The translations under genes and the position numbers were made by a program. 64,000 nucleotides of DNA, taken from assembly GCF_023161965.1 (NCBI RefSeq), contig NZ_JALNTY010000001.1, positions 664,501 through 728,500 of the forward strand, given 5' to 3'. The first letter of the stretch is position 1. Every line of letters begins with the position of its first letter. This document shows, in pieces, positions 1 through 64,000 of this stretch. The notes under the pieces were generated by a model, which worked only from the letters and a program-made list of their open reading frames with translations, had not been told where the DNA came from and did not search any database. This DNA comes from Anaerosoma tenue. Its GTDB lineage: Bacteria; Actinomycetota; Coriobacteriia; Anaerosomatales; Anaerosomataceae.

Positions 1-723
1 GAAACCTATCTCTGGATCACATCCGTGTGGGGTGTGTACATCGCGCTAGCGGTGTTCATCGTGGGGATGGGGTGGCGCGTGTACCAGTGGGCGACCACCC
101 CCAAGTCCCCCGTGCGTCTCGGCATGTTCCCGAAGCCTGCGACCAGGGGCGGGCGCTTCTGGAAGATGCTCAAGGACACGTTCGTTGCACCCCACTCGGC
201 CAAGATCGAACCCAAGATGTACTTCTTCTCGATGCTGTTCCACATCGCGGCCCTGGCCGCGTTCGTGGGTCACCTGCGCATCCTCGGCGAGTACCCCATC
301 CTGCCCGACCTCCTCGGCGAGCACGGTATGGACACGTTCGCCGCGTGGGCGGGCTCCATCGCCGGCACGCTGATGCTCGTGGGCATCATCTTCTGGATCG
401 GCCGCAGGACCTTCGGCCCGTACAAGAACCTCTCCGTGCCCGAGGACTACCTGCTGCTGTTCCTGCTCTTCGGCGTGATCGTCATGGGCGACCACCTGCG
501 ATTCGTGTACGGCAGCTTCATCCACGCCGACACCTACCAGGCGTGGTTCCAGAGCCTGCTCGCGTTCAAGCCCGCGTTCCCCGACAAGCTGCTCGCCGGC
601 AACGTAGGGTGGTCGCTCGGCACGCACATGCTCTTCACGGACCTGTTCCTGATCTACTTCCCGTTCAGCAAGCTGGTGCACGCCATCGGCTCGCTGGCCG
701 CGAACTACGTGAGGAGTGAGTGA
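1..723 (+). CDS. NarI/DsrM-type membrane cytochrome b subunit (5'-truncated)
   Basis: The frame is open from base 1 and runs into the window edge, so the N-terminus is probably missing; a GTG at 25 is the first possible internal start. About five hydrophobic helices are visible, with histidines placed as in di-heme quinol-oxidising subunits (FHIAALAAFVGH, GDHLRF, GTHMLFTDL and a late KLVHAI). Known relatives (NarI, DsrM, HmeC) pass electrons between the quinone pool and a partner iron-sulfur protein. The stop TGA overlaps the ATG of the downstream HdrD-like gene by one base, so the two are translationally coupled and probably form one membrane complex. The electron acceptor cannot be told from the sequence. 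Confidence 0.75.
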   Translation, partial: ETYLWITSVWGVYIALAVFIVGMGWRVYQWATTPKSPVRLGMFPKPATRGGRFWKMLKDTFVAPHSAKIEPKMYFFSMLFHIAALAAFVGHLRILGEYPILPDLLGEHGMDTFAAWAGSIAGTLMLVGIIFWIGRRTFGPYKNLSVPEDYLLLFLLFGVIVMGDHLRFVYGSFIHADTYQAWFQSLLAFKPAFPDKLLAGNVGWSLGTHMLFTDLFLIYFPFSKLVHAIGSLAANYVRSE

Positions 724-2027
724 TGATGGAGGCGATCCGGCTCGAGACCCTCACGGGCGTCATCGACAAGAAGATGAACCGCCAGCTCAAGCAGTACATC
801 GACATCTGCGCGCGCTGCGCGATCTGCAAGGACGCATGCCATCAGTACGTGGGAACGGGCGACTTCAAGTACCTCCCGGCGCGCAGGGCCGAGCTCATCA
901 GGCAGATCTACAAGAAGTACTTCGACGGCGCGGGACGCTTCATGCCGGCGCTCTACGAGGCGCGCGATCCTGACGAGAACCTGCTCGACGAGCTCTACGA
1001 CTCCACGTACGCATGCACCGGCTGCCGCCGCTGCATGTACTACTGCCCCTTCTCGATCGACACGGCATGGATCCTGTCGGTGGCCAAAGCGATCCTCATC
1101 GCGGCAGGCCGGGGCAACGAGATGCTCGGCCAGCTCGCCGACGCCGCGATCTTCAAGGGCGAGAACGCGGCGATGTTCGAGGGCGTCATGCTGAGCGGCT
1201 TCGAGGACATCACCGAGGAGGTCCGCGCCATCACGGGCAACCCGGAGCACAAGGTGCACGTGAACAAGGAGGGCGCCGACATCCTGTACGTGGCGCTCGC
1301 CGGGGCGCACTCCATCCGGCCCGCGGCCGTGATCTTCGAGGAAGCCGGCGAGAACTGGACGATCTCGATGTTCGAGGCCGCCAACTACGGCTTCTTCTAC
1401 GGCGACACCGAGAAGGCGCGGCTGATCACCAAGCGCTACATCGACGAGGCCAAGCGCCTCGGCGTGAAGGAGATCGTGGTGCCGGAGTGCGGCCATGCCT
1501 ACCGCGTCGCCGAGTTCTTCTACGAGGCGTGGAGCAAGGAGCCGATGCCGTTCAAGGTGAGCCACATCCTTGAGAAGGTCGACGAGTACATCAAGGCCGG
1601 ACGCATCACGGTGGACAAGAACAAGATCGACGGCAAGGTCACGTACCACGACCCGTGCCAGCTTGGCCGCAACGGCGGCAAGTTCGAGCAGCCGCGCGAC
1701 ATCGTGAAGGCGGTCACCGACGACTTCGTGGACCTTACCCCCAACCGCGCCGAGCAGTGGTGCTGCGGCGGTGGCGGCGGGATCGTGGCCATGGAGGAGT
1801 TCAAGGACGTGCGGCTGAAGTCGGGTATCAAGAAGGTCGAGCAGCTCCGGGCGAGCGGCGCCAGCGTGCTGGCGTGTCCGTGCGAGAACTGCCGCCTGCA
1901 GATCGAGGAGCTCAACGAGGTGCACGGGCTCGGACTCGAGATCTGGCAGGTCATCGACCTGGTGGTGGCTGCCATGCCGCTTCCTGGGAACGACGCAGCC
2001 GAGAGCGAGGCTTCAGCCGAGGCGTGA
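723..2027 (+). CDS. HdrD/DsrK-like iron-sulfur oxidoreductase subunit
   Basis: A 434-residue protein starting at ATG 723, which overlaps the upstream stop (GTG 720 is also possible). Two CxxCxxCxxxC [4Fe-4S] motifs lie at about C29/C32/C35/C39 and C98/C101/C104/C108 (the second followed by Pro). The C-terminal half carries a heterodisulfide-reductase CCG domain: YHDPCQLGR, WCCGGGGG and CPCENC, the signature of the non-cubane cluster that handles disulfides in HdrB/D. A second, N-proximal CCG repeat is not complete. With the cytochrome gene before it, this resembles HdrDE, DsrMK or HmeCD modules that couple quinol to a thiol/disulfide or sulfur substrate. The actual substrate is not determinable. 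Confidence 0.8.
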   Translation: MMEAIRLETLTGVIDKKMNRQLKQYIDICARCAICKDACHQYVGTGDFKYLPARRAELIRQIYKKYFDGAGRFMPALYEARDPDENLLDELYDSTYACTGCRRCMYYCPFSIDTAWILSVAKAILIAAGRGNEMLGQLADAAIFKGENAAMFEGVMLSGFEDITEEVRAITGNPEHKVHVNKEGADILYVALAGAHSIRPAAVIFEEAGENWTISMFEAANYGFFYGDTEKARLITKRYIDEAKRLGVKEIVVPECGHAYRVAEFFYEAWSKEPMPFKVSHILEKVDEYIKAGRITVDKNKIDGKVTYHDPCQLGRNGGKFEQPRDIVKAVTDDFVDLTPNRAEQWCCGGGGGIVAMEEFKDVRLKSGIKKVEQLRASGASVLACPCENCRLQIEELNEVHGLGLEIWQVIDLVVAAMPLPGNDAAESEASAEA

Positions 2028-2060
2028 CACACGGGCGCTGAGCGCTCGAGCGACAGTGAT

Positions 2061-2088
2061 GAAGGGCGTCGGGCCTCCGGCGCCCTTC
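2061..2088. terminator. bidirectional hairpin terminator
   Basis: An 8-bp stem GAAGGGCG/CGCCCTTC encloses a GC-rich loop with further pairing. It sits between the converging HdrD-like and uroporphyrinogen-decarboxylase-like genes, and no long T-tract follows. Confidence 0.6.
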
Positions 2089-2107
2089 ACGCGTTCAGCG
2101 CGCCGTC

Positions 2108-2938
2108 CTAGACCGCACGCGCGGCCTCGAGCGCGGTCACCAGACCGGCCACCTCGCGCTCGGTGGTGATGCCGCCGTCGTCGGCCACGAGAAGCCCGCC
2201 GGCCTGCGCGATGACCCCGATCGTGCTGCCGAGGGCCTCCGCGCGCGCCGCGTTGCCGAGCTCGCCCGTGAGCAGACCGCCGATAAGCGCCAGCCCGGCT
2301 TCGCGCGCCGCCCAGAAGAGGCGATCGAAGGCCTCGAAGCCGAGTCCTCCCCCGGCGTGGAGCGCCACGAACCCGGCGCGGGCGATCGCGGGCAGCAAGG
2401 GCCGGACATCGCCGTCGGAGTGGAACACCGCCGGCACGCCCAGCGCTCGCGCGGTCTCCACCACGCGCGCGTATCGCGGCAGCAGCTCGGCGATAGCGAA
2501 ATCGGGCGCCACCAGCGGGCCGTCGGTACCCGCGACGTCCTCGGCCAGCACGAGCGCCCGGGCGCCCGCGTCCACGCCCGAAGAGACGAGACCGAGGATG
2601 GCGTCGAGCCTGGCCTCGAGGCGCTCCCCCACTGCCGAGGGATCGGTGAGCGTGGCCCGGAGGCCCTCCATCTCGCCCCACGACTCGATCACCGGCCACA
2701 GCGGCCCGCTCACCGACCACAACGGGGCCACGTCGGCCTCCACGAGGGCGTCCACGGCATCTGCCGCCCACGGCTCCTCGGCCGGAACGAACGCGAACGA
2801 CGCCCCGAGCGAGACGCACGCCTCGGACAGGTCCTCCACCGGTCCCCGGACGCCGCCCACCACGGGGCCCAGCGTCTGATGCGGCACGAAGGTGAGGCCG
2901 AAGGGGAACGGTGTCCCATGCACGTCGAGCGGAGTCAT
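2108..2938 (-). CDS. uroporphyrinogen decarboxylase (URO-D) superfamily protein
   Basis: A 276-residue protein starting at the ATG at 2938, three bases from the stop of the upstream gene. The sequence has the URO-D/corrinoid-methyltransferase barrel pattern: an early GLTFVPHQTLG segment, a mid-protein ARALVLAEDVAGTDGPLVAP, then PAVFHSDGDVRPLLP and HAGGGLGFE, which match the strand-end HSDG and late glycine-rich motifs of methylcobamide:CoM methyltransferase-like members. It is shorter than HemE (about 340 residues) and no haem-biosynthesis genes lie nearby, so a methyl-transfer or unknown role is more likely than haem synthesis. It shares an operon direction with a small multidrug-export-type membrane protein and a hypothetical gene. 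Confidence 0.55.
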   Translation of the reverse strand: MTPLDVHGTPFPFGLTFVPHQTLGPVVGGVRGPVEDLSEACVSLGASFAFVPAEEPWAADAVDALVEADVAPLWSVSGPLWPVIESWGEMEGLRATLTDPSAVGERLEARLDAILGLVSSGVDAGARALVLAEDVAGTDGPLVAPDFAIAELLPRYARVVETARALGVPAVFHSDGDVRPLLPAIARAGFVALHAGGGLGFEAFDRLFWAAREAGLALIGGLLTGELGNAARAEALGSTIGVIAQAGGLLVADDGGITTEREVAGLVTALEAARAV

Positions 2939-2940
2939 CG

Positions 2941-3405
2941 CTAGAACAGCTTCACGCCGGCGGAGACGAGCTCGGACGCGCCCCAGATCACGAAGAACGC
3001 AACCACGACGCCGAGCGAGACCGCGAGGAACGCCCGCTTGGGCTCCATGTCGAGCAGCCACGAGGCGGCCGTTCCGGAGTATGCGCCGCTTCCCGGCAGC
3101 GGGATGGCCACGAACACCGCAAGGCCGAGGAACCCGTACTTCTTCACGTACGGATGCGCCTTGGCCCGGATGCTCTCGAACTTGCGGTGCAGCCACCCGT
3201 CCTCGGGGAACCGCTCGTACATGAACTCGAGGAAGTAGTAGCCCGGCCAGAAGATCACCAGGTTCGCGATGAGGATGAGCGGCAGATACACCTGCTCGGC
3301 CTGCTGCACGGCAAGCGGCACGGCGGCCCGCGCCTCGATCCACGGGATCCATGTGATCACGATGTACTTCAGCCACTCGGGAAGGCCGCTCACGAACTCG
3401 GGCAT
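2941..3405 (-). CDS. small multidrug export-family membrane protein
   Basis: A 154-residue integral membrane protein with the features of the putative small multidrug export family: an N-terminal re-entrant-like segment with WIPWIEARAAVPLA, a helix NLVIFWPGYYFLEF, a basic cytoplasmic loop, the conserved AIPLPGSGAYSG segment, and two C-terminal helices. The family name comes from weak homology and transport has not been shown for most members. It lies between the URO-D-like gene (two-base gap) and a hypothetical gene (three-base gap), so the three genes are likely co-transcribed. Confidence 0.7.
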   Translation of the reverse strand: MPEFVSGLPEWLKYIVITWIPWIEARAAVPLAVQQAEQVYLPLILIANLVIFWPGYYFLEFMYERFPEDGWLHRKFESIRAKAHPYVKKYGFLGLAVFVAIPLPGSGAYSGTAASWLLDMEPKRAFLAVSLGVVVAFFVIWGASELVSAGVKLF

Positions 3406-3408
3406 CGC

Positions 3409-3783
3409 TTACCTTTCGGGAGAGAACACGCTGTAGATGCGCTCGATCTCCGACCGCCAGTACGCCTCGGGATCGGAGACGTCGCGGCCGAGGCGCGCCG
3501 CGTTGCGGAAGTAGCCGTTGCCCGGCATGCTGGTGTCAGCCCGTACCACGAGCGACGCGAGCATGATGCCATGCCTGGCGTCGGCCTCGGTGCATATCTC
3601 ATTGAGGAAGCCCATGATCGCCCACGAGAAGGGCTTGAGCGTGATGGCGTCGACCGACCGGCAGATCTCAGCGTACGTGATCGTGCCGCGCTGACGCGCA
3701 CGCTCCTCAAGGAGCGCGTTGGCCTGGACCTTGGCGAACTCCCACGCTTCGATCGGGAAGCCGTATCTCGTGTTCTCGGACAT
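3409..3783 (-). CDS. conserved hypothetical protein, 124 residues
   Basis: A 124-residue soluble protein starting at ATG 3783. It has the pattern [13 protein letters not shown], then a central helical part and [18 protein letters not shown], in which a valine-rich strand is followed by a P-G-x-G-[FY]-F turn. I have seen this arrangement in small uncharacterised proteins but cannot name a function. It is the first gene of a three-gene run with the small export protein and the URO-D-like protein. It is divergent from the ArfB-like gene at 3863, with about 80 bases between them. Confidence 0.6.
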
Positions 3784-3862
3784 GCAGGGAGTATGCCACA
3801 GGGAGGGGACACCGGGCTCACGCGACACGGGTCCGTTTCCTGTAGCGCGTAGAATGGGCCGC

Positions 3863-4228
3863 ATGAACGAACGCTACGACATCCCCGCCGAGGACGACGC
3901 GCTTCTGGCCGAGTGCGATGTCCAGGTGTTCCGCGGCTCGGGCCCTGGCGGGCAGAGCGTGAACACCACGGACAGCGCCGTGCGGCTGCGACACCGTCCG
4001 AGCGGCATCACCGTGGTGGGCCGGCGCGAGCGGAGCCAGCTGCAGAACAAGCGCGACTGCCTCGAGCGGTTGCGCGCCAGGCTCGAAGAGCACAACGCCG
4101 CGCTCGACGCCCCCAGCCGCGTACCCACGCGCAAGAGTCGTGCGGCCAAGGCCCGCCAGGTGGAGGCCAAGCGCAAGCGGTCGCGCACCAAGCGAGCGCG
4201 CGGACGGGTGGACCGCCGCGAGGAGTAG
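3863..4228 (+). CDS. ArfB-like peptidyl-tRNA hydrolase (RF-1 domain, GGQ)
   Basis: A 121-residue protein starting at ATG 3863; an in-frame ATG at 3854 is an alternative. It consists of a catalytic GGQ domain ([19 protein letters not shown], about residues 23-42) and a strongly basic C-terminal tail rich in Lys/Arg. It has no stop-codon-reading domain. This is the layout of ArfB/ICT1-type factors, which hydrolyse peptidyl-tRNA on stalled ribosomes with the basic tail in the empty mRNA channel. The GGQ loop ([11 protein letters not shown]) is close to that of the RF2 in this window, so the gene may descend from a release-factor fragment. tmRNA and SmpB, the main rescue system, lie 1.5-3.5 kb away. 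Confidence 0.75.
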
Positions 4229-4294
4229 CGGACGACCTGAGTGATTCCCCGAGTGCACCCCGCTGGCCTGGGCGAGTCGGACCGGGCAATGGCA

Positions 4295-4339
4295 TTGTCC
4301 TACTCGATGTCTATCGATATACTTGGCGTTGTACGCAAC
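4295..4339 (+). promoter_or_regulatory. promoter and palindrome before the toxin-antitoxin pair
   Basis: TTGTCC (4295-4300), 17 bases, then TATACT (4318-4323) forms a good sigma-70-type promoter. A palindrome GTTG-TACG-CAAC at 4328-4339 falls on the expected transcription start and could be the operator for autorepression by the AbrB-type antitoxin. The promoter call rests on sequence match only. Confidence 0.5.
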
Positions 4340-4361
4340 CGTTATCGACATGGAGTCTGGC

Positions 4362-4568
4362 ATGGATACCGTCACCATCTCGCCCAAGTTCCAGGTGGTC
4401 ATTCCTAAGCGGATCCGCGAGCGTCTGGACCTGCGCCCGGGTCAGCAGGTGCAGGTCATCGAGTACGGCGACCGGATCGAGTTCATGCCGGTACGTTCGA
4501 TCGCGAGCATGCGAGGCTTCCTCTCGGGCATCGACACTTCGGTGATTCGTGAGGATGACCGTGTATGA
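4362..4568 (+). CDS. AbrB/MazE-type antitoxin
   Basis: A 68-residue swapped-hairpin DNA-binding protein. The start is taken at ATG 4362 because TGGAG (4351-4355) is placed as a ribosome-binding site and because family members begin with the strand MDTVTISPKFQVVIPK. The core motif KFQVVIPKRIRERLDLRPGQ is diagnostic of SpoVT/AbrB antitoxins; the tail after about residue 45 would wrap the toxin. The stop overlaps the toxin start by four bases (ATGA), the usual coupling in such modules. It is expected to neutralise the PIN toxin and repress its own promoter. Confidence 0.85.
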   Translation: MDTVTISPKFQVVIPKRIRERLDLRPGQQVQVIEYGDRIEFMPVRSIASMRGFLSGIDTSVIREDDRV

Positions 4569-4945
4569 ACGTTGTCGATTCATGTGGATGGCTCGAGTAT
4601 CTGGCATCCGGGCCGAACGCCGACTTCTTCTCGCCCGCACTGACCGACGTCGAATCGCTCATCGTTCCCGCGGTCAGCATCTATGAGGTCTTCAAACGAG
4701 TTCTACAGCAGCGTGATGAGGGCGATGCGTTTCAGGTTGTGGCACTCATGCAACAAGGTCGGATAGTGGACTTCGATGCGACCTTGGCGATCGAGGCAGC
4801 GACATTGAGCGTCGACCTTGGACTGCCTATGGCCGATGCGATCATGCTGTCCACGGCACGAGCCCACGGAGCGACCCTCTGGACACAGGACTCCCACTTC
4901 GAAGGCGTTGAAGGGGTGCGCTACAAGGATGTTCGGCCGGGCTGA
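4565..4945 (+). CDS. PIN-domain ribonuclease toxin (VapC-like)
   Basis: A 126-residue PIN protein. The acidic metal-binding residues of the family are visible: MNVVDSCGWLEYL (D5), a glutamate in SIYEVFKR, the aspartate in GLPMADAIMLSTA and WTQDSHF near the C-terminus. VapC toxins cleave specific RNAs, often initiator tRNA or rRNA; the target here is unknown. It is translated from the ATGA overlap with the AbrB-type antitoxin. The pair is less GC-rich than its flanks and abuts a lipoprotein-like remnant on the other strand, which suggests acquisition by insertion. Confidence 0.85.
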   Translation: MNVVDSCGWLEYLASGPNADFFSPALTDVESLIVPAVSIYEVFKRVLQQRDEGDAFQVVALMQQGRIVDFDATLAIEAATLSVDLGLPMADAIMLSTARAHGATLWTQDSHFEGVEGVRYKDVRPG

Positions 4946-5168
4946 CAAGCGATGTGCGCCGACCCACCACGCCTTCGATCAGCACCTGACCGTCGCTCGA
5001 AAGTCCAACCCCTTGCACATCAAACCAGAAGTCCTGGGATTCATGGCGCGAGAAGGCCGGTACGGTCTCGTGCAGCGAGTCGATGTCACGCCCCGGGTCA
5101 TCGGCGCACGCTGCAACTGAATGCGCTGCCAGCAGCACCAACATGCACACCGTTATCCGCTTCGTTCG
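4842..5168 (-). pseudogene. possible lipoprotein gene remnant
   Basis: Reading the minus strand from just after a stop at 5169-5171 gives a lipoprotein-like N-terminus: Thr-Lys-Arg, a hydrophobic stretch VCMLVLLAAHSVAAC with a lipobox-like VAAC, then ADDPGRD. A short plausible segment FWFDVQGVGLSSDGQVLIEG follows. The only in-frame start is a GTG at 5150 inside the hydrophobic part, after the basic residues. The 3' part runs antisense into the toxin gene. This looks like the 5' piece of a degraded gene, perhaps cut when the toxin-antitoxin pair arrived. It could be chance; 5170-5308 shows nothing else I can name. Confidence 0.3.
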
Positions 5169-5308
5169 TCAGGCCTCAGAGGATCAGAACCGGGCCTGAC
5201 CACAGGTGCACGGAAGACCACGAGCGAACACGCGGATACATCCACACCGGTCACCACGGTGAACCCCACTACGGCACGGCCCCGTCATCACCATCCGGAC
5301 GCACGCAA

Positions 5309-5340
5309 ACGCGCCCGCCCGCGGGTGCGGACGAGCGCGT
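5309..5340 (-). terminator. possible tmRNA terminator
   Basis: Downstream of the tmRNA 3' end on the minus strand, ACGCGC and GCGCGT can pair around a GC-rich inner hairpin. This is followed on the minus strand by TTGCGTG rather than a full T-run. The call is weak. Confidence 0.35.
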
Positions 5341-5348
5341 GAGGTGTG

Positions 5349-5701
5349 TGGTGGAGGCGCGGAGAATCGAACTCCGGTCCACGACAGCCCCCTGGGGAGC
5401 ATCTCCAGGCTCAGTCACATCTTGGCGTTCGGTCGGGGCGACACGGTGTGACGAGCGTGCCCCTTCCTAGCTGGTTCGGTCTTTCGCTGAAGCATACCGG
5501 CTACGTCTTCAGCGGCAGTCCCCTTTAGTGACGTCGGATCCGGTGACGGGGACGCTCACCGGGCGACGTCGCTGCGCTATTTAGGCAGCGAGTGCGAAAT
5601 CATTGTCGACGCTTGAGCGTCTTTTGCCCCTGTTTAGCGAGGTAAGGCGACCTCGGCCTGCTTCTCCCCTCAGAACTCCCGTGTCGAAACCAGTCGCCCC
5701 C
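5349..5701 (-). ncRNA. ssrA: transfer-messenger RNA (tmRNA)
   Basis: The 353-nt RNA begins GGGGGCG at 5701 and ends with CGCCUCC-A-CCA at 5349. These ends form a seven-pair tRNA-like acceptor stem (one G-U) with the T-arm sequence GAGTTCGATTCTCCG before it and the conserved CGACTGGTTTCGAC near the 5' end. The tag reading frame is inferred on the minus strand from a GGC resume codon at 5626-5628 to TAA at 5581-5583. It gives GKRRSSVDNDFALAA, ending with the usual degradation signal ALAA. A second stop follows soon after. The resume codon choice is inference; the C-terminal DNDFALAA is secure. SmpB is encoded 1.2 kb away. Confidence 0.93.
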
Positions 5702-5862
5702 GGAAGGTGAGGTATGTGAAGGTGCTTCCCGCACGGCGCCTCATCGCCTGGCGGGTCTTGCAGTATAGACTCCGAGCACGCGCCATGCCACCTGCACGAG
5801 CGGCCGCTATCGAGTACCCTGTGGGAAAGAGCCGCGCAAGGCGGCCGCCGAGAGGAGCAGCA

Positions 5863-6843
5863 ATGGACAGCAACTCCTACCCACCTCCCCCGTCGGTTCC
5901 GGAGCCTCCGCCGACCCCTCCCGCACCCCCGGAATCGCAGATGCCCCCGGCACCTGTAGCGCCGGATCCCGGCGCCGTTCCGCCGGCCGCTCCGCCTCCC
6001 GGCATGCCGCCGGGCACCGGCGGGTCAGCCGCGCCTGAGCCCAAGAAGAAGAACAAGGCGCTTATCATTGCGATCGTGGTGCTTGCGGTACTGCTGCTGT
6101 GCTGCGGCGGAGCCGCACTCGGTGGCTGGGCCCTCTTCTCCGCGGCCGAGGATGAGATCACGAGCGAGATCCCGCAGGAGCCGGACGTGGATACCGAGGC
6201 TCCCGACAGCGGCGACACGGGCGACACCTCCGGTGACACCGGAACGCCCGCCGGCGGGCTGCCGGAGTGGACCGCGTTCCAGCCCTCGCTGGTTGACGCA
6301 TCGATCTACGCCGCGCCCTCGGCCGACCAGGCCGCACTCGCCGAGGAAGTCACCGCCGAGGTCTATCCCGGATTCCGGGTGGAGGACGTCGTGGTGGAGC
6401 CGGGCGGCGAGGACGCCGAGAACTACTACCCGGACATCATCTACGTGAAGGCCGCGTACGGAGACGAGCCCTCGGCTCGCATCGCCTACTACTTCTGGGC
6501 GGACCCTGAGGCTGCGGCAGCGGCCGGCGTCCATCTTGGGCCCGAGCAGGCGGAGTCGTACGAGACGCTCGCCGAGTCGAGCGACGGCACATCGTACATC
6601 TACGATCACGAGAACCTCGACACGCTCGTCGGCGGGGTCTCACAGCCGGACCTCATCGATGTGCTGGCACAGGCCGACGAGGACTTCCCGGGCTACGTGG
6701 CCTTCATCTCGGGCATGGACGGCGAGTCGATCGGCATCGTGGTCACTCGCTGGGAGGTCTTCCCCGACCTCGCCGAGGGCCTCACGGTCACCTACTACGA
6801 GGCACCCGGCGGCTGGACGGTGGACGAGATCACCGACTGGTAG
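5863..6843 (+). CDS. proline-rich membrane-anchored hypothetical protein
   Basis: A 326-residue protein starting at ATG 5863, preceded by GAGGAG. The first 60 residues are almost entirely Pro, Ala, Gly and Ser, followed by KKKNK and a single transmembrane helix (LIIAIVVLAVLLLCCGG). After a Thr/Asp/Gly-rich linker comes a soluble domain of about 240 residues that should lie outside the cell. That domain is acidic, contains several aromatic-rich strands (YYPDIIYVKAAYG, RIAYYFWADPEA) and matches no family I recognise. The cytoplasmic proline-rich tail plus single helix is a common actinobacterial arrangement for envelope proteins. Confidence 0.7.
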   Translation: MDSNSYPPPPSVPEPPPTPPAPPESQMPPAPVAPDPGAVPPAAPPPGMPPGTGGSAAPEPKKKNKALIIAIVVLAVLLLCCGGAALGGWALFSAAEDEITSEIPQEPDVDTEAPDSGDTGDTSGDTGTPAGGLPEWTAFQPSLVDASIYAAPSADQAALAEEVTAEVYPGFRVEDVVVEPGGEDAENYYPDIIYVKAAYGDEPSARIAYYFWADPEAAAAAGVHLGPEQAESYETLAESSDGTSYIYDHENLDTLVGGVSQPDLIDVLAQADEDFPGYVAFISGMDGESIGIVVTRWEVFPDLAEGLTVTYYEAPGGWTVDEITDW

Positions 6844-6871
6844 TAGCGGCCGCCGCGAGTCGTACACAGCA

Positions 6872-6900
6872 GAAGGGCCGCCCCTCAAGGGCGGCCCTTC
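6872..6900. terminator. bidirectional hairpin terminator
   Basis: A perfect 12-bp stem GAAGGGCCGCCC/GGGCGGCCCTTC with a five-base loop lies between the converging hypothetical gene and smpB. Confidence 0.85.
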
Positions 6901-6918
6901 GTGGTTCCGCGTGCGGGC

Positions 6919-7389
6919 TCACTCGCCCTTCGTGCGCTCGCGCAGGGCGCGCTCCACATCCCGCTTCTGGTCGCGCTCGGCGATCGCTTCACGCTTGTCG
7001 TAGAGCTTCTTCCCTCGCGCCAGACCAAGCTCGAGCTTCACCATGTTCCCGGACGACAGATAGAGCTTGAGCGGCACGAGCGTGTAGCCCCGCTCCTTGG
7101 TCTTGCCGATGAGATACCGGATCTCGGACTTGTGCAGCAGGAGCTTCCGCTCGCGGTCTACGCGCACGTTGCTGCGGTTGCCGTGGCTGTACGGCGAGAT
7201 GTGGACGTTGTGGAGCCACACCTCGCCTCTGCGCACGGTGGCGAAGCTGTCGCGGAGGTTGGTCTTGTTCTCCCGGAGCGACTTGACCTCTGTCCCGGTG
7301 AGCACGATACCCGCCTCGAACGTCTCGTCCACGAAGTAGTCGTGGTACGCCTTCTTGTTGGTGGCGATGATCTTCACTTGACGTGCCAT
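6919..7389 (-). CDS. smpB: SsrA-binding protein SmpB
   Basis: The 156-residue protein matches SmpB along its length. It has the N-terminal [20 protein letters not shown], the conserved GTEVKSLR, the tmRNA-contact segment [22 protein letters not shown] and a basic C-terminal tail ([19 protein letters not shown]) that enters the decoding centre. SmpB carries tmRNA to ribosomes stalled without a stop codon. The partner RNA is encoded 1.2 kb away on the same strand, separated by the plus-strand hypothetical gene. Confidence 0.97.
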
Positions 7390-7469
7390 CTAGCCGCTGG
7401 TTCCTTTCACGGACTGTGTGCTGCTGATGCTAGCATGAGCGCGAGGCCCGCTCACGGAAGGAAGCGACG

Positions 7470-7757
7470 ATGGACACCATGGGGTATCAGTACCCGCCGT
7501 CCCCCCAGCGCAACGACCCGCAGTACATCGCCTACCTCGAGCAGCGTATCGTGGCGCTGGAGGCGCGGCTGCCCAAGACGAAGGTGGTCGCCCAGGGTTT
7601 CCTGGCCCGCGCCTTCGCGATCTGGGGCCACTACTTCGTGGCCCAGTTGCTCATCGGCCTGATCATCGGCGCGATCATGATGCTGATCAGCCTCATCTTC
7701 GCGGGGAGCATGGCGGCGATCTTCGGCCCGATGATCGAGAACGCCTCCTACTACTAG
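7470..7757 (+). CDS. small membrane protein with N-terminal coiled segment, hypothetical
   Basis: A 95-residue protein starting at ATG 7470 after GGAAGGAAG. It has a Pro/Tyr-rich start (MGYQYPPSPQ), a short heptad-like helix YLEQRIVALEARL, and one long or two close hydrophobic helices (FVAQLLIGLIIGAIMMLISLIF) near the C-terminus. No family recognised. It is divergent from smpB and ends before a strong hairpin. Confidence 0.6.
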   Translation: MDTMGYQYPPSPQRNDPQYIAYLEQRIVALEARLPKTKVVAQGFLARAFAIWGHYFVAQLLIGLIIGAIMMLISLIFAGSMAAIFGPMIENASYY

Positions 7758-7798
7758 GACGTCTGAGGCGCATTCCCTGCTCGGGCGGGTTCGACACG

Positions 7799-7825
7799 AC
7801 GGGGGCGGCACCCGGCCGCCCCCGT
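7799..7825. terminator. bidirectional hairpin terminator
   Basis: An 11-bp perfect stem ACGGGGGCGGC/GCCGCCCCCGT with a five-base loop lies between the convergent small membrane protein gene and the M42 peptidase gene. Confidence 0.75.
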
Positions 7826-7855
7826 ACGTGAGACCACGTTCGCTGCCCGTCTGCC

Positions 7856-8917
7856 TTACGGCGTGAAGTCCACCGCCGGATCAAGACGCCGTACGAACGC
7901 GGCGAGCATCTTGGCGGTGTTCTCCACGTCCTCGAGCGCGAGCACCTCGGTGGGTGTGTGCATGTAGCGGAGCGCCACGCTCACGAGAGCGGCCGCCTTG
8001 CCCCCACGCGAGAGCTGGATCGCGTTCGCATCGGTGCCGGTGCCTCGCGGCGCGCCTTCCACCTGGTACGGGATGCCCTCGGCCTCGGCGGCCTCGCACA
8101 GGAGCTCGAACACGCGCGGGTTGATGTTGGCGCCACGGGAGATCACGGGGCCGCCTCCGCACTTCACCTCGCCGAACTTCCGCTTGTCCACATCCAGGTA
8201 GTCGGTGGCATGCGTGACCTCCACGGCGATGCCGACGACCGGGTTCAGACTATATGCCGAGGTGGTGCCGCCGCGCAGGCCGATCTCCTCCTGCACCGTG
8301 CCGGCCGCCACGAGGTCGCCCGCCGCCCCACCGCCCTCCTTCACCAGACGCAGTGCCTCGGCGCATATCCAGGCGCCCATCTTGTCGTCGAACGCCCGCG
8401 AGACCGCCATGCCTTCGCCAAAGGTCTCCAGGCCCACGCCGTAGGTCACCGGATCGCCTACGCGCACCTTCTTCTTCACCTCGTCACCGCTCATGCCGAG
8501 GTCGATGAACATCCGGTCGATCTTGACGACCTTCTTGCGATCCTCGTCTTCCAGCAGGTGGATCGGGAGGCGGCCGAGCACGCCACGGAGCACGCCGTCC
8601 TTGGCGTGGACATCCACGCGCATGCCCGGCAGGATCTGCGGGTCATGACCGCCGATGGGCGCGAACGCGCAGAAGCCGTCATCGGTGATGTAGGTGACCA
8701 TGAAGCCGATCTCATCGATGTGGCCGGCGAGCATGACGCTGGGGCCGTCGCCGGTGCCCTTGAGCAGCGCGTGCACCGATCCCATCACGTCGGTGGTGAC
8801 CTGATCGGCCAGAGGTGTGACGTACTCGCGGAACAGCTTTGCGGCGGGCTGCTCGTAGCCCGAAGGCGACGGGGATTCTACGAGGGTTCTGAAGAACTCG
8901 AATGACTCGGGACGCAT
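7856..8917 (-). CDS. M42-family metal-dependent aminopeptidase
   Basis: The 353-residue protein starts at ATG 8917, with AGGAGG eight bases before it. It has the M42 (TET/FrvX-like) pattern: SPSPSGYE at the N-terminus, LAGHIDEIGFMV (metal-binding His and Asp), SRAFDDKMGAW (bridging Asp), TVQEEIGLRGG (catalytic Glu-Glu) and AVEVTHATD (metal Asp), then a late HTPTEVLALED containing the last metal histidine. Such enzymes form dodecameric cytoplasmic shells that trim peptides, using cobalt or zinc. It appears to be a single-gene unit, with no gene in the 80 bases upstream. Confidence 0.9.
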   Translation of the reverse strand: MRPESFEFFRTLVESPSPSGYEQPAAKLFREYVTPLADQVTTDVMGSVHALLKGTGDGPSVMLAGHIDEIGFMVTYITDDGFCAFAPIGGHDPQILPGMRVDVHAKDGVLRGVLGRLPIHLLEDEDRKKVVKIDRMFIDLGMSGDEVKKKVRVGDPVTYGVGLETFGEGMAVSRAFDDKMGAWICAEALRLVKEGGGAAGDLVAAGTVQEEIGLRGGTTSAYSLNPVVGIAVEVTHATDYLDVDKRKFGEVKCGGGPVISRGANINPRVFELLCEAAEAEGIPYQVEGAPRGTGTDANAIQLSRGGKAAALVSVALRYMHTPTEVLALEDVENTAKMLAAFVRRLDPAVDFTP

Positions 8918-8998
8918 GAAACCGCCTCCTCGTTGGACATGATGACGAACCGTTAGTGTACCCTTGCGCATCGCGGGGCACCAGCCGGCGCAGCACTC

Positions 8999-10522
8999 CT
9001 ACCGCGCGTCGCGCGAGCGTCCCTTGTGCTCGTACATTCGCTCGTCGGCCCGGCTCAGGGCGTCATCGATCGTCTCGCCCGCCGCGGGGTCGTACGCCGC
9101 CCACCCCCAGCTCAGATCGACCCATGGCTCGTCTCCGGCAGCGTCCCGGCCCTTGCGCACGGCCGACCCGAAGCGCGAGAGCACGGTGTCCGCCATCGCG
9201 TCATCCTGCTCGGAGAAGCACACCACGAACTCATCGCCGCCCATACGGGCGATCACATCGGACTCCCGGAACGTATCACGCAGTAATGTGGCAGCGTTCA
9301 CGAGCGCACGGTCGCCCTCCTCATGGCCGAGTGTGTCGTTCAACGTCTTGAGCCCGTCACAGTCGATGAACACCAGGTGCAGCCGGGCGCCAGTTCGCTC
9401 GGCCTCACGGGCCATGTGCTCGGCCACGGTGAAGAAGCCGCGCCTGTTGTAGAGGCCGGTGAGCTGATCGTGGATCGCCAGCTCGCGCACCTCGTCCTCC
9501 ATGCGCTTGCGCTCGCTCACATCCACCACGCTCGTGACCATATACTCCTCGCCATCGGAGCGCAGCGTCTCCATAGAGACCATGCCTATGATCGGCTCAC
9601 CGGCGCTGCTCCGGAACTCGACCTCACGGCGGTCGACCTCGCCGCCTGAGCGCAACTCGGCTATCAGCGTGCTTCGGTCACCCCAGCGCCCCCAGACCCC
9701 TAGCTCGCGACTGCTCCTGCCGATCACCTCGTCGCGCGAGTAGCCGGTAAGGTCGCTGAACGCCTCGTTGACCTCGAGGATCGTCCCGTCGGCAAGCCGG
9801 CTGAGCACCATCGCGAACGGCGAGGCCCTGAACGCGCTGGCAAGGATCCCCTCCTGCGTCCTGAGCTGCGCACCAAGCATGCGGTAGAGCAACAGCGCCA
9901 GGGAGAAAGTGACCGCCACGACCGCTGCCGAGTGCAAGGTGATCATCATCACGTCGGCCGATGTGGAGCGCATGAAGGTCGGCCCGGCACCGAGCGTCAC
10001 GATGCCGACCGCTCTCATCAGGTGGACCGCGGTGAGGAATGCGAATGCCAGGCCGACATCGCGGGTCAGTCGCCGCATCGACCGCTCCACGCCCACGAAC
10101 ATCAGCCATGAGGACTCGCCGGAGATGATGCCGAGCACCAGGGCGTTCACGAATACCCTGAACGTCTGGTCGACCGGGTCGAATGCGAAGTACACGCTGT
10201 ACGCGGCGTACGCGATGAGCAAGAGCGTCTCGGCGTGCTTCGGTCGAACGCGATCCACGAGATGCTCCAGGCCCACGAGCACCACGAGGCTGCCTGCAAG
10301 CAGAAGGATACTGGCGAGGGAGAGCGAGAGCAGGTCCGGGATGAGGTCGCGAAGCGCGAGGAGCGCCACGCCCAGCGCCGACGCGGCAAGGCCTCCCGCC
10401 ACCCACTGCATGCCATCGAAGCGCTCACGACTCTGATACCACAGCGCGCCCGCGATCGCGGTGCAGGTGGCGAACACGGCAACCATCCCCACCAGCGCAG
10501 TACGCATGTCCAGGGCGTCCAT
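8999..10522 (-). CDS. membrane PAS-GGDEF diguanylate cyclase
   Basis: A 507-residue protein. It has about seven hydrophobic helices in residues 1-225, a PAS domain at about 228-345 (PFAMVLSRLADGTILEVNEA, then YSRDEVIGRSSRELG) and a GGDEF domain at about 350-505. The active-site motif is canonical GGDEF in IARMGGDEFVVCF, and RESD lies exactly five residues before it. That is an RxxD inhibitory I-site, so the enzyme should make c-di-GMP with product feedback. Start ATG 10522 has GGAG at a suitable distance; ATG 10507 is an alternative. Two HD-domain proteins that could hydrolyse c-di-GMP are encoded at 35-37.5 kb. Confidence 0.9.
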   Translation of the reverse strand: MDALDMRTALVGMVAVFATCTAIAGALWYQSRERFDGMQWVAGGLAASALGVALLALRDLIPDLLSLSLASILLLAGSLVVLVGLEHLVDRVRPKHAETLLLIAYAAYSVYFAFDPVDQTFRVFVNALVLGIISGESSWLMFVGVERSMRRLTRDVGLAFAFLTAVHLMRAVGIVTLGAGPTFMRSTSADVMMITLHSAAVVAVTFSLALLLYRMLGAQLRTQEGILASAFRASPFAMVLSRLADGTILEVNEAFSDLTGYSRDEVIGRSSRELGVWGRWGDRSTLIAELRSGGEVDRREVEFRSSAGEPIIGMVSMETLRSDGEEYMVTSVVDVSERKRMEDEVRELAIHDQLTGLYNRRGFFTVAEHMAREAERTGARLHLVFIDCDGLKTLNDTLGHEEGDRALVNAATLLRDTFRESDVIARMGGDEFVVCFSEQDDAMADTVLSRFGSAVRKGRDAAGDEPWVDLSWGWAAYDPAAGETIDDALSRADERMYEHKGRSRDAR

Positions 10523-10570
10523 GTCAGGTCACTCCGTTGTCAGTGCGTCGTTCGGGCGCCGCCGATCCCG

Positions 10571-12664
10571 CTACGCAAGCTCGAAGTCGAGCCGGCGCTC
10601 CATCACGCTTGCATCGACCACCCGCACCGTCACCGGCTGTCCGAGCCGGTAGGTGGCGCCGGTGTTCGCCCCGCGCAACATGAAGCGCTCCCCATCGAGC
10701 TCATAGTAGTCATCGGTCATCGCTTCCACATGCACAAGCCCTTCGGCCGTGTTCTCCAACTGCACGAACAGGCCGAACCCCATCACCCCGGTGACGATCC
10801 CTTCGAACGTCTCACCGAGATGCCGCTTCATCAGCGCTACGAGCTTCACCTTCTGGCTCTCGTTCTCAGCGGCCTCCGCTTCGCGCTCCATGGTAGACGA
10901 GTGCTCGGCGAGCCACTCCAGTTCGGGCACCATCTCCGCTATCGGACCCTTGTCGAGCTTCCCGATGAGTTGGGCTTTAAGAAGCCGGTGCACGATGAGG
11001 TCGGGGTACCGGCGGATGGGGCTGGTGAAGTGCGTGTACGCCTCGCTCGCCAGGCCGAAGTGCGGGCCGAGATAGTCCACGTAGCGCGCACGCTCGAGCG
11101 CGCGCAGCAACAGCGAGTTGATGAGCCGCTCCTCCGGACGACCGTGGGCGAACGCGATGATCTTCTGGAACGTGCCAGGCCCGGCGCCGTGCATGTCTTG
11201 CACCGGATAGCCGAACTCCTTGAGGATGACCGCCGCCTGCGAGAGGGCATCGGCGTCCGGATCCTCGTGGATACGGTAGACCATCGGCGCCCGGGCTGCG
11301 GTCATATGACGAGCGACCACCTCGTTGGCCGCGATCATGGCCTCCTCGATCATGTTCGTCGCGTCCGTACGGGAACGCAGCACCACGTCGACCGGCTCGC
11401 CCTTCTCGTCGAGCGTCACCCGCGCCTCCACCGTCTCGAAGTCGAGACCCCCGCGCGCCACACGCCGTTCGTGCAGCCACGCGGCGACCGTGCGGAAGCC
11501 GGTGAGCGCACGTTCGCTCTCGGGATCCGGATACCCGCCGCCGCCGAACCAGCCCTGCACCTGGTCGTAGTCGAACCGGCGATCGCTCCTGATCACGGAC
11601 GGATAGCACTCGTACCACTCAATCGCGCCCGTCTTGTCCACCAGCATCTCCACGGTGAACGCAAGCCGGTCCTCATCGGGATTGAGCGAGCAGATCACGT
11701 TGGAGAGATGCTCCGGGAGCATCGGCAGCACGCGGTCCACCAGGTAGACGCTTGTGGCACGGTGGCGTGCCTCCACGTCGATCGCCGAGTCCCAGGGCAC
11801 GTAGTGGCTCACGTCGGCTATGTGCACCCACAGTCGGAACGACTTGCCCTCGCGCTGGATGGAGATCGCGTCGTCGAAGTCGCGCGCATCGGCGGGGTCG
11901 ACGGTGAGCGTGAACAAGTCGCGGACGTCGCGCCGGCCGCGTTCGACCTCGGCGTCGATGTCCTGGACGAGCGCCCCCGCGGCCTCGGTCACCTCGGTGG
12001 GGAAATCGGTGGCGAGACCGTGCTCGCGGATCACGATCTCCACGTCCACGCCGGGGGCGTCCTCGGGACCGAGGACCTCGGTGATCACGCCCTGCATCGC
12101 ATCCCGTTTGTCGCCGTAGCGCGTGATGCGGGTCACCACGACTTCGCCGGGCCTGACCTCTGCGTCCGACCTCGACAGGTCGACGAACAGGTCGCCCCGG
12201 ATCCGGGAGTCCGTGGGAACCACGATCCCCAGCCCGCCATGGCGCTCGAACCGTCCCACGATCTCCGTGATGCCCCGCTCCAGGACCTGCACGACCTCGC
12301 CGGAGCGCCCTGCATGCTTCCGCCGCGTATCCAGCCGCACGCCCACCACGTCACCGTGCATCGCGCCGCCGGTGTCGCGCTTGCCCACGTAGATGTCGCC
12401 CACCGGCGTGCTCACGAACCCGAACCCTTTGCGGTTCATGGAGAGCCGGCCCACCGCGAGGTTCCGCTCGCGCAGTAGGCGGTATGAGTCCTCACCCACA
12501 CGGGCCACCATGCCCGACTTCTCTAGCTGGGCAAGCACCCGCTCGATCTTGCCGGTATCGAACCCCGGGCCACCATCTGCCTCAACGGCGCCCGCGATAC
12601 CCGCCGCGTCGAGCGCGGTGTCCGAACGCCGCAGGACCTTCAGGACGAGCTTGTCGGGGCGCAT
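10571..12664 (-). CDS. rnr: ribonuclease R
   Basis: The 697-residue protein starts at ATG 12664, preceded by GGAGG; a GTG at 12688 would add eight residues. The order is an N-terminal helix-turn-helix-like part, cold-shock domains (about 75-220), the RNB catalytic domain with DPADARDFDDAISI (magnesium-binding aspartates), YTHFTSPIRRYPDLIVHR near its end, and a C-terminal S1 domain (GETFEGIVTGVMGFGLFVQL). The enzyme degrades structured RNA 3' to 5'. The lysine-rich tail of E. coli RNase R is absent. RNase R cooperates with tmRNA-SmpB in degrading faulty mRNAs, but the genes are not adjacent here. Confidence 0.93.
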   Translation of the reverse strand: MRPDKLVLKVLRRSDTALDAAGIAGAVEADGGPGFDTGKIERVLAQLEKSGMVARVGEDSYRLLRERNLAVGRLSMNRKGFGFVSTPVGDIYVGKRDTGGAMHGDVVGVRLDTRRKHAGRSGEVVQVLERGITEIVGRFERHGGLGIVVPTDSRIRGDLFVDLSRSDAEVRPGEVVVTRITRYGDKRDAMQGVITEVLGPEDAPGVDVEIVIREHGLATDFPTEVTEAAGALVQDIDAEVERGRRDVRDLFTLTVDPADARDFDDAISIQREGKSFRLWVHIADVSHYVPWDSAIDVEARHRATSVYLVDRVLPMLPEHLSNVICSLNPDEDRLAFTVEMLVDKTGAIEWYECYPSVIRSDRRFDYDQVQGWFGGGGYPDPESERALTGFRTVAAWLHERRVARGGLDFETVEARVTLDEKGEPVDVVLRSRTDATNMIEEAMIAANEVVARHMTAARAPMVYRIHEDPDADALSQAAVILKEFGYPVQDMHGAGPGTFQKIIAFAHGRPEERLINSLLLRALERARYVDYLGPHFGLASEAYTHFTSPIRRYPDLIVHRLLKAQLIGKLDKGPIAEMVPELEWLAEHSSTMEREAEAAENESQKVKLVALMKRHLGETFEGIVTGVMGFGLFVQLENTAEGLVHVEAMTDDYYELDGERFMLRGANTGATYRLGQPVTVRVVDASVMERRLDFELA

Positions 12665-12784
12665 GTGCCTCCGCTCCTCCCTGGCCACCGACCGCCTGGC
12701 GAACGGTGCCGGGACCGGCTTGTGTCGAGGGTAGAATCAACGTATGGTGCAACCTTACCGCAAGCGAGAGCATCAGGAGTCGTG

Positions 12785-13210
12785 ATGGAAGCCTCTCATC
12801 CCCGCCCACCGCTGCTCGTCCGCGACGGGACGCTCACCCACCCGAGAGACATCGTCCGCGCACTCGAGACGGTGGAATCGTTCGCATACCGGTATATCGT
12901 GGACGGCGAAGAGATCGCCACCGGCCGCGCGACACTGGTGCGCATCATGCTCGACGAGTACTCGGCCACCACGCTGGTGAACGGTTGCCTGTTCCTCAAC
13001 GTGGCGAGCTTCAACTACCTGAACTTCACCACCGCCGCCGATGGCCAGACGCACATCACGCTCTTCAACGACGGGGCCGCGCTCGAGATGACGCCGATCG
13101 ACGAGGCCGACCTGCGCCCCGGCCCGCGCAACGTCATCCGCCTGATGGAAGAGAGCGTGTTCGAGGGAACGTCGTTCGTGTCGCTTGACGACGAGGACGA
13201 CGACGAGTAG
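12785..13210 (+). CDS. hypothetical acidic protein, 141 residues
   Basis: A small soluble protein starting at ATG 12785; GTG 12782 is also possible. It reads as a single alpha/beta domain with strands such as FAYRYIVDGEEIATGRATLVRIML and TLVNGCLFLNV, and ends in a very acidic tail (DDEDDDE). No family recognised. It is divergent from rnr with about 120 bases between them, and converges on the S41 protease gene. Confidence 0.55.
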   Translation: MEASHPRPPLLVRDGTLTHPRDIVRALETVESFAYRYIVDGEEIATGRATLVRIMLDEYSATTLVNGCLFLNVASFNYLNFTTAADGQTHITLFNDGAALEMTPIDEADLRPGPRNVIRLMEESVFEGTSFVSLDDEDDDE

Positions 13211-13234
13211 CCGGGCGCTCGGCGATCGGCTCCC

Positions 13235-14425
13235 CTACAGTTCGCCCCGCAGGATCTCCAGCGCCTTCTGGAGCTGCACGTCAGTCTCGCGATCGGTGAT
13301 GAGACCGTGTTCCATCTCCACCACGATGTCGGGGGTCAGCCCGATCTTGTCGATGGCGCGCCCGTCGGGCGTGAGATAGTGCGCGATGGTGAGCTTCACG
13401 GCCCCGCCGAAGGAGAGCTCTTCGATCTGCTGCACGCTTCCCTTGCCGAAGGTCTGCTCCCCTACCAGCGTCGCGCGCCCGTAGTCTTGGAGCGCCCCGG
13501 CGACGATCTCACTGGCTGATGCCGAGTTGCCGTTGACGAGCACCACCAGCGGCGCATCGGTGACCGTCTCGCCGCTCGCACGATGCTTCTCCACCTGACG
13601 CGTTCGGTCCTCCACGGTCACGATCACGCCGTCGGTGATGAACAGCGAGCTCACATCCACCGACGCCGAGAGCAGACCGCCCGGGTTGTTGCGCAGGTCG
13701 AGCACGAAGCCGCGTGCGCCGTCCGCTTCGAGCTCCTGGATGGCCGAGCGCACGTCCGTCGCCGCCACCTGAGTGAAGCTCACGAGGCTCACGTAGCCGA
13801 TGTCGCCCTCGAGCATCTCGCTCTCGACGTTGGGCACGTCGATCTTGGCGCGCTCGATCGTGTAGTCGATCAGCTCCTCGGCCCCGTCGCGACGGATGCC
13901 GAGCACCACGGTGGTCCCCTCTTCGCCGCGGATGCGCAGGACCGCCTCATCCACGTCCCAGCGAGACCGCGCTTCCCCGTCGATCTCCACGATGAGGTCG
14001 CCGGGCTGGAGTCCCGCCCTGGCGGCGGGCGTGCCCTCGATGACCGAGTTGACCACGAGGTCGTCGCCGTCGTTGGAGATCGTGATGCCGATGCCGTAGA
14101 ACGTCCCCATGTTCTGCTCGTTGAAGTACTCGTACTGCTCGGCGGTGAAGTAGACGGCGTGCGAGTCTTCGAGCGACTCGAGCATGCCGCTGATGGCGCC
14201 GATCGTCATCGACTCTTCCGAGGACGGCTCCAGCGCCAGGCTCTCGATGATGTCGGCCACCTCGGCCACCGCGTCGTCGACCTCAGTGTCGGTAAGCGAG
14301 CCGCGACGATCGCCATCGATCGCGTCAGCGAGCGTGCGGTCGAAGAACACGCCGCCGGCGAACGCCGCAACAAGGAGTATCGCCACGACCGTGACGGCGG
14401 CCGTGACCTTGAGGACCTTCTCCAT
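13235..14425 (-). CDS. S41 C-terminal processing peptidase (CtpA-like)
   Basis: The 396-residue protein has an N-terminal membrane anchor or signal (VTAAVTVVAILLVAAFAGG), a PDZ domain at about 105-190 (GIGITISNDGDDLVV, AGLQPGDLIVEIDG) and the S41 catalytic domain with DLRNNPGG, nucleophile Ser303 in NGNSASASE and base Lys328 in TFGKGS, 25 residues apart as in Prc/CtpA. These are extracytoplasmic serine proteases that trim C-termini. It lies nine bases downstream of ftsX and is probably co-transcribed with ftsEX. In other bacteria CtpA-type proteases and FtsEX both act on cell-wall hydrolase control. Confidence 0.92.
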   Translation of the reverse strand: MEKVLKVTAAVTVVAILLVAAFAGGVFFDRTLADAIDGDRRGSLTDTEVDDAVAEVADIIESLALEPSSEESMTIGAISGMLESLEDSHAVYFTAEQYEYFNEQNMGTFYGIGITISNDGDDLVVNSVIEGTPAARAGLQPGDLIVEIDGEARSRWDVDEAVLRIRGEEGTTVVLGIRRDGAEELIDYTIERAKIDVPNVESEMLEGDIGYVSLVSFTQVAATDVRSAIQELEADGARGFVLDLRNNPGGLLSASVDVSSLFITDGVIVTVEDRTRQVEKHRASGETVTDAPLVVLVNGNSASASEIVAGALQDYGRATLVGEQTFGKGSVQQIEELSFGGAVKLTIAHYLTPDGRAIDKIGLTPDIVVEMEHGLITDRETDVQLQKALEILRGEL

Positions 14426-14433
14426 ACGGATAC

Positions 14434-15351
14434 CTAGACCTTCAGATAGCGCCTCAGCGCGAGCATGGCGCCGACGAGACCCATCACGATACCTGCCGCG
14501 ACGAGCGCCAGCGAGACCTGCAGCGCATCGGCTGTGGAGAGCGAGATCGGCAGGAACGCGAGCATCTCGCTCAGGCTCGGCAGCACGTAGAAGTACACGA
14601 GACTGAGCGTGCCGATCGCGAGCAGAGCGCCGATAAGGCTCTGGATCACGCCTTCCATCAGGAACGGCGTACGGATGAACCAGTTGGATGCGCCTACAAG
14701 GCGCATGATCGCGATCTCCTTGCGCCGGGCGTAGATCGCCAGACGGATCGCGTTATTGATGAAGATGAGGCTGATCACGGCGAGCATGACCACGAAGACG
14801 ATGCTCAACGTGCGGATGATGCGGGTGACCGTGAACAGCTGGTTGACGATCTGCTGTCCGTACTTGAGCGACTTCTCAGGGTCATCGGGGCGGTCCGCGA
14901 CGGTCGTGAACGTCTCGCTCGCCTTGATGCTGTCGACCACCGCCTGGACGTTGCGCGGATCCTTGAGCTCCACGTCGAGAGAGGCCGGAAGCGGGTTGCC
15001 CTCGAGCTGGTCGATGATCTCGGGGCTGTCCTGGACCATCGACTCCTTGAAGTCCTCGAGCGCCTGCTCCTTGGACGTATAGACCACGGTATCGACCATG
15101 TCGTTGGTCAGAAGCTGCTGCTGGAGCGCGTCCACCTCCTCGGCGGGCGCGCCGTCCTTGAGGAAGATACGGATCGAGACCTTGTCCTCCACCGACTGGA
15201 CCACCTGGTCGAGCAGCATGCCCGAGCCGAGCGAGACGCCTACGAGCAGCAATGAGAGGTAGATCGTGATGATCGCGCCCAGGCTCATCACCCAGTTGCG
15301 CTTGAAGCTGACGAACGACTCCTTTACGAAGTACCCGACGTTAATCGCCAT
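14434..15351 (-). CDS. ftsX: cell division protein FtsX
   Basis: The 305-residue protein starts at ATG 15351 ([17 protein letters not shown] is the typical FtsX N-terminus) and overlaps the end of ftsE by 11 bases. A first helix is followed by an extracellular domain of about 130 residues, then three helices of the FtsX/MacB permease fold (with the [15 protein letters not shown] loop that contacts the ATPase). FtsX does not transport. With FtsE it transmits ATP-driven changes to periplasmic or wall hydrolases such as the RipC-type NlpC/P60 proteins of actinobacteria. Confidence 0.95.
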
Positions 15352-16030
15352 AGCCGTAGACACCTCGGTCCTGGTCACGGACGACCTTGCCACCCTCGAG
15401 CGCGATGACGCGCTTCCGCATGGAGTCGACCATCTCGCGGTCGTGCGTGGCCACCAGCACCGTGGTGCCGGTCTTGTTGATGCGGTTCAGCAGGCTCATG
15501 ATGCCGAGCGACGTGGCGGGGTCGAGGTTACCGGTGGGCTCATCGGCCAGGAGGAGCGGCGGCCGGTTCACGAAGGCGCGAGCGATGGAGACCCGCTGCT
15601 GCTCACCACCGGAAAGCTCATCGGGGTAGCTTTCCATCTTCTCGTCGAGCCCCACGAGCCTGAGGACCTCGGGGACCTGCGTACGTATCACGTGCTTCGA
15701 GCGTCCGATCACCTCGAGAGCGAACGCGATGTTCTCATAGGTGGTCTTGTTGGGCAGGAGCTTGAAGTCCTGGAAGACGCAGCCGATGTTGCGGCGAAGG
15801 TACGGGACCTTCCAGTTCTTCATCTTCACGAGGTCCTGGCCCGCCACCACGATCTGTCCGCGTGTGGGGAGCAGCTCGCGAAGGAGCAGGCGGATGAAGG
15901 TGGACTTACCCGAGCCTGAATGCCCAACGAGGAATACGAACTCACCCTGCTCGATCTCGACGTTGCAGCCATCGAGCGCGGGGGGTTTGTTCGGAACGTA
16001 GATCTTGCTGACGTTCCGCATCGAGATCAT
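15341..16030 (-). CDS. ftsE: cell division ATPase FtsE
   Basis: The 229-residue ABC ATPase has Walker [10 protein letters not shown], signature [14 protein letters not shown], Walker [12 protein letters not shown] and the H-loop VATHDREMV. The TGNLD after Walker B and the immediately following ftsX identify FtsE rather than another ABC protein. Start ATG 16030. Confidence 0.96.
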
Positions 16031-16175
16031 AGGGGTACTCCCAGTCTGTGCGACGATTCCCGCGATAGTCTAGCAGAAGGCGCACCGTTCATTCTTTCAC
16101 GAGACCCGTCCGTCACCGAATGAACAACTTCTCCACGGAACGGTCGCGAAGGAGGACACGCCGGATGCATGCAGA

Positions 16176-16766
16176 CTATTCGAACTCCTCCATCGCGGCA
16201 AGGGCGCACAGGGGGAACTCCCTCAGACATGCCACCAGCCAGGGCGCATAGTCGTCGGGCCGGTCACGCATCTCGATATCGAGGTCCGCGAGACGGAACG
16301 CGCCCACCTCGGCCACCTCGGCTGGATCCGGGTCCAGCGGACCCGTCGCCCGGCCCACCAGCACGTGGCAGAGCTCCCTTTCGCTGCCGGCTCCCGGCAG
16401 CTGCGCGTGATACGCAAAGGAGCCGATGCTCCGCAGCTCGCACGTGCAGCCGAGTTCCTCCCCCACCCTCCGGCGGGCGGCGTCGATCACGCTCTCACCG
16501 GGGCGCGGGTGCCCCGCGCAGCTGTCCGCCCACGCCAGCGCCCACAAGCGCTTGAACGGGCTCCGACGGGCGAGCAGCAGGCGACCCTCGGCATCGACCA
16601 GCAGCGTCATGAACGCGCGGTGCAGGATGCCCTCGCCGTCATGCGCGTCCGTTCTGGACACTTCGCCGAGTTCGTTGTCATGCTCATCCACCGCGATGAC
16701 GGGCTCGTCATCGTGCCAGGCGGCCGTGCTTGCGGTCACCCTGCCCGCGGGTGTGTTGCTGTCCAT
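16176..16766 (-). CDS. idi: isopentenyl-diphosphate isomerase-type Nudix protein
   Basis: A 196-residue Nudix-fold protein starting at ATG 16766. The key segment RLWALAWADSCAGHPRPGES matches type I IPP isomerase (CGHPxPGE with the catalytic Cys), followed by AARRRVGEELGCTC and a late SERELCHVLVG, where IDI has the catalytic Glu pair. The enzyme interconverts IPP and DMAPP. In E. coli-type enzymes the cysteine sits in NSVCGHP; here the corresponding residues are DSCAGHP, shifted by one residue relative to the histidine, so activity should be tested. The C-terminal half is less conserved, and a general Nudix hydrolase is the alternative. Confidence 0.65.
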   Translation of the reverse strand: MDSNTPAGRVTASTAAWHDDEPVIAVDEHDNELGEVSRTDAHDGEGILHRAFMTLLVDAEGRLLLARRSPFKRLWALAWADSCAGHPRPGESVIDAARRRVGEELGCTCELRSIGSFAYHAQLPGAGSERELCHVLVGRATGPLDPDPAEVAEVGAFRLADLDIEMRDRPDDYAPWLVACLREFPLCALAAMEEFE

Positions 16767-16832
16767 GGAACGCCTCTCCGTTCACTAGCTGGGTCGCCAC
16801 AGGATCCTGCCGCAACCCTGCAGGAAGCGTAA

Positions 16833-16863
16833 CGCCCCTCCCGGCTGTCCGCCAGAAGGGGCG
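16833..16863 (-). terminator. hairpin terminator after the decarboxylase operon
   Basis: A seven-bp stem CGCCCCT/AGGGGCG with an inner GGC/GCC pairing lies 17 bases after the stop of the last UbiD gene. Confidence 0.5.
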
Positions 16864-16879
16864 CCACACACGTCTGTCA

Positions 16880-18361
16880 TCAGCCCCCGAAGAGCGAGGG
16901 GGCCCACTTGGCGGGATCCACCTCGAGGAAGGCAGACCGCTTGAAGCGGTCCTTCAGCTCGAACGGCACAGTGCAGTCGAAGATGACCTTGCACGAGATG
17001 CCGCGATCGCGAAGCGCGGCGTTGTACTCAGGACCCTGCGAGGGGTCGAGAGGATGGCAGCGCACCCCGGGAATCATGATCGTGTCGATGTCGCCCTGGA
17101 AACGGGTGTTCATCGCCCAGAGCACGTCGTTGCTGTCGAACGGATCCACGTCCTCGTCCACGAGGATCACGTGCTTCAGCTCGGAGAACGCCGAGAACGC
17201 GAGCAACGCCGCCTGGCGCTGCCGGCCCTCGTCGCTCGGGATGCTCTTCTTGAACTGCATGACGGCCATGTACTTGCCGCCTCCTGCCGAGTGCGAGTAC
17301 ACGTTCTGCAGCCGGCCGGGCATCGCGCGGTCCACCATCTGGATGATGCTGGCCTCGGTTGGGATGCCGGCCATGCTCACGTGCTCCTCGCTCGGGCCGA
17401 TCACCGTCTGCATGATGGGGTTCTTGCGGTGTGTGACGGCCTTGACCTTGATGATGGGGAGCTCGGGGTTCGCCCTGCCGGTGTAGCCGGGGAACTCGGG
17501 CATCGCCTTGCCGGTGTCGGTGTTCTGGTCCTCGCGGACGCGCACGTTCGGCACCAGTTCGCCCTCGATCACGTACTCGGCGTTGGCGATCGCCTTCTCG
17601 CCGATGGTGATGCAGTCCACCATCGGAACGGCGGCGCCGCGGATCGCTCCGGCGATGCTGAGCTCGTTGAAGCCAAGCGGCGTGGTGGGCGGCTCGAAGC
17701 AGGCCGCGATCTCGATAGCGGGATCGACGCCGATGCTGATCGAGATCGGAAGCGGCTTACCGGCGGCCTCGGCCTTCTCGCGAAACACGGTGAGGTGCCG
17801 CGCGCCGGGGACGAAGTACATCGAGATCTCGTCCGCGCTCTGCAGGCACAGCCGGTGGATGGTCACGTCGGACTCATCGGTCTCGGGGTCCGAGGCGTAG
17901 CACATGCCCATCGTCACATAGGGACCGGCATCCTCTGGTGTGTTGGTGGGAGCCGGGATCAGCTTACGGATGTCGAAGCCGGGGTCCTCGGCCCGATGCA
18001 CGACCTCCTGGCACACGGCCTCCGACTGAGGGACCGTTACCGGATCGATCGGCGCCGCGACCGCGTCCTTCAGCAGGTAGCCAAGACGCTTGGGATCGGT
18101 ATCGAGCATGAGCCCGACGCGCTCACGGCTGGCCAGCAGGCCGATGAGCACGCGCGCATCGGGGTGTCCTTTGACGTTGTTGAACACCATCGCGGGACCC
18201 ACCTGCGTGGGCCGCATCACGGTGCCCCAGGCGCCGACGTGCCGGTACACTCCCGACAGCTCGGCGTCCGGGTCGACCTCCACGTCCGTTTCGAGCAACT
18301 GCCCCTGATGCTGCTCCAGGAGCTCCAGCATCGAGCGTAGATCCGGGTAGTCATCCGCCAT
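16880..18361 (-). CDS. UbiD-family prFMN-dependent decarboxylase (second, divergent type)
   Basis: A 493-residue UbiD-fold protein, the last gene of the operon. Family features include RHLTVFREKAEAAGKPLPISISIGVDP, the DPFDSNDVLWAMNTRFQGD segment near the C-terminus and PEFPGYTG in place of the usual GEFPGxY. It differs clearly from the BsdC-type protein encoded at 21154-22593, so the locus holds two unlike UbiD proteins. UbiD enzymes (de)carboxylate aromatic or alpha,beta-unsaturated acids using prenylated FMN made by UbiX. The start overlaps the LpdD-like gene by 11 bases. The substrate is unknown; a benzoate-type or heteroaromatic carboxylase/decarboxylase role is possible. Confidence 0.85.
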   Translation of the reverse strand: MADDYPDLRSMLELLEQHQGQLLETDVEVDPDAELSGVYRHVGAWGTVMRPTQVGPAMVFNNVKGHPDARVLIGLLASRERVGLMLDTDPKRLGYLLKDAVAAPIDPVTVPQSEAVCQEVVHRAEDPGFDIRKLIPAPTNTPEDAGPYVTMGMCYASDPETDESDVTIHRLCLQSADEISMYFVPGARHLTVFREKAEAAGKPLPISISIGVDPAIEIAACFEPPTTPLGFNELSIAGAIRGAAVPMVDCITIGEKAIANAEYVIEGELVPNVRVREDQNTDTGKAMPEFPGYTGRANPELPIIKVKAVTHRKNPIMQTVIGPSEEHVSMAGIPTEASIIQMVDRAMPGRLQNVYSHSAGGGKYMAVMQFKKSIPSDEGRQRQAALLAFSAFSELKHVILVDEDVDPFDSNDVLWAMNTRFQGDIDTIMIPGVRCHPLDPSQGPEYNAALRDRGISCKVIFDCTVPFELKDRFKRSAFLEVDPAKWAPSLFGG

Positions 18362-18770
18362 TCGTCATCTTCCTCTCGTCCGTGCAGTCGCGTTCTTCGC
18401 ACAGCAGTTCGATGATCCGTCCAAGCGTCGCGCGGTAGTTGGCGGTGAGCTCGCGGATGTCGGCGGTGCCCGCGTCGTCCACGTGCAGGCCGATGCTGAC
18501 GCTTACCCGGCACTGGAGCGCCGTGGCCAACTCGAGCGCTGCGGCCCGGGCCAGCTCGTCCTCCTTGTGTCCGGTCACGCACAACACGCTCGCCGATGCC
18601 GACGGGGCATCCGGATCCATGAGGCTCGGACGAGGGATGCCGAGGGCGACGGCGCCGATATGCGGCGCCTCGCCTCCCCCGAAGCACACGGAGACGTCCG
18701 GACCGCATGAGACGGCGAGTCCGTCCACCCGCAACCGACGCTCTCCCTCTGAGGCGCTGAACGTCCTCAT
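18351..18770 (-). CDS. LpdD-like small protein of UbiD operons
   Basis: A 139-residue protein whose ATG at 18770 overlaps the ubiX stop by one base; its 3' end overlaps the second UbiD gene. It shows an N-terminal strand-rich part and the segment SLMDPDAPSASASVLCVTGHKEDELARAAA, then DDAGTADIRELTANYRATLGRIIELL. Size and position match LpdD of gallate decarboxylase operons, a proteasome-assembly-chaperone-like fold proposed to act as a prenylated-flavin chaperone. I identify it by size, position and a general pattern match, so this is moderate. If right, it would help load prFMN onto one of the two UbiD proteins. Confidence 0.5.
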   Translation of the reverse strand: MRTFSASEGERRLRVDGLAVSCGPDVSVCFGGGEAPHIGAVALGIPRPSLMDPDAPSASASVLCVTGHKEDELARAAALELATALQCRVSVSIGLHVDDAGTADIRELTANYRATLGRIIELLCEERDCTDERKMTNGG

Positions 18771-19336
18771 CAGACCTCGGCGCCCTTCCACGACACGAAG
18801 CGGTCGTGCTCGAGGCCGAACTGCCGTAGTACCTTGCCGATGATGTGGTTGATCTGGTCTTCCATGGTCTGTGCGCCGTTGTAGAAGGTGAGGACCGGCG
18901 GGATGATGGTGCACCCGAGATCGCCTGCCTCATGCAGGTTCCGCAGGTGGATCTTGCCGAGCGGCATCTCCCGGGGCACCAGCACCACGCGCCGGCCCTC
19001 CTTCAGGCATACGTCCACAGACCTCACGAGCAGGTTGGCCGCGTAACCCGCGGTGATACCTGCCAGCGTCTTCATCGAGCACGGGATCACGATCATGCCG
19101 TCGGTCACGAACGAACCGCTCGAGATCGACGCAGCGAGGTTCTTGTCGCTGTGATAGACGTCGGCCAGCGCCGCAAGCTCGACGAGCGGGATGTCGCACT
19201 CCAGCTCCCAGGTCTTCTGGGCGCCCTCTGTGACGACGAGGTGCACCTCCACGTCAGGATGCTGCTTGAGCGCTGACACGAGGTAGTAGCCCATCACCAC
19301 GCCGGTCGCTCCGGATATGCCAACGATGATCCGCAT
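18770..19336 (-). CDS. bsdB: UbiX/BsdB flavin prenyltransferase
   Basis: A 188-residue flavoprotein with the UbiX hallmarks: VGISGATGVVMGYYLV at the N-terminus, PCSMKTLAGITAGYAANLLVRSVDVCLKE in the middle, and the conserved LVPREMPLGKIHLRN. It attaches a dimethylallyl group to FMN to make the prFMN cofactor of UbiD enzymes. It sits between the transporter and the LpdD-like gene in a co-directional operon with two UbiD genes, so it probably serves both. The type is closest to the BsdB/VdcB group of hydroxyarylic acid decarboxylase operons. Confidence 0.93.
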   Translation of the reverse strand: MRIIVGISGATGVVMGYYLVSALKQHPDVEVHLVVTEGAQKTWELECDIPLVELAALADVYHSDKNLAASISSGSFVTDGMIVIPCSMKTLAGITAGYAANLLVRSVDVCLKEGRRVVLVPREMPLGKIHLRNLHEAGDLGCTIIPPVLTFYNGAQTMEDQINHIIGKVLRQFGLEHDRFVSWKGAEV

Positions 19337-19360
19337 GATCGTCTCCTGATGGTCTCGTTG

Positions 19361-20758
19361 TTACAGAAGCCCGGTGATGCTGAACCAGGGCACCATGACG
19401 CCGACCGTCGTGATGAACATGACGGCGATGAGCGGCACGCCGAGACGGATGCTCTCCTTCTGCGTGTAGCCACCGGTGTCTTCGGCCGCACCCACCAGGA
19501 CGTTCAGGTGATGGAACGGCAGTACGTAGTGCCCGGCGATCGCCATGTACGCGATGAGCGTGGGCACGAGGGGGTCGATCCCCATCGGCGCGGTGAAGGC
19601 GATGATCGCCGGTACCGCTACGCCCATCACTGCGATGACGCTTCCCAGCACCATGTGGATACCGATCACGATGAGCGTGATCACACCTGCAAGCAGGAAG
19701 AGGTTCGAGGGCGCGGTGGACGGCAGCAGGGTGTCCGCGATCCACGCGTTCATGCCCGTGGCGCCACCGACCACACCGATCGCGATGGCCGCGGTCAGGA
19801 ATGCCAGCGTCTGCATCGGCACTGCCGACCAGTCCTTGGGCGTGAGCACCTTGCCGATGATAGGCATGGACATGAGCATCGGGATCGCCAGGGTGATCCA
19901 GCCGATGTTGATGCCATGGAGCGTGTCGGTCATCCACAGCACGATGGCTATGACGATCCAGAACAGGGTGCGCTTCTCGATCGCGGTCATCGGGCCCATC
20001 GCGTCGAGCTTCTGCTTGATCTCATCCTTGTTGCATTCGACCTCTTTGGTGGGCTTGAACAACACGAGGATGAGCAGGCAGGTGAGGATGCTGGCGATCA
20101 GCGCTGGGGGACCCATGTTGATGAGCCAGCTGGTGAAGCCCATCTCGCCGCCGGAGGCTTCGACCGCCAGCGGGTTGATGACCGCGTCACCGGTAAGGAA
20201 GATGAGCGAGACCGGCACCGACGCCGCAAAGACCGTGAAGCCGATCTTGATGCCATCCTCTTTGGGGATGTTCGAGGTCTGGATGATCACGGCCATGACC
20301 GACATGATCAACAGCGCGCGAGGCCAGGGGTGCGGGATCAGGATGCTCAGCACGAACGTGAGGATGAAGATGCCGATGATGATGCTCTTGTAGCCGCTCA
20401 CGAACCGGAGCAGATAGTGGTACGCGATGCGTTCGCCAAGCCCTGATGTCTTCACTGCGGTCGCTATCAGGTAGGCGCCGACCACGAGCCACATGGTGGT
20501 GCCGGTCCACGACTTGAAGACCACGTCGGGCCCGGCAACGCCGAGAACCACAAGCAGAGCGAGATACAGTGCGGAGGTGTAGCCCGGCTGTGTGATCTGG
20601 AAAGCCCAGAACACGACCGTCATGAGCGAGAGCGCCAGGCACTTCTGCCCCTCAGGGGAGATGCCCTGAAGCGGCAGCAGCCACACGACGGCGCCCACGA
20701 TCACGCCCAGCAGGAGGCCGATCTCACGCTTGGTGATTGAGCTCTTTGCTTGTTCCAC
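19361..20758 (-). CDS. DASS-family (SLC13) carboxylate transporter
   Basis: The 465-residue membrane protein starts at GTG 20758 with AAGGAGG well placed. It has about a dozen helices, including AFQITQPGYTSALYLALLVV, a SKSWTGTTMW-type motif (FKSWTGTTMWLVVGAYLIA) and the paired hairpin tips (LTGDAVINPLA and GGATGMNAWIAD) seen in divalent anion/sodium symporters. Such proteins import di- or tricarboxylates with sodium, or exchange them. Its place between bsdD and bsdB suggests import of the acid to be decarboxylated, or exchange of acid and product. No substrate can be assigned. Confidence 0.85.
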   Translation of the reverse strand: MEQAKSSITKREIGLLLGVIVGAVVWLLPLQGISPEGQKCLALSLMTVVFWAFQITQPGYTSALYLALLVVLGVAGPDVVFKSWTGTTMWLVVGAYLIATAVKTSGLGERIAYHYLLRFVSGYKSIIIGIFILTFVLSILIPHPWPRALLIMSVMAVIIQTSNIPKEDGIKIGFTVFAASVPVSLIFLTGDAVINPLAVEASGGEMGFTSWLINMGPPALIASILTCLLILVLFKPTKEVECNKDEIKQKLDAMGPMTAIEKRTLFWIVIAIVLWMTDTLHGINIGWITLAIPMLMSMPIIGKVLTPKDWSAVPMQTLAFLTAAIAIGVVGGATGMNAWIADTLLPSTAPSNLFLLAGVITLIVIGIHMVLGSVIAVMGVAVPAIIAFTAPMGIDPLVPTLIAYMAIAGHYVLPFHHLNVLVGAAEDTGGYTQKESIRLGVPLIAVMFITTVGVMVPWFSITGLL

Positions 20759-20832
20759 GTTCCCTCCTTCGATCGGATCGGATCCGGCACGGCGCGTCGG
20801 CGCCGCCCCGGACGACGGGTGTGGCAGGGATG

Positions 20833-20871
20833 GCCGGTCCGGGGCGGTAAGGGGGTGGGCCCCGGACCGGC
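20833..20871 (-). terminator. perfect intergenic hairpin between bsdD and the transporter gene
   Basis: A 13-bp perfect stem GCCGGTCCGGGGC/GCCCCGGACCGGC with a 13-base loop lies just after the bsdD stop. No T-tract follows, so it may be a partial terminator or an mRNA stabiliser that separates high bsdC-bsdD expression from the downstream genes. Confidence 0.6.
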
Positions 20872-20882
20872 TAGCAGGGGGG

Positions 20883-21083
20883 CTAGTCGAGCGGCGGGAT
20901 GGCCGGGATCACGCCCAGCTCACCGATCTTCGCCGGGTCGAGCTTGAACTTGTCGATGATCTGCGGGGTCTCCGTCGAGCGCCACGAGTACCAGCAGGTC
21001 TCGCACACGTAGACTTCCCAGACGTCGCCAACGGGCGACTTGACCATCACACGAGCGGCGCTACCGCAGCGTGGGCATTCCAT
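20883..21083 (-). CDS. bsdD: hydroxyarylic acid decarboxylase subunit D (BsdD/VdcD-like)
   Basis: A 66-residue zinc-ribbon-like protein with MECPRCGSAARVM, SPVGDVWEVYVCETCWYSWRSTE and the C-terminal VIPAIPPLD. This is the layout of VdcD/BsdD, the small third component required for activity of the BCD-type vanillate/4-hydroxybenzoate decarboxylases. The two CxxC pairs (C3/C6 and C27/C30) should bind a metal. It follows bsdC by 70 bases with a strong ribosome-binding site AAGGAGG. Confidence 0.88.
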   Translation of the reverse strand: MECPRCGSAARVMVKSPVGDVWEVYVCETCWYSWRSTETPQIIDKFKLDPAKIGELGVIPAIPPLD

Positions 21084-21153
21084 GAAGTACCTCCTTCAAG
21101 CGTGTCTCTGGTGCACGGTCCTGTATGCGTCGGCATACAGAGGGACAGGCCAC

Positions 21154-22593
21154 TTAGGCTTCCATCTGCTTCAGCATGTCGCGGATGATGCCGTTCCACT
21201 TCTCGGTGCCCGCAGGGTCCTTGAGAAGCTCCACCGGACGCGGGTTGGGCTCGGGAGCGACCGGGGTGGTGGCGTCGATGATGAGCTTGGTGGTCATACC
21301 GGCCGGGTAGCTCGACGGATCGAGCGGCATACCCGCCGCGTTCTCGATCATCGTGACGTCCTTGCTCGGCAGCACGCGTGTGGTGAGCGCCCACATGACC
21401 TGCTCGAGGTTGAACGGGTCTACGAAGTCGTCGACCATGATGAGGATCTTCGTGTACGGCATGCCATGCGGAGTGGAGAGCAGGCGCATCGCCGCACCCT
21501 TGGCGTGACCACCGTAGCGAGGCTTGATCGACACGATGGTACCGATGCCGTGCGTGTACATGGCGTTGACGGCCTCCACCTCGGGGAAGTCGGTCTTCAG
21601 CTGCTTGTACAGCGGCACGCTGGTGTTGAGCGCCATGAGGTAGTCGATCTCGGTCCAGGGCATGCCAAGGTAGAGGTTCTCGAAGATCGGGTCGTTGCGA
21701 TGCGTGATGCGCGTGATCTGCACCTCGCACTGCAGGCGGGAGCCGGAGTATGAACCCGGGAACTCGCCGAAGGGACCCTCCACCACGCGCGTGCGCGGGA
21801 TGATGTAACCCTCGAGGACGACCTCGGAGTGAGCCGGCACGAGCAGGTTGGGGTCGGTGTCCGCGGCGACGATCTCCGTGGGAACGCCGTCCTGCAGCGC
21901 GCCGACGAACTCGTACTCGTTCTGGCTGTAGCCCACCGGGGTGGAAGCCATGAACGTCACGAGCGGGTTGTTGCCCAGCGTGATCGCGATCGGCAGCGGC
22001 TCGTTCTTGCGCTCGGCCTTGGCGAGCTGGATGGCGATGTCGTGCATCGGCAGGGCCTGGATACCCACGCGGTCCTTGTCCTTCACCTGGATGCGGTAGG
22101 TTCCCACGTTGAGCTTGCCGAACTCGTCCGGCACCTCGGGGTCGTAGGAGATGACCGACGCCTTGGAGAGGAAGAAGCCGCCGTCCTGCTCGTTGATGCG
22201 GTACAGAGGAAGCACCTCGAAGAGGTTGATATCCTCGGTGATGGTGTTCTCCTTGCAGAGCGCCTCGTCACGCGAAAGCACCGTGGGGGCCACCGGGAAC
22301 TTGTCCCAGCGGCGGTTGAGCTCCTCGAACTGCTCCTTGGTGGGCGTGTCCTTGGCCATACCCATCATGAGCGCGTGGTTGGCCCACGAACCGTGCGCGT
22401 TCGTGACGACCGAACCCTTGTAGCCGTTGATGTTCTCGAAGAGCACCGCGGGCCCGTCAGCCATGCGCGAAGCAGCGCGACCGGCGGCACCGATATCGGG
22501 CTCGGGCATGACTTCGTCCTTCACGCGGACAAGCTGGCCCTCCTCCTCGAGAGCCGCCAGGAACTCTCGGAGGTCCTTGTAGACTCTAGCCAT
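21154..22593 (-). CDS. bsdC: hydroxyarylic acid decarboxylase subunit C (UbiD family, BsdC/VdcC type)
   Basis: The 479-residue UbiD protein starts at ATG 22593 behind AAGGAG. It follows BsdC/VdcC closely throughout: YKDLREFLAALEEEGQL, EPDIGAAGRAA, GSWANHALMMGMAKDTP, ITEDINLFEVLPLYRIN, EGPFGEFPGSYSG and the end LIIDATTPVAPE. The GEFPG segment belongs to the prFMN active-site region. Relatives non-oxidatively decarboxylate 4-hydroxybenzoate or vanillate to phenols, reversibly. It is the first gene of the operon and is divergent from a LysR regulator. A long in-frame extension upstream of 22593 covers the intergenic region and was not used. Confidence 0.93.
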   Translation of the reverse strand: MARVYKDLREFLAALEEEGQLVRVKDEVMPEPDIGAAGRAASRMADGPAVLFENINGYKGSVVTNAHGSWANHALMMGMAKDTPTKEQFEELNRRWDKFPVAPTVLSRDEALCKENTITEDINLFEVLPLYRINEQDGGFFLSKASVISYDPEVPDEFGKLNVGTYRIQVKDKDRVGIQALPMHDIAIQLAKAERKNEPLPIAITLGNNPLVTFMASTPVGYSQNEYEFVGALQDGVPTEIVAADTDPNLLVPAHSEVVLEGYIIPRTRVVEGPFGEFPGSYSGSRLQCEVQITRITHRNDPIFENLYLGMPWTEIDYLMALNTSVPLYKQLKTDFPEVEAVNAMYTHGIGTIVSIKPRYGGHAKGAAMRLLSTPHGMPYTKILIMVDDFVDPFNLEQVMWALTTRVLPSKDVTMIENAAGMPLDPSSYPAGMTTKLIIDATTPVAPEPNPRPVELLKDPAGTEKWNGIIRDMLKQMEA

Positions 22594-22951
22594 CTGAACT
22601 CCTTCCTTCGTTCGCCTCGAACGGCCCTTCCGGGCCTCCGTTGTCCGATGAGCGCCAGCCTGATCAGGGCCTCTGCGTCTCACCGATGACCACGTTGGGA
22701 CGAGCGCAAGGAGCACGCAATTCGGAGTGGGAACGCCAGGATTCCGGAGCGGAATACTCCTGCGGCAACCAGCGGGAGGGTGCGCGAACGCGCAACTTAA
22801 CTTGCCTGAACGGAATACGAACGGTACCCGCCGGGGGATGAACGGAGGGTATGCTGTTCGTGGATGCATCTCTGCAGCAGGAGCAGGGAAGCCGCGCGCA
22901 CCGGGGCAGCAGCCCCAGAAGAGGCCGCGCCTCTTCCACAAAGGAGGCACC
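22594..22951. promoter_or_regulatory. divergent bsdC/lysR control region
   Basis: This 358-base region separates bsdC from the LysR regulator gene. An inverted repeat ATTCCG-gag-CGGAAT at 22741-22755 contains T-N11-A (T at 22742, A at 22754), the classic LysR-type binding pattern. A second copy of GGAATAC lies in GAACGGAATACGAACGG at about 22808-22824, with GAACGG repeated directly. These are candidate regulator and activation sites. No confident -35/-10 pair was found. Confidence 0.5.
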
Positions 22952-23890
22952 ATGAACGTAGCGCAACTCCAGTACTTCCTCGCCGTCGCCCGTGAGGGCA
23001 AGTTCTCCACCGCAGCCGAGAACGCGTACGTCTCGCAGTCCTCGCTCTCCAAACAGATCAAGTCGTTGGAGGAGGAGCTCGGCGTGGAGTTGTTCACACG
23101 GGGTCCGAAGGGCGCATCGCTCACGCCGGCCGGCGAGGTATTCCTGGAGTTCGCCACCAAAACGTACCGCCGCTATGAGGACGTGCTCGTGCGCCTCGAG
23201 CAGTACAGCGGCACCACACAGCGACATGTCCGGATCGGCGCTTTGCCGCTAGTGTCGGACTACGGGCTCCACGCCGACCTTGCCGACTTCCAGATCGAGA
23301 ACATGGGCGTCCAGATCGACTTCGTGGAACGCAACCAGGGCGAGATCATCAGACGGCTCGAGCTCGACCGGCTCGACCTGGCGATCCTGCGCACCGACCT
23401 GCTCTCCCCCTCCGAATACGAGTGGATCGACCTCATCCACGACGAGATCTGCATCGTCTGCTCGGCGCGCCATCGGCTCGCCCGGCGCACGGCGATACCG
23501 ATCGAACAGCTGCGCGACGAGCGGTTCGTGCTGCTCGATCAGCAGTCGGCGGTGACGATGCGGTTCATCGAGGAGTGCCGGGAGGCGGGCTTCTACCCCA
23601 ACATCATCTTCACCCACACGCGGCACGAGCCGCTCATCGGCGGTGTGGGCAAGAACGCGGGGGTCACCGCGCTGCCCCGCGGTCTCACGAGGCGCATCTC
23701 TCGCGATCCGCGATCGGAGACGCTCGTGAAGTGCGTATCCCTGGAGAAGCCGCTCTACACGGATGTGGGACTCGTGCGCAGGCGCAACCACGCGCTCTCC
23801 CCCTGGGCGGAGAGCCTCTACTCGTATTTCGCGCAGGTGTACGAGACGCCGGTAGGCCCGGACGAGATCACAGGGCCCGAGGCGCGCTAA
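22952..23890 (+). CDS. LysR-family transcriptional regulator
   Basis: The 312-residue protein starts at ATG 22952, four bases after AAAGGAGG. It has an N-terminal winged helix (LQYFLAVAREGKFSTAAENAY, then SQSSLSKQIKSLEEELGVELF) and a C-terminal effector-binding domain with two alpha/beta lobes (DRLDLAILRTDLL, NAGVTALPRG). The gene is divergent from bsdC, with an inverted T-N11-A repeat between, so it most likely senses the aromatic acid or its product and activates the decarboxylase operon while controlling itself. Confidence 0.9.
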   Translation: MNVAQLQYFLAVAREGKFSTAAENAYVSQSSLSKQIKSLEEELGVELFTRGPKGASLTPAGEVFLEFATKTYRRYEDVLVRLEQYSGTTQRHVRIGALPLVSDYGLHADLADFQIENMGVQIDFVERNQGEIIRRLELDRLDLAILRTDLLSPSEYEWIDLIHDEICIVCSARHRLARRTAIPIEQLRDERFVLLDQQSAVTMRFIEECREAGFYPNIIFTHTRHEPLIGGVGKNAGVTALPRGLTRRISRDPRSETLVKCVSLEKPLYTDVGLVRRRNHALSPWAESLYSYFAQVYETPVGPDEITGPEAR

Positions 23891-23908
23891 GCACCCTGGC
23901 TGAGCGTA

Positions 23909-24850
23909 CTACCGCTTCCGCGCGAGCAGTTCCCGGGCGCTCGCGGCGATGTCGGTAGCGGTGAGTCCGAAGTGCTCCATCAGCTCGGCAGGCTCGCCCG
24001 AGGTGCCGAACACGTCGCGTACCCCCACCCGTGCGAGCGGCACCGGCGCCAGCTCACCGAGCGCCTCGGCCACAGCCGAGCCGAGCCCGCCGATCACCGA
24101 GTGCTCCTCGCACGTGACCACAGCTCCGGTCCTGAGCGCCGAGGCCGTGATCGTGGCGGCGTCGAGCGGCTTGATCGTGGCGGCGTCGATCACCTCGGCA
24201 TGTATGCCATCGAGCTCCAGCTGCTCGGCCGCGGTGAGCGCCTGCTCCACCATCACGCCGCACGCCACGAGGGTGACGTGAACGCCCGAGCGCAACACAC
24301 GCGCGCGTCCGAGTTCGAAGGTGTAGTCGTCGTCGTAGATGACCGGCACGGCGGCGCGTCCCAGACGGATGTAGAAGGGGCCGGGAGTGGCCGCGGCCAC
24401 GCGGATCGCCTCGCGGGCGGCCACCACGTCCGCCGGCACAAGCACCCGCATGCCCGGGAGCACCCGCATCAGCGCGATGTCCTCGAGCATCTGGTGGCTT
24501 CCGCCGTCGGGACCCACGGTGATGCCGGCATGCGTGGGCGCCACCTTCACATCGAGGCCCGAGTAGCACACCGTGTTGCGGATCTGATCGTAGGCGCGAC
24601 CGGTGGCGAACACGGCGAAGCTTCCCGTGAACGCGATCTTACCCTCCACGGCAAGGCCGGCCGCGGTGCCGATCATGTTCTGCTCGGCGATACCTACGTT
24701 GAAGTGCCGGTCGGGATACGCCGAGGCGAACTTGGCGGTGGTGGTGGATCCGGAAAGGTCGGCGTCGACGGCGACCACCGGCAGGCCCTCGTTGGCGAGC
24801 TCGATCAGGGTGGCGCCGTACGCCTCGCGTGTTGCGCGCTTCTCGCTCAT
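23909..24850 (-). CDS. transketolase, C-terminal subunit
   Basis: The 313-residue protein corresponds to the pyrimidine-binding and C-terminal domains of transketolase. It has the active-site HFNVGIAEQNMIGTAAGLA (the catalytic Glu of the pyrimidine domain), SFAVFATGRAYDQIRN, HAGITVGPDGGSHQ and a C-terminal domain with EEHSVIGGLGSAV. It is encoded four bases into the stop of the N-terminal subunit gene. Split transketolases move two-carbon units in the non-oxidative pentose phosphate pathway and are common in anaerobes. Confidence 0.92.
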   Translation of the reverse strand: MSEKRATREAYGATLIELANEGLPVVAVDADLSGSTTTAKFASAYPDRHFNVGIAEQNMIGTAAGLAVEGKIAFTGSFAVFATGRAYDQIRNTVCYSGLDVKVAPTHAGITVGPDGGSHQMLEDIALMRVLPGMRVLVPADVVAAREAIRVAAATPGPFYIRLGRAAVPVIYDDDYTFELGRARVLRSGVHVTLVACGVMVEQALTAAEQLELDGIHAEVIDAATIKPLDAATITASALRTGAVVTCEEHSVIGGLGSAVAEALGELAPVPLARVGVRDVFGTSGEPAELMEHFGLTATDIAASARELLARKR

Positions 24851-25725
24851 CGGGCGCCCCCTTCGGTCGCTGAGGCCGAAGTCGATCCGGCCGCCTCAAG
24901 TGCTGCGCCCAGCTCGGCAAGCGCGGTCGCGGTCTGCTCGGCGCTTGGCGCCTTGCCGTGCCAGCCGGCGTCGCCCTCCATGAAGGAGACGCCCTTGCCC
25001 TTGACGGTGTACGCAACCACGACCACCGGCACGGCGGGATCCGCCGGAGGCTCGGTGAGCGCGTCGAGCAACCCCTCGACGTCGTGCCCGCTCGTCTCGC
25101 GGACCTCCCAGCCGAAGGCGGCCCACTTCTCGGCCACGCCGCCCAGGCACATCACCTCGCTGCACGCGCCGTCGATCTGCAGGCCGTTGTGGTCCACGAT
25201 GGCCGTCACGTTGCCGAGGCCGTGGTGCGGGGCGAACATCGCCGCTTCCCACACCTCCCCTTCCTGGAGCTCGCCGTCGCCGAGCAGGCAGAACACGCGC
25301 GCGGGATTCTCATCCAGGCGAAGCGCGAGCGCCATGCCGTTGGCAATGGCCAGACCCTGGCCGAGCGAGCCGGTGGACACCTCCACGCCGGCGCACTTCT
25401 GGCAGTCGGGGTGGCCCTGGAGCATGCTGCCGAGCTTTCGGAGCGTCTTGAGGTGGTCGCGGCCAAGGTATCCGGCCTCGGCGAGCGCCGCGTACAGCAC
25501 CGGCGCCGCGTGACCCTTGGAGAGCACGAACCGGTCGCGCTCCGGCCAGTCGGGCCGGGCGGGATCATGACGCAACACGTGGAAGTAGAGCGTGGCCACG
25601 ATATCGGCCGCGGAGAGCGACCCTCCGGGGTGTCCGCTGCCGGCCTCGGCGATCATCTCCACGATGTCGTAGCGCATCCGCGCCGCCTTGGCCTCGATGG
25701 CCGCGATACGTGCCGCGTCGGTCAT
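24847..25725 (-). CDS. transketolase, N-terminal (ThDP-binding) subunit
   Basis: The 292-residue protein has GSGHPGGSLSAADIVATLYF, the SKGHAAPVLYAAL motif and the thiamine diphosphate motif GDGELQEGEVWEAAMFA ending at VDHNGLQIDG (GDG-N). It pairs with the C-terminal subunit encoded in a four-base overlap. The ATG at 25725 overlaps the stop of the YitT-type gene by four bases, so three genes are coupled. Confidence 0.93.
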   Translation of the reverse strand: MTDAARIAAIEAKAARMRYDIVEMIAEAGSGHPGGSLSAADIVATLYFHVLRHDPARPDWPERDRFVLSKGHAAPVLYAALAEAGYLGRDHLKTLRKLGSMLQGHPDCQKCAGVEVSTGSLGQGLAIANGMALALRLDENPARVFCLLGDGELQEGEVWEAAMFAPHHGLGNVTAIVDHNGLQIDGACSEVMCLGGVAEKWAAFGWEVRETSGHDVEGLLDALTEPPADPAVPVVVVAYTVKGKGVSFMEGDAGWHGKAPSAEQTATALAELGAALEAAGSTSASATEGGAR

Positions 25726-26633
25726 AGGTTGGCTCCCATCTCCTTGAATCCTTCGCCGAGCACCTCATGCACGTTCGCGATCACCACGAACGCCTTGGGG
25801 TCAACAGCATGCACGAGCGCCTTGAGCGAGTCTATCTCCCTGCGCGAGACCACCGTGAAGAGCATCTCGCGCGACTCCCCCGAGTACAGACCCTTGGCGA
25901 CCAGCCCCGTGGCGCCGCGTCCAAGCTGGTGCATGACCGCATCGGCGATCCGCCCCGGCTCGTCGCAGACGATGAACGCGGCCTTCTCCACCGCGAGACC
26001 CTCCTGCACGAGATCGATCACCGCTCCCATCACGAACACCGCCACGGCGCCGTAGAGCGCCAGGTCGGGGCCGAGCACCACGGCGGCGACCAGCGTGACC
26101 ACGGCGTCGGCGATCAGCATGATCTGGCCGATGCCGAGGTTGACCTTCTCCACCAGCAGCTGCGCCACGATGTCGGTGCCGCCGGTGTTGCCGCGCGCCT
26201 TGAACACCAGCCCCATGCCGATGCCGGTCACGGCGCCGCCGTAGAGCACGGCGAGCAGCTGGTCGTGCGACGCGAGGTGCGGGGTGAAGGGCGCGAGCAC
26301 GTCCACCGCGACCGACACGAGCACCATGCCGTAGACCGTCTTGGCGCCGTAACGCCACCCCTTGCGGCTGATGCCGATGATCAGCAGCACCGAGTTCATG
26401 GCGAGCATCTGCACGCCAACGGGGACTGTGATGCCGAAGCTGTCCTGGAACAGGTAGTAGAAGACGGTGGCCAGACCAGACACGCCACCCGCGGCGAGCT
26501 TGTTGGGGATGAGGAACGCGTTGAGACCCCATGCGGTGATCAGGATACCGATGGTCATCAGGATGTAGTCGCGCACACGGCGGTTCTTGAGCACCGTGGC
26601 CGCGTTCGTCTTGGCCAGTACCTGTCGTACCAT
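25722..26633 (-). CDS. YitT-type membrane protein (DUF161-DUF2179)
   Basis: The 303-residue protein starts at ATG 26633; a GTG at 26636 is adjacent. About five helices lie in residues 22-195, including NAFLIPNKLAAGGVSGLATV and the characteristic ARGNTGGTDIVAQLL, followed by a cytoplasmic DUF2179 domain (TGLVAKGLYSGESREMLFTVVSRREI). The family is widespread and its function is not established; transport or sensing has been suggested. It is coupled to the transketolase genes by a four-base overlap. Confidence 0.85.
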   Translation of the reverse strand: MVRQVLAKTNAATVLKNRRVRDYILMTIGILITAWGLNAFLIPNKLAAGGVSGLATVFYYLFQDSFGITVPVGVQMLAMNSVLLIIGISRKGWRYGAKTVYGMVLVSVAVDVLAPFTPHLASHDQLLAVLYGGAVTGIGMGLVFKARGNTGGTDIVAQLLVEKVNLGIGQIMLIADAVVTLVAAVVLGPDLALYGAVAVFVMGAVIDLVQEGLAVEKAAFIVCDEPGRIADAVMHQLGRGATGLVAKGLYSGESREMLFTVVSRREIDSLKALVHAVDPKAFVVIANVHEVLGEGFKEMGANL

Positions 26634-26660
26634 CACCGCACCCCCGATCCCGGAGCCGGA

Positions 26661-27797
26661 TCAGTCGTTGGAACCGGCGCCCACGGCCGCGGCCTGCTCG
26701 CCGGACACGCGCCACCGATGATAGCCCACCACGAACTCGTCGAGGTCGCCGCCCAGCACGCCGTCCACGTCGCCCGTCTCGATGCCGGTGCGCACGTCCT
26801 TGACCATCTGGTACGGGTAGAGCACGTAGTTGCGTATCTGGCTGCCGAAGGAGATCTCCTGCCGCTCCCCTTTGAGGGCGTCGAGCTCGGCGGCGCGCTT
26901 CTCCTGCTCCACCTCGTACAGGCGCGACCGCAGGATCTTCATCGCGGTCTCCTTGTTCTTGAGCTGGCTCTTCTCGTTCTGGCAGGTGACCACGATCCCG
27001 GTGGGGATGTGCGTCAGACGCACCGCCGAGTCGGTGGTGTTCACGCTCTGGCCGCCGGGGCCGCTCGAGCGGTACACGTCCACCCGCAGGTCCTCGTCGC
27101 GGATCTCCACCTCGATCTCGTCGGGCAGCACGGGCAGCACCTCCACCCGTGCGAAGGTGGTCTGGCGGCGCTTCTTCTCGTCGGTGGGACTGATACGCAC
27201 GAGCCGGTGCACGCCGTTCTCCGAGGCCAGCATCCCGTAGGCGTTGCGGCCCTTGATGGTGAGCACGGCGCGGTCGATGCCGAGCTCCACCCCGGCCGGC
27301 GCGTCGTGCACGTCGACCTTCCACTTGCGGTTGCCCGCGTACTTGATGAGCATCTTCATCAGCATCTCGGCCCAGTCCTGCGCCTCCAGGCCCCCCTGAC
27401 CGGGCAGGATGGTCACCAGGGCATCGCCCGAGTCGAACTCGCCGGTGAACCAGCTCGCGAGCTCGAGTTCCTTGGTGCGCCTGGTGATGTCCCGGATGGC
27501 CGAGGTGGCCTCGGCCGCGAGGTCTTCGTCCTCCTCGGAGACGGCGAGTTCGTTGGCCACCTCGAGGTCGTCGAGCGCGCTTGCGATCGACTCGTACTGC
27601 TCGATCTCGTCGCGCAGTCCCGCCGCCTGCGCCATGATGCGCTGCGCCGCGGACTGGTCGTCCCAGAAATCGGGGGCGGTGGTGCGCTCTTCGAGCGCGG
27701 AAAGGTCGGCGCGCTTGGCGTCGAGGTGCAGGTAGCCGGCGATCTCCTCGACGCGCTCGCGGAGCGCCTGGATGTCTGTGCTGCGGTCTTCGATCAT
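26661..27797 (-). CDS. prfB: peptide chain release factor 2
   Basis: The 378-residue class I release factor has the catalytic [18 protein letters not shown] (GGQ at 248-250) and the RF2-type N-terminus. The reading frame is continuous through GYLHLDAKR, so the programmed +1 frameshift with an internal UGA found in many RF2 genes is absent. The stop-codon recognition tripeptide, normally SPF, reads SPT here (S203-P204-T205 in VHRLVRISPTDEKKRRQTTF). The rest of the domain is well conserved. RF2 reads UGA and UAA. The gene follows secA with a short gap, as in many actinobacteria. Confidence 0.93.
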   Translation of the reverse strand: MIEDRSTDIQALRERVEEIAGYLHLDAKRADLSALEERTTAPDFWDDQSAAQRIMAQAAGLRDEIEQYESIASALDDLEVANELAVSEEDEDLAAEATSAIRDITRRTKELELASWFTGEFDSGDALVTILPGQGGLEAQDWAEMLMKMLIKYAGNRKWKVDVHDAPAGVELGIDRAVLTIKGRNAYGMLASENGVHRLVRISPTDEKKRRQTTFARVEVLPVLPDEIEVEIRDEDLRVDVYRSSGPGGQSVNTTDSAVRLTHIPTGIVVTCQNEKSQLKNKETAMKILRSRLYEVEQEKRAAELDALKGERQEISFGSQIRNYVLYPYQMVKDVRTGIETGDVDGVLGGDLDEFVVGYHRWRVSGEQAAAVGAGSND

Positions 27798-27863
27798 CTC
27801 GTACTCACACTGCTCTTCGGTAGGGACGGACAGGCCCGGGAAGCGGCGCTTACGCCGCCCGGG

Positions 27864-30632
<2,769 letters not shown>

Positions 30633-30997
30633 CGAGAAAGCGCTCCTTAAGGAGGCGAGAACGTACAGTATCCAGAACCTGCAGATTGTAGCACGGAGCC
30701 GGAGCGCCTCACCGCCGCCGTGACGTCTTGCGGGTGGTGTGAGGGGCCGGAAGCCCGTCGGCTTCCGGCCCCCTTGCGGTTCCACAGGCCCGCACGCATC
30801 CGCTCGCGTTGCTGGTGCCCCTCAGGAGGTCTCCCGACTCCTCACCGCTCCGCTCGCGTGCCGTGCGCGGTGACCTCGCAGGCAGCCTGCCGAACCGTCA
30901 CAAGCACATCGTAGCCAGCAATGTTGAACAGGAATTCAACAGGAACCGAACACAGCGACGGCGAGTCTCCGGGCGCGAGATACTTCGGAGATCACCG
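30633..30997. promoter_or_regulatory. secA upstream region
   Basis: This 365-base region lies between secA and the SARP-type regulator gene (both minus strand). It holds the secA ribosome-binding site, a possible minus-strand -10 TACAAT (complement of 30685-30690), a strong hairpin at 30743-30772 and an inverted repeat GTTGAA-N6-TTCAAC at 30923-30940. The repeat is AT-rich against its surroundings and could be an operator. No ORF is convincing. Confidence 0.35.
30743..30772 (-). terminator. hairpin terminator after the SARP-type regulator gene
   Basis: A 13-bp perfect stem GGGGCCGGAAGCC/GGCTTCCGGCCCC with a four-base loop lies 225 bases beyond the regulator stop and upstream of the secA promoter region. 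No T-run is visible. Confidence 0.65.
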
Positions 30998-33900
30998 CTA
31001 CTCTCCATCCTCCATCGCGAGGACAGCCTGGAACAACTCGGTCGTTTCCGAGCAAGGGTCTATCCCGAGATCATCCACGAGACGTGTCCTGCACAGGTGA
31101 TACGTTTCGATCGCCCCACTGCGCTGGCCGGCGGTCATCTGGCATCGCATGATCATCTGATAGACGTCCTCGCGCCAGGGATCGGTCGCCGATGCGCGAC
31201 GGAGGAAGCTCAGGGCGGCATCGTAACGACCAGTCTCATACGCCGAGTCGGCCGCCACGAGCATGGCGTCACAGAACTCCCGCTTGAATCTGGCCCTGTC
31301 CTCCTCGAACCACGACTCATACAGATCGGCGGGCAGTAGGTCTCCCCGGTAGACTTCGGCGAGTAACTCGCCAGCCTCGACTACGTCAGCGTGCCTGCCG
31401 GATGAGTTGGCTTCTCGAATCGTACGTGAACATCGCCCGAAATCTGCGATATCCGAATGGACGGCCTCGGTGACCCGACACACCCCGCCCGTGCAGACGA
31501 GGAACCGGCGCCAGGCGTTTCCCCGCTCACCAGAGAGGATTGCGGTCTTGAGCGCACTCCAGGTCACGTAGAAGTTCCGTAACGCGCGCTCGCGATCCAT
31601 ATCCGGCCAGAGGTACTCGAGTATCACGTCTCTCGAGAGGTCACATCCTTGTCTGCACACGAGCATCAAGAACAGCCGCCGGGACTTCCTCTTGCACCAG
31701 TGTTCCTCTTCCACCCTTCCGCCGGGGCCCGTCACCTCAAGGCGCCCGAAGAGCTTGACGTGAAGATCGCTTGCGGCGGCGACCGGAACATTGGTGTCTG
31801 GCGGGGCGCTCATCGACCGCCCCATCAGCGTCCGCTCGGGTGACTCCTCGGGCCGACATCGTGACGCGATGTAGGTCCACTCGTCTGCAGTCAGCAGTCC
31901 CATCTCCGATGTCCTGGCAGCCTCTGCGACCCTCACGGGCACCAGCCACAGGAGTTTCGCAGACATCAGCAGCGGGCCGACGGCACGCGCCGCGAGCCCC
32001 AGGAGGCCCGGAAACGCGCGGACGTAGAATGCGAGGGTCATGTTCGGAGAGCCGCTCCTGATGTACTCCGTGTATGGCGTGAGAATCTGGACCGCGTCCG
32101 CAACCCGCCCCTCTCGACGCTCCACTTCGGCCATGACCAGATCGCTCCTGAACAAGTGGCCGGATGCAGCGGTGCCCCGAATCTCCGGCTCGACCTGATG
32201 GATGAGCTCCACTGCGATCGCCGGCTCATCCAGCGCGAGGTGCGTGGCGGCCGCCTCGATCATAGCCGCCAAGTACGTCATGCGGGCGCCCTCGCCAAGC
32301 GACTCAAGGAGTATCAGGCTTCTCTCGATAGTACTGAGCGCCCGATGGTTCTCCGTCATTGCGCGCAAAGAGCGCGCCGCATCGATGCCGTATGTTGCGA
32401 CACCGAAGTCGTCCGACTGCTGTTCGAGGATCGCCATGGAATTGGAGTGGGCCTCATCGGCATCTTCCGTACGATCAGTGACGAACATGATGTTGGCGAG
32501 CGTACCGAGCGCATAGGCATGGAGAGCCTCAAGGCCTTTGAGGTTCGCGACCTCGCTGATGACCGACCCGAGGATCTCCTCTGCCGTATCCACTTCCCCG
32601 AGTTCCGCCAGGGCCGTCGCATAGTTCGTCCTGAGATGCAGTCGCTGTACGACGGAGATGTCGCTCCTGCAGGCGATGGGCGCGAAGAACTCTACCGCCG
32701 AAGTCCAACTCCCAAGACACTGACAGGCGACGGCAGCCGCACAGTTCGCCGCGAGCACGGCCTCATCGGAGCCAAGGTCGAGGCTGGGAAGCATGTGTCG
32801 CACTGCGTCTGTACGCGCGAGGGCCTCCTCAAGCAGTCCGGACTGTGCCTCTGCCACAGCCAGGTAGGCCTCACACAGACATCGGGCAGCAACATTGGCC
32901 CCCAGCGCCGGGTGATCGCGCAGTCGTTCGAGATCGCCTCTGGCATCGCCCATGCGTCCTCGGTCCAGATGGAGTCGTGAGGTCAGCAGAACCGCGGCAA
33001 CGAGGCTCTCCTCGTCTCCGGCGGCTCGGGCCACACACTTGGCAGATGCTCCACAATCCATAGCCTGGTGAGGCATGCCCTGCGCGCGCTTCAGGTGCCC
33101 AAGCAAGACAAGCAAGCGCGCACTCGACGCGATCACACTCATCGGAAGCCGAGACATCAGGCGCGCCGAGACTGCATGCCCAACATGCCGCATCATCGCG
33201 AACCCAGCTTGCTCGCTCCACGCAGCGACCTCGTCAACGCTCCCGTACAGTTCAAGTGCGTGCGCGAGCCCCGCGTAGTCTCTCGTCTGCCACATGCGCT
33301 CGTAGATGATTGATCGAAGGGCGCATAGGTCATCCACGTCTAGGCGGTCCTTGGCCACTCGGTGCGCGACATCCGCGAGCACCGAGTGCGCTCGGAAGCC
33401 AAGCGCCCCCATCGGCATTTCCATGAGACTCAGGAGCGGCATAGCACGGGACAAGCCGCTCCAGTCCACGATGAGATCGCAGGCGACTGCACACTGCTGC
33501 AAGGTGGTGAGGAGGCCCTCCCGCAGCAACGCAGCCACGTACAGTGCAGCCACTTCGTGCTCATCGAAGCGACCGACGATGTGCTCAACCTGCCAGACCA
33601 GATCCCGCGGTCGGAAATCCCCGCATCGGAAATCGTGCCGAAGCATGATATGTGTCATGGCCGGGTGGCCGCCGAACAACGCAAGAAGCGCGTCGACGTC
33701 ATCCTCGTCTCTCGACTCACGTCCGCTGTGCAACAGAAGATGCGCCACCTCGTCCGCCGACAGCCGTAGGTCGTCCTCCTCGATCAGCCAGACGCGACGT
33801 GGGTCCAGGCGAGAATCACGTGGGATTCGGCGGCAGTTCATGATGGTGCGAGCGGATGTGCCCACGTGAGTGCGCAAGTATGATGCAACCTCTACCACCG

Positions 33901-34309
33901 AGTGGATGCTTCGAAGCTCGTTGACCCCATCGATCAGCAAGAGGACACGCTTGCCCGCGAATCGCGTGAGCTTCTCTCGCAGAAGGAGAAGCACGTCCGA
34001 CATCTCGTCGTCTACCGCACACGCAGAGGCGGATATCGGACCAACCTCCGGCGCCGTCCGTACATCGAGAGCATCCCCGATGTACTGGACAACCTCAGTG
34101 GCACTTGCATCGATGTCGGGCAGTTCGACCCATATCACAGCATCGTACGCGCCTGACACGGCCACCTGTGCTGCCAGTACCGACTTGCCGTATCCGGCGG
34201 CGGCGCACACCAGAGTAAGTGGCGGACACTGACTCTCAAGCAGCCTCAGCAGTCGACTACGTACCATCATGGGCTCAGCCTGCAGGACGGCGTGTCCCAG
34301 TATCTCCAT
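30998..34309 (-). CDS. large SARP/BTAD-type transcriptional regulator with STAND ATPase domain
   Basis: A 1103-residue protein starting at ATG 34309 with GGGGAG five bases before. The N-terminal part is a MalT/LuxR-like STAND ATPase (Walker A in CAAAGYGKSVLAAQ, Walker B-like RVLLLIDGVNEL). The middle about 500 residues are helical, TPR-like. The C-terminus has a winged-helix domain (about 845-935, starting LHVKLFGRLEV) followed by a bacterial transcriptional activation (BTAD) domain ending DDLGIDPCSETTELF. In MalT-like proteins the STAND module integrates a ligand signal and drives oligomerisation. Composition is lower in GC than in the housekeeping neighbours. Its likely targets are itself or the HD-domain operon just upstream. 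Confidence 0.85.
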   Translation of the reverse strand: MEILGHAVLQAEPMMVRSRLLRLLESQCPPLTLVCAAAGYGKSVLAAQVAVSGAYDAVIWVELPDIDASATEVVQYIGDALDVRTAPEVGPISASACAVDDEMSDVLLLLREKLTRFAGKRVLLLIDGVNELRSIHSVVEVASYLRTHVGTSARTIMNCRRIPRDSRLDPRRVWLIEEDDLRLSADEVAHLLLHSGRESRDEDDVDALLALFGGHPAMTHIMLRHDFRCGDFRPRDLVWQVEHIVGRFDEHEVAALYVAALLREGLLTTLQQCAVACDLIVDWSGLSRAMPLLSLMEMPMGALGFRAHSVLADVAHRVAKDRLDVDDLCALRSIIYERMWQTRDYAGLAHALELYGSVDEVAAWSEQAGFAMMRHVGHAVSARLMSRLPMSVIASSARLLVLLGHLKRAQGMPHQAMDCGASAKCVARAAGDEESLVAAVLLTSRLHLDRGRMGDARGDLERLRDHPALGANVAARCLCEAYLAVAEAQSGLLEEALARTDAVRHMLPSLDLGSDEAVLAANCAAAVACQCLGSWTSAVEFFAPIACRSDISVVQRLHLRTNYATALAELGEVDTAEEILGSVISEVANLKGLEALHAYALGTLANIMFVTDRTEDADEAHSNSMAILEQQSDDFGVATYGIDAARSLRAMTENHRALSTIERSLILLESLGEGARMTYLAAMIEAAATHLALDEPAIAVELIHQVEPEIRGTAASGHLFRSDLVMAEVERREGRVADAVQILTPYTEYIRSGSPNMTLAFYVRAFPGLLGLAARAVGPLLMSAKLLWLVPVRVAEAARTSEMGLLTADEWTYIASRCRPEESPERTLMGRSMSAPPDTNVPVAAASDLHVKLFGRLEVTGPGGRVEEEHWCKRKSRRLFLMLVCRQGCDLSRDVILEYLWPDMDRERALRNFYVTWSALKTAILSGERGNAWRRFLVCTGGVCRVTEAVHSDIADFGRCSRTIREANSSGRHADVVEAGELLAEVYRGDLLPADLYESWFEEDRARFKREFCDAMLVAADSAYETGRYDAALSFLRRASATDPWREDVYQMIMRCQMTAGQRSGAIETYHLCRTRLVDDLGIDPCSETTELFQAVLAMEDGE

Positions 34310-34469
34310 CGCAGCTCCCCCTGATTCCGGCGCTGGAGACCCCCTGAAGGACTATCATGTAAGCCTATATACGCCCACAGTGCAATACTCATGCTGCAAA
34401 TAGCACAGGCCGTATTCACAGGCATGATTCTGGCCAGAGAGGCTCGTCAGGCCATCCTTGGGCGATCCG

Positions 34470-35030
34470 CTAGCCGGGCAGACCCGATGGCCTGCGGCTC
34501 GCCGCGAACACCCACCCCGCCAGACCAAGCGAGAGCAGGATGTCACCCACACTCACGACACCTCTCTGCCACTCGGGACCCGGAACGGCGATCACGTCCG
34601 CGAGCTGCGGTAGGAGCGTCTCCCCGTGCAGCGCCTCATGCAACTGGTCGGCATCGAGGCTTGCAGTCGCCTCATCGCGCGGCGCACCCAACTCTGAAGT
34701 CGAGCGCAAGCTCACCGGCATGGCGCCATTGAGCCCAATCACCAGTACGTTCATCGCAATCCCGAGAGCCGCGAAGCCGAGAATCCAGCGTCGCCAAACG
34801 TTGGCGAGCATCACGCCCACCAGGGCGACCATCATCACGAGCCAGACCATCAGACTCAGGTCATGCCCAACGCCGATGAGTGAAGCCACGCGTGGCCACA
34901 CAAGCTGAACGGGCAGCAGTACCAGCAGCACCCACTCGCCTCGAAGTCTTTCGTGCTCCAGATTACGCAGAGAACCCCCCGTTGCCAGGGAGAGGAGCAG
35001 CGCGAGAACGACTGCTTCCAAGAGGATCAC
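34470..35030 (-). CDS. DUF5317 membrane protein
   Basis: A 186-residue protein with four to five helices, beginning VVLALLLSLATGGSLRNLEHERLRG, the GGxxxNL..LRG pattern of DUF5317, and ending with a helix before ASRRPSGLPG. The function of the family is not known. It is the last gene of a minus-strand operon, with a four-base overlap (ATGA) with the HD-domain gene before it. Such overlaps imply coupled translation with the HD-domain proteins. The 160 bases between this gene and the regulator gene at 34309 hold no ORF of note. Confidence 0.75.
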   Translation of the reverse strand: MILLEAVVLALLLSLATGGSLRNLEHERLRGEWVLLVLLPVQLVWPRVASLIGVGHDLSLMVWLVMMVALVGVMLANVWRRWILGFAALGIAMNVLVIGLNGAMPVSLRSTSELGAPRDEATASLDADQLHEALHGETLLPQLADVIAVPGPEWQRGVVSVGDILLSLGLAGWVFAASRRPSGLPG

Positions 35031-36247
35031 GACGGATCCTCCGACAATCCGAGCGAACCGGAGCGCCGGCTGACGACCGATGCCAGGGTCTTGGCAGCCC
35101 GCAGACGGCGCCCCTCCTCTTCGGCCTCCAACCTCTCAAGCGCAGCCCTAGCCCCGATGTGTGAGCGCAAGCGATCGTAACGACAACACACGCCGACGAT
35201 CACGGCACCTTCGGGCACGACGTCATCATCGGTATCCCGATGATGTCTGATCAACGGCGCAACGCCCTCCAGGAACGGGACCGCCTCGACAATCTCCGCC
35301 CCACGCACTGGGTGTGTGGTGTCAGCATCCTCACCGTCGTAGCCGATGCGGCCTACATCGTGAAGAAGTGCACCATACCCAACATGCTCAAGTTCCGTGC
35401 TGGACAACCCACTCTCGCGGCCAACGGCTATCGCCAGTTCGGCGACCCGCTCGGCGTGTCCCACATCTTGCGGCCTATCCATCTCAGCTGCGTGTGCGAG
35501 CGCCTTGATGGTCTGGGCATACGCACGCCTTATGCGCAGGTAGAGGTTGAAGCTGTTCTGAAGGATCAGCGTCAGCAGTAGCGCGATCGCTAAGCCCCAC
35601 GCGCCGAGCGACGGGTAGACGCGCAGCACCACTGCGGCCATGGCGATGTGGACCATGTAGACAGATCCAAGGGGGCGAACGAGGGAGATGAACCCCTCCA
35701 GAACGCCAGGCCCCCCAGCGGCCCACTGTTGAGCGGCAATCGTCATCACGTCCAGGATGGCGTAGGACGCGCCCATGACGATCCCGAGGACAAGAATGGC
35801 ATCACTAACGGTGTCCGCCGTCGCAAGCGGACGTACGAGCACTTGCCACGGCGACAACAGTGCGAGCACTGAAACGCTTCGCGCAAGGTCAGCGAGACGA
35901 CCGGCGACCACAGACACGTCCTCTTGCGAAGCCCTCACCATTACGTCGAGCGCACCGGCGACAGACGCGGCGGTCAGTATCTCACCGGTGCTTCGCAGGG
36001 ACAGCGCAGCCAGCCCGACGACCAGCGTGATTCGTATCCGATCCCCCTGCGGCAACTGCAGAGTAAGAAGACGGGAAGCGAGAAAGGCAAGGGTGAACCC
36101 TGCGACGGCGGCCACGTTGAACGACGCACCGGACAACCTGCTCGCGGTCCACAATCCTGCTGCCGTTCCGCAGGAAATCAGCATGACCAGGAGTATCGTC
36201 TGCCGCAAGATGGCTGCGCGACTCTTCTGATCAGCAAGGACTTTCAC
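35027..36247 (-). CDS. membrane HD-domain phosphohydrolase, degenerate HD-GYP
   Basis: A 406-residue protein with about six to seven hydrophobic helices in residues 15-235 and an HD domain after about 250. Metal-binding residues are present (HAERVAE, LLHDVGRIG, HPVRGAEI, LIRHHRD), but the following GYP segment is missing: where HD-GYP has HHExxxGxGYP, this protein has HHRDTDDDVVPEG. It is therefore an HD phosphohydrolase of the HD-GYP shape that may not hydrolyse c-di-GMP. It overlaps both neighbours by four bases. Confidence 0.8.
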   Translation of the reverse strand: MKVLADQKSRAAILRQTILLVMLISCGTAAGLWTASRLSGASFNVAAVAGFTLAFLASRLLTLQLPQGDRIRITLVVGLAALSLRSTGEILTAASVAGALDVMVRASQEDVSVVAGRLADLARSVSVLALLSPWQVLVRPLATADTVSDAILVLGIVMGASYAILDVMTIAAQQWAAGGPGVLEGFISLVRPLGSVYMVHIAMAAVVLRVYPSLGAWGLAIALLLTLILQNSFNLYLRIRRAYAQTIKALAHAAEMDRPQDVGHAERVAELAIAVGRESGLSSTELEHVGYGALLHDVGRIGYDGEDADTTHPVRGAEIVEAVPFLEGVAPLIRHHRDTDDDVVPEGAVIVGVCCRYDRLRSHIGARAALERLEAEEEGRRLRAAKTLASVVSRRSGSLGLSEDPS

Positions 36248-37503
36248 GCGGAAGCCCCCCCGGCTCGGGCCTCAGACAGCATGTCGGTGAACTGTCTCAC
36301 AATCTCACCGTCGAGCTGAGAATCCGCGACACGCTGCAACTCCTCACGAGCTTGCTTGTCAGTCATTCGTGGACGATATGCTCGGTCCGATGTCATGGCA
36401 TCGTACGCATCCGCGACAGCAAGGATACGAGCGGGTACCGAGATGCGCTCGCCTACGAGGCCATCGGGGTAGCCTGTGCCATCACACCGCTCGTGGTGAT
36501 GCCTGACGATGTCCACGATGTCGCTGAGGAACTCGACATCACTGACCAGATCACTTCCCAGTGCCGGATGCTGACGGATCGCATTGACCTCGTCTGGCGT
36601 CAACTTCTCAGGAGAAACAAGGGTGTCGAGACTGATGCCGATCTTGCCCACGTCGTGCAGCAGGGCCGCACGCTCGATCAGATCAATCTCAGTCCTGGGC
36701 ATGCCGATACGCTCGGCAAGCATGCGTGCGTACTCGGCGACTCGCTCCGAATGTCCTCTCGTGTATGGGTCCTTCGCCTCGATCGCTGTGACAAGTGAAC
36801 GCACCGTAGACGTGTATGCCTCAGTAAGTTCGACGTACACACGGAAGGTCCGGCGGGCAACCATGAAGGGAAGCACAAGAAGCAACAGACCAAGCCAACT
36901 CTGAACAGCAAGCAGATAGGCGACCAGCAGACCCAGGAGTGCAAGAACCAGCAGACTGCTACCGAACGACAGGAAACCCATACTGCCTACGGTTTCAGTG
37001 AGACGCTTCCGCATCAGCAGACTCGCGCCCATCGAAACAAGGGCGACGTTGCCCACGTAGAACGCCGCTGCAGCAAGCACTGCTGGCACGAGGATGTCTG
37101 CAAGCGCTACTGGCCCGTCGGCGAGCGCCATGCCCCCAAGTCCAATGTAGACGATCGCCGCCAGTCCAACAGAAACCACGAGCTGACCGGCATTGAACAG
37201 GTGAATCGCCAGAGGCTTGCCGGATCGAATCTCAGCTAGGTTCGTCGATGCGGCAATTGCGACCACGATGGCGGCCAACGGACCGGAGTGAAGCAGCGCA
37301 GCGTACGCAGCCGCAAACGAAAGAGACACGGAGCCCGTCACCGGAAGATGGAACGCCATGTTCTCGGTCACCAGAACCAAACAGACCAGCAGAACGACGC
37401 CTGACCACTCGGTAATCCTGTACGCGAGGATGAATCGGAGCGTAAGAGCAGCAGCCCCGACACACACCGCCGCGATGAACAGACGCATCCTAGCAGTAAT
37501 CAT
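36244..37503 (-). CDS. membrane HD-GYP c-di-GMP phosphodiesterase
   Basis: A 419-residue protein starting at ATG 37503 (a TTG at 37530 would extend it). About seven hydrophobic helices precede a complete HD-GYP domain: RGHSERVAEYARML, LLHDVGKIGI, HPALGSDLV, HHHERCDGTGYPDGL and the ARILAVADAYDAMTSDR segment. HD-GYP enzymes degrade c-di-GMP to GMP or pGpG. The N-terminal membrane part has no family I can name and may sense a ligand. It follows a 24-residue peptide gene by 42 bases and overlaps the degenerate HD gene by four bases. Confidence 0.88.
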   Translation of the reverse strand: MITARMRLFIAAVCVGAAALTLRFILAYRITEWSGVVLLVCLVLVTENMAFHLPVTGSVSLSFAAAYAALLHSGPLAAIVVAIAASTNLAEIRSGKPLAIHLFNAGQLVVSVGLAAIVYIGLGGMALADGPVALADILVPAVLAAAAFYVGNVALVSMGASLLMRKRLTETVGSMGFLSFGSSLLVLALLGLLVAYLLAVQSWLGLLLLVLPFMVARRTFRVYVELTEAYTSTVRSLVTAIEAKDPYTRGHSERVAEYARMLAERIGMPRTEIDLIERAALLHDVGKIGISLDTLVSPEKLTPDEVNAIRQHPALGSDLVSDVEFLSDIVDIVRHHHERCDGTGYPDGLVGERISVPARILAVADAYDAMTSDRAYRPRMTDKQAREELQRVADSQLDGEIVRQFTDMLSEARAGGASA

Positions 37504-37545
37504 TGCAGCCCCCAGGCGAAGCTGGGCCAACGCCGTTCCTGCAAA

Positions 37546-37620
37546 CTAGAGGCGGAACCATGCGCCGCCGCCGATAACGAGCGCGGCGATGGAGGCGAGG
37601 AACAAAGCAATACGCTTCAT
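37546..37620 (-). CDS. 24-residue hydrophobic peptide
   Basis: A tiny ORF on the minus strand encodes an N-terminal MKR, a hydrophobic stretch IALFLASIAALVIGGG and the end AWFRL, then TAG. A GGGGG-rich site lies before the ATG and the HD-GYP gene starts 42 bases after the stop. It resembles a short membrane peptide or a signal-peptide-like precursor. The hydrophobic pattern, start with MKR and position at the head of a tightly coupled operon argue against chance. The role is unknown: structural peptide, leader peptide or signal are all open. Confidence 0.5.
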   Translation of the reverse strand: MKRIALFLASIAALVIGGGAWFRL

Positions 37621-37751
37621 GTGAGAAGACCCCCTGTCTATGTGGTGTCTTCTCCCACCCCGCTAGTGATGGAAGAACCCTGTCCGCTCCGCTCGGTAGT
37701 TGGCTGACAGTGTTCAAACCGTTCGTTTCCACGGCGTTGGCCCAAACTGGT
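37621..37751 (-). promoter_or_regulatory. structured leader before the peptide/HD-GYP operon
   Basis: On the minus strand, GAGAAGAC (complement of 37647-37654) and GTCTTCTC (complement of 37623-37630) form an eight-bp stem whose loop contains AGGGGG, the probable ribosome-binding site of the 24-residue peptide. The ATG lies two bases beyond the stem. A further stem CTGTC/GACAG can form upstream. It could control translation. I tested it by eye against c-di-GMP riboswitch consensus and did not find a match. Confidence 0.4.
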
Positions 37752-38417
37752 CTATGAGGTTGTCAAGAAGCCGAGCCGCCTGTTGATCGCATCAAGCGTT
37801 GCCCGGACGATGGAGTCTTTGTCGTTCTGGCGCACCAGCGCCGATCCAGCAAAGGCTTGCTCGCCAAGCGAGGTCACCAGCACCACGCATGAGACGGCAA
37901 CGCTCTCCCGCCCCAAGCGGATGATCTCAACGTCTTCAAGCGCGAAGGTGAACGCGCCCTGAAGGTACTGCGCGATGGCGTCGAGCGTGGCCTCGGCCAC
38001 CAGACGCTCCCGTCCGGTGCGGCTGGCCGGCCCCGTGGCCTTGCCCACGAAGAGCTCGCCCTCGAGCTCGAGGGACACGGCGATGTTCACGTACACGCCC
38101 GCCACCTCGGCATTGATGCTCTTGATCTGCGCGCGTGCGTGCGGTTTGCCCGGGGCCTCGCTCGGGGGCGCCGCCTCCTGGCCCAGCTGCGCGATGGAGA
38201 TCTTCTTGTGGTCCACCGCGATGCCAAAGGCGGCCATCAGCGTGGATTCGATGTCGCGCACCAATTGCTTGGGCGACTTCGAGGGGAGAGCGAGCACGTG
38301 GATCTCATCGATGGTGCCCGCAGGGGATGCCACAACGCGAGCGGCACGAATCTCAGAGACCTGCGACAAGGCCTCCTCGATCTCAGTGATGAGCGAGGGA
38401 GATACCACGGGTTCCAT
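37752..38417 (-). CDS. hypothetical protein, 221 residues
   Basis: A soluble protein with two similar alpha/beta halves separated by a short Pro/Ala/Glu linker (EAAPPSEAPGKPHA). The first half has EEALSQVSEIRAARVVASPAGTIDEIHVL, the second SLELEGELFVGKATGPASRTGRERLVAEATLDAIAQYL. Later motifs include AFAGSALVRQNDKDSIVRATLDAINRRL. The repeated 'ATLDAI' helices and charged strands suggest a small binding or assembly protein. No family recognised. Transcribed alone on the minus strand. Confidence 0.6.
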   Translation of the reverse strand: MEPVVSPSLITEIEEALSQVSEIRAARVVASPAGTIDEIHVLALPSKSPKQLVRDIESTLMAAFGIAVDHKKISIAQLGQEAAPPSEAPGKPHARAQIKSINAEVAGVYVNIAVSLELEGELFVGKATGPASRTGRERLVAEATLDAIAQYLQGAFTFALEDVEIIRLGRESVAVSCVVLVTSLGEQAFAGSALVRQNDKDSIVRATLDAINRRLGFLTTS

Positions 38418-38550
38418 CCGTGCTCCTTGCTTCAGCGTGTGCTACGTCTGTGCTGCGTTGTACCCGCGACTGCGGGTGTACCCGTTCATCACAGTATGCG
38501 CGCCGCGCGCAGGCTGTCAACCGGCGAACGAACCGGCCCGATGAGCAGGA

Positions 38551-38588
38551 ATGCAGAAAGGCGCGGCATCTGCCGCGCCTTTCTGCAT
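38551..38588 (-). terminator. strong hairpin terminator downstream of hpf
   Basis: An almost perfect 17-bp stem with TGCAGAAAGGCGCGGCA on one arm and a loop of about four bases lies 17 bases after the hpf stop. Confidence 0.9.
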
Positions 38589-38604
38589 CAGCGTTCAGGA
38601 TGGT

Positions 38605-39141
38605 TCACGCGGACGTGATAAGCCCGTAGTCGCCGTCGTCGCGACGGTACAGCACGTTGGTGCCCTCCCCGTCCTCGGCACGGAACACGAAGAAGTCGTG
38701 CCCCAGTAGCTCCATCTGGAGCATGGCCTCCTCCGGGCTCATCGGCTTGCTCTCAAGACGCTTGGTCTTCACGATCGCGGGCTCGTCGGGCTCAGCGGGC
38801 ACGGGCGCCGGCATCGGCGCGGGCGCGCCCTTGGTGTGACGGTCGATCATCTTGGTCTTGTACTTGCGCACCTGGCGCTCGAGCTTCTCGCTCACCAGGT
38901 CGATCGCTGCGTACATGTCCGACGCCGCCTCCTTGGCGCGGATCACCGGACCCTTGGTGTAGATCGTGACCTCGGCTACCTGGCCGTTCTGGATCGAGCG
39001 GTTCCGCTCGGTGTAGACCTCGACCTCAGCGCTCATGAGCTGGCTGTCGAGGATCTTCGCAACGCGCCCCACCTTCTCCTCGGCGTACTCGCGGATGGCA
39101 GGGGTGACGTCCATATGACGGCCCTTCACGATCATCTGCAT
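38605..39141 (-). CDS. hpf: ribosome hibernation promoting factor, long form
   Basis: The 178-residue protein starts at ATG 39141, six bases after AGGAGG. Its N-terminal HPF/YfiA domain (IVKGRHMDVTPAIREYAEEKVGR) binds the decoding centre, a Pro/Ala linker follows at about 110-122, and the C-terminal dimerisation domain has KPMSPEEAMLQMELLGHDFFVFR and the RRDDGDYGLI end. Long HPF joins two ribosomes into an inactive 100S particle in stationary phase. Confidence 0.95.
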   Translation of the reverse strand: MQMIVKGRHMDVTPAIREYAEEKVGRVAKILDSQLMSAEVEVYTERNRSIQNGQVAEVTIYTKGPVIRAKEAASDMYAAIDLVSEKLERQVRKYKTKMIDRHTKGAPAPMPAPVPAEPDEPAIVKTKRLESKPMSPEEAMLQMELLGHDFFVFRAEDGEGTNVLYRRDDGDYGLITSA

Positions 39142-39243
39142 ACCGCATCCTCCTTCGAAATGGACCGGACATAGATGAAGATACCCGCCCCGGCCGGATT
39201 GCGGCGGCCGGTACGGGCATCTCCGCATGATCACCACAGCAAT

Positions 39244-39267
39244 GGCGCGGTGATGCCGCACCGCGCC
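39244..39267 (-). terminator. hairpin terminator of the amino-acid ABC operon
   Basis: A nine-bp stem GGCGCGGTG/CACCGCGCC with a six-base loop lies ten bases beyond the stop of the ATPase gene. Confidence 0.7.
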
Positions 39268-39276
39268 GTGAGCATT

Positions 39277-40041
39277 CTACGTGATATGCCCCAGGAAGTC
39301 CTGCGTGCGTTCGTTCTGGGGATTGTCGAACACGGCGGCCGGCGGACCCTCCTCCACGATCACGCCGCCATCCATGAACACGGCCCGGCTGGCCACCTCG
39401 CGCGCAAAGCCCATCTCGTGGGTGACCACCAGCATGGTCATGCCGGCCTGGGCAAGCTCCTTCATCACGTCGAGCACGCCGCGCACCAGCTCGGGGTCGA
39501 GCGCCGAGGTCACCTCGTCGAAGAGCATCACGTGCGGGTCCATCGCCAACGACCGCGCGATGGCCACGCGCTGCTGCTGTCCGCCGGAGAGCTGCGCCGG
39601 GTAGTAATCCACCCGGTCGCCGAGGCCCACTCGCTCAAGCTGCTCCATGGCGACCCGCTCGGCCTCGGCCTTGGAGCGCTTGAGCACCTTGCGCTGCGCG
39701 AGCATCACGTTGCCTTTGGCCGTGAGGTGCGGGAAGAGGTTGAACTGCTGGAACACCATCCCGATGCGCTCGCGCACCTCGTTGATGTTCGTCTTGGGAT
39801 CGTTGACCTTGATGTCCTCAAGCCAGATCTCTCCGCCGGTGGGCTCCTCCAGGCGATTCACGCACCGCAGCATGGTGGACTTGCCCGAACCGCTGGGGCC
39901 CAGGATCACCACCACCTCGCCCTTCTGAACGTCCATGTCCACGTCGCGCAGCACCTCGACCTCGCCAAAGCACTTGCGCAGGTTGTTGATCCGGACGATC
40001 GGGCCCTCGTAGCCGGGGGTGCTCTCGATCTTGTCGGTCAT
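39277..40041 (-). CDS. polar amino-acid ABC transporter ATPase (GlnQ/HisP-like)
   Basis: A 254-residue ABC ATPase with Walker [10 protein letters not shown], the Q-loop segment [13 protein letters not shown] typical of polar amino-acid importers, signature [17 protein letters not shown], Walker [14 protein letters not shown] and H-loop VVTHEMGFA. The TSALDPE and FNLFPH motifs place it in the GlnQ/HisP group. It follows the permease gene by nine bases and powers the importer formed with that permease and a lipoprotein binding protein. Confidence 0.94.
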
Positions 40042-40050
40042 CGTCGCCCC

Positions 40051-41400
40051 CTATCGTCCGGTATCGGGCCGCGATGCGGCATCGTCGTCTGCGAGCGGCA
40101 CGTTAGCGCCGCGCTCACGCGCAGCTATCGCTGCCGCGGCCACGGCCTTGCGCTCCTGCTCGTGCGCCAGGTTGTCCTCGGTGCTCTTCTCAAAGGTCAC
40201 CGAACCGCCGCCCTCCGAGCGCGCCAGCCGGTTCTCGAGTTGCTGCACGAGACGGCCGAGCGGGATGGTGATCACGAGATAGAAGAGCGCCGCGAGCAGA
40301 TACGAGGAGACGTTGAGCGTGCTCGACGCCACCTCACGCGCCTTCATGACCATCTCGCCAAAGCCCACTGCCGCAAAGAGCGAGGTGTCTTTGAACAGCA
40401 GGATGAACTCGGACATCATCGTGGGCAGGATGCGGCGCACGGTCTGCGGGATGATCACGTAGGTCATCGACTGCGCCGCGGTCATTCCCAGTGAGCGCGC
40501 CGCCTCGGTCTGCCCCTTGTTGATCGACTCGATGCCGGCGCGGAATATCTCGGCCATATATGCCGAGGAGTTGAAGCTGAGCACGAGGATCACGCGCAGC
40601 CACATCGAGTTGTCTTCGCCGAAGAGCCCCGGCTGGTTGATCACGGGCAGCATCTTCACCAACGTCTGCCAGAACGGCATCAGCGGCAGCCCGAAGAACA
40701 CGATGAGGATCTGCAGGAAGATCGGCGTACCACGGACCACGTCCACGTAGAGCGTGGCGGGCCAACGGAACCATCGCGTGCGGGCCATCTTCATGAAGGC
40801 CAGCGTGAGGCCGCCCGGGATGGCGAATGCGAACGAGATCAGCACCGCCACCAGCGAGATCGGGAACGCCCTCGCGATGATGGGGAACGCGGCTGAGATG
40901 ACGTCGGGTGACGCGAACAGGTGCGAGACCTTGGCGGCCTCCCACCAGTCGAGCGCGCCCAGGATGCCCGGCCGCCCAGAATCGAACACCACGTCCGAGC
41001 CGCCCACCGTGATCACGTCGCCATCGGTGAGGGTCGGCGTTCCCTCTACGGGCGCGCCGTTGAGCAGCACCGGCGTGGGGCTGGTCTCCTCGGCGGTGAG
41101 CACCCACTCGGTGTCACGCATGCCCGCTCCGGGCGGCGTGCGCTGCATCGTGGCCGCGAGGTTCTTCTCCAGTTCGGCGAGGTCGGCCACCACGTTGGTC
41201 TGCGACCGCCCGATGGTGATCTCGTCGCGTGTGGGCGAGATCACATACACATCGTCCACGGTGCCGGTCTGGCCGCGTGGCGCGTTACGCTCGAAGAGCA
41301 TCCGCGCCGGGCCTGTCATCGTGAGCAGCAATGCCAGAAGCACCACCGCCACGACGCCCGTGATCACGTACCCAAGTGAGTTACGGAGCTTTGAGTGCAC
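40051..41400 (-). CDS. polar amino-acid ABC permease with extra N-terminal helix and FHA-like domain
   Basis: The 449-residue protein starts at GTG 41400 after AGGAGG. Residues 165-395 form a HisM/GlnP-type permease with the coupling loop EAARSLGMTAAQSMTYVIIPQ at about 299-319. Before it are a transmembrane helix (11-30) and an inserted domain at about 51-139 with ITIGRSQTN, VLLNGAPVEGTPTLTDGDVITVGG and VVF, which follow the strand order of an FHA domain (GR, N-G, G-D-x-I). With the N-terminus inside, that domain would lie outside the membrane. Phosphothreonine-contact residues (S-x-x-H) are not apparent. A charged Ala/Glu tail follows after 396. The usual family length is about 220 residues. 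Confidence 0.85.
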   Translation of the reverse strand: MHSKLRNSLGYVITGVVAVVLLALLLTMTGPARMLFERNAPRGQTGTVDDVYVISPTRDEITIGRSQTNVVADLAELEKNLAATMQRTPPGAGMRDTEWVLTAEETSPTPVLLNGAPVEGTPTLTDGDVITVGGSDVVFDSGRPGILGALDWWEAAKVSHLFASPDVISAAFPIIARAFPISLVAVLISFAFAIPGGLTLAFMKMARTRWFRWPATLYVDVVRGTPIFLQILIVFFGLPLMPFWQTLVKMLPVINQPGLFGEDNSMWLRVILVLSFNSSAYMAEIFRAGIESINKGQTEAARSLGMTAAQSMTYVIIPQTVRRILPTMMSEFILLFKDTSLFAAVGFGEMVMKAREVASSTLNVSSYLLAALFYLVITIPLGRLVQQLENRLARSEGGGSVTFEKSTEDNLAHEQERKAVAAAAIAARERGANVPLADDDAASRPDTGR

Positions 41401-41430
41401 GGGCCCTCCTACGATGGGCTCGGATACAGG

Positions 41431-41461
41431 TGGGGCCGGCGGTTCGTGTCCGCCGGCCCCA
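41431..41461 (-). terminator. hairpin between binding-protein and permease genes
   Basis: A 12-bp perfect stem TGGGGCCGGCGG/CCGCCGGCCCCA with a seven-base loop. In binding-protein operons such hairpins often lower downstream expression or stabilise the binding-protein mRNA. Confidence 0.6.
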
Positions 41462-41523
41462 GTATACCGCTCTACTCAGATAGCACGGCAGTGTTTATAC
41501 AGTGCCATCTGCCTGGTACTCGC

Positions 41524-42420
41524 CTAGTCGGCCTTCTTGACCGCGAGCGACTGGTTGGAGTTGATGTACGGATCCGAGAAGTCCACCGACTGCTTGCGCT
41601 CGTCGGTGATCGTCATCGCGGATGCGATCATGTCGAACTCGGTGCCAGCCTGCACGCCGGTGATCAGCGCGTCGAACTTGTAGCTCTTGAACTCGACGTC
41701 AACGCCGAGCTTCTCGCCGATGGCGTTCATCAGGTCGACGTCGAAGCCCACGACCTCGCCACCCTCGACGTTCTCGAACGGCGGGTAGGCGGTGTCGGAG
41801 CCGACCACGATCTTGCCGTCGGTGATGAGATCCATCTCGCCAGCGGGCTGCTCGGTGACGCCGCTCTCGGCCTCAGGGTAGGACATGGGGGCCGCGCCGA
41901 ACCAGGTCTCGTAGATGGTGTCGTAGGTTCCATCGGCGATAAGCTCGCCAAGCGCCCAGTTCACGGAGTCACGCAGGACCGCGTCGTCCTTGTTGAACGC
42001 GAAGCCGTAGGTCTCATCGGTGGGGATCTCCTCAACGATGACCAGACCGCGAGTCTCGTCCTTCACGATGTCCTGGCTGATCGGCAGGTCGTTGACCACG
42101 CCGTCGACGTCGCCAGCCTGCAGCGCCGAGAAGGCAAGCAGGATGTCGTCGTACGCAACGACCTCGACGCCCTTGGTCTCCAGGTTCTCCCTGGCCCAAC
42201 CCTCGCCAGTGGTACCGGACTGGACGCCGACCTTGTCGCCCTCTCCGAGATCGTCAACGCCCGCGATCGCGCCTTCGGTCTCGTCGGCAGGGGCCTCGGT
42301 CTCGCTGCCCGTGTCGGTGTCCGTGGTCTCCTCATCGCCCGCACAACCGCTCAGCGCGAACATGCTGAACGCAAGCGCGAGAGCCATGAAGAGAGCCAGG
42401 AACTTCTTTGACTTGCTCAT
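41524..42420 (-). CDS. circularly permuted amino-acid-binding lipoprotein (SBP_bac_3 type)
   Basis: The 298-residue protein starts at ATG 42420, with AAAGGAGG five bases before. A signal peptide ends in lipobox LSGC (Cys26), followed by an acidic Thr/Asp/Glu linker. The two halves of the solute-binding fold appear in reversed order. Residues 53-175 match the second half of family 3 binding proteins (GDKVGVQSGTTGE, GVVNDLP, then the usual C-terminal end DGTYDTIYETWFG). Residues 203-298 match the first half (GKIVVGSDTAYPPFEN, GFDVDLMNAIGEKLG, TITDERKQSVDFSDPY, ending SLAVKKAD). Ligand-binding residues (the Arg of TDERK, SGTTGE, the Asp of NDLP) are kept. It works with the permease and ATPase encoded next. 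Confidence 0.92.
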   Translation of the reverse strand: MSKSKKFLALFMALALAFSMFALSGCAGDEETTDTDTGSETEAPADETEGAIAGVDDLGEGDKVGVQSGTTGEGWARENLETKGVEVVAYDDILLAFSALQAGDVDGVVNDLPISQDIVKDETRGLVIVEEIPTDETYGFAFNKDDAVLRDSVNWALGELIADGTYDTIYETWFGAAPMSYPEAESGVTEQPAGEMDLITDGKIVVGSDTAYPPFENVEGGEVVGFDVDLMNAIGEKLGVDVEFKSYKFDALITGVQAGTEFDMIASAMTITDERKQSVDFSDPYINSNQSLAVKKAD

Positions 42421-42485
42421 GGAGCCTCCTTTGAATGCCAAGCCGTGAGGGCTTCTCGGTGCCCCCCTTACATCACCGGTGCATA

Positions 42486-42491
42486 AGTATA
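42486..42491 (-). promoter_or_regulatory. possible -10 box of the binding-protein operon
   Basis: TATACT on the minus strand lies 66 bases before the binding-protein start, with TTCACG 19 bases upstream as a weak -35. A small hairpin AAGCC/GGCTT lies in the leader. Confidence 0.4.
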
Positions 42492-42554
42492 CCGCACAGC
42501 CGTATAGGAGCGTGAATCGAGATTTGAATATCCACGGGTACGCCGGGAATATGC

Positions 42555-42586
42555 AGAGGGGTCCTACTCATGGGCAGGACCCCTCT
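42555..42586 (-). terminator. hairpin terminator after the second binding-protein gene
   Basis: An 11-bp perfect stem AGAGGGGTCCT/AGGACCCCTCT lies 24 bases beyond the stop. Confidence 0.75.
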
Positions 42587-42610
42587 CAGAGTATGCAATC
42601 CAAGTCGATG

Positions 42611-43462
42611 CTAGCTGGTGGCGCCGTCCACAGAGACGGTCAACGCGGGCACATCGCCGAGCCATTTGCGACGGATGGTCTCGAGCACGCCGTCGGCAGC
42701 CATGCCGTCGAGCGCGGTACGCACCGCCGCCTCGAGTTCCACCGCGTCCTTGCGCACCGAGATGCCCAGTGGCTGCGCATCGCCGAACTGCCCCGCGAAG
42801 CCCACGCCCGGATGGTCGCGTGCGATGTACGCACCCACCACCGCGTCGCCGGCGACCACGTCGATCTCACCCGCATCGAGTGCCGCGATGGCGTCCTTGA
42901 GCGTGTCGAACGACTGCACGAAACCCTCCCCGTACTCGCCCTCGAGCTCCCAGAAGGCCGCGCTCGAGGCTTGCGCACCCACACGCATGCCGGGGATCTG
43001 CTCAGGCGTCACGGTGGCCACCACCGAAGCCGAGGTGTCATCCGATGAGGCCGCGAAGAACGCCGGTCCGTCCACGATGTAGCTGCCGGCGGTCGTGACG
43101 TTGGCGAGCACGGCATCGGTGATCGGCACGGCGCCCAGCATGATGTCGATCTCGCCGGAATCGAGCGCGGCGGTCATGTCGGCCGGCTTCACATCCACCA
43201 GCTCCAGATGCAGCCCGAGCCGCTCGGCCACCGCGGCAGCCACATCCACGTCGATGCCGACCTTGGCGCCGTTGGCGGTGCCGGCGAACGGCGGATACGC
43301 CATATCGACGCCCACGCGGAGAACACCCTCCTCGGCGATCACCGGCGGTTCCACGACCGGCGTGCGAGCGGGCTCCTCCTCCGGAGCGCCGCCGCCACAG
43401 CCCACGAGGCCGACGGCGAGCGCCACCACGAGCAGGACCACCGGCAGAAGACGTGCCCTCAC
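42611..43462 (-). CDS. amino-acid-binding lipoprotein, normal domain order
   Basis: The 283-residue family 3 solute-binding protein starts at GTG 43462, with AAGGAG seven bases before. The lipobox is VGCG after a hydrophobic signal (LLPVVLLVVALAVGL). The order is standard: VLRVGVDMAYPPFAG, MLGAVPITDAVLANV, then the second lobe IPGMRVGAQASSAAF and the end ETIRRKWLG. The usual TITxER motif reads AVPITDAVLA, so the conserved ligand Arg is not at its normal place and the ligand may differ. It has no permease gene of its own and may feed the neighbouring importer. Confidence 0.88.
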   Translation of the reverse strand: MRARLLPVVLLVVALAVGLVGCGGGAPEEEPARTPVVEPPVIAEEGVLRVGVDMAYPPFAGTANGAKVGIDVDVAAAVAERLGLHLELVDVKPADMTAALDSGEIDIMLGAVPITDAVLANVTTAGSYIVDGPAFFAASSDDTSASVVATVTPEQIPGMRVGAQASSAAFWELEGEYGEGFVQSFDTLKDAIAALDAGEIDVVAGDAVVGAYIARDHPGVGFAGQFGDAQPLGISVRKDAVELEAAVRTALDGMAADGVLETIRRKWLGDVPALTVSVDGATS

Positions 43463-43815
43463 GGCTCCACTCCTTCCCAACGACCTGCCGTCCGCAGACG
43501 AACGAACCACAGACGACGGCGTACTGTGCGAATCTAGCTTCCACCCGGCTGACCTGGTCTTTGACCCCACACTCGCATACCGGGACTTCCGCAAGGCATG
43601 GCCTCACTACCGGTCCTCTCGCCCCGGGCGACCTCTCGGCTGCCCGGAACGGTACGACTTACCCCTAAGGCGCGCCATGCTCACGACGAGGCTTGGCCTC
43701 GCGCTTACGTGGATCCTTTTGGCCGCGCCTACCATGGACTAAGACGCTTGCGCGTCCGCAACCACAGACCCGGGTGGAAGCAAGGAGAAGTGTAGCAGGT
43801 GGGACCGGGATACGC
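43463..43815 (-). other. long intergenic region, probably a structured leader
   Basis: This 353-base stretch separates comF from the second binding-protein gene. It can form several stems: CCGGGC/GCCCGG, CGAGGC/GCCTCG, GACGC/GCGTC, TACCGG/CCGGTA and GGCGCG/CGCGCC enclosing others. No coding frame is convincing. I compared it by memory with RNase P, SRP RNA, tmRNA, T-box, cobalamin, lysine and c-di-AMP elements and found no match. It could be an untranslated leader, a small RNA, or simply GC-rich spacer. Confidence 0.3.
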
Positions 43816-44484
43816 TCACACCGAGCGGGCCACGGCCAGCGCGCGAACACGGGTGACGCCCGCCCCTGTGAGGGCCCGGGCTGCGGCGTCGAAGGTGGCC
43901 CCTGTGGTGAACACGTCGTCGACGAGAACCGCCTGCCGGAGACCGCACGCCCCGTCCACCTCGAACGCGCCCTGACGGTTGGCGAAGCGGTCGCTCCTGC
44001 CCAGGGCGCGCTGATCGGCGCCACGGGTGGAGCGGAGCGGCCTCAGCACGGGGAGGTCCACGCATCTGCCGAGTTCACGGGCGATGTCGGCTGCGTGGTC
44101 GAACCCCCGGCGACGCACCGCCGACGGCGAAGCCGGCACGGGGACGAGAACATCCTCGGGGTCCAGCCAGCCCCCCGCGCACCCGGCGAGCAGCTCTGCG
44201 AGCACTCCTGCGTAGCGGCGCTCGCCACCGTCCTTCAGCAGCACCACCGCGCGCGAGACGGGCGGTTCGAGCGTAGCGGCGCAGCGGGCGGCCGAGAACG
44301 CGAACGTGGATCCCTGGCACTCGGCACACACCGCATATCCGCCGAGCGGCGCACCGCACCGGGGACACGCGCTGGCCGGATCGATACGCGCCACCGCCAG
44401 GCGGCACTCGTCGCACAGCAAGGTGCCTGGCGCATCGCACCCCGCGCACCGCGGCGGGAACACCAGGTCGAGCAACGCCCGCAC
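43816..44484 (-). CDS. comF: ComF-family phosphoribosyltransferase-like protein
   Basis: The 222-residue protein starts at GTG 44484. An N-terminal zinc-ribbon-like part has CAGC, CDEC, CPRC and CAEC cysteine pairs, followed by a phosphoribosyltransferase domain with PVPASPSAVRRRGFDHA and the PRPP-loop LVDDVFTTGAT. ComF is required for DNA uptake in naturally competent bacteria, though many carriers are not known to be competent. No other competence genes lie in the window. Confidence 0.9.
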   Translation of the reverse strand: MRALLDLVFPPRCAGCDAPGTLLCDECRLAVARIDPASACPRCGAPLGGYAVCAECQGSTFAFSAARCAATLEPPVSRAVVLLKDGGERRYAGVLAELLAGCAGGWLDPEDVLVPVPASPSAVRRRGFDHAADIARELGRCVDLPVLRPLRSTRGADQRALGRSDRFANRQGAFEVDGACGLRQAVLVDDVFTTGATFDAAARALTGAGVTRVRALAVARSV

Positions 44485-44512
44485 GTCCTCCCCTCTCCGG
44501 GGCCGGACGCGC

Positions 44513-45424
44513 TCAGCCGATGAGCAGCTGCAGCACCGGGATCGTCACCACGGCCCCCACCATCGTTGCCAGGATCGCCGAAGCGATGAAGTCGCTGTCG
44601 AGCCTGAACCGCTGCCCCATGATCACGAGCAGCATCATCGTGGGCACCCCCGCCTCGATGACCGCCACACGGAGCGAGGCCGGATCATCGAGCAACAGCG
44701 TGGCCAACCCGAGCGCGATGAGCGGCAGCGCCACCAGCTTGACGAGCACCAGCACCGACACCCGCGGCAGATGCTCGCGCAGCGCCCTCGGCTTGAGGCT
44801 GAGCCCCACCGAGATCATGATCACGGGCACGACCACCTTACCCAGCGCATCCAACCAGGATGTGAGCAGTTCCGGAAGCGCGACCGAACGAAGTATCAAC
44901 GCGGCCGCCAGGGCGATGAACGGTGGGAACGTGGCCATCTCCTTGAGCGGGTTCACCTTCACCTCGCCGGCGCCATAGTGGCCAGCTACCAGAGTGCCCA
45001 CGGAGATCACCGCGGCGGTGTTGCCGAAGACGTCGGAGAAGATGGCGCGCACCAGGCCCGGGTCGCCCAGAAGCGCCTGCGCAACGGGGTAGCCCATGTA
45101 GCCGGTATTGCCGAAGACGCACGCCATGATGAACGCGCCGGCGGTAGGTCCCTTGAGACCGAGAAGCCGGGAGAGCGCCCAGCCGATCCCGAGACCGATG
45201 AGTGCCACCACCCAGGCGATGGCGGGCAGCATGCCGAGCGACGGATCGAGGTCCGCCTTGTACACGGCGCTGAAGATCAACGCGGGCAGCGCCACGTACA
45301 TGAGCACCGTGTTGAGCGGACGGGAGTCCTCGGCAGAGAGCAGGCCGCTCACGCGCAGCGCCACGCCCACGCCCACCAGGGCGAGCAGCCCGCCGATCAC
45401 GCCGATGAGGCTGCCGACCTCCAC
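44513..45424 (-). CDS. AEC-family (auxin efflux carrier type) transporter
   Basis: The 303-residue membrane protein starts at GTG 45424. It has about ten helices, with LNTVLMYVALPALIFSAVYK near the N-terminus, CVFGNTGYMGYPVAQALLG in the first half and VAVIEAGVPTMMLLVIMG in the second. This is the inverted-repeat pattern of AEC carriers, whose bacterial members move malate, other carboxylates or amino acids. It lies nine bases after mtnA, so it may belong to the salvage-gene transcription unit. Confidence 0.85.
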   Translation of the reverse strand: MEVGSLIGVIGGLLALVGVGVALRVSGLLSAEDSRPLNTVLMYVALPALIFSAVYKADLDPSLGMLPAIAWVVALIGLGIGWALSRLLGLKGPTAGAFIMACVFGNTGYMGYPVAQALLGDPGLVRAIFSDVFGNTAAVISVGTLVAGHYGAGEVKVNPLKEMATFPPFIALAAALILRSVALPELLTSWLDALGKVVVPVIMISVGLSLKPRALREHLPRVSVLVLVKLVALPLIALGLATLLLDDPASLRVAVIEAGVPTMMLLVIMGQRFRLDSDFIASAILATMVGAVVTIPVLQLLIG

Positions 45425-45433
45425 GGTCGCCGC

Positions 45434-46663
45434 CTAGCCGAGCTCGTGAAGCGCACCCGTGCCGCAGCACGCCTCGGCAAGCGACTCGGCATACGGCGCC
45501 CGGGCGATGCCGCGCTCCGTGATGATGGCGGTGACGAGCTCTGCGGGCGTGACATCGAACGCGGGGTTGTAGACCTCCACAGACGGCGGCGCGATACGCA
45601 CCCACCCGTCGAACTGGTAGGCTCCGCCCTTGCGGGAGATCTCCATCTGGTGGCCCTTGGTCATGCCAAGCGCGTACGGACCCGCCTCGGTGATCGCATC
45701 GAGCGACCGCGTCTCGATGGAGGTGCGCGGCTCGATCACGCCAGAGACGGTGACCCCGGTGACCTCGCGCTCGTCGCGCTCCTCGATCACGATCTCGTCC
45801 CCGCTGGTCAGCGTGAGGTCCACCGTGGACGAAGGAGCGGCCACGTAGAACGGGATCCCGTGCTCCTTGCAGAGCACCGCGAGCCCGTACGTGCCGATCT
45901 TGTTGGCCACATCGCCGTTGGCCGCGATCCGGTCGGCGCCCACGATCACGGCGTCCACCCAACCGCGGCGCATGACGCTGGCGGCCATGTTGTCGGTGAT
46001 CAGTTTGAACGGCACGCCCGCCATGCGGAGCTCCCACGCCGTGAGGCGGGCACCCTGCAGCACCGGCCGGGTCTCGTCCACCCACACCTGCGCCACCTTG
46101 CCCTCGGCGTGCGCGCTGAAGATCACGCCAAGCGCGGTGCCGTAGTACGCGGTTGCGAGCGATCCCGCGTTGCAATGCGTGAGGATGCGCGCACCGGGCT
46201 CGATCAGCGTCGCGCCGTGAGCTCCCAGCGCGCGGTTACGCTCCTCGTCCTCGGCACGGATCCGCAACGCCTCTTCGAGCACGAGCGGGCGGAGCGCGTC
46301 GAGACCCACGTCGGCGTTGTCGTGCGCGAAGAGCCTGATGCGCTCGGCTCCCCACTTCAGGTTCACGGCCGTTGGTCGCGTGGAAGCGATCTCGTCGGCC
46401 ACCCGGTCGATCTCCTCGAGGTAGTACCGCAAGTCGGAGATCTCGGCGCCCTCGGTCTCAGACCAGAGCGCCACGCCGAGAGCGGCCGCCACGCCGAGAG
46501 CCGGCGCGCCGCGCACCGCCATCCCTGAGATGGCCGTGCACACGCCGTCGTACGTGTTGCACACGAGCAGGTCGCCCACCAACGGCAGTCGGCTCTGGTC
46601 GATCATGCGCACGGTACCGTCTTCCCACCAGATGGTGAGCGGTATGTTGCCGAGTGAGGACAT
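45434..46663 (-). CDS. mtnA: methylthioribose-1-phosphate isomerase with internal insertion
   Basis: The 409-residue protein starts at ATG 46663. MtnA motifs include MAVRGAPALGVAA, ILTHCNAGSLAT (catalytic Cys164), VGADRIAANGDVANKIGTYG (catalytic Asp244) and YNPAFDVTPAELVTAIITERG near the end. A typical enzyme has about 350 residues; here an extra segment of about 50 residues (about 303-357, with GHQMEISRKGGAYQFDGW) lies between the EERD strand and YNPAFDVTP. The enzyme turns methylthioribose-1-phosphate into methylthioribulose-1-phosphate in methionine salvage. It sits two bases beyond ahcY. Confidence 0.9.
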   Translation of the reverse strand: MSSLGNIPLTIWWEDGTVRMIDQSRLPLVGDLLVCNTYDGVCTAISGMAVRGAPALGVAAALGVALWSETEGAEISDLRYYLEEIDRVADEIASTRPTAVNLKWGAERIRLFAHDNADVGLDALRPLVLEEALRIRAEDEERNRALGAHGATLIEPGARILTHCNAGSLATAYYGTALGVIFSAHAEGKVAQVWVDETRPVLQGARLTAWELRMAGVPFKLITDNMAASVMRRGWVDAVIVGADRIAANGDVANKIGTYGLAVLCKEHGIPFYVAAPSSTVDLTLTSGDEIVIEERDEREVTGVTVSGVIEPRTSIETRSLDAITEAGPYALGMTKGHQMEISRKGGAYQFDGWVRIAPPSVEVYNPAFDVTPAELVTAIITERGIARAPYAESLAEACCGTGALHELG

Positions 46664-46665
46664 GG

Positions 46666-47925
46666 CTAGATCGTGCCCTCTTGCCAGGAGCTCAGATAGC
46701 GCTCCTGCTCCTCGGTGAGCGTGTCGATCTTCACGCCCATGCTTGCCAGCTTGAGTTCCGCGATCGCGGCGTCGATCTCCTCCGGCACCTCGTACACGCC
46801 GGGCTCGAGGTCCGCGGCCTGGTCCACCATGAACTCGGCGCACAGCGCCTGGTTGGCGAAGCTCATGTCCATGACCGAGGCCGGATGGCCCTCGGCACAG
46901 GCGAGGTTCACCAGACGACCGTCGGCCAGCAGGTAGATCGCGCGGCCGTCGGCCATCACGAACTCCTCGACGAGCGGGCGTACCTCGCGCGTTGAGACCG
47001 CCTTCTCGCGCAGGTGCGGGATGTCGATCTCAACGTTGAAGTGGCCGGAGTTGCAGATGATGGCGCCGCTCTTCATGGCGTCGAAGGCGCCCGAATCGAT
47101 CACGTTGATGTCGCCGGTGACGGTGACCCAGATGTCGGCCTGCGCGGCAGCCTCGAGCGCCGGCATCACGCGGTAGCCGTCCATCACGGCCTCCAGCGCC
47201 TTGAGCGGGTCGACCTCGCACACGATCACGTTGCCGCCGAGGCCGTCGGCGCGCATCGCGATGCCGCGGCCGCACCAGCCGTAGCCGGAGACGACGACCG
47301 TGCGGCCGGCGATCAGGCGGTTGGTGGCGCGGATGATGCCGTCGATCGTGGACTGGCCGGTGCCGTACCGGTTGTCGAAGAGGTGCTTGGTGTTCGCCTC
47401 GTTCACGGCCACGATCGGGTACTTGAGCGCGCCGTCGTCGGACATGGCCGCCAGACGGATCACGCCCGTGGTGGTCTCCTCGGTGCCGCCGATGATGTGC
47501 TCGATCACCTCGGGGCGGTCGGCGTGGATGCGGCCCACCACATCTGCGCCGTCATCCATCGTGATCTGCGGCTTGTGATCGATCGCGGCGTCGATGTGCG
47601 CGTAGTAGGTCTCCGTGTCCTCGCCCTTGATGGCGTAGGTGCGGATGCCGTAGTGCTCCACGAGCGCGGCAGCCACGTCGTCCTGGGTGGAGAGCGGGTT
47701 GCTCGCGCACAGCACCACGTCGGCGCCGCCCGCCTGGAGCGTGCGCATCAGGTTGGCGGTCTCGGTGGTGACGTGCAGGCATGCGCTCACGCGCACGCCG
47801 TCGAGCGGCTTCTCAGCCTCGAAGCGCTCGCGGATCTGTGCGAGCACGGGCATGTCGGCATCGGCCCACTCGATACGCGCCTTGCCTGCGTCGGCGAGAG
47901 TGAGGTCCTTCACGTGGTGGTCCAT
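46666..47925 (-). CDS. ahcY: adenosylhomocysteinase
   Basis: The 419-residue protein starts at ATG 47925. Features are [17 protein letters not shown], the [18 protein letters not shown] segment, the NAD-binding [20 protein letters not shown] and [12 protein letters not shown]. The C-terminus ends [11 protein letters not shown] rather than the K-x-x-H-Y-R-Y tail of long-form enzymes, and the roughly 40-residue insertion of those forms is missing, as in archaeal-type and short bacterial enzymes. It splits S-adenosylhomocysteine to adenosine and homocysteine. In an operon with mtnA and a PNP. Confidence 0.94.
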
Positions 47926-48008
47926 GGGGGTCCTTTCTGTGCGGAACGGACGTCGCGAAGCGCGACATGCCGTGAGGCCGTCTGGAGCCGGGTCGACCCG
48001 GCCATACA

Positions 48009-48830
48009 TCACAACCCGCGTAGTATAGCAAGCATCAGGCCGGTGAGATCGCTGGCCGCCGCCCGACCCGCTTCGAGCACCTCCTCGTGGCTCAGGCCCA
48101 CGCCCGCGGCCGCGTTGGTGACGAGCGAGAAGCCGAGCACGCGCATACCCAGCGCGCGGGCCACCACCACCTCGTGCACCGTGGACATGCCCACCAGGTC
48201 GGCGCCGAGCGTGCGCAGCATCGCCACCTCGGCGGGAGTCTCGTACGCCGGACCCGGCAGCCCGCAGTACACGCCCTCGGGCTCGATCTCCACGCCGGTC
48301 TCGAGTGCAGCGGCGACCGCTGACTGGCGGAGGCCTGGGTCGTACGCGTCGCGCATCGGCACGAACGGCGTGCCGCCTTCCGGGCCGGCCCATCCCGTGA
48401 GCGGACTGCGACCGGTAAGGTTGATCTGGTCCGAGAGCAGCACGATGTCGCCCGGCGAGAGCGTCTCGCGCACGCCGCCTGCCGCGTTGGTGACGATGAG
48501 CGTGTCACAGCCGAGCGCTGCAGCCAGGCGCACGGGATACGACGCGTCGTGCGCGCTCACGCCCTGGTACGGATGCGCCCGGCCCTGGAAGAGCGCCACG
48601 GGCACGCCGCTGAGCCTACCGCCCACCAACCGGCCCGCGTGCCCGGCTACCGAGCCCACCTGTGGGAACCCCTCGAGGTCTGAGTACGACAGGGAGCAGG
48701 CGTCCTCGGCGATATCGGCGAGACCCGAGAGCCCTGAGCCCAGCACGAGGGCCACGCGGGCCGCCTCGGGCACGACTGTTCTGGCCTGCTCGATGTCTGA
48801 GTCAGGCACGGTGAGCGTGACGCTGGACAT
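48009..48830 (-). CDS. punA: purine nucleoside phosphorylase (trimeric, 6-oxopurine type)
   Basis: The 273-residue protein starts at ATG 48830. Motifs are [12 protein letters not shown] (phosphate loop), [23 protein letters not shown] and [13 protein letters not shown]. The base-recognising residues are Glu in YETPAE and Asn in SLVTNAAAG, as in guanosine/inosine-specific PNPs rather than in methylthioadenosine phosphorylase. With ahcY and mtnA, the trio suggests recycling of adenosine-derived or methylthio-nucleosides, possibly through deaminated (inosine) forms. Confidence 0.92.
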
Positions 48831-48893
48831 GGGCGCCTCCCGGGATCTCGGCTGACCCCATGAGAGTAGCACCCCCGGCCGACACGCGAGACG

Positions 48894-51119
48894 CTAGCGC
48901 ATCACTTCGTCCAGCGACAGCAGACCGTCGATGGATACCGCGCTCGGCCCGCCGAAGATGGTGAGCCCGGCGATCCCCGCCTTGCGCTCGAGCAAGAACG
49001 ACTGGGTCCCTCCGGGACACGAATCGACCCGCGTCAGCAGAATCGGCTGCTCGGTCACGCCTGCCAGCACTCCGCCCGAGAGCGCATCGGCGTACGTCGC
49101 TCCGGTGGCCAGATACACCTGACCGTACCCGAAGCCTTCGACATCCACCGAATGCCGCGCGATCGCCGAGGACGTGTGATATCGGTCAGCGCCGGCGAGA
49201 CGCGTGACATCGCCGCCGGTGAGATCGCCGATGGTGGTGGCAACGCCCCCGGTAACGACCGAGGTGCCGCCCGCGATCAGCGTGGTCGCGGGCTTGGCAT
49301 CCGCGAAGAACGCACTCACGGAGCCGGGGACACGATCCGTGGCGCTAAGCAGGATCGGATATCTCCTGGCGTATGCAAGACCGGAGATGGCCGCGCCATC
49401 GGCCCACGCCGAGCCGCTCACGACGATCGCCTTCGTAACGCCGGAGAGAGACTCCACCTCGCGGGCCGCGAGCACCGACGTGTCGTAGCGGTTGGCACCG
49501 GCAAAGCGGACTATCTCAGCCGAGGGCAGAAGCGACCGCACGCTTTCTTCTACCGAGGATGACACCGCCGCCGTGCCTCCCATGATGTAGACCTTGGAGG
49601 GTGCGAGGCTCCGGACCTCTCGTGCCACGGAGTCAGGGAGACGGTCCTTCGCCGTGAGCAGCAGCGGACCGCCGGCCGCGCCCGCTACAGCCGAGCCGGT
49701 CAGCGCATCCGCGTAGTCCTGACCGCTCGCCAGCACCACTGCGGGAGCTGTGCCTCCCGGGAACGCGGCATTGCAGATCTCCACAGAAGTGGCGTACCGG
49801 TCGATCCCCTCCACACGCGAGATCGGGAAGGTCGTGGGCCGGAAGTTGGGAGACTTGAGCTCAAGCGCCACCTTCACCGTCCACGACGAAAGCTTGACGC
49901 TGTCGCCCGTCGAGAACTTGAAGTAGACCCATCTCGGGTAGCCTGATACCCCGTAATCGACGCTGATGCTCGACACCCACACGGAGCTGCCGGCGCCGAC
50001 CGGTACGGGCGCAAGGCCATGGCCGGCGAGTTCGCTCGTAACGCTTGACGAACCCTTGAGCTTCCCTGCGAGCGTGAGTCCGTCCATCTGGACGGTCCAC
50101 GACTGGTTCGGACATCCCGCGAGAGCCTCGTACGGTGACGGCACGCCGGTGTAGTAGGGCTTGGGCGCGGAGTAGCTCCACGAGTCCTCGATGTTGGCCG
50201 TATGGCCGCCCATCGATGACGAGAAGAAGGTCGTGATCACGGTCCCGTCGTACATCGCGTAGCGGTTGGCCGTGGCGTCGGCCGCCGCATTGGTGTTGGA
50301 GTGCTCGCCTGTACTGTAGTCGGGGTTGGTGCGATCCGAGCCCTTTGAATGGCCGCCGTATGCTTGCGACTTAGTGGTGCAGTAGACGGTAGACGACGCG
50401 TACGCGTACGAGCGCGCCGCGATCGCCTGGGCCTGCAATGCAGCCGGCTGCCAGCTTGCGGGACTCTCACGAGGGATGACGCCCTTGACGTAGTCCTCCA
50501 TGGCAAGATCGCCGATGAGCCGGATCTTGCTGCTGCTCGCGCTCATGCGGATGAACCCGCGATGGCGCACATACCACGACTTGTACAGCCCGGTCCCCTC
50601 GACCACCTGCAACAGCGGAGGATTGCCGCCCACCGGGTCGACCCTTACCTCGCCGGTCAATGTCATTGGGGAGCCGATGCTCCCGCCGCTCACCACGATC
50701 GAGCTGCCTGAGGCGGTGAAGGTATACGTCCCGTCCGCGTACTCGACACCGTTGATCTTGAGCTTGCCGCCTTCGTAGCCCGGACGGATGCGCCACGTCT
50801 GTCGCGTGTACTCGGCACTGCCGGTGCCCGCATCCGGATCCAACCGTACACGGATGCGTTTACCGGTGATCGTGCCCAGATAGGAGCCCTGGAAGTAATG
50901 CTTGATGATCTGCTCAGCGGTCCAGCCCTTGATGGCGTAACCCTGCGCGCCGTACTGGCTCATACCGATGCCATGACCCCATCCACCGCCATTGAAGACG
51001 AAGTCGGGGATCGCCTGGATCGTGATCTCGGCTGATGCCGGCGCGGGGAAGGCAAGGGTGAACACCACGGAGAGCGCCGCGAGCGCGGCTGCGATCCGGA
51101 TGAGGGGGCTACGATGCAT
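48894..51119 (-). CDS. SpoIID/LytB-domain protein with three cell-wall-binding repeats
   Basis: A 741-residue secreted protein starting at ATG 51119 with a Sec signal (ending PAPASAE). The first 70 residues contain NGGGWGHGIGMSQYGAQGYA, the catalytic-type motif of SpoIID/LytB proteins, and later LAMEDYVKGVIPRESPASW and AQAIAARSYAYAS. SpoIID is a lytic transglycosylase acting on peptidoglycan. The C-terminal about 300 residues form three cell-wall-binding repeat 2 units (IDRYATSVEI, ANRYDTSVLA, ADRYHTSSAI, each with an ILLT/ILLS and a GG repeat), which attach surface proteins to anionic wall polymers. This is a non-sporulation SpoIID protein. Confidence 0.88.
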   Translation of the reverse strand: MHRSPLIRIAAALAALSVVFTLAFPAPASAEITIQAIPDFVFNGGGWGHGIGMSQYGAQGYAIKGWTAEQIIKHYFQGSYLGTITGKRIRVRLDPDAGTGSAEYTRQTWRIRPGYEGGKLKINGVEYADGTYTFTASGSSIVVSGGSIGSPMTLTGEVRVDPVGGNPPLLQVVEGTGLYKSWYVRHRGFIRMSASSSKIRLIGDLAMEDYVKGVIPRESPASWQPAALQAQAIAARSYAYASSTVYCTTKSQAYGGHSKGSDRTNPDYSTGEHSNTNAAADATANRYAMYDGTVITTFFSSSMGGHTANIEDSWSYSAPKPYYTGVPSPYEALAGCPNQSWTVQMDGLTLAGKLKGSSSVTSELAGHGLAPVPVGAGSSVWVSSISVDYGVSGYPRWVYFKFSTGDSVKLSSWTVKVALELKSPNFRPTTFPISRVEGIDRYATSVEICNAAFPGGTAPAVVLASGQDYADALTGSAVAGAAGGPLLLTAKDRLPDSVAREVRSLAPSKVYIMGGTAAVSSSVEESVRSLLPSAEIVRFAGANRYDTSVLAAREVESLSGVTKAIVVSGSAWADGAAISGLAYARRYPILLSATDRVPGSVSAFFADAKPATTLIAGGTSVVTGGVATTIGDLTGGDVTRLAGADRYHTSSAIARHSVDVEGFGYGQVYLATGATYADALSGGVLAGVTEQPILLTRVDSCPGGTQSFLLERKAGIAGLTIFGGPSAVSIDGLLSLDEVMR

Positions 51120-51164
51120 GGGAACACTCCTCCATGATTGCTGGGTTGTGTCTCATCCGGCCCC

Positions 51165-51170
51165 ACTATA
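51165..51170 (-). promoter_or_regulatory. possible -10 box of the SpoIID-type gene
   Basis: TATAGT on the minus strand lies 46 bases before the ATG. No -35 match to TTGACA was found. Confidence 0.3.
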
Positions 51171-51278
51171 ACACCGTGCCCGAGTCGGGGCTGCCGGCAG
51201 GGGCAGGCGTGAACGAACCGTCATCCCTACTGGTATCGGACGGTGGCCCCGCCCGCTGCAGGACAGCCCGACGAACGG

Positions 51279-52457
51279 TCAGGCGAGCCGCCCGTAAGCG
51301 ACGCGCAGACGCTCAGCCGCGGCGCCCCAGTTAAGGCTGTCCTCCACGATCGCCCGGCCCCTGGCACCCATGCGCTTGGCCTCGGCCGGATCGTCGAGCA
51401 CCTGCCGCAGAGCGCCGGCGACGCTCGACGGGTCGAGATCGTCGATCACGAACCCGATACCCTTCTCGCGCACATACTGTGCCACCCAGGTACCCTCCGA
51501 GACGATCACGGGCAGCCCGGCGGCCATCCCCTCCATCGCCTTCACGGGGAAGTGGGTGCGGTAGTTGCCGAAGCTCGTGTCGTACGCGGCATAGACGACA
51601 TCGCAGTCCTCGTAGAGCGGCGGGATCTCGTCGTACATCAGGCGGCCCCGTGTGGTGATGCGATCACGCCCCTCGGCCAGACGGCGCACCTCCTCCTCGG
51701 CGGTGCCATCGCCTGCGAGCAGCGCAGACGCCTGCGGGAGTCCGTCGATCGCCTTCATCAGCACCTCGAGCCGCAACGCGTCGCGCTTCTTGCCGATGAA
51801 GCACACCTGGATGGCGTCTTTCGCCTCCGACATGCGTGAGGGCTGCGGGAAGCGCGCGAGGTCGGGGGCGTTCTCCACAAGCACCACGCGAGGATCGCTG
51901 CTGCCGGTACCGGCGACGCGCCCTACCTGACCGGGGTTGGCGAACACGATGGCGTCGGCGCGCCGCACGCCACGCCGCTCGATCAGCCGAACCGCCGCAC
52001 GCGCTGCCGCGCCTTTGATGCCGCTCCGCGGGATCATCTTGCTCTCGGCGTAGAGTTCGTGGAAGTCGAGCACCAAGCGGACCTGCGACCGCAGACGCTT
52101 GACCCGCACGCCAACCGGGATGGTGTCGGTGTCGTGGCAGTGCACCACATGCGGATCGAGCGCGAGGACCGCCTCGGCCGCCGCATCCCAGAAGCGGGGG
52201 TACAGCCGCACGTTCCTGAGCCCCGCGCCGTGGCTGGCGGGCGGGCCCAGGCGCACCACGTCGAACCCGTCGCGCCGCTCGTGCGCCGGATGCGACTGCG
52301 AGCGGTCCCACGCCACGATCGTGACCTCCCGGCCGGCCGAGGCGAGCACACGGGCCTCCTTCTCCACCCGCGGGTCTGAGGCGGCGTCGTTGCTGAGCAC
52401 CATCACGACCCGCCTCACATCTGGCGCCGCCGCATCTGTGCGCGTGACCTCACTCAT
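51279..52457 (-). CDS. glycosyltransferase family 4-like protein
   Basis: A 392-residue protein starting at ATG 52457; it overlaps the preceding GT gene by eight bases. The N-terminal Rossmann domain has MVLSNDAASDPRVEKEARVL and HCHDTDTIPVG; the C-terminal domain has AMEGMAAGLPVIVSEG with the nucleotide-sugar glutamate, and ARGRAIVEDSLNW at the end. GT4 retaining enzymes transfer sugars from activated donors; donor and acceptor are unknown. It is the last gene of a minus-strand polysaccharide operon. Confidence 0.85.
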   Translation of the reverse strand: MSEVTRTDAAAPDVRRVVMVLSNDAASDPRVEKEARVLASAGREVTIVAWDRSQSHPAHERRDGFDVVRLGPPASHGAGLRNVRLYPRFWDAAAEAVLALDPHVVHCHDTDTIPVGVRVKRLRSQVRLVLDFHELYAESKMIPRSGIKGAAARAAVRLIERRGVRRADAIVFANPGQVGRVAGTGSSDPRVVLVENAPDLARFPQPSRMSEAKDAIQVCFIGKKRDALRLEVLMKAIDGLPQASALLAGDGTAEEEVRRLAEGRDRITTRGRLMYDEIPPLYEDCDVVYAAYDTSFGNYRTHFPVKAMEGMAAGLPVIVSEGTWVAQYVREKGIGFVIDDLDPSSVAGALRQVLDDPAEAKRMGARGRAIVEDSLNWGAAAERLRVAYGRLA

Positions 52458-53700
52458 CGGTAGCGCCTCCCTGCGGTGGCTGGCCGTCCGTCTCGGCCGT
52501 GCCGAGCGTAGCGCCCGGAAGCCTTCCGGCCACCACCTCCCGGTAGAGCGCCACCAGCCGCTCGCCCACGGCCTGGGGGCCGTAGCGCTCGTGCACGCCG
52601 TAGGACAGCGCCGTCGGATCGAACGAGCCGATGCGGTCGAGTGCGCGGGCGATGGCGCTCGCAAGCGAGTCCGCGTCGCCGGGCTCGGCAAGCTCGCCCT
52701 CGGAGGGGCCGACGATCCCCTGCGGGCCGCCGGATGCGGTGGCCACCACCGGGGTGCCCGAAGCGAGCGCCTCGAGCAGCACCACGCCGAATCCCTCGCG
52801 CAACGACGGCAGGACGAACAGGTCCGCGGAGCGGTACTCGGCAGCGAGCGCCTCCCTATCGAGCGCGCCCGGGAACGTCACGCGATCGGCGATGCCGAGA
52901 CGCGCTGCCAGCGCTTCGAGGCTGCCGCGCTCGGGGCCCTCGCCCACCATGCGGAGACGCAGATCGGGCCGCGTGGGCGCCAGCAGCGCGAGCGCCTCGA
53001 TGAGCACGCGGTGCCCTTTCACGTCCACCAGCCGGCCCACCGACAGCAGCGTGTCTGCCGAGAGAGGCGTGTCACGGACGGTGAACGACCCGGCATCGAA
53101 CGTGTTGGGGATCACGAGCACGCGCGCCGGGTCGGCGCCGAGCAGCGCGGCCGTGTCGCGAGCGAGCGGCTCGCTCACGCATACCACCGCGGCGGCATCG
53201 CGCACGACAGGCTCAAGCTCGGCCTTCCAGACGGCGCGGATGATGTTGGAGTAGAGGTCGGAGCCGTGCACGGTGACGATGTACGGCAGACCGTGCCGCA
53301 GGGCGAGCATCCGCCCGGCCGAACCCGCCGGATACAGGGTGTGAACATGCACGAACGACGGACGCTCGTGCTCTACCACCGCGGCGAAATCGTCCTCCGA
53401 GGCCGCCGCCATCGACCGGCCTACATGCGTGTACCGCAGCCGGCGCGGCAGCACATGATACGCGGGATGACGCACCTCGAGGCCACCGAAAGCCGAGCGC
53501 GGCGGCACGAACGGACGCGGCAGGAGCCGCGCGAGGAACCGCGAGGTGCGCGGCACAGGCGCGATCACCGACCACGACACCGCGTCAGAGGTGGCCCGCA
53601 CCTGCTCGGCCACGAACAAGCCGCGTGCGGGCTCCGCGGGATTCGGGAACTGCTTGGAATACGTGAGCCCGACGAGCGGACCGTGCTCCCGGTCGTCCAC
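52450..53700 (-). CDS. glycosyltransferase family 4 protein
   Basis: A 416-residue GT4 enzyme starting at GTG 53700. It shows an acceptor-side loop (SKQFPNPAEPARGLFVAEQV), HVHTLYPAGSAG, VSVGRLVDVKGH-like LLSVGRLVDVKGHRVLIEA, and the donor motif SLREGFGVVLLEALASG. A Pro/Gly/Glu-rich tail follows. It is next to the Wzz-like gene (nine-base gap) and overlaps the downstream GT gene. Confidence 0.88.
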   Translation of the reverse strand: MDDREHGPLVGLTYSKQFPNPAEPARGLFVAEQVRATSDAVSWSVIAPVPRTSRFLARLLPRPFVPPRSAFGGLEVRHPAYHVLPRRLRYTHVGRSMAAASEDDFAAVVEHERPSFVHVHTLYPAGSAGRMLALRHGLPYIVTVHGSDLYSNIIRAVWKAELEPVVRDAAAVVCVSEPLARDTAALLGADPARVLVIPNTFDAGSFTVRDTPLSADTLLSVGRLVDVKGHRVLIEALALLAPTRPDLRLRMVGEGPERGSLEALAARLGIADRVTFPGALDREALAAEYRSADLFVLPSLREGFGVVLLEALASGTPVVATASGGPQGIVGPSEGELAEPGDADSLASAIARALDRIGSFDPTALSYGVHERYGPQAVGERLVALYREVVAGRLPGATLGTAETDGQPPQGGATDE

Positions 53701-53709
53701 TGAGACCCG

Positions 53710-54450
53710 CTACCCCTCGTGCCGTATCGCCTGCGGCCGCTCGCGCAGCAGCACGACCAGAGCCGCCAGGGCGAGTCCCGCCAGTGCAGCGCCGAGGGCA
53801 GTCCTGCGACGCCCCGACTCCACGTCCTGCTGCGTCACGATGGGCTCGCCGTCGTAGGCGAGAGCGCCCTCCTGCTGCTGCAGCAGCGCCTCGTCAACGA
53901 TGAGCGTGGTGCGCACCGAGTACAGACGGTAGCGGGTGTCGACCCGCTGCGACGAGGTGAGCTCCGGGTCCTCCAGCGCCTCTTCCAGCACGCTGACCAT
54001 GTCACGCTCCTCGGCGACCCTGAGTCTTGTACGGTTCAGTTCGGGCTCGCTCATCTCGAGGTACTCGGCAACCACCGCCTCGGCGGCCACGTCGGCAACC
54101 GTGCCGGCGGTCTCCTCGGAAGGCCCGATGTATCGTGCGTGGAACTCCGTCTGCGGGTTGCCGGTCGTGTAGAAGGACAGGCTGCCCTCGGCCGTCCCGG
54201 CCTCCTGCAACACGGCGTCTTTGAAGTCGGCCGACTGCACCTCGGCCAGCACGCGCTCGGGCACCGGAAGGCCCGGGTACCGCGAGACGGTGGCGTTGTC
54301 GATCCGCAGCGTGGCCTCCCCCACCCACATAGGGTCGCCCGGATCTGCCACGAGATACGCGGTCGCTCCGGCGATGAGCGCCACAGCCCCGAGGATCCAC
54401 CACGCCCGCAGCAGCGCGTGCACGAGACGACGAACGTTCGACTCAGACAT
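53710..54450 (-). CDS. Wzz-like polysaccharide chain-length/co-polymerase protein
   Basis: A 246-residue protein starting at ATG 54450 (its start overlaps the ligase gene by eight bases). Two transmembrane helices (about 18-38 WWILGAVALIAGATAYLVA, and near the C-terminus ALGAALAGLALAALVVLL) flank a mostly helical extracytoplasmic domain with DATVSRYPGLP-like elements. This is the membrane layout of chain-length regulators of Wzx/Wzy-type export. No kinase domain is fused. Confidence 0.65.
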   Translation of the reverse strand: MSESNVRRLVHALLRAWWILGAVALIAGATAYLVADPGDPMWVGEATLRIDNATVSRYPGLPVPERVLAEVQSADFKDAVLQEAGTAEGSLSFYTTGNPQTEFHARYIGPSEETAGTVADVAAEAVVAEYLEMSEPELNRTRLRVAEERDMVSVLEEALEDPELTSSQRVDTRYRLYSVRTTLIVDEALLQQQEGALAYDGEPIVTQQDVESGRRRTALGAALAGLALAALVVLLRERPQAIRHEG

Positions 54451-55897
54451 CCTGGACCTCCGAAGACTGCGCACGACGCGCGATGGTCGATCCGGCAAGA
54501 AGCGCCACTCCAAACCACAGGTACTCGATATAGAGGAAGTACTGGAACAACGAGCCCACCGCATACGAGACGATGATAGCAAGCCCCGCCTTCTGCCCGA
54601 GGGTGAGCCGGTCGCCTGCCTCGGCGAGCAGGTCCACGATCCCGTGCGGGGTGACAGACGGCCCCTGTATGCGGATCGACGTCCAGGCCATCCTCAGCAC
54701 GGCGAAGGTGAGCGTGATCTCGGCGACCAGGCCCGCGATCCCCATCTCGGCCCACATGGCGAGCGGCAACTGGTGAGGCCTGATCACCGAGAACGACGAT
54801 CCCGCGATGCGATACGCGGGATAGGCCATGTCGAACGCGCCCAGGCCGGTGCCCATCGCCCAGTGGTCGCGGATGATCTCGAGCGTGGACGTGATCATGT
54901 AGTACCGCGTGGCCGCCGACTGGTCCGAGTCCACGTCGGTGAGAGCGGTGAACCGCCCGATGACCGCCTCGGGGTTCGCCGCCACGATGCCCGCGACCGC
55001 GAGCACGCCCGCAAGGAACACCCATCGTTTGCGGCCCGACGGCGCCAGCGCCCACACGACCACCAACCCCACCGCGAGCGCGAGCAGGCCGGTGCGCGAG
55101 TAGGTGACGTACACGCCGAGGGCGGATACCCCCGCGGCCACAAGCCACGGGATCGCCTGCCGCAACGAGCGGGCGTGAACGACCTTGATCGCGGCCACCA
55201 CCACGGCCGCAGCCAGCATCGCAGCGAGGTAGTTGGGGTCGTCGAAGAACGCGGACCCGCGGAGGGGTGATGTCGGGCCGCCCACCCGCACGGCAGTGTT
55301 GCCGATCGACGCACCGCGCACCTGCGCGAGCGCTATCAGCGCCTGCAGTACGCCCGCGCCCACGAACGCAGCCGTAGAGACATCAACGACCCACTGCTTG
55401 CGGAGAAAGGTGGACGTGAGCTGGTAGAACAGGTAGATGAAGACCAGCCGCGCGATTGCCATGACCGTGTCGCCCTTGTCGAGCGAGAACGGGAGCGACC
55501 ACAACGCCGCCCCGAGCAGGAGCAGGAGTCCCGCATCGATGAGCGTGAACCGGGGCTTGGCCGACTCGTCACCGCCCAGGAGGCGCAGCGCCCACGACGC
55601 GAGCCCGATGAGAAGCACCGCCTGATACGCCGTGAGCGGCATCGGCTCGGAGATGATGCGCCCGCCCAGGTCGAACGACGCGGCCACGAGCATGAGCGGC
55701 ACGCTCCACTCGGCCTTCCACAGCAGGAGCGCAACGACGCCCACGCCGGCGAGGGCGAGCGTGGCGAGCAGCGCGCCGCTCCGTGTTCCCGGGTCGCCGA
55801 GCAGCAGGCCCACGATCACCGCAGCAAGCAGCAGCGCCGTCACGAGGCGTATGTCGAACCCGCCTAGCGCAGGTGTATCGCTCTTCGTCGCGCTCAC
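54443..55897 (-). CDS. O-antigen ligase/polymerase-like membrane protein
   Basis: A 484-residue protein starting at GTG 55897. About twelve helices are visible, with the large periplasmic loop (DVDSDQSAATRYYMITSTLEIIRDH, WAMGTGLGAFDMAYPAY) and the RPHQLPLAMWAEMGIAGL segment expected in the Wzy/WaaL family. Such proteins polymerise repeat units or ligate glycans at the outer face of the membrane. The start overlaps the end of the GT gene at 55894 by four bases. Confidence 0.8.
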   Translation of the reverse strand: MSATKSDTPALGGFDIRLVTALLLAAVIVGLLLGDPGTRSGALLATLALAGVGVVALLLWKAEWSVPLMLVAASFDLGGRIISEPMPLTAYQAVLLIGLASWALRLLGGDESAKPRFTLIDAGLLLLLGAALWSLPFSLDKGDTVMAIARLVFIYLFYQLTSTFLRKQWVVDVSTAAFVGAGVLQALIALAQVRGASIGNTAVRVGGPTSPLRGSAFFDDPNYLAAMLAAAVVVAAIKVVHARSLRQAIPWLVAAGVSALGVYVTYSRTGLLALAVGLVVVWALAPSGRKRWVFLAGVLAVAGIVAANPEAVIGRFTALTDVDSDQSAATRYYMITSTLEIIRDHWAMGTGLGAFDMAYPAYRIAGSSFSVIRPHQLPLAMWAEMGIAGLVAEITLTFAVLRMAWTSIRIQGPSVTPHGIVDLLAEAGDRLTLGQKAGLAIIVSYAVGSLFQYFLYIEYLWFGVALLAGSTIARRAQSSEVQDV

Positions 55898-57219
55898 GTC
55901 TCATCCCCGAGCGTCTCGTCAAGGAGTGTGGCGAGGGCCTCGGCCAGTCTCGCGCGCTCGAACCGCGCCACCTGCCCCCAGTCGGGTGTGGCCAGCGCTT
56001 CGCCTCGCACCTTCAGGGCGAGCATCTCGCGCAGCGTGTCGGTAAGCGCGGCCGTGTCGCCGTACGACACCACCCGTCCCGCCGAGACATCCCGAACGAG
56101 TTGTGCGGCGGCGCCGTCTGCGGGCCCCACCAGCAGGACGGGCAGGCCCATGCCAAGGTACTCGAACAGCTTCCCCGTGTACACGGCACGCGATCCCGGC
56201 ACGTCGGCTATCACCACAACACCCACGTCCGCTGCGGCAACGACCTCGAGCGCGGAGCGGTGCGGCAGATACCCGTGGAAGCGCACGACCTCCTCGAGAC
56301 CCGCGGCTCGCACGGCTTCCGTCACCGCAGGCGAGCGGTCGCCCACCACGTCGAAGCGGATGCTCTCCGGGCCCTCCTCGGCGATCACTGTCCGCATGGC
56401 CTCGAGGAGCGGTGCGGGGTCGGTGAGCCCGTAGAAGCGGCCCATGAACGCGAGCGCAAGCGGTAATCCGGTAGCGCCCGTGAGCGGGGGCATCTCGGCG
56501 GCGTCGTAGCCGTTGGGAAGCACCACGGCGCGGGAGGCTCCAAAGCGCTCCGCCTCGCGGGCGATGTCGGGCGACACGGCGGCCACCACTGCCGCGGATC
56601 CGTACACACGACGCTGCGCACGCCGCGCAAGCGCACGGTGGAGCGGCGTTGGGCGGAGGAAGTGCGGGTTGGTGGCCCAAGCGTCACGCATGTCGGCGAT
56701 CAGCGGCACGCCGAGCGCCTCGGCACACCTGCGGCCCGCGATGAGCGTGGAGTGCGGCGGGCCTGACGCGAGCACCGCATCGTACCGCTCGCCTGAACGC
56801 CGCACGTGCCGCACCACCGAGGCCGCCCACCGGCGCGCCTCGTCGGGGACGCATACCCAGCGGACGACACGCGTACTGAGCGGCGTTCCGATGGAGGGCG
56901 CCCCGCCTGCGCCGACACCCGCGGCCGTACCGCCGGGGCCGGCGGTACGCAGGACACGCTTCACCTGCGCGATGGGGCGGGCGACCGCGCGCACGGCGTT
57001 CCGATGCGGCAGGCGCGTCACCGGGATGCCGGCCACATCCGCCAGCAGGCTTGGGTCCTCGGGACGGCCGGGCACGTGCTCCGCGGTGACGACGTGGGGC
57101 TCCCAGCCGAGGTGCCGGAGGTCTCTGCAGAACTTCGCGATGCGCTGTACGCCGCCTCCGCCGCTCGGCGGAAACTCGTAGGACAGCACGAGCAGACGTT
57201 TGGGTGTGGGTTCGGTCAC
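55894..57219 (-). CDS. glycosyltransferase family 4 protein, GTG start
   Basis: A 441-residue GT4 enzyme. The start is GTG 57219 (VTEPTPKRLLVLSYEFPPSGGGGVQR); the PPxxGGGxxR motif near the N-terminus is typical. Later motifs are GPPHSTLIAGRR, IADMRDAWATNP, VLPNGYD, and GKLFEYLGMGLPVLLVG with the donor-side Glu. No ribosome-binding site precedes the GTG, but TATTAT lies seven bases upstream at 57227-57232, so the message may be leaderless. Confidence 0.85.
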   Translation of the reverse strand: MTEPTPKRLLVLSYEFPPSGGGGVQRIAKFCRDLRHLGWEPHVVTAEHVPGRPEDPSLLADVAGIPVTRLPHRNAVRAVARPIAQVKRVLRTAGPGGTAAGVGAGGAPSIGTPLSTRVVRWVCVPDEARRWAASVVRHVRRSGERYDAVLASGPPHSTLIAGRRCAEALGVPLIADMRDAWATNPHFLRPTPLHRALARRAQRRVYGSAAVVAAVSPDIAREAERFGASRAVVLPNGYDAAEMPPLTGATGLPLALAFMGRFYGLTDPAPLLEAMRTVIAEEGPESIRFDVVGDRSPAVTEAVRAAGLEEVVRFHGYLPHRSALEVVAAADVGVVVIADVPGSRAVYTGKLFEYLGMGLPVLLVGPADGAAAQLVRDVSAGRVVSYGDTAALTDTLREMLALKVRGEALATPDWGQVARFERARLAEALATLLDETLGDET

Positions 57220-57225
57220 ATGCCG

Positions 57226-57232
57226 TATAATA
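57226..57232. promoter_or_regulatory. overlapping divergent -10 boxes
   Basis: TATAAT (57226-57231) reads on the plus strand and TATTAT (complement of 57227-57232) on the minus strand, overlapping by five bases. The minus-strand box places a start of transcription at or next to the GTG start codon at 57219. The plus-strand box serves the glycosyltransferase gene at 57317. -35 matches are weak on both strands. Confidence 0.5.
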
Positions 57233-57316
57233 CCGGCAACACCCAGGGGCCGGAACCGCGCCGTTGACCAGCCGACACCGCCCCGCCCACCCGCCATCGA
57301 CGATTGGGGTCGCCCC

Positions 57317-58486
57317 GTGCGCGTAGGCATGGTGCTCGCCAACCAGCCGTTCCCTCCGGACATCCGCGTTGAGAAGGAGGCCGACGTCCTCGCCGGCGCG
57401 GGGCACGAGGTGCTGCTGTTGTGCCGCCGGGGACACGGCCAGGTTGCCGAGGAGAGCGTCGGCAACGTGCGGGCGATCAGGCATAGGGTGTACCCGGGCT
57501 CTCCGCTCCGCAGGCGGCTCGACTCGCTTCTGTTCCTGCTCACGCTCGACTCGCCTTCGTGGCGGGGCGCCATCGAGCGCCTGGTGACCGAACACGGCGC
57601 ACAAGCGCTGCACTGCCACGATCTCCCCTACGCTCGCTCTACCCTCAAGGCGGGACGGAAGACCGGGGTTCCCGTGGTGCTCGACTTCCACGAGAACTAC
57701 CCGGCGGCGCTCCGGCTGTGGCGTCGGCGATGGATCGACCGGGTCCTGTTCTCCGGAGCCCGGGCGTCGCGATTCGAGCGCCAGGTGGTGCGCGAGGCGG
57801 ACCGCGTTGTCGTGGTGGTGGAGGAAGCGAAGGACCGCCTCGTGCGCCTGGGCGCGGACCCGGCGCGTGTGGTGGTGTTCGGTAACGCCGAGCCCGCTGC
57901 ACTGGTGTCAGCGGATGCTCCCGCGCTGCCCGACCGGCTCCATCTGGTGTATGTGGGCGGAATCGCTCCGCACCGCGGTCTCGAGACCGCCGTTGAGGCC
58001 ATGCCCTCGATACTCGGCAAACGGCCCGATGCGCATCTCACCATCGTCGGCGACGGCGTGAGCCTCGAGGAGCTCGAAGCGCTGGCGAGGCGCCTCGGCC
58101 TGAACGATGCGGTCACGTTCACGGGGCGGCTGCCCAAGGACGAGGCCATGCGCTACGTGGAGCAGGCCACGATAGGACTCGTGCCGCACCTGAAGAGTCC
58201 GCACACGGAGGCGACCGTGCCCCACAAGCTCTTCCAGTACATGGCGTACGGGCGCCCCGTGCTGGTGAGCGACTGCGCTCCGCTCGCGCGCATCGTGCGG
58301 GAGACGGGCGCGGGAGCGGTGTTCACCGCCGGGGACGCGGGCTCGTTCGCGGAGACGGCCCTTGCACTCGGATCGGATCCTGCCCGGCTCAGGGAGACGT
58401 CACGGGCGGGCCGAAGCGCGGCCGCCACCACGTGGAGCATGGAGTCCGACTCGGCCGATCTGCTGGAGCTCTACAACGCGCTCTGA
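57317..58486 (+). CDS. glycosyltransferase family 4 protein
   Basis: A 389-residue GT4 enzyme starting at GTG 57317 (VRVGMVLANQPFPPDIRVEKEADVL). ATG 57329 and upstream frame are alternatives, because no clear ribosome-binding site precedes 57317. Motifs include HCHDLPYARST, VLDFHENYP, VYVGGIAPHRGLE and HKLFQYMAYGRPVLVSD. It is transcribed from the TATAAT at 57226 in the opposite direction from the main polysaccharide operon. Confidence 0.82.
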   Translation: MRVGMVLANQPFPPDIRVEKEADVLAGAGHEVLLLCRRGHGQVAEESVGNVRAIRHRVYPGSPLRRRLDSLLFLLTLDSPSWRGAIERLVTEHGAQALHCHDLPYARSTLKAGRKTGVPVVLDFHENYPAALRLWRRRWIDRVLFSGARASRFERQVVREADRVVVVVEEAKDRLVRLGADPARVVVFGNAEPAALVSADAPALPDRLHLVYVGGIAPHRGLETAVEAMPSILGKRPDAHLTIVGDGVSLEELEALARRLGLNDAVTFTGRLPKDEAMRYVEQATIGLVPHLKSPHTEATVPHKLFQYMAYGRPVLVSDCAPLARIVRETGAGAVFTAGDAGSFAETALALGSDPARLRETSRAGRSAAATTWSMESDSADLLELYNAL

Positions 58487-58492
58487 GCCCGC

Positions 58493-60913
58493 CTAGTAGG
58501 TATCGCCGACCACGCGGATCTGGAGATCGTTCACGACCGACTCATCGATCGCCGCAGCGCCGCCCATCACGTAGACGTCGAGCACGCGGTCCGCATACCG
58601 GTCGATCAGATAGCGCGTGGGATCGGAAAGCGAGCCCGACGAACGCGTGAGCAACAACGGACCGTTCACCCGCGCCGCCAACACCCCGCCGGTCATAGCG
58701 TCAGGGAACGTCTCTCCCGAGGCGACCACGAACCGCTGCATGCCGAAGACCTGCTCGCGCCCGAGTCCTCGCTCAACGATGAGCTGCGCGGTCTCGTACC
58801 GGTTGGCGCCCGCCGCCCGCCGCACAACGTAGCCACGGGTCTCCAGCACGTCCTCCACGTCCCCGGAGACGGCCGCCTCCCCGCCAACGATGTACACGTC
58901 GCTCGCACCCGAGGCCCGCAGCGCATCGTACGTTGCCTGCGTGAGGCTGTCGGGCCGCGTGAGGAGGATCGGCTCGCCCGTGCGCGCGGCGTACGGTGAC
59001 GCGGCCAACGCGTCGGGGAAGTCAGCGCCCGAGGCGAGCACCACCTCGCTGGGACTGCCCTTGAGCTGGCGCAGCCGCTCGGCGATCAAAGCGGATGTGT
59101 CGTAGCGGTCGGTTCCGGGGAAGCGCTCGATCGTGGGTTTGGTGACGCCGGCTTCGTAGAGCGCGCTCTGGACCTCCACCACGGTGGTGGTGGAGATGCT
59201 CGCCGTGCCGCCGAGCACCAGCACCCGCGACGGGCGCAGACGCTGGATCTCGGCCCGGGTCTCGGCGTCCAGCTTCTCGGTGCTCACGAGCAAGATCGGG
59301 GCGCGGTAGGCGTGCGCGAGCGGCGCCCCGCACAGTGCGTCGGGGAACGCGTCCTTGCGGGCGAGCACGACCGCAGGCGAGACCACGGGGTACGCCTTCT
59401 TCGCGGCCTCCACCGCCGTTCCCACCCGGTTGAGGCCCGCGAGCCGTGTGATCTCCGGCGTCACCTCACGCCCGAAGAGGCCGTCCTCGCCCCACAAGAA
59501 GACCTTCTGGAAGTACGCGCTCGCGTCGTTGTTCCACTCGCAGAAAAGCACGCGCGGCAACGACGAGACCGGCGCCCCTCGCACCACCTGCGGATCGTTG
59601 TAGCGCGCGTTGGGCCCGTCCTGCTGCTTCACCCAAACCTGATCGGACCATGTTCCGCCAAGATCACCTGAGGTGAAGCGGGCCAGGTCTCCGCCCCGGG
59701 CGGCATGTGGATCGCCCACAAGAGCCTGGCTATCCGGCCGTCCGCCTGTGGTCACGTATGCATGCAGGTACGTCCAGCCGCCACGGTCGTCAACCTCGAG
59801 ATCGGCGGCGTCGAAGAAGTGGTCGGTCTCGGCGATGATGACGGGCTCGGTCCACTCCGTGCCAGTGAACCGCGTGAACCGCCACGAGTAGATCTGCTCC
59901 TCTGCCGCAGTGTCTCCTTGCAGGTAGAGGATGCACGGGTTCCCGTCCGGCAGTTCCCGGACCACCACCTGGTTGATCTCGTCCGTCTCAGGGATATCCA
60001 CCACCGTGCACGTGCCGAGGATGGTCTCCTCGGGCACTGCCGGGCCGGGAAGGACGGTACCGGTGGCGTCGGTCCAGACGCCCTCGGCCTCGGACCGCAC
60101 GTAGTAGAGGCCCTGCCGCACGAACGGGTCGGCGTTGCCCCAGTAGCTGGTCCTCGGAGCGCGGGTGAACGCGATGTGGGTGGCGTGGTCGCCGGTGAAC
60201 ACGGAGTCGTACCAGAGGGAGTCGCCGGTGGACTCGATGACGGTCTCGCCCCTCGCCCAGGTGACGCCGTTGGTGGTGACGATGCTTGCGATGTCGCCAC
60301 GGATCGGATTGGCCTCGCCCCGGCGCATCCACACCCGCAGCCCGGTCCCGTCTGCGTGCTCGTAGAGCTCGGGAACGGGATACGTGCACGTCACGCTGGA
60401 GCCGTCGACCGTGACGCTCTTGAGCTTCCAGCTGCCCGGGACTCCGGGGGTGGCGCTCACCGCGTGGTAGAGCCTCGTGTTGTGCGCGCCCCAGAAGACG
60501 TGGAACACGCCGTCGACATCCTGGATGATCGACGGCCCGCCATGGGTGTCCATCCTGCCCGCCAGGTAGGCGTTGGAGCCCACGCGCACCGGTTCAGACC
60601 ATCGGCCGGTGTCGTGGTCGAGCACGCAGACGTAGGGGTCGAGGTTCGCGCCCTGGTAAGCCACGACAGTGGCGTTGGACCCGGCATCGTAGACCGCCGA
60701 CGGGGTGATGGCCATCGCCTCGTACGTTGCGTTGCCTGATGCGTCGGCATCCAGGAAGTCGCCCAACCAGGTGCCCCATGCGCCGCCGGTCGCGAGAAGG
60801 ACGCCGAACACCGCAGCAAGAGCGACGGATGCCCCCATCCGCCACATGCGCCTGCTAGGTCTATGCTGAGGGCTCCCGGAAGCGGAACCGCATACCGCTC
60901 GATTACGTTTCAC
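58493..60913 (-). CDS. secreted BNR-4 repeat protein with cell-wall-binding repeats
   Basis: An 806-residue protein with an N-terminal basic stretch and signal helix (ASVALAAVFGVLLATGG). Residues about 60-480 form a beta-propeller-like domain with GGPSIIQDVDGVFHVFWGAHN and LYHAVSATPGVPGSW, the pattern of BNR-4 proteins related to family 24 polysaccharide lyases. The last about 300 residues are three cell-wall-binding repeat 2 units (LNRVGTAVEA, TDRYDTSALI, ANRYETAQLI). It should be displayed on the wall and bind or cleave polysaccharide. Start GTG 60913 is uncertain; ATG 60847 would keep the signal. Confidence 0.75.
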   Translation of the reverse strand: MKRNRAVCGSASGSPQHRPSRRMWRMGASVALAAVFGVLLATGGAWGTWLGDFLDADASGNATYEAMAITPSAVYDAGSNATVVAYQGANLDPYVCVLDHDTGRWSEPVRVGSNAYLAGRMDTHGGPSIIQDVDGVFHVFWGAHNTRLYHAVSATPGVPGSWKLKSVTVDGSSVTCTYPVPELYEHADGTGLRVWMRRGEANPIRGDIASIVTTNGVTWARGETVIESTGDSLWYDSVFTGDHATHIAFTRAPRTSYWGNADPFVRQGLYYVRSEAEGVWTDATGTVLPGPAVPEETILGTCTVVDIPETDEINQVVVRELPDGNPCILYLQGDTAAEEQIYSWRFTRFTGTEWTEPVIIAETDHFFDAADLEVDDRGGWTYLHAYVTTGGRPDSQALVGDPHAARGGDLARFTSGDLGGTWSDQVWVKQQDGPNARYNDPQVVRGAPVSSLPRVLFCEWNNDASAYFQKVFLWGEDGLFGREVTPEITRLAGLNRVGTAVEAAKKAYPVVSPAVVLARKDAFPDALCGAPLAHAYRAPILLVSTEKLDAETRAEIQRLRPSRVLVLGGTASISTTTVVEVQSALYEAGVTKPTIERFPGTDRYDTSALIAERLRQLKGSPSEVVLASGADFPDALAASPYAARTGEPILLTRPDSLTQATYDALRASGASDVYIVGGEAAVSGDVEDVLETRGYVVRRAAGANRYETAQLIVERGLGREQVFGMQRFVVASGETFPDAMTGGVLAARVNGPLLLTRSSGSLSDPTRYLIDRYADRVLDVYVMGGAAAIDESVVNDLQIRVVGDTY

Positions 60914-60996
60914 GAACCGTGATGCTACCTGTGCAACGGCGTTTCCTCAAGTCCGATACAATCCGACCGACGCCTACCGGACCGAGATGGACCCTG

Positions 60997-62496
60997 ATGC
61001 TGAAGGACATACTCAAGGGGGCCGGGTCGGACACGCTGAAGTACTTCCCCGTGCGACTCGTACCCGCGCTCACCTCGCTCATCACCGTGCCGGTGTTCAC
61101 CCGCATGGTGGAGCGTGCCGACTACGGCAACTTCTACCTCATCTCCTCGGCCACCTCGCTTGCGGCCGCTGTGGCCACCGCGTGGATCACCAACTCCGTG
61201 GTGCGCTTCTACTGGACCTACCGGGGCGAGGACCGGCAAGACGATTACGTGAGCACGTCGGTGTGGTCCACGGTGATGTCGGTCCTCGTCGTGGCGGCCG
61301 TGATCCTTCTCGCCGTATGGCTGGCGCGCGACTCCCTTTCCCCGGGACTCGTGGGCCTCGTGCCGATCGGCGTGGCGTCGTTGTGCATCACCTACTTCGG
61401 AACCGTGCTCCTCCAGGTGCTCCGGGCGGCCAACAAGGCCACGCCGTTCGCCATCATCTCGATCGGGGTGACCCTGCTGGGAACGGCCGCGTCGGTCTAT
61501 CTGGTGGCGGTGCCGCGGCTCGGCTCGTACGGCATCCTGCTCGGTATGGTGATCGGCAACGTGCTGATGCTCCCCTTCAGTCTGCGGATGGTGGCGCGTG
61601 AAGGCTCGCTCTCTCCAAGGCGCTTCAGCCCCGACATCCTCAGGCAGTACCTGTCGTTCGGCATGCCGCTCGTGCCGGCCGCCATCTCCTCGTGGCTTCT
61701 CGTGCTGGCCGACCGCTACATCATCGAGTTCACCCGCACCACTGCCGAGGTGGGCCTGTACTCGGTGGCGTACGGACTCGGCGAGAAGATCATGCAGCTG
61801 ATCACGCTCCCGCTCATCATCGCCATGGGGCCGGTGATGATCCAGACGTTCGAACGGCAGGGACAGGCGCTTGCGCAGCGCGTGCAGACGCAGATGACGC
61901 GCTACTTCGCCCTGCTCACGTTCCCGCTGCTGTTCGGGCTGGCGGCCACCTCGCGGCACTTCATGCAGGTGTTCACGGGCCCCGACTACCGGGCGGCGTT
62001 CCCGATCCTGGCCATCGTGGCGGCGGGGTCGCTCTCCTACGGACTCGTGCAGATCGCGGGCAACGGCATCGCCCTTCACAAGAAATCCACCATCACCATG
62101 ACCAACACGATGACCGCAGGCGTCTTCAACATCGTCACGAACATCGTCTTCGTCCCCCGCTTCGGCTATATGGCGGCGGCGTACACCACGCTCGCCTCGT
62201 ACGCGCTGCTGCTCGCGCTCACGTGGTACCGGAGCAGGCCGTACATGGAGTGGGTCATCCCGTGGGCCGACCTCGCCCGGATCGCGGCCGTATGCGGCGC
62301 GATGTGGGCGGCGATCGCCCTCACGCTCGGACGCGTACCGGGGAACATCGGCGTGCTGTTGGCCGAGGTGGCGCTCGGCGCGGCCGTCTACATCGCCGGC
62401 ATCTTCATCACAGGCGCCGTGCGGGCCGACGAGAGAGCCTACGTGCGTGATCTCGCCGCCCGCGTATGGCGCCGGCTGACGGGACGCACACGATGA
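60997..62496 (+). CDS. Wzx-like polysaccharide flippase (MATE/MVF superfamily)
   Basis: A 499-residue protein starting at ATG 60997 (MLKDILKGAGSDTLKYFPVRLVPALTS). About twelve to fourteen helices are present, with the conserved early VPVFTRMVERADYGNFYLISS segment, FGMPLVPAAISSWLLVLADRY in the middle and TGPDYRAAFPILAIVAAGSL in the second half. This is the layout of lipid-linked oligosaccharide flippases. It overlaps the next GT gene by four bases. It forms the plus-strand part of the polysaccharide cluster with two following genes. Confidence 0.88.
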   Translation: MLKDILKGAGSDTLKYFPVRLVPALTSLITVPVFTRMVERADYGNFYLISSATSLAAAVATAWITNSVVRFYWTYRGEDRQDDYVSTSVWSTVMSVLVVAAVILLAVWLARDSLSPGLVGLVPIGVASLCITYFGTVLLQVLRAANKATPFAIISIGVTLLGTAASVYLVAVPRLGSYGILLGMVIGNVLMLPFSLRMVAREGSLSPRRFSPDILRQYLSFGMPLVPAAISSWLLVLADRYIIEFTRTTAEVGLYSVAYGLGEKIMQLITLPLIIAMGPVMIQTFERQGQALAQRVQTQMTRYFALLTFPLLFGLAATSRHFMQVFTGPDYRAAFPILAIVAAGSLSYGLVQIAGNGIALHKKSTITMTNTMTAGVFNIVTNIVFVPRFGYMAAAYTTLASYALLLALTWYRSRPYMEWVIPWADLARIAAVCGAMWAAIALTLGRVPGNIGVLLAEVALGAAVYIAGIFITGAVRADERAYVRDLAARVWRRLTGRTR

Positions 62497-63710
62497 GCCT
62501 TGCTGTCGCCATCCTCGGCCCCACGGTGAGGCAGGACAGGTCTGCGTCGGTGGGAGGCGTGGCGGTGCACACCGCTGCGCTTGCCGGGGCGCTACGCCAG
62601 GCGGGAGCGCGCGTGGCGGTCCTCTCGGACAGCGAGTACGTCGAGGCAAGCGGATCCGGCACGTACGGCGTCAGGGGCGCCTCGGCTGTGTGGCTGCTGC
62701 GCACGGCGGCGGCCCATCCGCTCACAGCCGCGGGCGTGCTGTGGCGCTCCGCCACCTCGGCCGAGAGGCGCCGGCTCGGACTGCCGCTCAGGCGCACGTT
62801 CTCGCGCGCGCTGCTGATCCGCAGGGCGCTCGATGCGGAGCGGCCGGACGTGGTGCATGTGCAGCAGGCCGACTTCAGGCCGCTCTACCTGCGGCTGGCC
62901 GGCGCAACGGCCCCGGTGGTGACTGTGGTGCACGGCCTGGGCGGCCTTGAGACCGGCGAGTACCCGGCGATGCGCACGCTCGTGCCCGAGCATCTCGCCG
63001 CAGCCGACGCGGTTACCGCTCCGTCGCAGGCGCTGCTCGATGAAGTCCGCGACCTGCAGCCCCACATACGTCGCGCACAGGTGATACCCAACGCCGTGGA
63101 CCATGAGCGGTTCGGTCCGCGTGACGCCGCCGAGGAGCGCATGGCTGTCGGACTCGGCGATCACACGGGGCCTGTACTGCTCTACGCGGGACGGATCACG
63201 GAGCACAAGGGGGCGGGCGATCTGCTCGAGGCCTTCGAGACGATCAGGCGCGAGCGCCCCGACACCTTGCTCGTGATGGTGGGCCCGTGGGGCCTCGATG
63301 CGCCGATGCCGGGACCGCACTCGGGCGTGATGGTCGTTGACGCCGTACCCCCCGACATTATGCCGCTGTGGTTCAGCGCCGCCACACTCACCGTGGTCCC
63401 CTCCCGCTACGAGGGCTTCGGCCTGGTCGCGCTCGAGTCGCTGGCGTGCGGCACGCCCGTGCTCGCCGCCGACACCGGCGGATTGCCCGAGGTGGTGGAT
63501 CCCCGCGCGGGAGCGCTGGCGCCTTCCCGCTCGCCCGAAGCGCTTGCGCAGGCAGCGCTCGAGCTCCTGGCCGACCCCCGCCGGCTCGAACGGATGTCGG
63601 CCGCGGGCCTCGAGGCTGCAGCGCGCTACTCGTGGAGCGCCACCGCTGCCGCCTACCTGAGCCTGTACGCCGAGGTCGTCGGACCGCACGCGCTCGGCCG
63701 TGAGTGCTGA
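62493..63710 (+). CDS. glycosyltransferase family 4 protein
   Basis: A 405-residue GT4 enzyme starting at ATG 62493 within the stop of the flippase gene (ATGA). Motifs: SVGGVAVHTAALAGAL (GG-x-x-x-H loop), HVQQADFRPLYLRL, LYAGRITEHKGAGDLLEA and SRYEGFGLVALESLACGTP with the donor Glu pair. Terminal helix SWSATAAAYLSLYAEV. Probably adds a sugar to the unit that the flippase moves. Confidence 0.88.
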   Translation: MSLAVAILGPTVRQDRSASVGGVAVHTAALAGALRQAGARVAVLSDSEYVEASGSGTYGVRGASAVWLLRTAAAHPLTAAGVLWRSATSAERRRLGLPLRRTFSRALLIRRALDAERPDVVHVQQADFRPLYLRLAGATAPVVTVVHGLGGLETGEYPAMRTLVPEHLAAADAVTAPSQALLDEVRDLQPHIRRAQVIPNAVDHERFGPRDAAEERMAVGLGDHTGPVLLYAGRITEHKGAGDLLEAFETIRRERPDTLLVMVGPWGLDAPMPGPHSGVMVVDAVPPDIMPLWFSAATLTVVPSRYEGFGLVALESLACGTPVLAADTGGLPEVVDPRAGALAPSRSPEALAQAALELLADPRRLERMSAAGLEAAARYSWSATAAAYLSLYAEVVGPHALGREC

Positions 63711-63863
63711 CGTACCGGTAACGCCACCATCCGGCGAGGCCACCGTCGCGCGCGGCTATGCTACGCTTCGAGCCGGACACAGGCCACCCGGACCGCGCCT
63801 TCTCACCGCGCGCCCCGCGCCTCTCGCGTGTGTGGCCCCGCACTGCTGCCGAAGGGAACACCA

Positions 63864-64000
63864 ATGGCTGACGTTACCGTCATCGGTACCGGATACGTAG
63901 GTCTCATCCAGGGCGTGTGCCTCGCCGACGTGGGCCACGACGTGACGTGCGTCGACATCGACGAGGCGAAGATCGAGATGCTCCGCACGGGCACAAGCCC
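63864..64000 (+). CDS. UDP-glucose/GDP-mannose dehydrogenase family protein (3'-truncated)
   Basis: Only 45 residues lie in the window. They start at ATG 63864, behind GAAGGGAA, and read [30 protein letters not shown], a Rossmann NAD-binding loop (GxGxxG, with the ribose-binding Asp). This is typical of UDP-glucose or UDP-N-acetyl-mannosamine dehydrogenases, which make uronic acid donors. Its position fits the polysaccharide locus. The catalytic Cys and the rest are beyond the edge. Confidence 0.85.

Follow-up and report, generated by a model that had tools for sequence, protein, structure and literature searches.

A conserved membrane microprotein encoded within a structured RNA is a candidate subunit of an HD-GYP sensor complex in Anaerosoma tenue and other Actinomycetota

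The 64,000-nucleotide stretch of Anaerosoma tenue DNA analysed here (the window) encodes a 24-residue, single-pass membrane microprotein whose gene lies within a conserved RNA structure, next to genes for a membrane HD-GYP phosphodiesterase, its degenerate relative HD2 and a DUF5317 protein. The explanation that we favour, with moderate confidence, is that the RNA controls the microprotein, which would join a sensor complex as one of its small subunits and tune a c-di-GMP-type phosphodiesterase. The genes of the locus, every one of them on the - strand, and the elements of the RNA are as follows.

37546..37620, - strand: microprotein ORF, 24 aa, single-pass membrane, MKRIALFLASIAALVIGGGAWFRL (ORF list and orthologue comparison)
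36244..37530, - strand: membrane HD-GYP phosphodiesterase (ORF, Pfam and orthologue residues)
35027..36247, - strand: HD2, degenerate membrane HD protein without GYP (ORF, Pfam, orthologues and predicted structure)
34470..35030, - strand: DUF5317 membrane protein (ORF and Pfam)
37752..38417, - strand: UP1, conserved soluble protein adjoining the RNA (synteny and fold match)
30998..34309, - strand: downstream BTAD/STAND-type regulator, 1103 aa (Pfam and synteny)
37731..37744, - strand: 5' arm of P0 (long-range closing helix), fully complementary over 14 nt to 37523-37536
37523..37536, - strand: P0 3' arm, in the interval from microprotein stop to HD-GYP start, pairing with 37731-37744
37675..37715, - strand: P1 hairpin, GAAC.CUGUC.GC / GC.GACAG.GUUC, with AGCGGAGCGG at 37684-37693
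37655..37672, - strand: P2 hairpin with loop ACUAGCGG (37660-37667), whose extended form, 37651-37676, could arise instead of P3
37623..37654, - strand: P3 hairpin, 37647-37654 with 37623-37630, overlapping part of the microprotein ribosome-binding site

As the original prediction had it, the HD genes and DUF5317 are tightly coupled, with four-base overlaps between HD-GYP and HD2 (36244-36247) and between HD2 and DUF5317 (35027-35030). The formal ORF of HD-GYP starts at TTG 37530, and ATG 37503, with GGGGG upstream, is judged from the sequence to be the likelier start. DUF5317 (PF17248) matches Pfam above the cut-off (E 3.7e-20, 72.9 bits vs 25), and members of this family also occur beyond the phylum, in Thermotoga maritima and Thermus composti. 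The large downstream protein, described beforehand as a STAND-SARP-type regulator, does contain BTAD, NTPase and TPR matches, and it is a conserved neighbour within the window's order.

The tiny ORF had been expected to persist in orthologous loci, its absence there being named as the refutation, and it is kept in 48 of the 52 loci of the order; in the other four (L064, L065, L070 and L079) the contig ends before the ORF. Among 46 coding sequences, pN is lower than pS in all 1035 pairwise comparisons (mean pN 0.20 vs pS 0.61), and the pN/pS of 0.33 indicates that the microprotein evolves as a protein. By this conservation and these substitutions, chance is excluded as the origin of the ORF and the gene can be taken as close to certainly real. 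Its consensus of about 25 residues runs MKR, then SLAALVLGGGA, then x-aromatic-K/R-x. Database searches gave no Pfam match above a curated cut-off, the best weak one being LPAM_1 (E 0.0021; 13.9 bits for the window microprotein against a cut-off of 20), and the three peptides compared with NCBIfam matched nothing there. A further short ORF upstream (ATG/GTG-GGA-GAA-GAC) terminates at the microprotein start in some loci; it was dropped because a TAG, read by eye, closes its frame in the window as well as in L038, L040 and L041.

The enzyme next to the microprotein has complete metal-ligand and GYP motifs (Pfam HD_5, 3.9e-39), and H260, H292, D293, H321, H345, H346, G353, Y354 and D374 are invariant in all 22 orthologues; by these residues it is catalytically intact. 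Its intact HD-GYP motif suggests c-di-GMP as the substrate, which is made plausible by the 11 GGDEF domains of the window genome. HD2 is homologous to HD-GYP along its entire length and has no GYP motif, and the six metal-ligand positions are all kept in 9 of 33 sequences and all lost in 6, a pattern that identifies it, on residue comparison, as a pseudoenzyme lineage. The proposal that the degenerate partner could be a receptor no longer active as an enzyme thus agrees with the erosion of metal ligands in HD2 beside invariant residues in HD-GYP. In an AlphaFold model the C-terminal domain of HD2 has the HD-GYP fold (Z 18.0), and its N-terminus resembles S-components over 153-189 residues at Z 12.5-13, including FolT (5d0y; Z 13.0, rmsd 3.0, 153 aligned), BioY (4dve; Z 12.5) and several others, scores to be read with the caution that helical bundles are suspect below about 13. 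The membrane domain of HD2 is accordingly predicted to be ECF S-component-like, and the match could reflect a common helical arrangement. By homology, HD-GYP shares the layout modelled for HD2, an S-component-like membrane domain followed by an HD-GYP fold. A MASE9 match in the window HD-GYP lies below the Pfam cut-off (18.5 vs 24.3 bits), and 11 of the 22 orthologues match MASE9 at E <= 0.01 (best 8e-07). The N-termini, first called novel-looking, are multi-helix as described, but they probably do not represent a new fold, being MASE9-like in HD-GYP orthologues and S-component-like in the HD2 model.

Constraint is uneven along the microprotein, as codons 21-24 are looser than codons 4-20 (pN/pS 0.79 vs 0.35), the more so within the window's family (0.94 vs 0.14). 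This looser tail, together with a signal-sequence-like layout and the S-component-like domain modelled for HD2, could be explained if the peptide were the precursor of a signal: a minimal signal sequence would be cut after GGA, and the variable last four residues would be a species-specific extracellular signal that the S-component-like domains sense. We regard such a precursor as improbable, since all 33 microproteins have K or R at position 23 and most have an aromatic residue at position 22, as expected of a membrane-interface anchor, and relaxed constraint accounts equally well for the tail. Furthermore, none of the linked genes was noticed to have a processing or export function.

Profile searches found relatives of the microprotein far beyond the order (E down to about 1e-11), in many uncultured Actinomycetota. 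Among 20 outside loci retrieved, 18 adjoin HD-GYP, one adjoins UP1 only and one adjoins neither, and DUF5317 lies within 6 kb of 27 of the 38 outside-order matches at E <= 1e-5. In six loci (L197, L198, L202, L206, L207 and L210) the ORF is antiparallel to the neighbouring HD-GYP genes, so the link between peptide and HD-GYP holds without a leader role; in L212 the peptide stands in tandem before DUF5317, and L201 has a relative with no HD or DUF5317 gene nearby. Because these six loci and L212 lack the RNA ahead of the peptide, the RNA and the peptide are separable. Conversely, L230-L232 keep the RNA and HD-GYP with a diverged or doubtful peptide.

These arrangements bear on the option, raised in the original prediction, that the ORF is a leader peptide or attenuator. 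In that case the act of translation alone would matter: on reaching the stop codon, the ribosome would disrupt P3 and P0, which would tie the expression of HD-GYP to translation of the ORF. The ORF of the order does sit inside a structured leader RNA, with P3 partly covering its ribosome-binding site (AGGGGG, 37630-37635) and, in the window, the 3' arm of P0 beginning about 10 nt past its stop. However, the hydrophobic stretch is under amino-acid-level selection and the C-terminal four codons vary, which is the opposite of the selection pattern of arrest peptides. The pure form of this explanation is unlikely because several families have the peptide antiparallel to HD-GYP genes, and the tandem arrangement before DUF5317 in L212 also speaks against it.

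The RNA structure itself, which was absent from the original prediction, is formed by the closing helix P0 and the hairpins P1 and P2, with P3 present in the order, and the P1 and P2 hairpins carry the near-invariant motifs AGCGGAGCGG and UAGCGG. RNAalifold on the order's leaders recovers P1-P3, and 94.3% of P1-P3 cells are paired vs 40-53% with the structure slid; the structural alignment (A3) leaves out three leaders that are shifted (L066, L072, L073), one that is filled with Ns (L058), and others that are truncated or close duplicates. P2 shows changes on both sides at all eight pairs (22 sequences), with its pairing or covariation score reached by none of 500 shuffles; the P2 alignment (A5) includes 11 of the 20 outside loci, chosen for a TAGCG loop near an AGCGG block. 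P1 and P3 show few double changes in the order alignment, because the sequences of the order are nearly invariant, and P3 is not evident in L200, L204 and L208. A single fold of the window leader under an energy model beats shuffled sequences by no more than 1.7 to 2.0 SD.

Compensatory change extends across families in P2 and similarly in P0, where cognate duplexes are more stable than non-cognate ones (-31.4 vs -26.4 kcal/mol), a result reached by 0 of 2000 permutations in 38 of the 46 order leaders, the other eight being too short or without UP1. In 15 of the 20 outside loci, G.U pairs in P0 exceed A.C mismatches (50 vs 12); this count leaves out L194, L199, L211 and L241, which have no significant P0, and L239, which is borderline (5 of 100 shuffles). 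In the duplex test of the order leaders and the shuffle test of the 20 outside loci, the placement of the left-arm windows followed fixed rules and falls short of the optimum in some loci. The arms of P0 were also considered as terminal repeats of a mobile element, which was rejected because they covary, G.U exceeds A.C and the locus is vertically syntenic.

Searches against Rfam gave nothing at the window leader up to E 5 at a permissive threshold and no leader match in seven loci at the gathering threshold. The exact RNA core occurs as 41 stretches in 84,980 named genomes, each with the leader and the peptide start. Outside the order, all 21 R2 matches to the RNA at E <= 1e-3 lie directly before HD-GYP, a count that leaves out nine weaker matches (E 0.0185 to 0.093), and 14 further RNA places in the order all adjoin UP1. 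The window genome has a single copy, a second match at E 5.9 being noise, and no other genomic context that might offer a clue to a ligand was found in this genome or in the order.

Two other roles for the RNA were weighed. P0 could be a processing stem from which RNase III frees a stable RNA that acts alone and also encodes the peptide. The near-invariant unpaired motifs, the single copy in the window genome and the extent of P0 outside the order (11-28 bp, and a 53-nt imperfect helix in L229) would suit such a dual-function RNA; yet some loci have a P0 that is imperfect or lacks significance, and the downstream gene, where the contig reaches it, is HD-GYP in every case, which favours a cis role and leaves independent action quite unlikely. 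The locus could also be a type I toxin-like module, its small hydrophobic peptide being a toxin whose mRNA is silenced by long-range pairing and a masked ribosome-binding site, and comparable SD-sequestering hairpins are described for H. pylori AapA3 (PMC6733600). The AapA family shares with the present locus a structured mRNA, a small hydrophobic peptide and a masked ribosome-binding site, but the present locus differs in its fixed operon position beside HD-GYP and in its vertical conservation. The single copy, a position that is fixed across the order and recurs in other families, and the lack of any sign of mobility make a toxin very improbable.

UP1, which adjoins the RNA, has a LeuA-type regulatory-domain fold in its C-terminal half, the LeuA/CMS regulatory domain being the best among the matches listed. 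A dsRNA-binding domain in UP1, suggested by weak Foldseek matches, was not among the matches listed in a second search. UP1 is linked to the system by association and is a possible member of it.

The favoured explanation is thus a membrane signalling complex with the microprotein as its genetically fixed part. The microprotein would insert as a single-pass helix, N-in and C-out, with its S/A/G-rich face packing on the S-component-like domains of HD-GYP and HD2, together with DUF5317. As a small subunit with a role in regulation or assembly, it would set the activity of the phosphodiesterase. The RNA would be a cis-acting control element: with P1 formed, P3 would mask the ribosome-binding site, and extension of P2, which draws on P3's 5' arm and P1's 3' foot, would free it. 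P0 would close the domain and either separate or couple the peptide gene and HD-GYP, and a recogniser of the AGCGG motifs, be it a ligand, a protein or an RNA, would pick the state of the RNA and thereby adjust the microprotein level to a signal. In a bolder variant, which we consider improbable, the RNA with its own reader would dose a microprotein whose tail, exposed and variable between species, is a built-in ligand for the S-component-like domains of the phosphodiesterase/pseudo-phosphodiesterase pair.

Among small membrane proteins, KdpF, CydX and MgtS are examples that act as regulators of an enzyme or transporter partner. The microprotein is, like them, a short single-pass hydrophobic protein encoded next to genes of a membrane complex; it differs in having no family match, in its HD-GYP and pseudo-HD partners and in the placement of its gene within a structured RNA. 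The HD-GYP protein resembles MASE9-type membrane enzymes in its intact motif and in the MASE9 matches of its orthologues, but here it is accompanied by the microprotein, DUF5317 and a degenerate paralogue of full length. S-component-fold receptors, comprising 5TMR histidine kinases and relatives, have the layout predicted for HD2, an S-component-like membrane domain fused to a signalling domain, and the available text of PMC11109136 mentions GGDEF and EAL outputs and not the HD-GYP output present here. With translational riboswitches and cis leaders, the RNA shares covarying and mutually exclusive helices near a ribosome-binding site and conserved unpaired motifs near a putative expression platform; it differs in standing outside Rfam, in enclosing the regulated ORF within its closing helix and in its one locus and one context. 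No literature on this system or DUF5317 was found in a search that had subscription journals and preprints mostly outside its scope.

It seems, then, that a small component of a signalling complex has been overlooked in the microprotein. Such short genes are usually missed in annotation, and this one is conserved across many families of the phylum. Furthermore, DUF5317, a family with no assigned function, gains clear genomic partners, and the near-invariant AGCGG motifs allow a direct search for the ligand or protein partner of the RNA. If the peptide controls HD-GYP and HD2, the locus would illustrate the tuning of c-di-GMP turnover by a microprotein together with a pseudoenzyme twin, and if the tail does act as a ligand, it would be a genetically encoded peptide signal that feeds into c-di-GMP in Actinomycetota.

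The original prediction had described an operon joining a tiny open reading frame (ORF), an HD-GYP gene, a degenerate HD partner (HD2) and DUF5317, and this observation was confirmed, as were the overlaps of 4 bases each between HD-GYP and HD2 and between HD2 and DUF5317.

Features of the locus in transcription order
37752-38417, - strand: UP1, the upstream neighbour, first in transcription order
37546-37620, - strand: microprotein ORF of 24 codons, between UP1 and HD-GYP
36244-37530, - strand: HD-GYP gene, likely start ATG 37503
35027-36247, - strand: HD2, second HD gene, 3' of HD-GYP
34470-35030, - strand: DUF5317, 3' of HD2
30998-34309, - strand: large BTAD/STAND-type regulator, 3' of DUF5317, with secA further on

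Across the order (taken to be Anaerosomatales) the synteny runs permease, ABC ATPase, HPF, UP1, leader, HD-GYP, HD2, DUF5317, regulator and secA, with DUF5317 placed 3' of the regulator in some genera. The regulator is itself a conserved neighbour between operon and secA, and its far side carries DUF5317 in several genera. A search for HD2 in the window genome and in 98 relatives, 99 genomes altogether, matched 60; 51 loci were taken from 49 of these, giving 52 with the window. The ORF was found in 46 loci in a first search and in L052 and L058, with the variant start MKMTR, in a second, and is therefore present in 48 of 52; in the other four (L064, L065, L070 and L079) the sequence stops before the ORF position.

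No family in Pfam or NCBIfam describes the microprotein, for which the order consensus is MKRIxxLLASLAALVLxGGAxxKx. Codons 2-20, compared among 46 sequences, had a mean pN of 0.20 versus a mean pS of 0.61, and pN was lower in 1035/1035 sequence pairs. Among the 33 sequences with exactly 24 codons, to which the tail comparison was limited, pN/pS reached 0.79 in the last four codons versus 0.35 at codons 4-20 (0.94 versus 0.14 in the 12 sequences of the window's family); despite this weak constraint, residue 23 was K or R in 33/33. In some loci, such as L036, a frame of 13-14 codons that opens with ATG/GTG-GGA-GAA-GAC terminates on the microprotein start codon; it has an early stop in the window.

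Beyond the order, peptide profile A7 gave 38 matches at E <= 1e-5 from 29 of 296 genomes searched in the phylum, the strongest of which are not independent of the profile because some of its rows derive from those genomes, and DUF5317 lay on the same contig at most 6 kb away for 27 of the 38. Profile A4 was built from order sequences alone, and in 18 of the 20 outside loci fetched from its matches HD-GYP homologues adjoin the peptide; in L209 it adjoins UP1, at a contig end, and in L201 neither. The L201 relative (L201:4868, E 7e-9) has no HD, DUF5317 or UP1 neighbours, and beta-propellers are the sole Pfam matches in five ORFs of its neighbourhood (PD40 repeats in an adjacent ORF).

These outside loci speak against the leader-peptide proposal in its pure form. 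The peptide ORF is antiparallel to neighbouring HD-GYP genes in six of them (L197, L198, L202, L206, L207 and L210) and therefore cannot be an HD-GYP leader there, and in L212 DUF5317 is preceded by a tandem row of four related peptides; both arrangements speak for a peptide that works as a protein. The leader RNA described below is absent from all seven, so RNA and peptide are separable. The L212 micro-ORFs (3900-5370) alternate between two types, one with the ending GARWKPN and the other with GAGWKP(Y), and DUF5317 comes directly after. A CCCCCGATAGTGGCC-like block, possibly a promoter or other control element, lies upstream of the peptide in L197, L202, L206 and L207, which have no leader with the near-invariant AGCGG motif.

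The leader RNA is the main addition to the earlier interpretation, which itself found support in part. Its conservation exceeds that of third codon positions of the ORF (mean majority frequency ~0.89 in hairpin P1 and the core versus 0.58), and leader spacers stand at 0.51-0.60. Three hairpins (P1, P2 and P3) were predicted by RNAalifold from 37 order leaders; this structure paired 94.3% of cells versus 40-53% when slid, with two pairs altered on both sides. An extended P2 is an alternative that is preserved just as well (99.2% of its cells paired) and is incompatible with the foot of P1 and with P3, whose pairing takes in the spacer and part of the microprotein ribosome-binding site AGGGGG.

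Compensatory change is seen in the P2 alignment of 22 leaders, 11 from the order and 11 from outside it, including the poorly pairing L199, L203, L208 and L209: AGCG is invariant within a 10-nt loop, and the 8-bp stem varies freely with 87.5% of cells paired and both-side changes at 8/8 pairs (27 cells). For pairing, for cell count and for covariation score, 0/500 shuffles reached the observed value; 3/500 did so for the number of pairs.

The covariance model R1 found one copy in the window genome, matches in 54/69 genomes of the order and, in 128 other genomes of the class, two weak matches only (E 0.0175 and 0.086); it detects 6/20 outside loci at E < 1e-3. UP1 was adjacent to all 14 further RNA places fetched in the order. 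The exact core (23 positions, two free), scanned over one genome each of 84,980 named species, gave 41 stretches, and in all of them an MKR start comes after the leader, with some peptides cut by contig ends; the records of these stretches are named Coriobacteriia, Actinobacteria/Actinomycetes/Actinomycetota, Anaerosomatales and Coriobacteriaceae, with two under Aeromicrobium sp. and Slackia sp. Many metagenome contigs of the order (L118, L119, L121-L123, L125-L131) terminate in or just past the conserved leader, which suggests that its conservation breaks assemblies at this point.

A broader model, R2, built from 17 sequences and run on the 296 genomes, gave 25 matches at E <= 1e-3. HD-GYP lay directly 3' of all 21 outside the order, 15 of which had no part in model building; by reading, a clear peptide follows the RNA in 12 of these 15 and a diverged or doubtful one in L230, L231 and L232. 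UP1 is strongly conserved and is the RNA's neighbour throughout the order and at 14 of these 15 loci; its model combines a ferredoxin-like N-terminal domain with a LeuA/citramalate-synthase regulatory-domain fold in the C-terminal half (3f6h, Z 9.7).

Leader and ORF are enclosed by a closing helix, P0, which in the window is a perfect 14-nt inverted repeat whose 3' arm begins ~10 nt past the microprotein stop. Over 38 order loci, cognate duplexes averaged -31.4 kcal/mol versus -26.4 for non-cognate and -17.8 for shuffled arms; 0/2000 permutations were as good, 31/38 loci beat at least 49/50 shuffles, and in 16/20 outside loci <=5/100 shuffles were as good. With G.U and A.C scored equally, P0 pairs over 53 loci, which are related and hence not independent events, comprised 716 Watson-Crick, 50 G.U, 12 A.C and 11 other; the excess of G.U over A.C fits selection on RNA better than a DNA repeat. 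In L234, L235 and L236, all of one family, the 3' arm is followed or overlapped by long perfect hairpins of a kind that would suit termination or cleavage by RNase III.

The description of HD2 as degenerate was supported by lost ligands. In HD-GYP every catalytic motif residue falls in invariant columns (22 sequences); HD2 is homologous to it over its full length (hhalign probability 100, 376 columns), with all six metal-ligand positions kept in 9/33 sequences and all lost in 6/33 (L067, L075, L079, L081, L082 and L085). The AlphaFold model of HD2 (mean pLDDT 93.1) combines a predicted membrane domain resembling ECF S-components (FolT 5d0y, Z 13.0; 4m5b, 12.7; BioY 4dve, 12.5) with an HD-GYP fold (9rbz, Z 18.0); 4m5b is a transition metal transporter, presumably NikM. 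The S-component fold is known from sensory receptors, as described in PMC11109136. The window genome encodes 11 GGDEF domains. The paper describing Anaerosomatales (PMC9686372) mentions neither HD-GYP nor c-di-GMP.

Singly, the parts are of known kinds, namely a small membrane regulator, a cis-acting RNA and an HD-GYP sensor; the literature searched, with few subscription journals or preprints, describes no system combining them. Comparative analysis establishes the microprotein gene, the RNA and their neighbourhood. The microprotein would be one subunit, spanning the membrane once, of a membrane complex with HD-GYP, HD2 and DUF5317. The leader may be a control element able to hold or release the microprotein ribosome-binding site.

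Follow-up and report, generated by a model that had tools for sequence, protein, structure and literature searches.

Most natural circular permutations of proteins are ancient and visible only by structure comparison. Among the two-lobed solute-binding proteins, OpuAC of Bacillus subtilis (2b4l/2b4m) has been grouped with ProX and the molybdate-binding proteins as circular permutants (PMC2395249), and TpMglB-2 (Tp0684), a lipid-anchored type I glucose binder, has been described as naturally permuted and assigned to a proposed 'Type Ic / Cluster Bc' (PMC4990184). The permutation of OpuAC, a betaine-binding member of family PF04069, is ancient, its partners being less than 24% identical, whereas the type I sugar fold of TpMglB-2 is permuted inside the N lobe and gains a fourth crossing between the lobes; TpMglB-2 itself binds ligand and changes conformation. 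The tandem binding domains of GlnPQ (6h30) place the second half of one domain before the first half of the next, as in a presumed duplication intermediate, but are two complete ordinary domains without permutation. For family 3 (PF00497), which includes GlnH, HisJ, LAO and the ancestral binding protein AncQR, no report of natural permutation was found in the non-subscription literature searched. The original prediction likewise knew of none described in this family; in other solute-binding families natural permutation is known, as OpuAC and TpMglB-2 illustrate.

The 64,000-nucleotide stretch of the Anaerosoma tenue genome analysed here (the window) carries a gene for a family 3 solute-binding lipoprotein of 298 residues in which the two halves of the canonical domain follow each other in reverse. 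The gene lies at 41524..42420, as originally given, but on the minus strand; its open reading frame is intact, from the ATG at 42420 to the stop codon at 41526..41524, and a strong Shine-Dalgarno sequence, AAAGGAGG (42425..42432, minus strand), stands 4 nt 5' of the start codon. All parts of the protein are encoded on the same strand: a lipoprotein signal peptide with the lipobox LSGC and Cys26 (residues 1-26; 42343..42420), an acidic and Thr-rich linker following the lipid anchor (residues 27-51, 25 residues of a length that varies between orthologs; 42268..42342), the canonical second half, from hinge 1 to ...WFG (half B, residues 52-175; 41896..42267), a new linker (residues 176-202, 27 residues; 41815..41895) and the canonical first half, which ends in the first hinge strand, SLAVKKAD (half A, residues 203-298; 41527..41814). 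PF00497 recognizes the protein with 137.3 bits against a curated cut-off of 26.4, as two stretches and with the canonical half order absent; the best stretch aligns residues 204-297 with profile positions 1-93, that is, the normal start of the family placed C-terminally. Likewise, phmmer aligns residues 202-297 with positions 10-105 of AncQR (4zv1) and residues 52-175 with positions 109-232. The reversal of the halves within one intact reading frame is thereby confirmed as real and not an artefact, and the residue numbers first proposed for the two halves were right. The adjacent second family 3 binding protein (42611..43462, minus strand; its start codon is uncertain and the gene perhaps extends to 43594) keeps the usual order, as had been claimed (PF00497, 48-269 matching 1-131). 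Because profiles are matched in local pieces, permutants of this kind are easily hidden, and both Pfam and NCBIfam report plain family 3 hits.

The protein resembles PF00497 members in possessing both halves, the ligand-contact residues, the lipoprotein anchor and an operon with permease and ATPase genes, and differs from them in the reversed halves and in termini located within hinge strand 1. An ordinary family 3 chain crosses between the lobes twice. From the order of the parts, we infer that the cut in hinge strand 1 would leave one covalent crossing instead of two and that the lipid anchor would be connected on the hinge/lobe 2 side rather than to lobe 1; the window protein would thus lose a crossing where TpMglB-2 gains one. 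The structure prediction advised originally, here by AlphaFold2 with 19 permuted sequences, returned a single confident unit comprising both halves (one model, pLDDT 84.3, pTM 0.75), with only residues 23-49 below pLDDT 50. In sequential comparison, model residues 49-178 fit residues 123-251 of 6h30, in the first of the two GlnPQ binding domains (127 residues at 1.9 A), and model residues 196-288 fit residues 2-90 of LAO (6ft2; 88 residues at 1.0 A); the protein is family 3 by sequence as well, and the Type I fold of TpMglB-2 is absent from it. The best near-full sequential match, over model residues 46/50 to 298 with Z of 11-11.7, is OpuAC (2b4m, 202 residues, Z 11.7; 2b4l, 209 residues), which is itself in the published permutant set; such a resemblance is to be expected of a family 3 protein with this permutation. 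OpuAC is likewise a natural permutant of a two-lobed binding protein, yet is only 11-12% identical to the window protein, in which PF04069 finds no match at E 0.001. The permuted protein is predicted still to make a single two-lobed domain that closes round an alpha-amino acid. That the halves instead fail to build a common domain in cis, and assemble as a domain-swapped dimer or are used separately, is improbable: a lone covalent crossing between the lobes would be compatible with such an arrangement, and the family member TmArgBP is known, as stated in the title of a cited report, as a loosely domain-swapped dimer (PMC10087775), but the single-chain model is confident despite 49 disordered N-terminal residues, and the 27-residue linker between the old termini is ordered (pLDDT ~88-90).

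Throughout the order, the genes of the locus are arranged as aec - comF - second binding protein - binding protein - permease - ATPase - hpf; the fourth place is taken by either a permuted (B-A) or an ordinary (A-B) binding protein. In the window, the cognate amino-acid ABC permease, which bears an N-terminal extension, is encoded at 40051..41400 (minus strand; BPD_transp_1 at residues 193-393) and is the same neighbour in permuted and unpermuted loci; the cognate ATPase follows at 39277..40041 (minus strand; PF00005) and is GlnQ-like, with 338 bits for PRK09493, under the cut-off of 379 for that model. With these two genes downstream, polar amino-acid uptake is the best reading of the system, and the permuted gene product would be its predicted binding lipoprotein. 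The alpha-amino-acid contacts of LAO, D11, F52, S72, R77, T121 and D161, presumably correspond, as mapped by motif, to D209, F249, T270, R275, T71 and D111 of the permuted protein. These putative contact positions, including Thr270 in place of Ser, do not vary among the 23 permuted and 31 unpermuted orthologs compared, which bears out the claim that the ligand-contact motifs are kept. A second binding protein encoded just upstream could serve the same permease, leaving the permuted protein with its family 3 fold for sensing or another role outside transport; we regard this as unlikely, considering that, wherever the neighbours are intact, the slot directly precedes the permease and ATPase genes, whether permuted or not, and that the permease tree largely tracks the binding protein rather than the flanking genes.

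The unpermuted counterparts at the same locus, alignable with the permuted proteins after rotation, identify the window gene as a natural permutant. In three genera, both forms occur at the same chromosomal place. The nearest ordinary versions, found in five families, are on average 72% identical to the permuted proteins over half A and 65% over half B; for a more distant group of ordinary proteins the figures are 56% and 54%, respectively. One MAG holds permuted and ordinary operon copies on two small contigs and, given its 7% contamination, may be a mixed bin. Ordinary proteins end in ...KKWFGAEPLSIP directly before the stop codon and, after the lipid cysteine, start with ...PAFTTLTEGKIIVGSDTAYPPFE; permuted proteins are continuous across the joint, ...WFGAxPMSxP-(x)n-TLTxGKIIVGSDTAYPPFE, so that the new linker consists of the old C-terminal tail (AAPMSYP, compare AEPLSIP) followed by the old N-terminal linker (...LITDGK, compare TTLTEGK). 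Conversely, the ordinary hinge SLAVAADSTIATVDDL is split between the new C-terminus, SLAVKKAD before the stop codon, and the new start of half B, AIxSVDDL, which places the cut within the first hinge strand.

A joint made of the old tail and the old linker, together with a hinge cut in two, would be the expected remnant of a gene duplicated in tandem, joined in frame and stripped of its outer halves, and this junction supports the route that the original prediction had considered plausible. The ordinary gene would have been duplicated in tandem, the tail of the first copy joined in frame to the mature N-terminal linker of the second, and half A of the first copy and half B of the second lost. 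No tandem or fused intermediate was found among the syntenic loci, and it is for this reason that we infer the route, which nevertheless appears the likely one from the sequence of the joint. The two family 3 genes in tandem at the locus might instead suggest a fusion of neighbours, with half B drawn from the adjacent second binding protein; this is very improbable and we reject it, because half B belongs with that of the unpermuted ortholog (~65% identity) and shares only ~29-35% with that of the neighbour. Over the comparison with the permuted protein, the second binding protein is 29-36% identical, too diverged to have been the source of either half.

Duplication, fusion and loss would then have been followed by replacement of the permuted and ordinary genes by one another at a single syntenic slot, lineage by lineage. 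The flanking genes hpf and comF have trees that track kinship, on which 12 and 11 switches between the permuted and ordinary forms are required, respectively; a single switch suffices on the binding-protein tree, for which the halves were brought into a common order, and 2 on the permease tree. Since the flanking-gene trees mix the forms and the binding-protein and permease trees do not, the binding-protein/permease cassette has been subject to exchange or sorting, and the genes beside it have stayed in place. The permuted proteins of the order form one clade in one tree (support 95/77); with more outgroups they do not, yet a single clade is not rejected (p-AU 0.42), and one permutation event inside the order is the simplest account.

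A whole-protein search for orthologs with the halves in the same arrangement, as had been advised, covered 69 genomes from the order and recovered the permuted form in 23 of them, across seven families and at 64-99% identity; the rest of the sampled class gave no whole-protein match at E <1e-60. Each of the 22 further genomes contains one full-length match free of internal stops, and Cys26 is retained in all full-length permuted orthologs. Where named, these relatives are Coriobacteriia and Anaerosomatales MAGs, and one of the 22 is a single-contig genome of 1.84 Mb (BDLO01000001.1). The permuted protein is under purifying selection: dN/dS between permuted orthologs is 0.07-0.30, and both halves are constrained (pN 0.04-0.19 versus pS 0.25-0.61, a near-identical pair left out), the new linker being looser, with the highest pN. 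An assembly or frameshift artefact joining pieces of two genes can practically be dismissed for the window gene because of these orthologs, given that, even if most relatives are MAGs and the second case described below comes from one 68%-complete MAG, intact full-length proteins recur in 23 genomes on separate contigs and in separate assemblies, one of them a single contig, and purifying selection extends across both halves. Neither of the two outcomes originally named as refuting the permutation was therefore borne out: no frameshift or assembly join is seen, and the predicted structure is a single confident unit. Taken as a whole, the reading of the gene as a permuted family 3 binding lipoprotein of a polar amino-acid importer, which would have arisen by duplication, fusion and loss and undergone replacement at its slot, is in our estimate highly probable.

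Further permutations were sought across 396 sampled genomes from the phylum. A single HSP across the whole query is by itself no proof of permutation; tandem domains, for instance those of GlnPQ, also yield a one-piece match to the query, and the length of the reading frame and the order of the halves were therefore checked case by case. Outside the order, one protein matches the query over residues 5-295 in one piece, at 42% identity. This protein, from MAG G619 (L178:1341-2228), is encoded downstream of LivG/LivF-type ATPase genes and shares with the window protein the B-A order, the hinge cut and the type of joint (...KYFPDQEVPDYSD...FETVKEGALTVGSD...). It groups as sister to the protein of genome G427, which has the ordinary order, is encoded in a similar operon and is 66-75% identical in the two halves (support 99/95). 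G619 belongs to another class of the same phylum and is the sole carrier of the second permutation in the 16 genomes from its order and the 24 from its class. A common origin of all permuted genes including that of G619 was considered and rejected, the one-clade constraint giving p-AU 3.9e-6, or 5.8e-5 with more rows; the trees thus point to a second, independent event at the same hinge. Lipoproteins of ~1030 residues, encoded at 14 loci of Marine Group II archaea (L150:3848-6949 and 13 others), contain a family 3 domain arranged as A(45-93)-B-linker-A(3-39), the cut falling after helix 1 and before strand 2; two type I receptor domains come after this permuted domain, and a gene for a LivH-like permease adjoins. 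AlphaFold2 on this domain, with 14 close sequences, reached a pLDDT of 31, and the case, which is one of sequence alone, represents a probable candidate for a third independent permutation. A homology search among plasmids returned no permuted protein, only an Enterococcus protein with tandem domains. It is possible, although somewhat less likely than not, that permutation at hinge 1 is a recurrent and viable step, taken independently at least twice at the same hinge and once elsewhere, in Marine Group II, and that the two forms in the Anaerosomatales-like Coriobacteriia are alternative alleles of one transporter slot which would differ in function through the single-strand hinge and the moved tether.

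What is new here is the occurrence of natural permutation in family 3, a cut in the hinge strand that would remove a crossing, the presence of close unpermuted orthologs at a shared locus and the second, independent event. The permutation also appears unusually recent, with its unpermuted counterparts at hand. As permuted and unpermuted proteins are 65-72% identical at one locus and the parallel event likewise has an unpermuted sister, folding, hinge closure and tethering become directly comparable between the two forms. How and why swaps of halves arise is accordingly open to direct testing, and the family is one from which biosensors are commonly made.

Two further features lie close to the permuted gene. 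Between the binding-protein and permease genes, at window positions 41432-41460, a perfect 11-bp hairpin, GGGGCCGGCGG-TTCGTGT-CCGCCGGCCCC, is present with no T run, and is perhaps an mRNA-stability element. The N-terminal extension of the permease follows its first membrane segment (window positions 40969-41313, minus strand; residues ~30-145) and is apparently missing from the shorter permeases of some relatives. Over residues 61-142, the permease is similar to the Rv1747 FHA domain (6cah, E 0.0067), and the FHA-like extension possibly lies on the outer side of the membrane.
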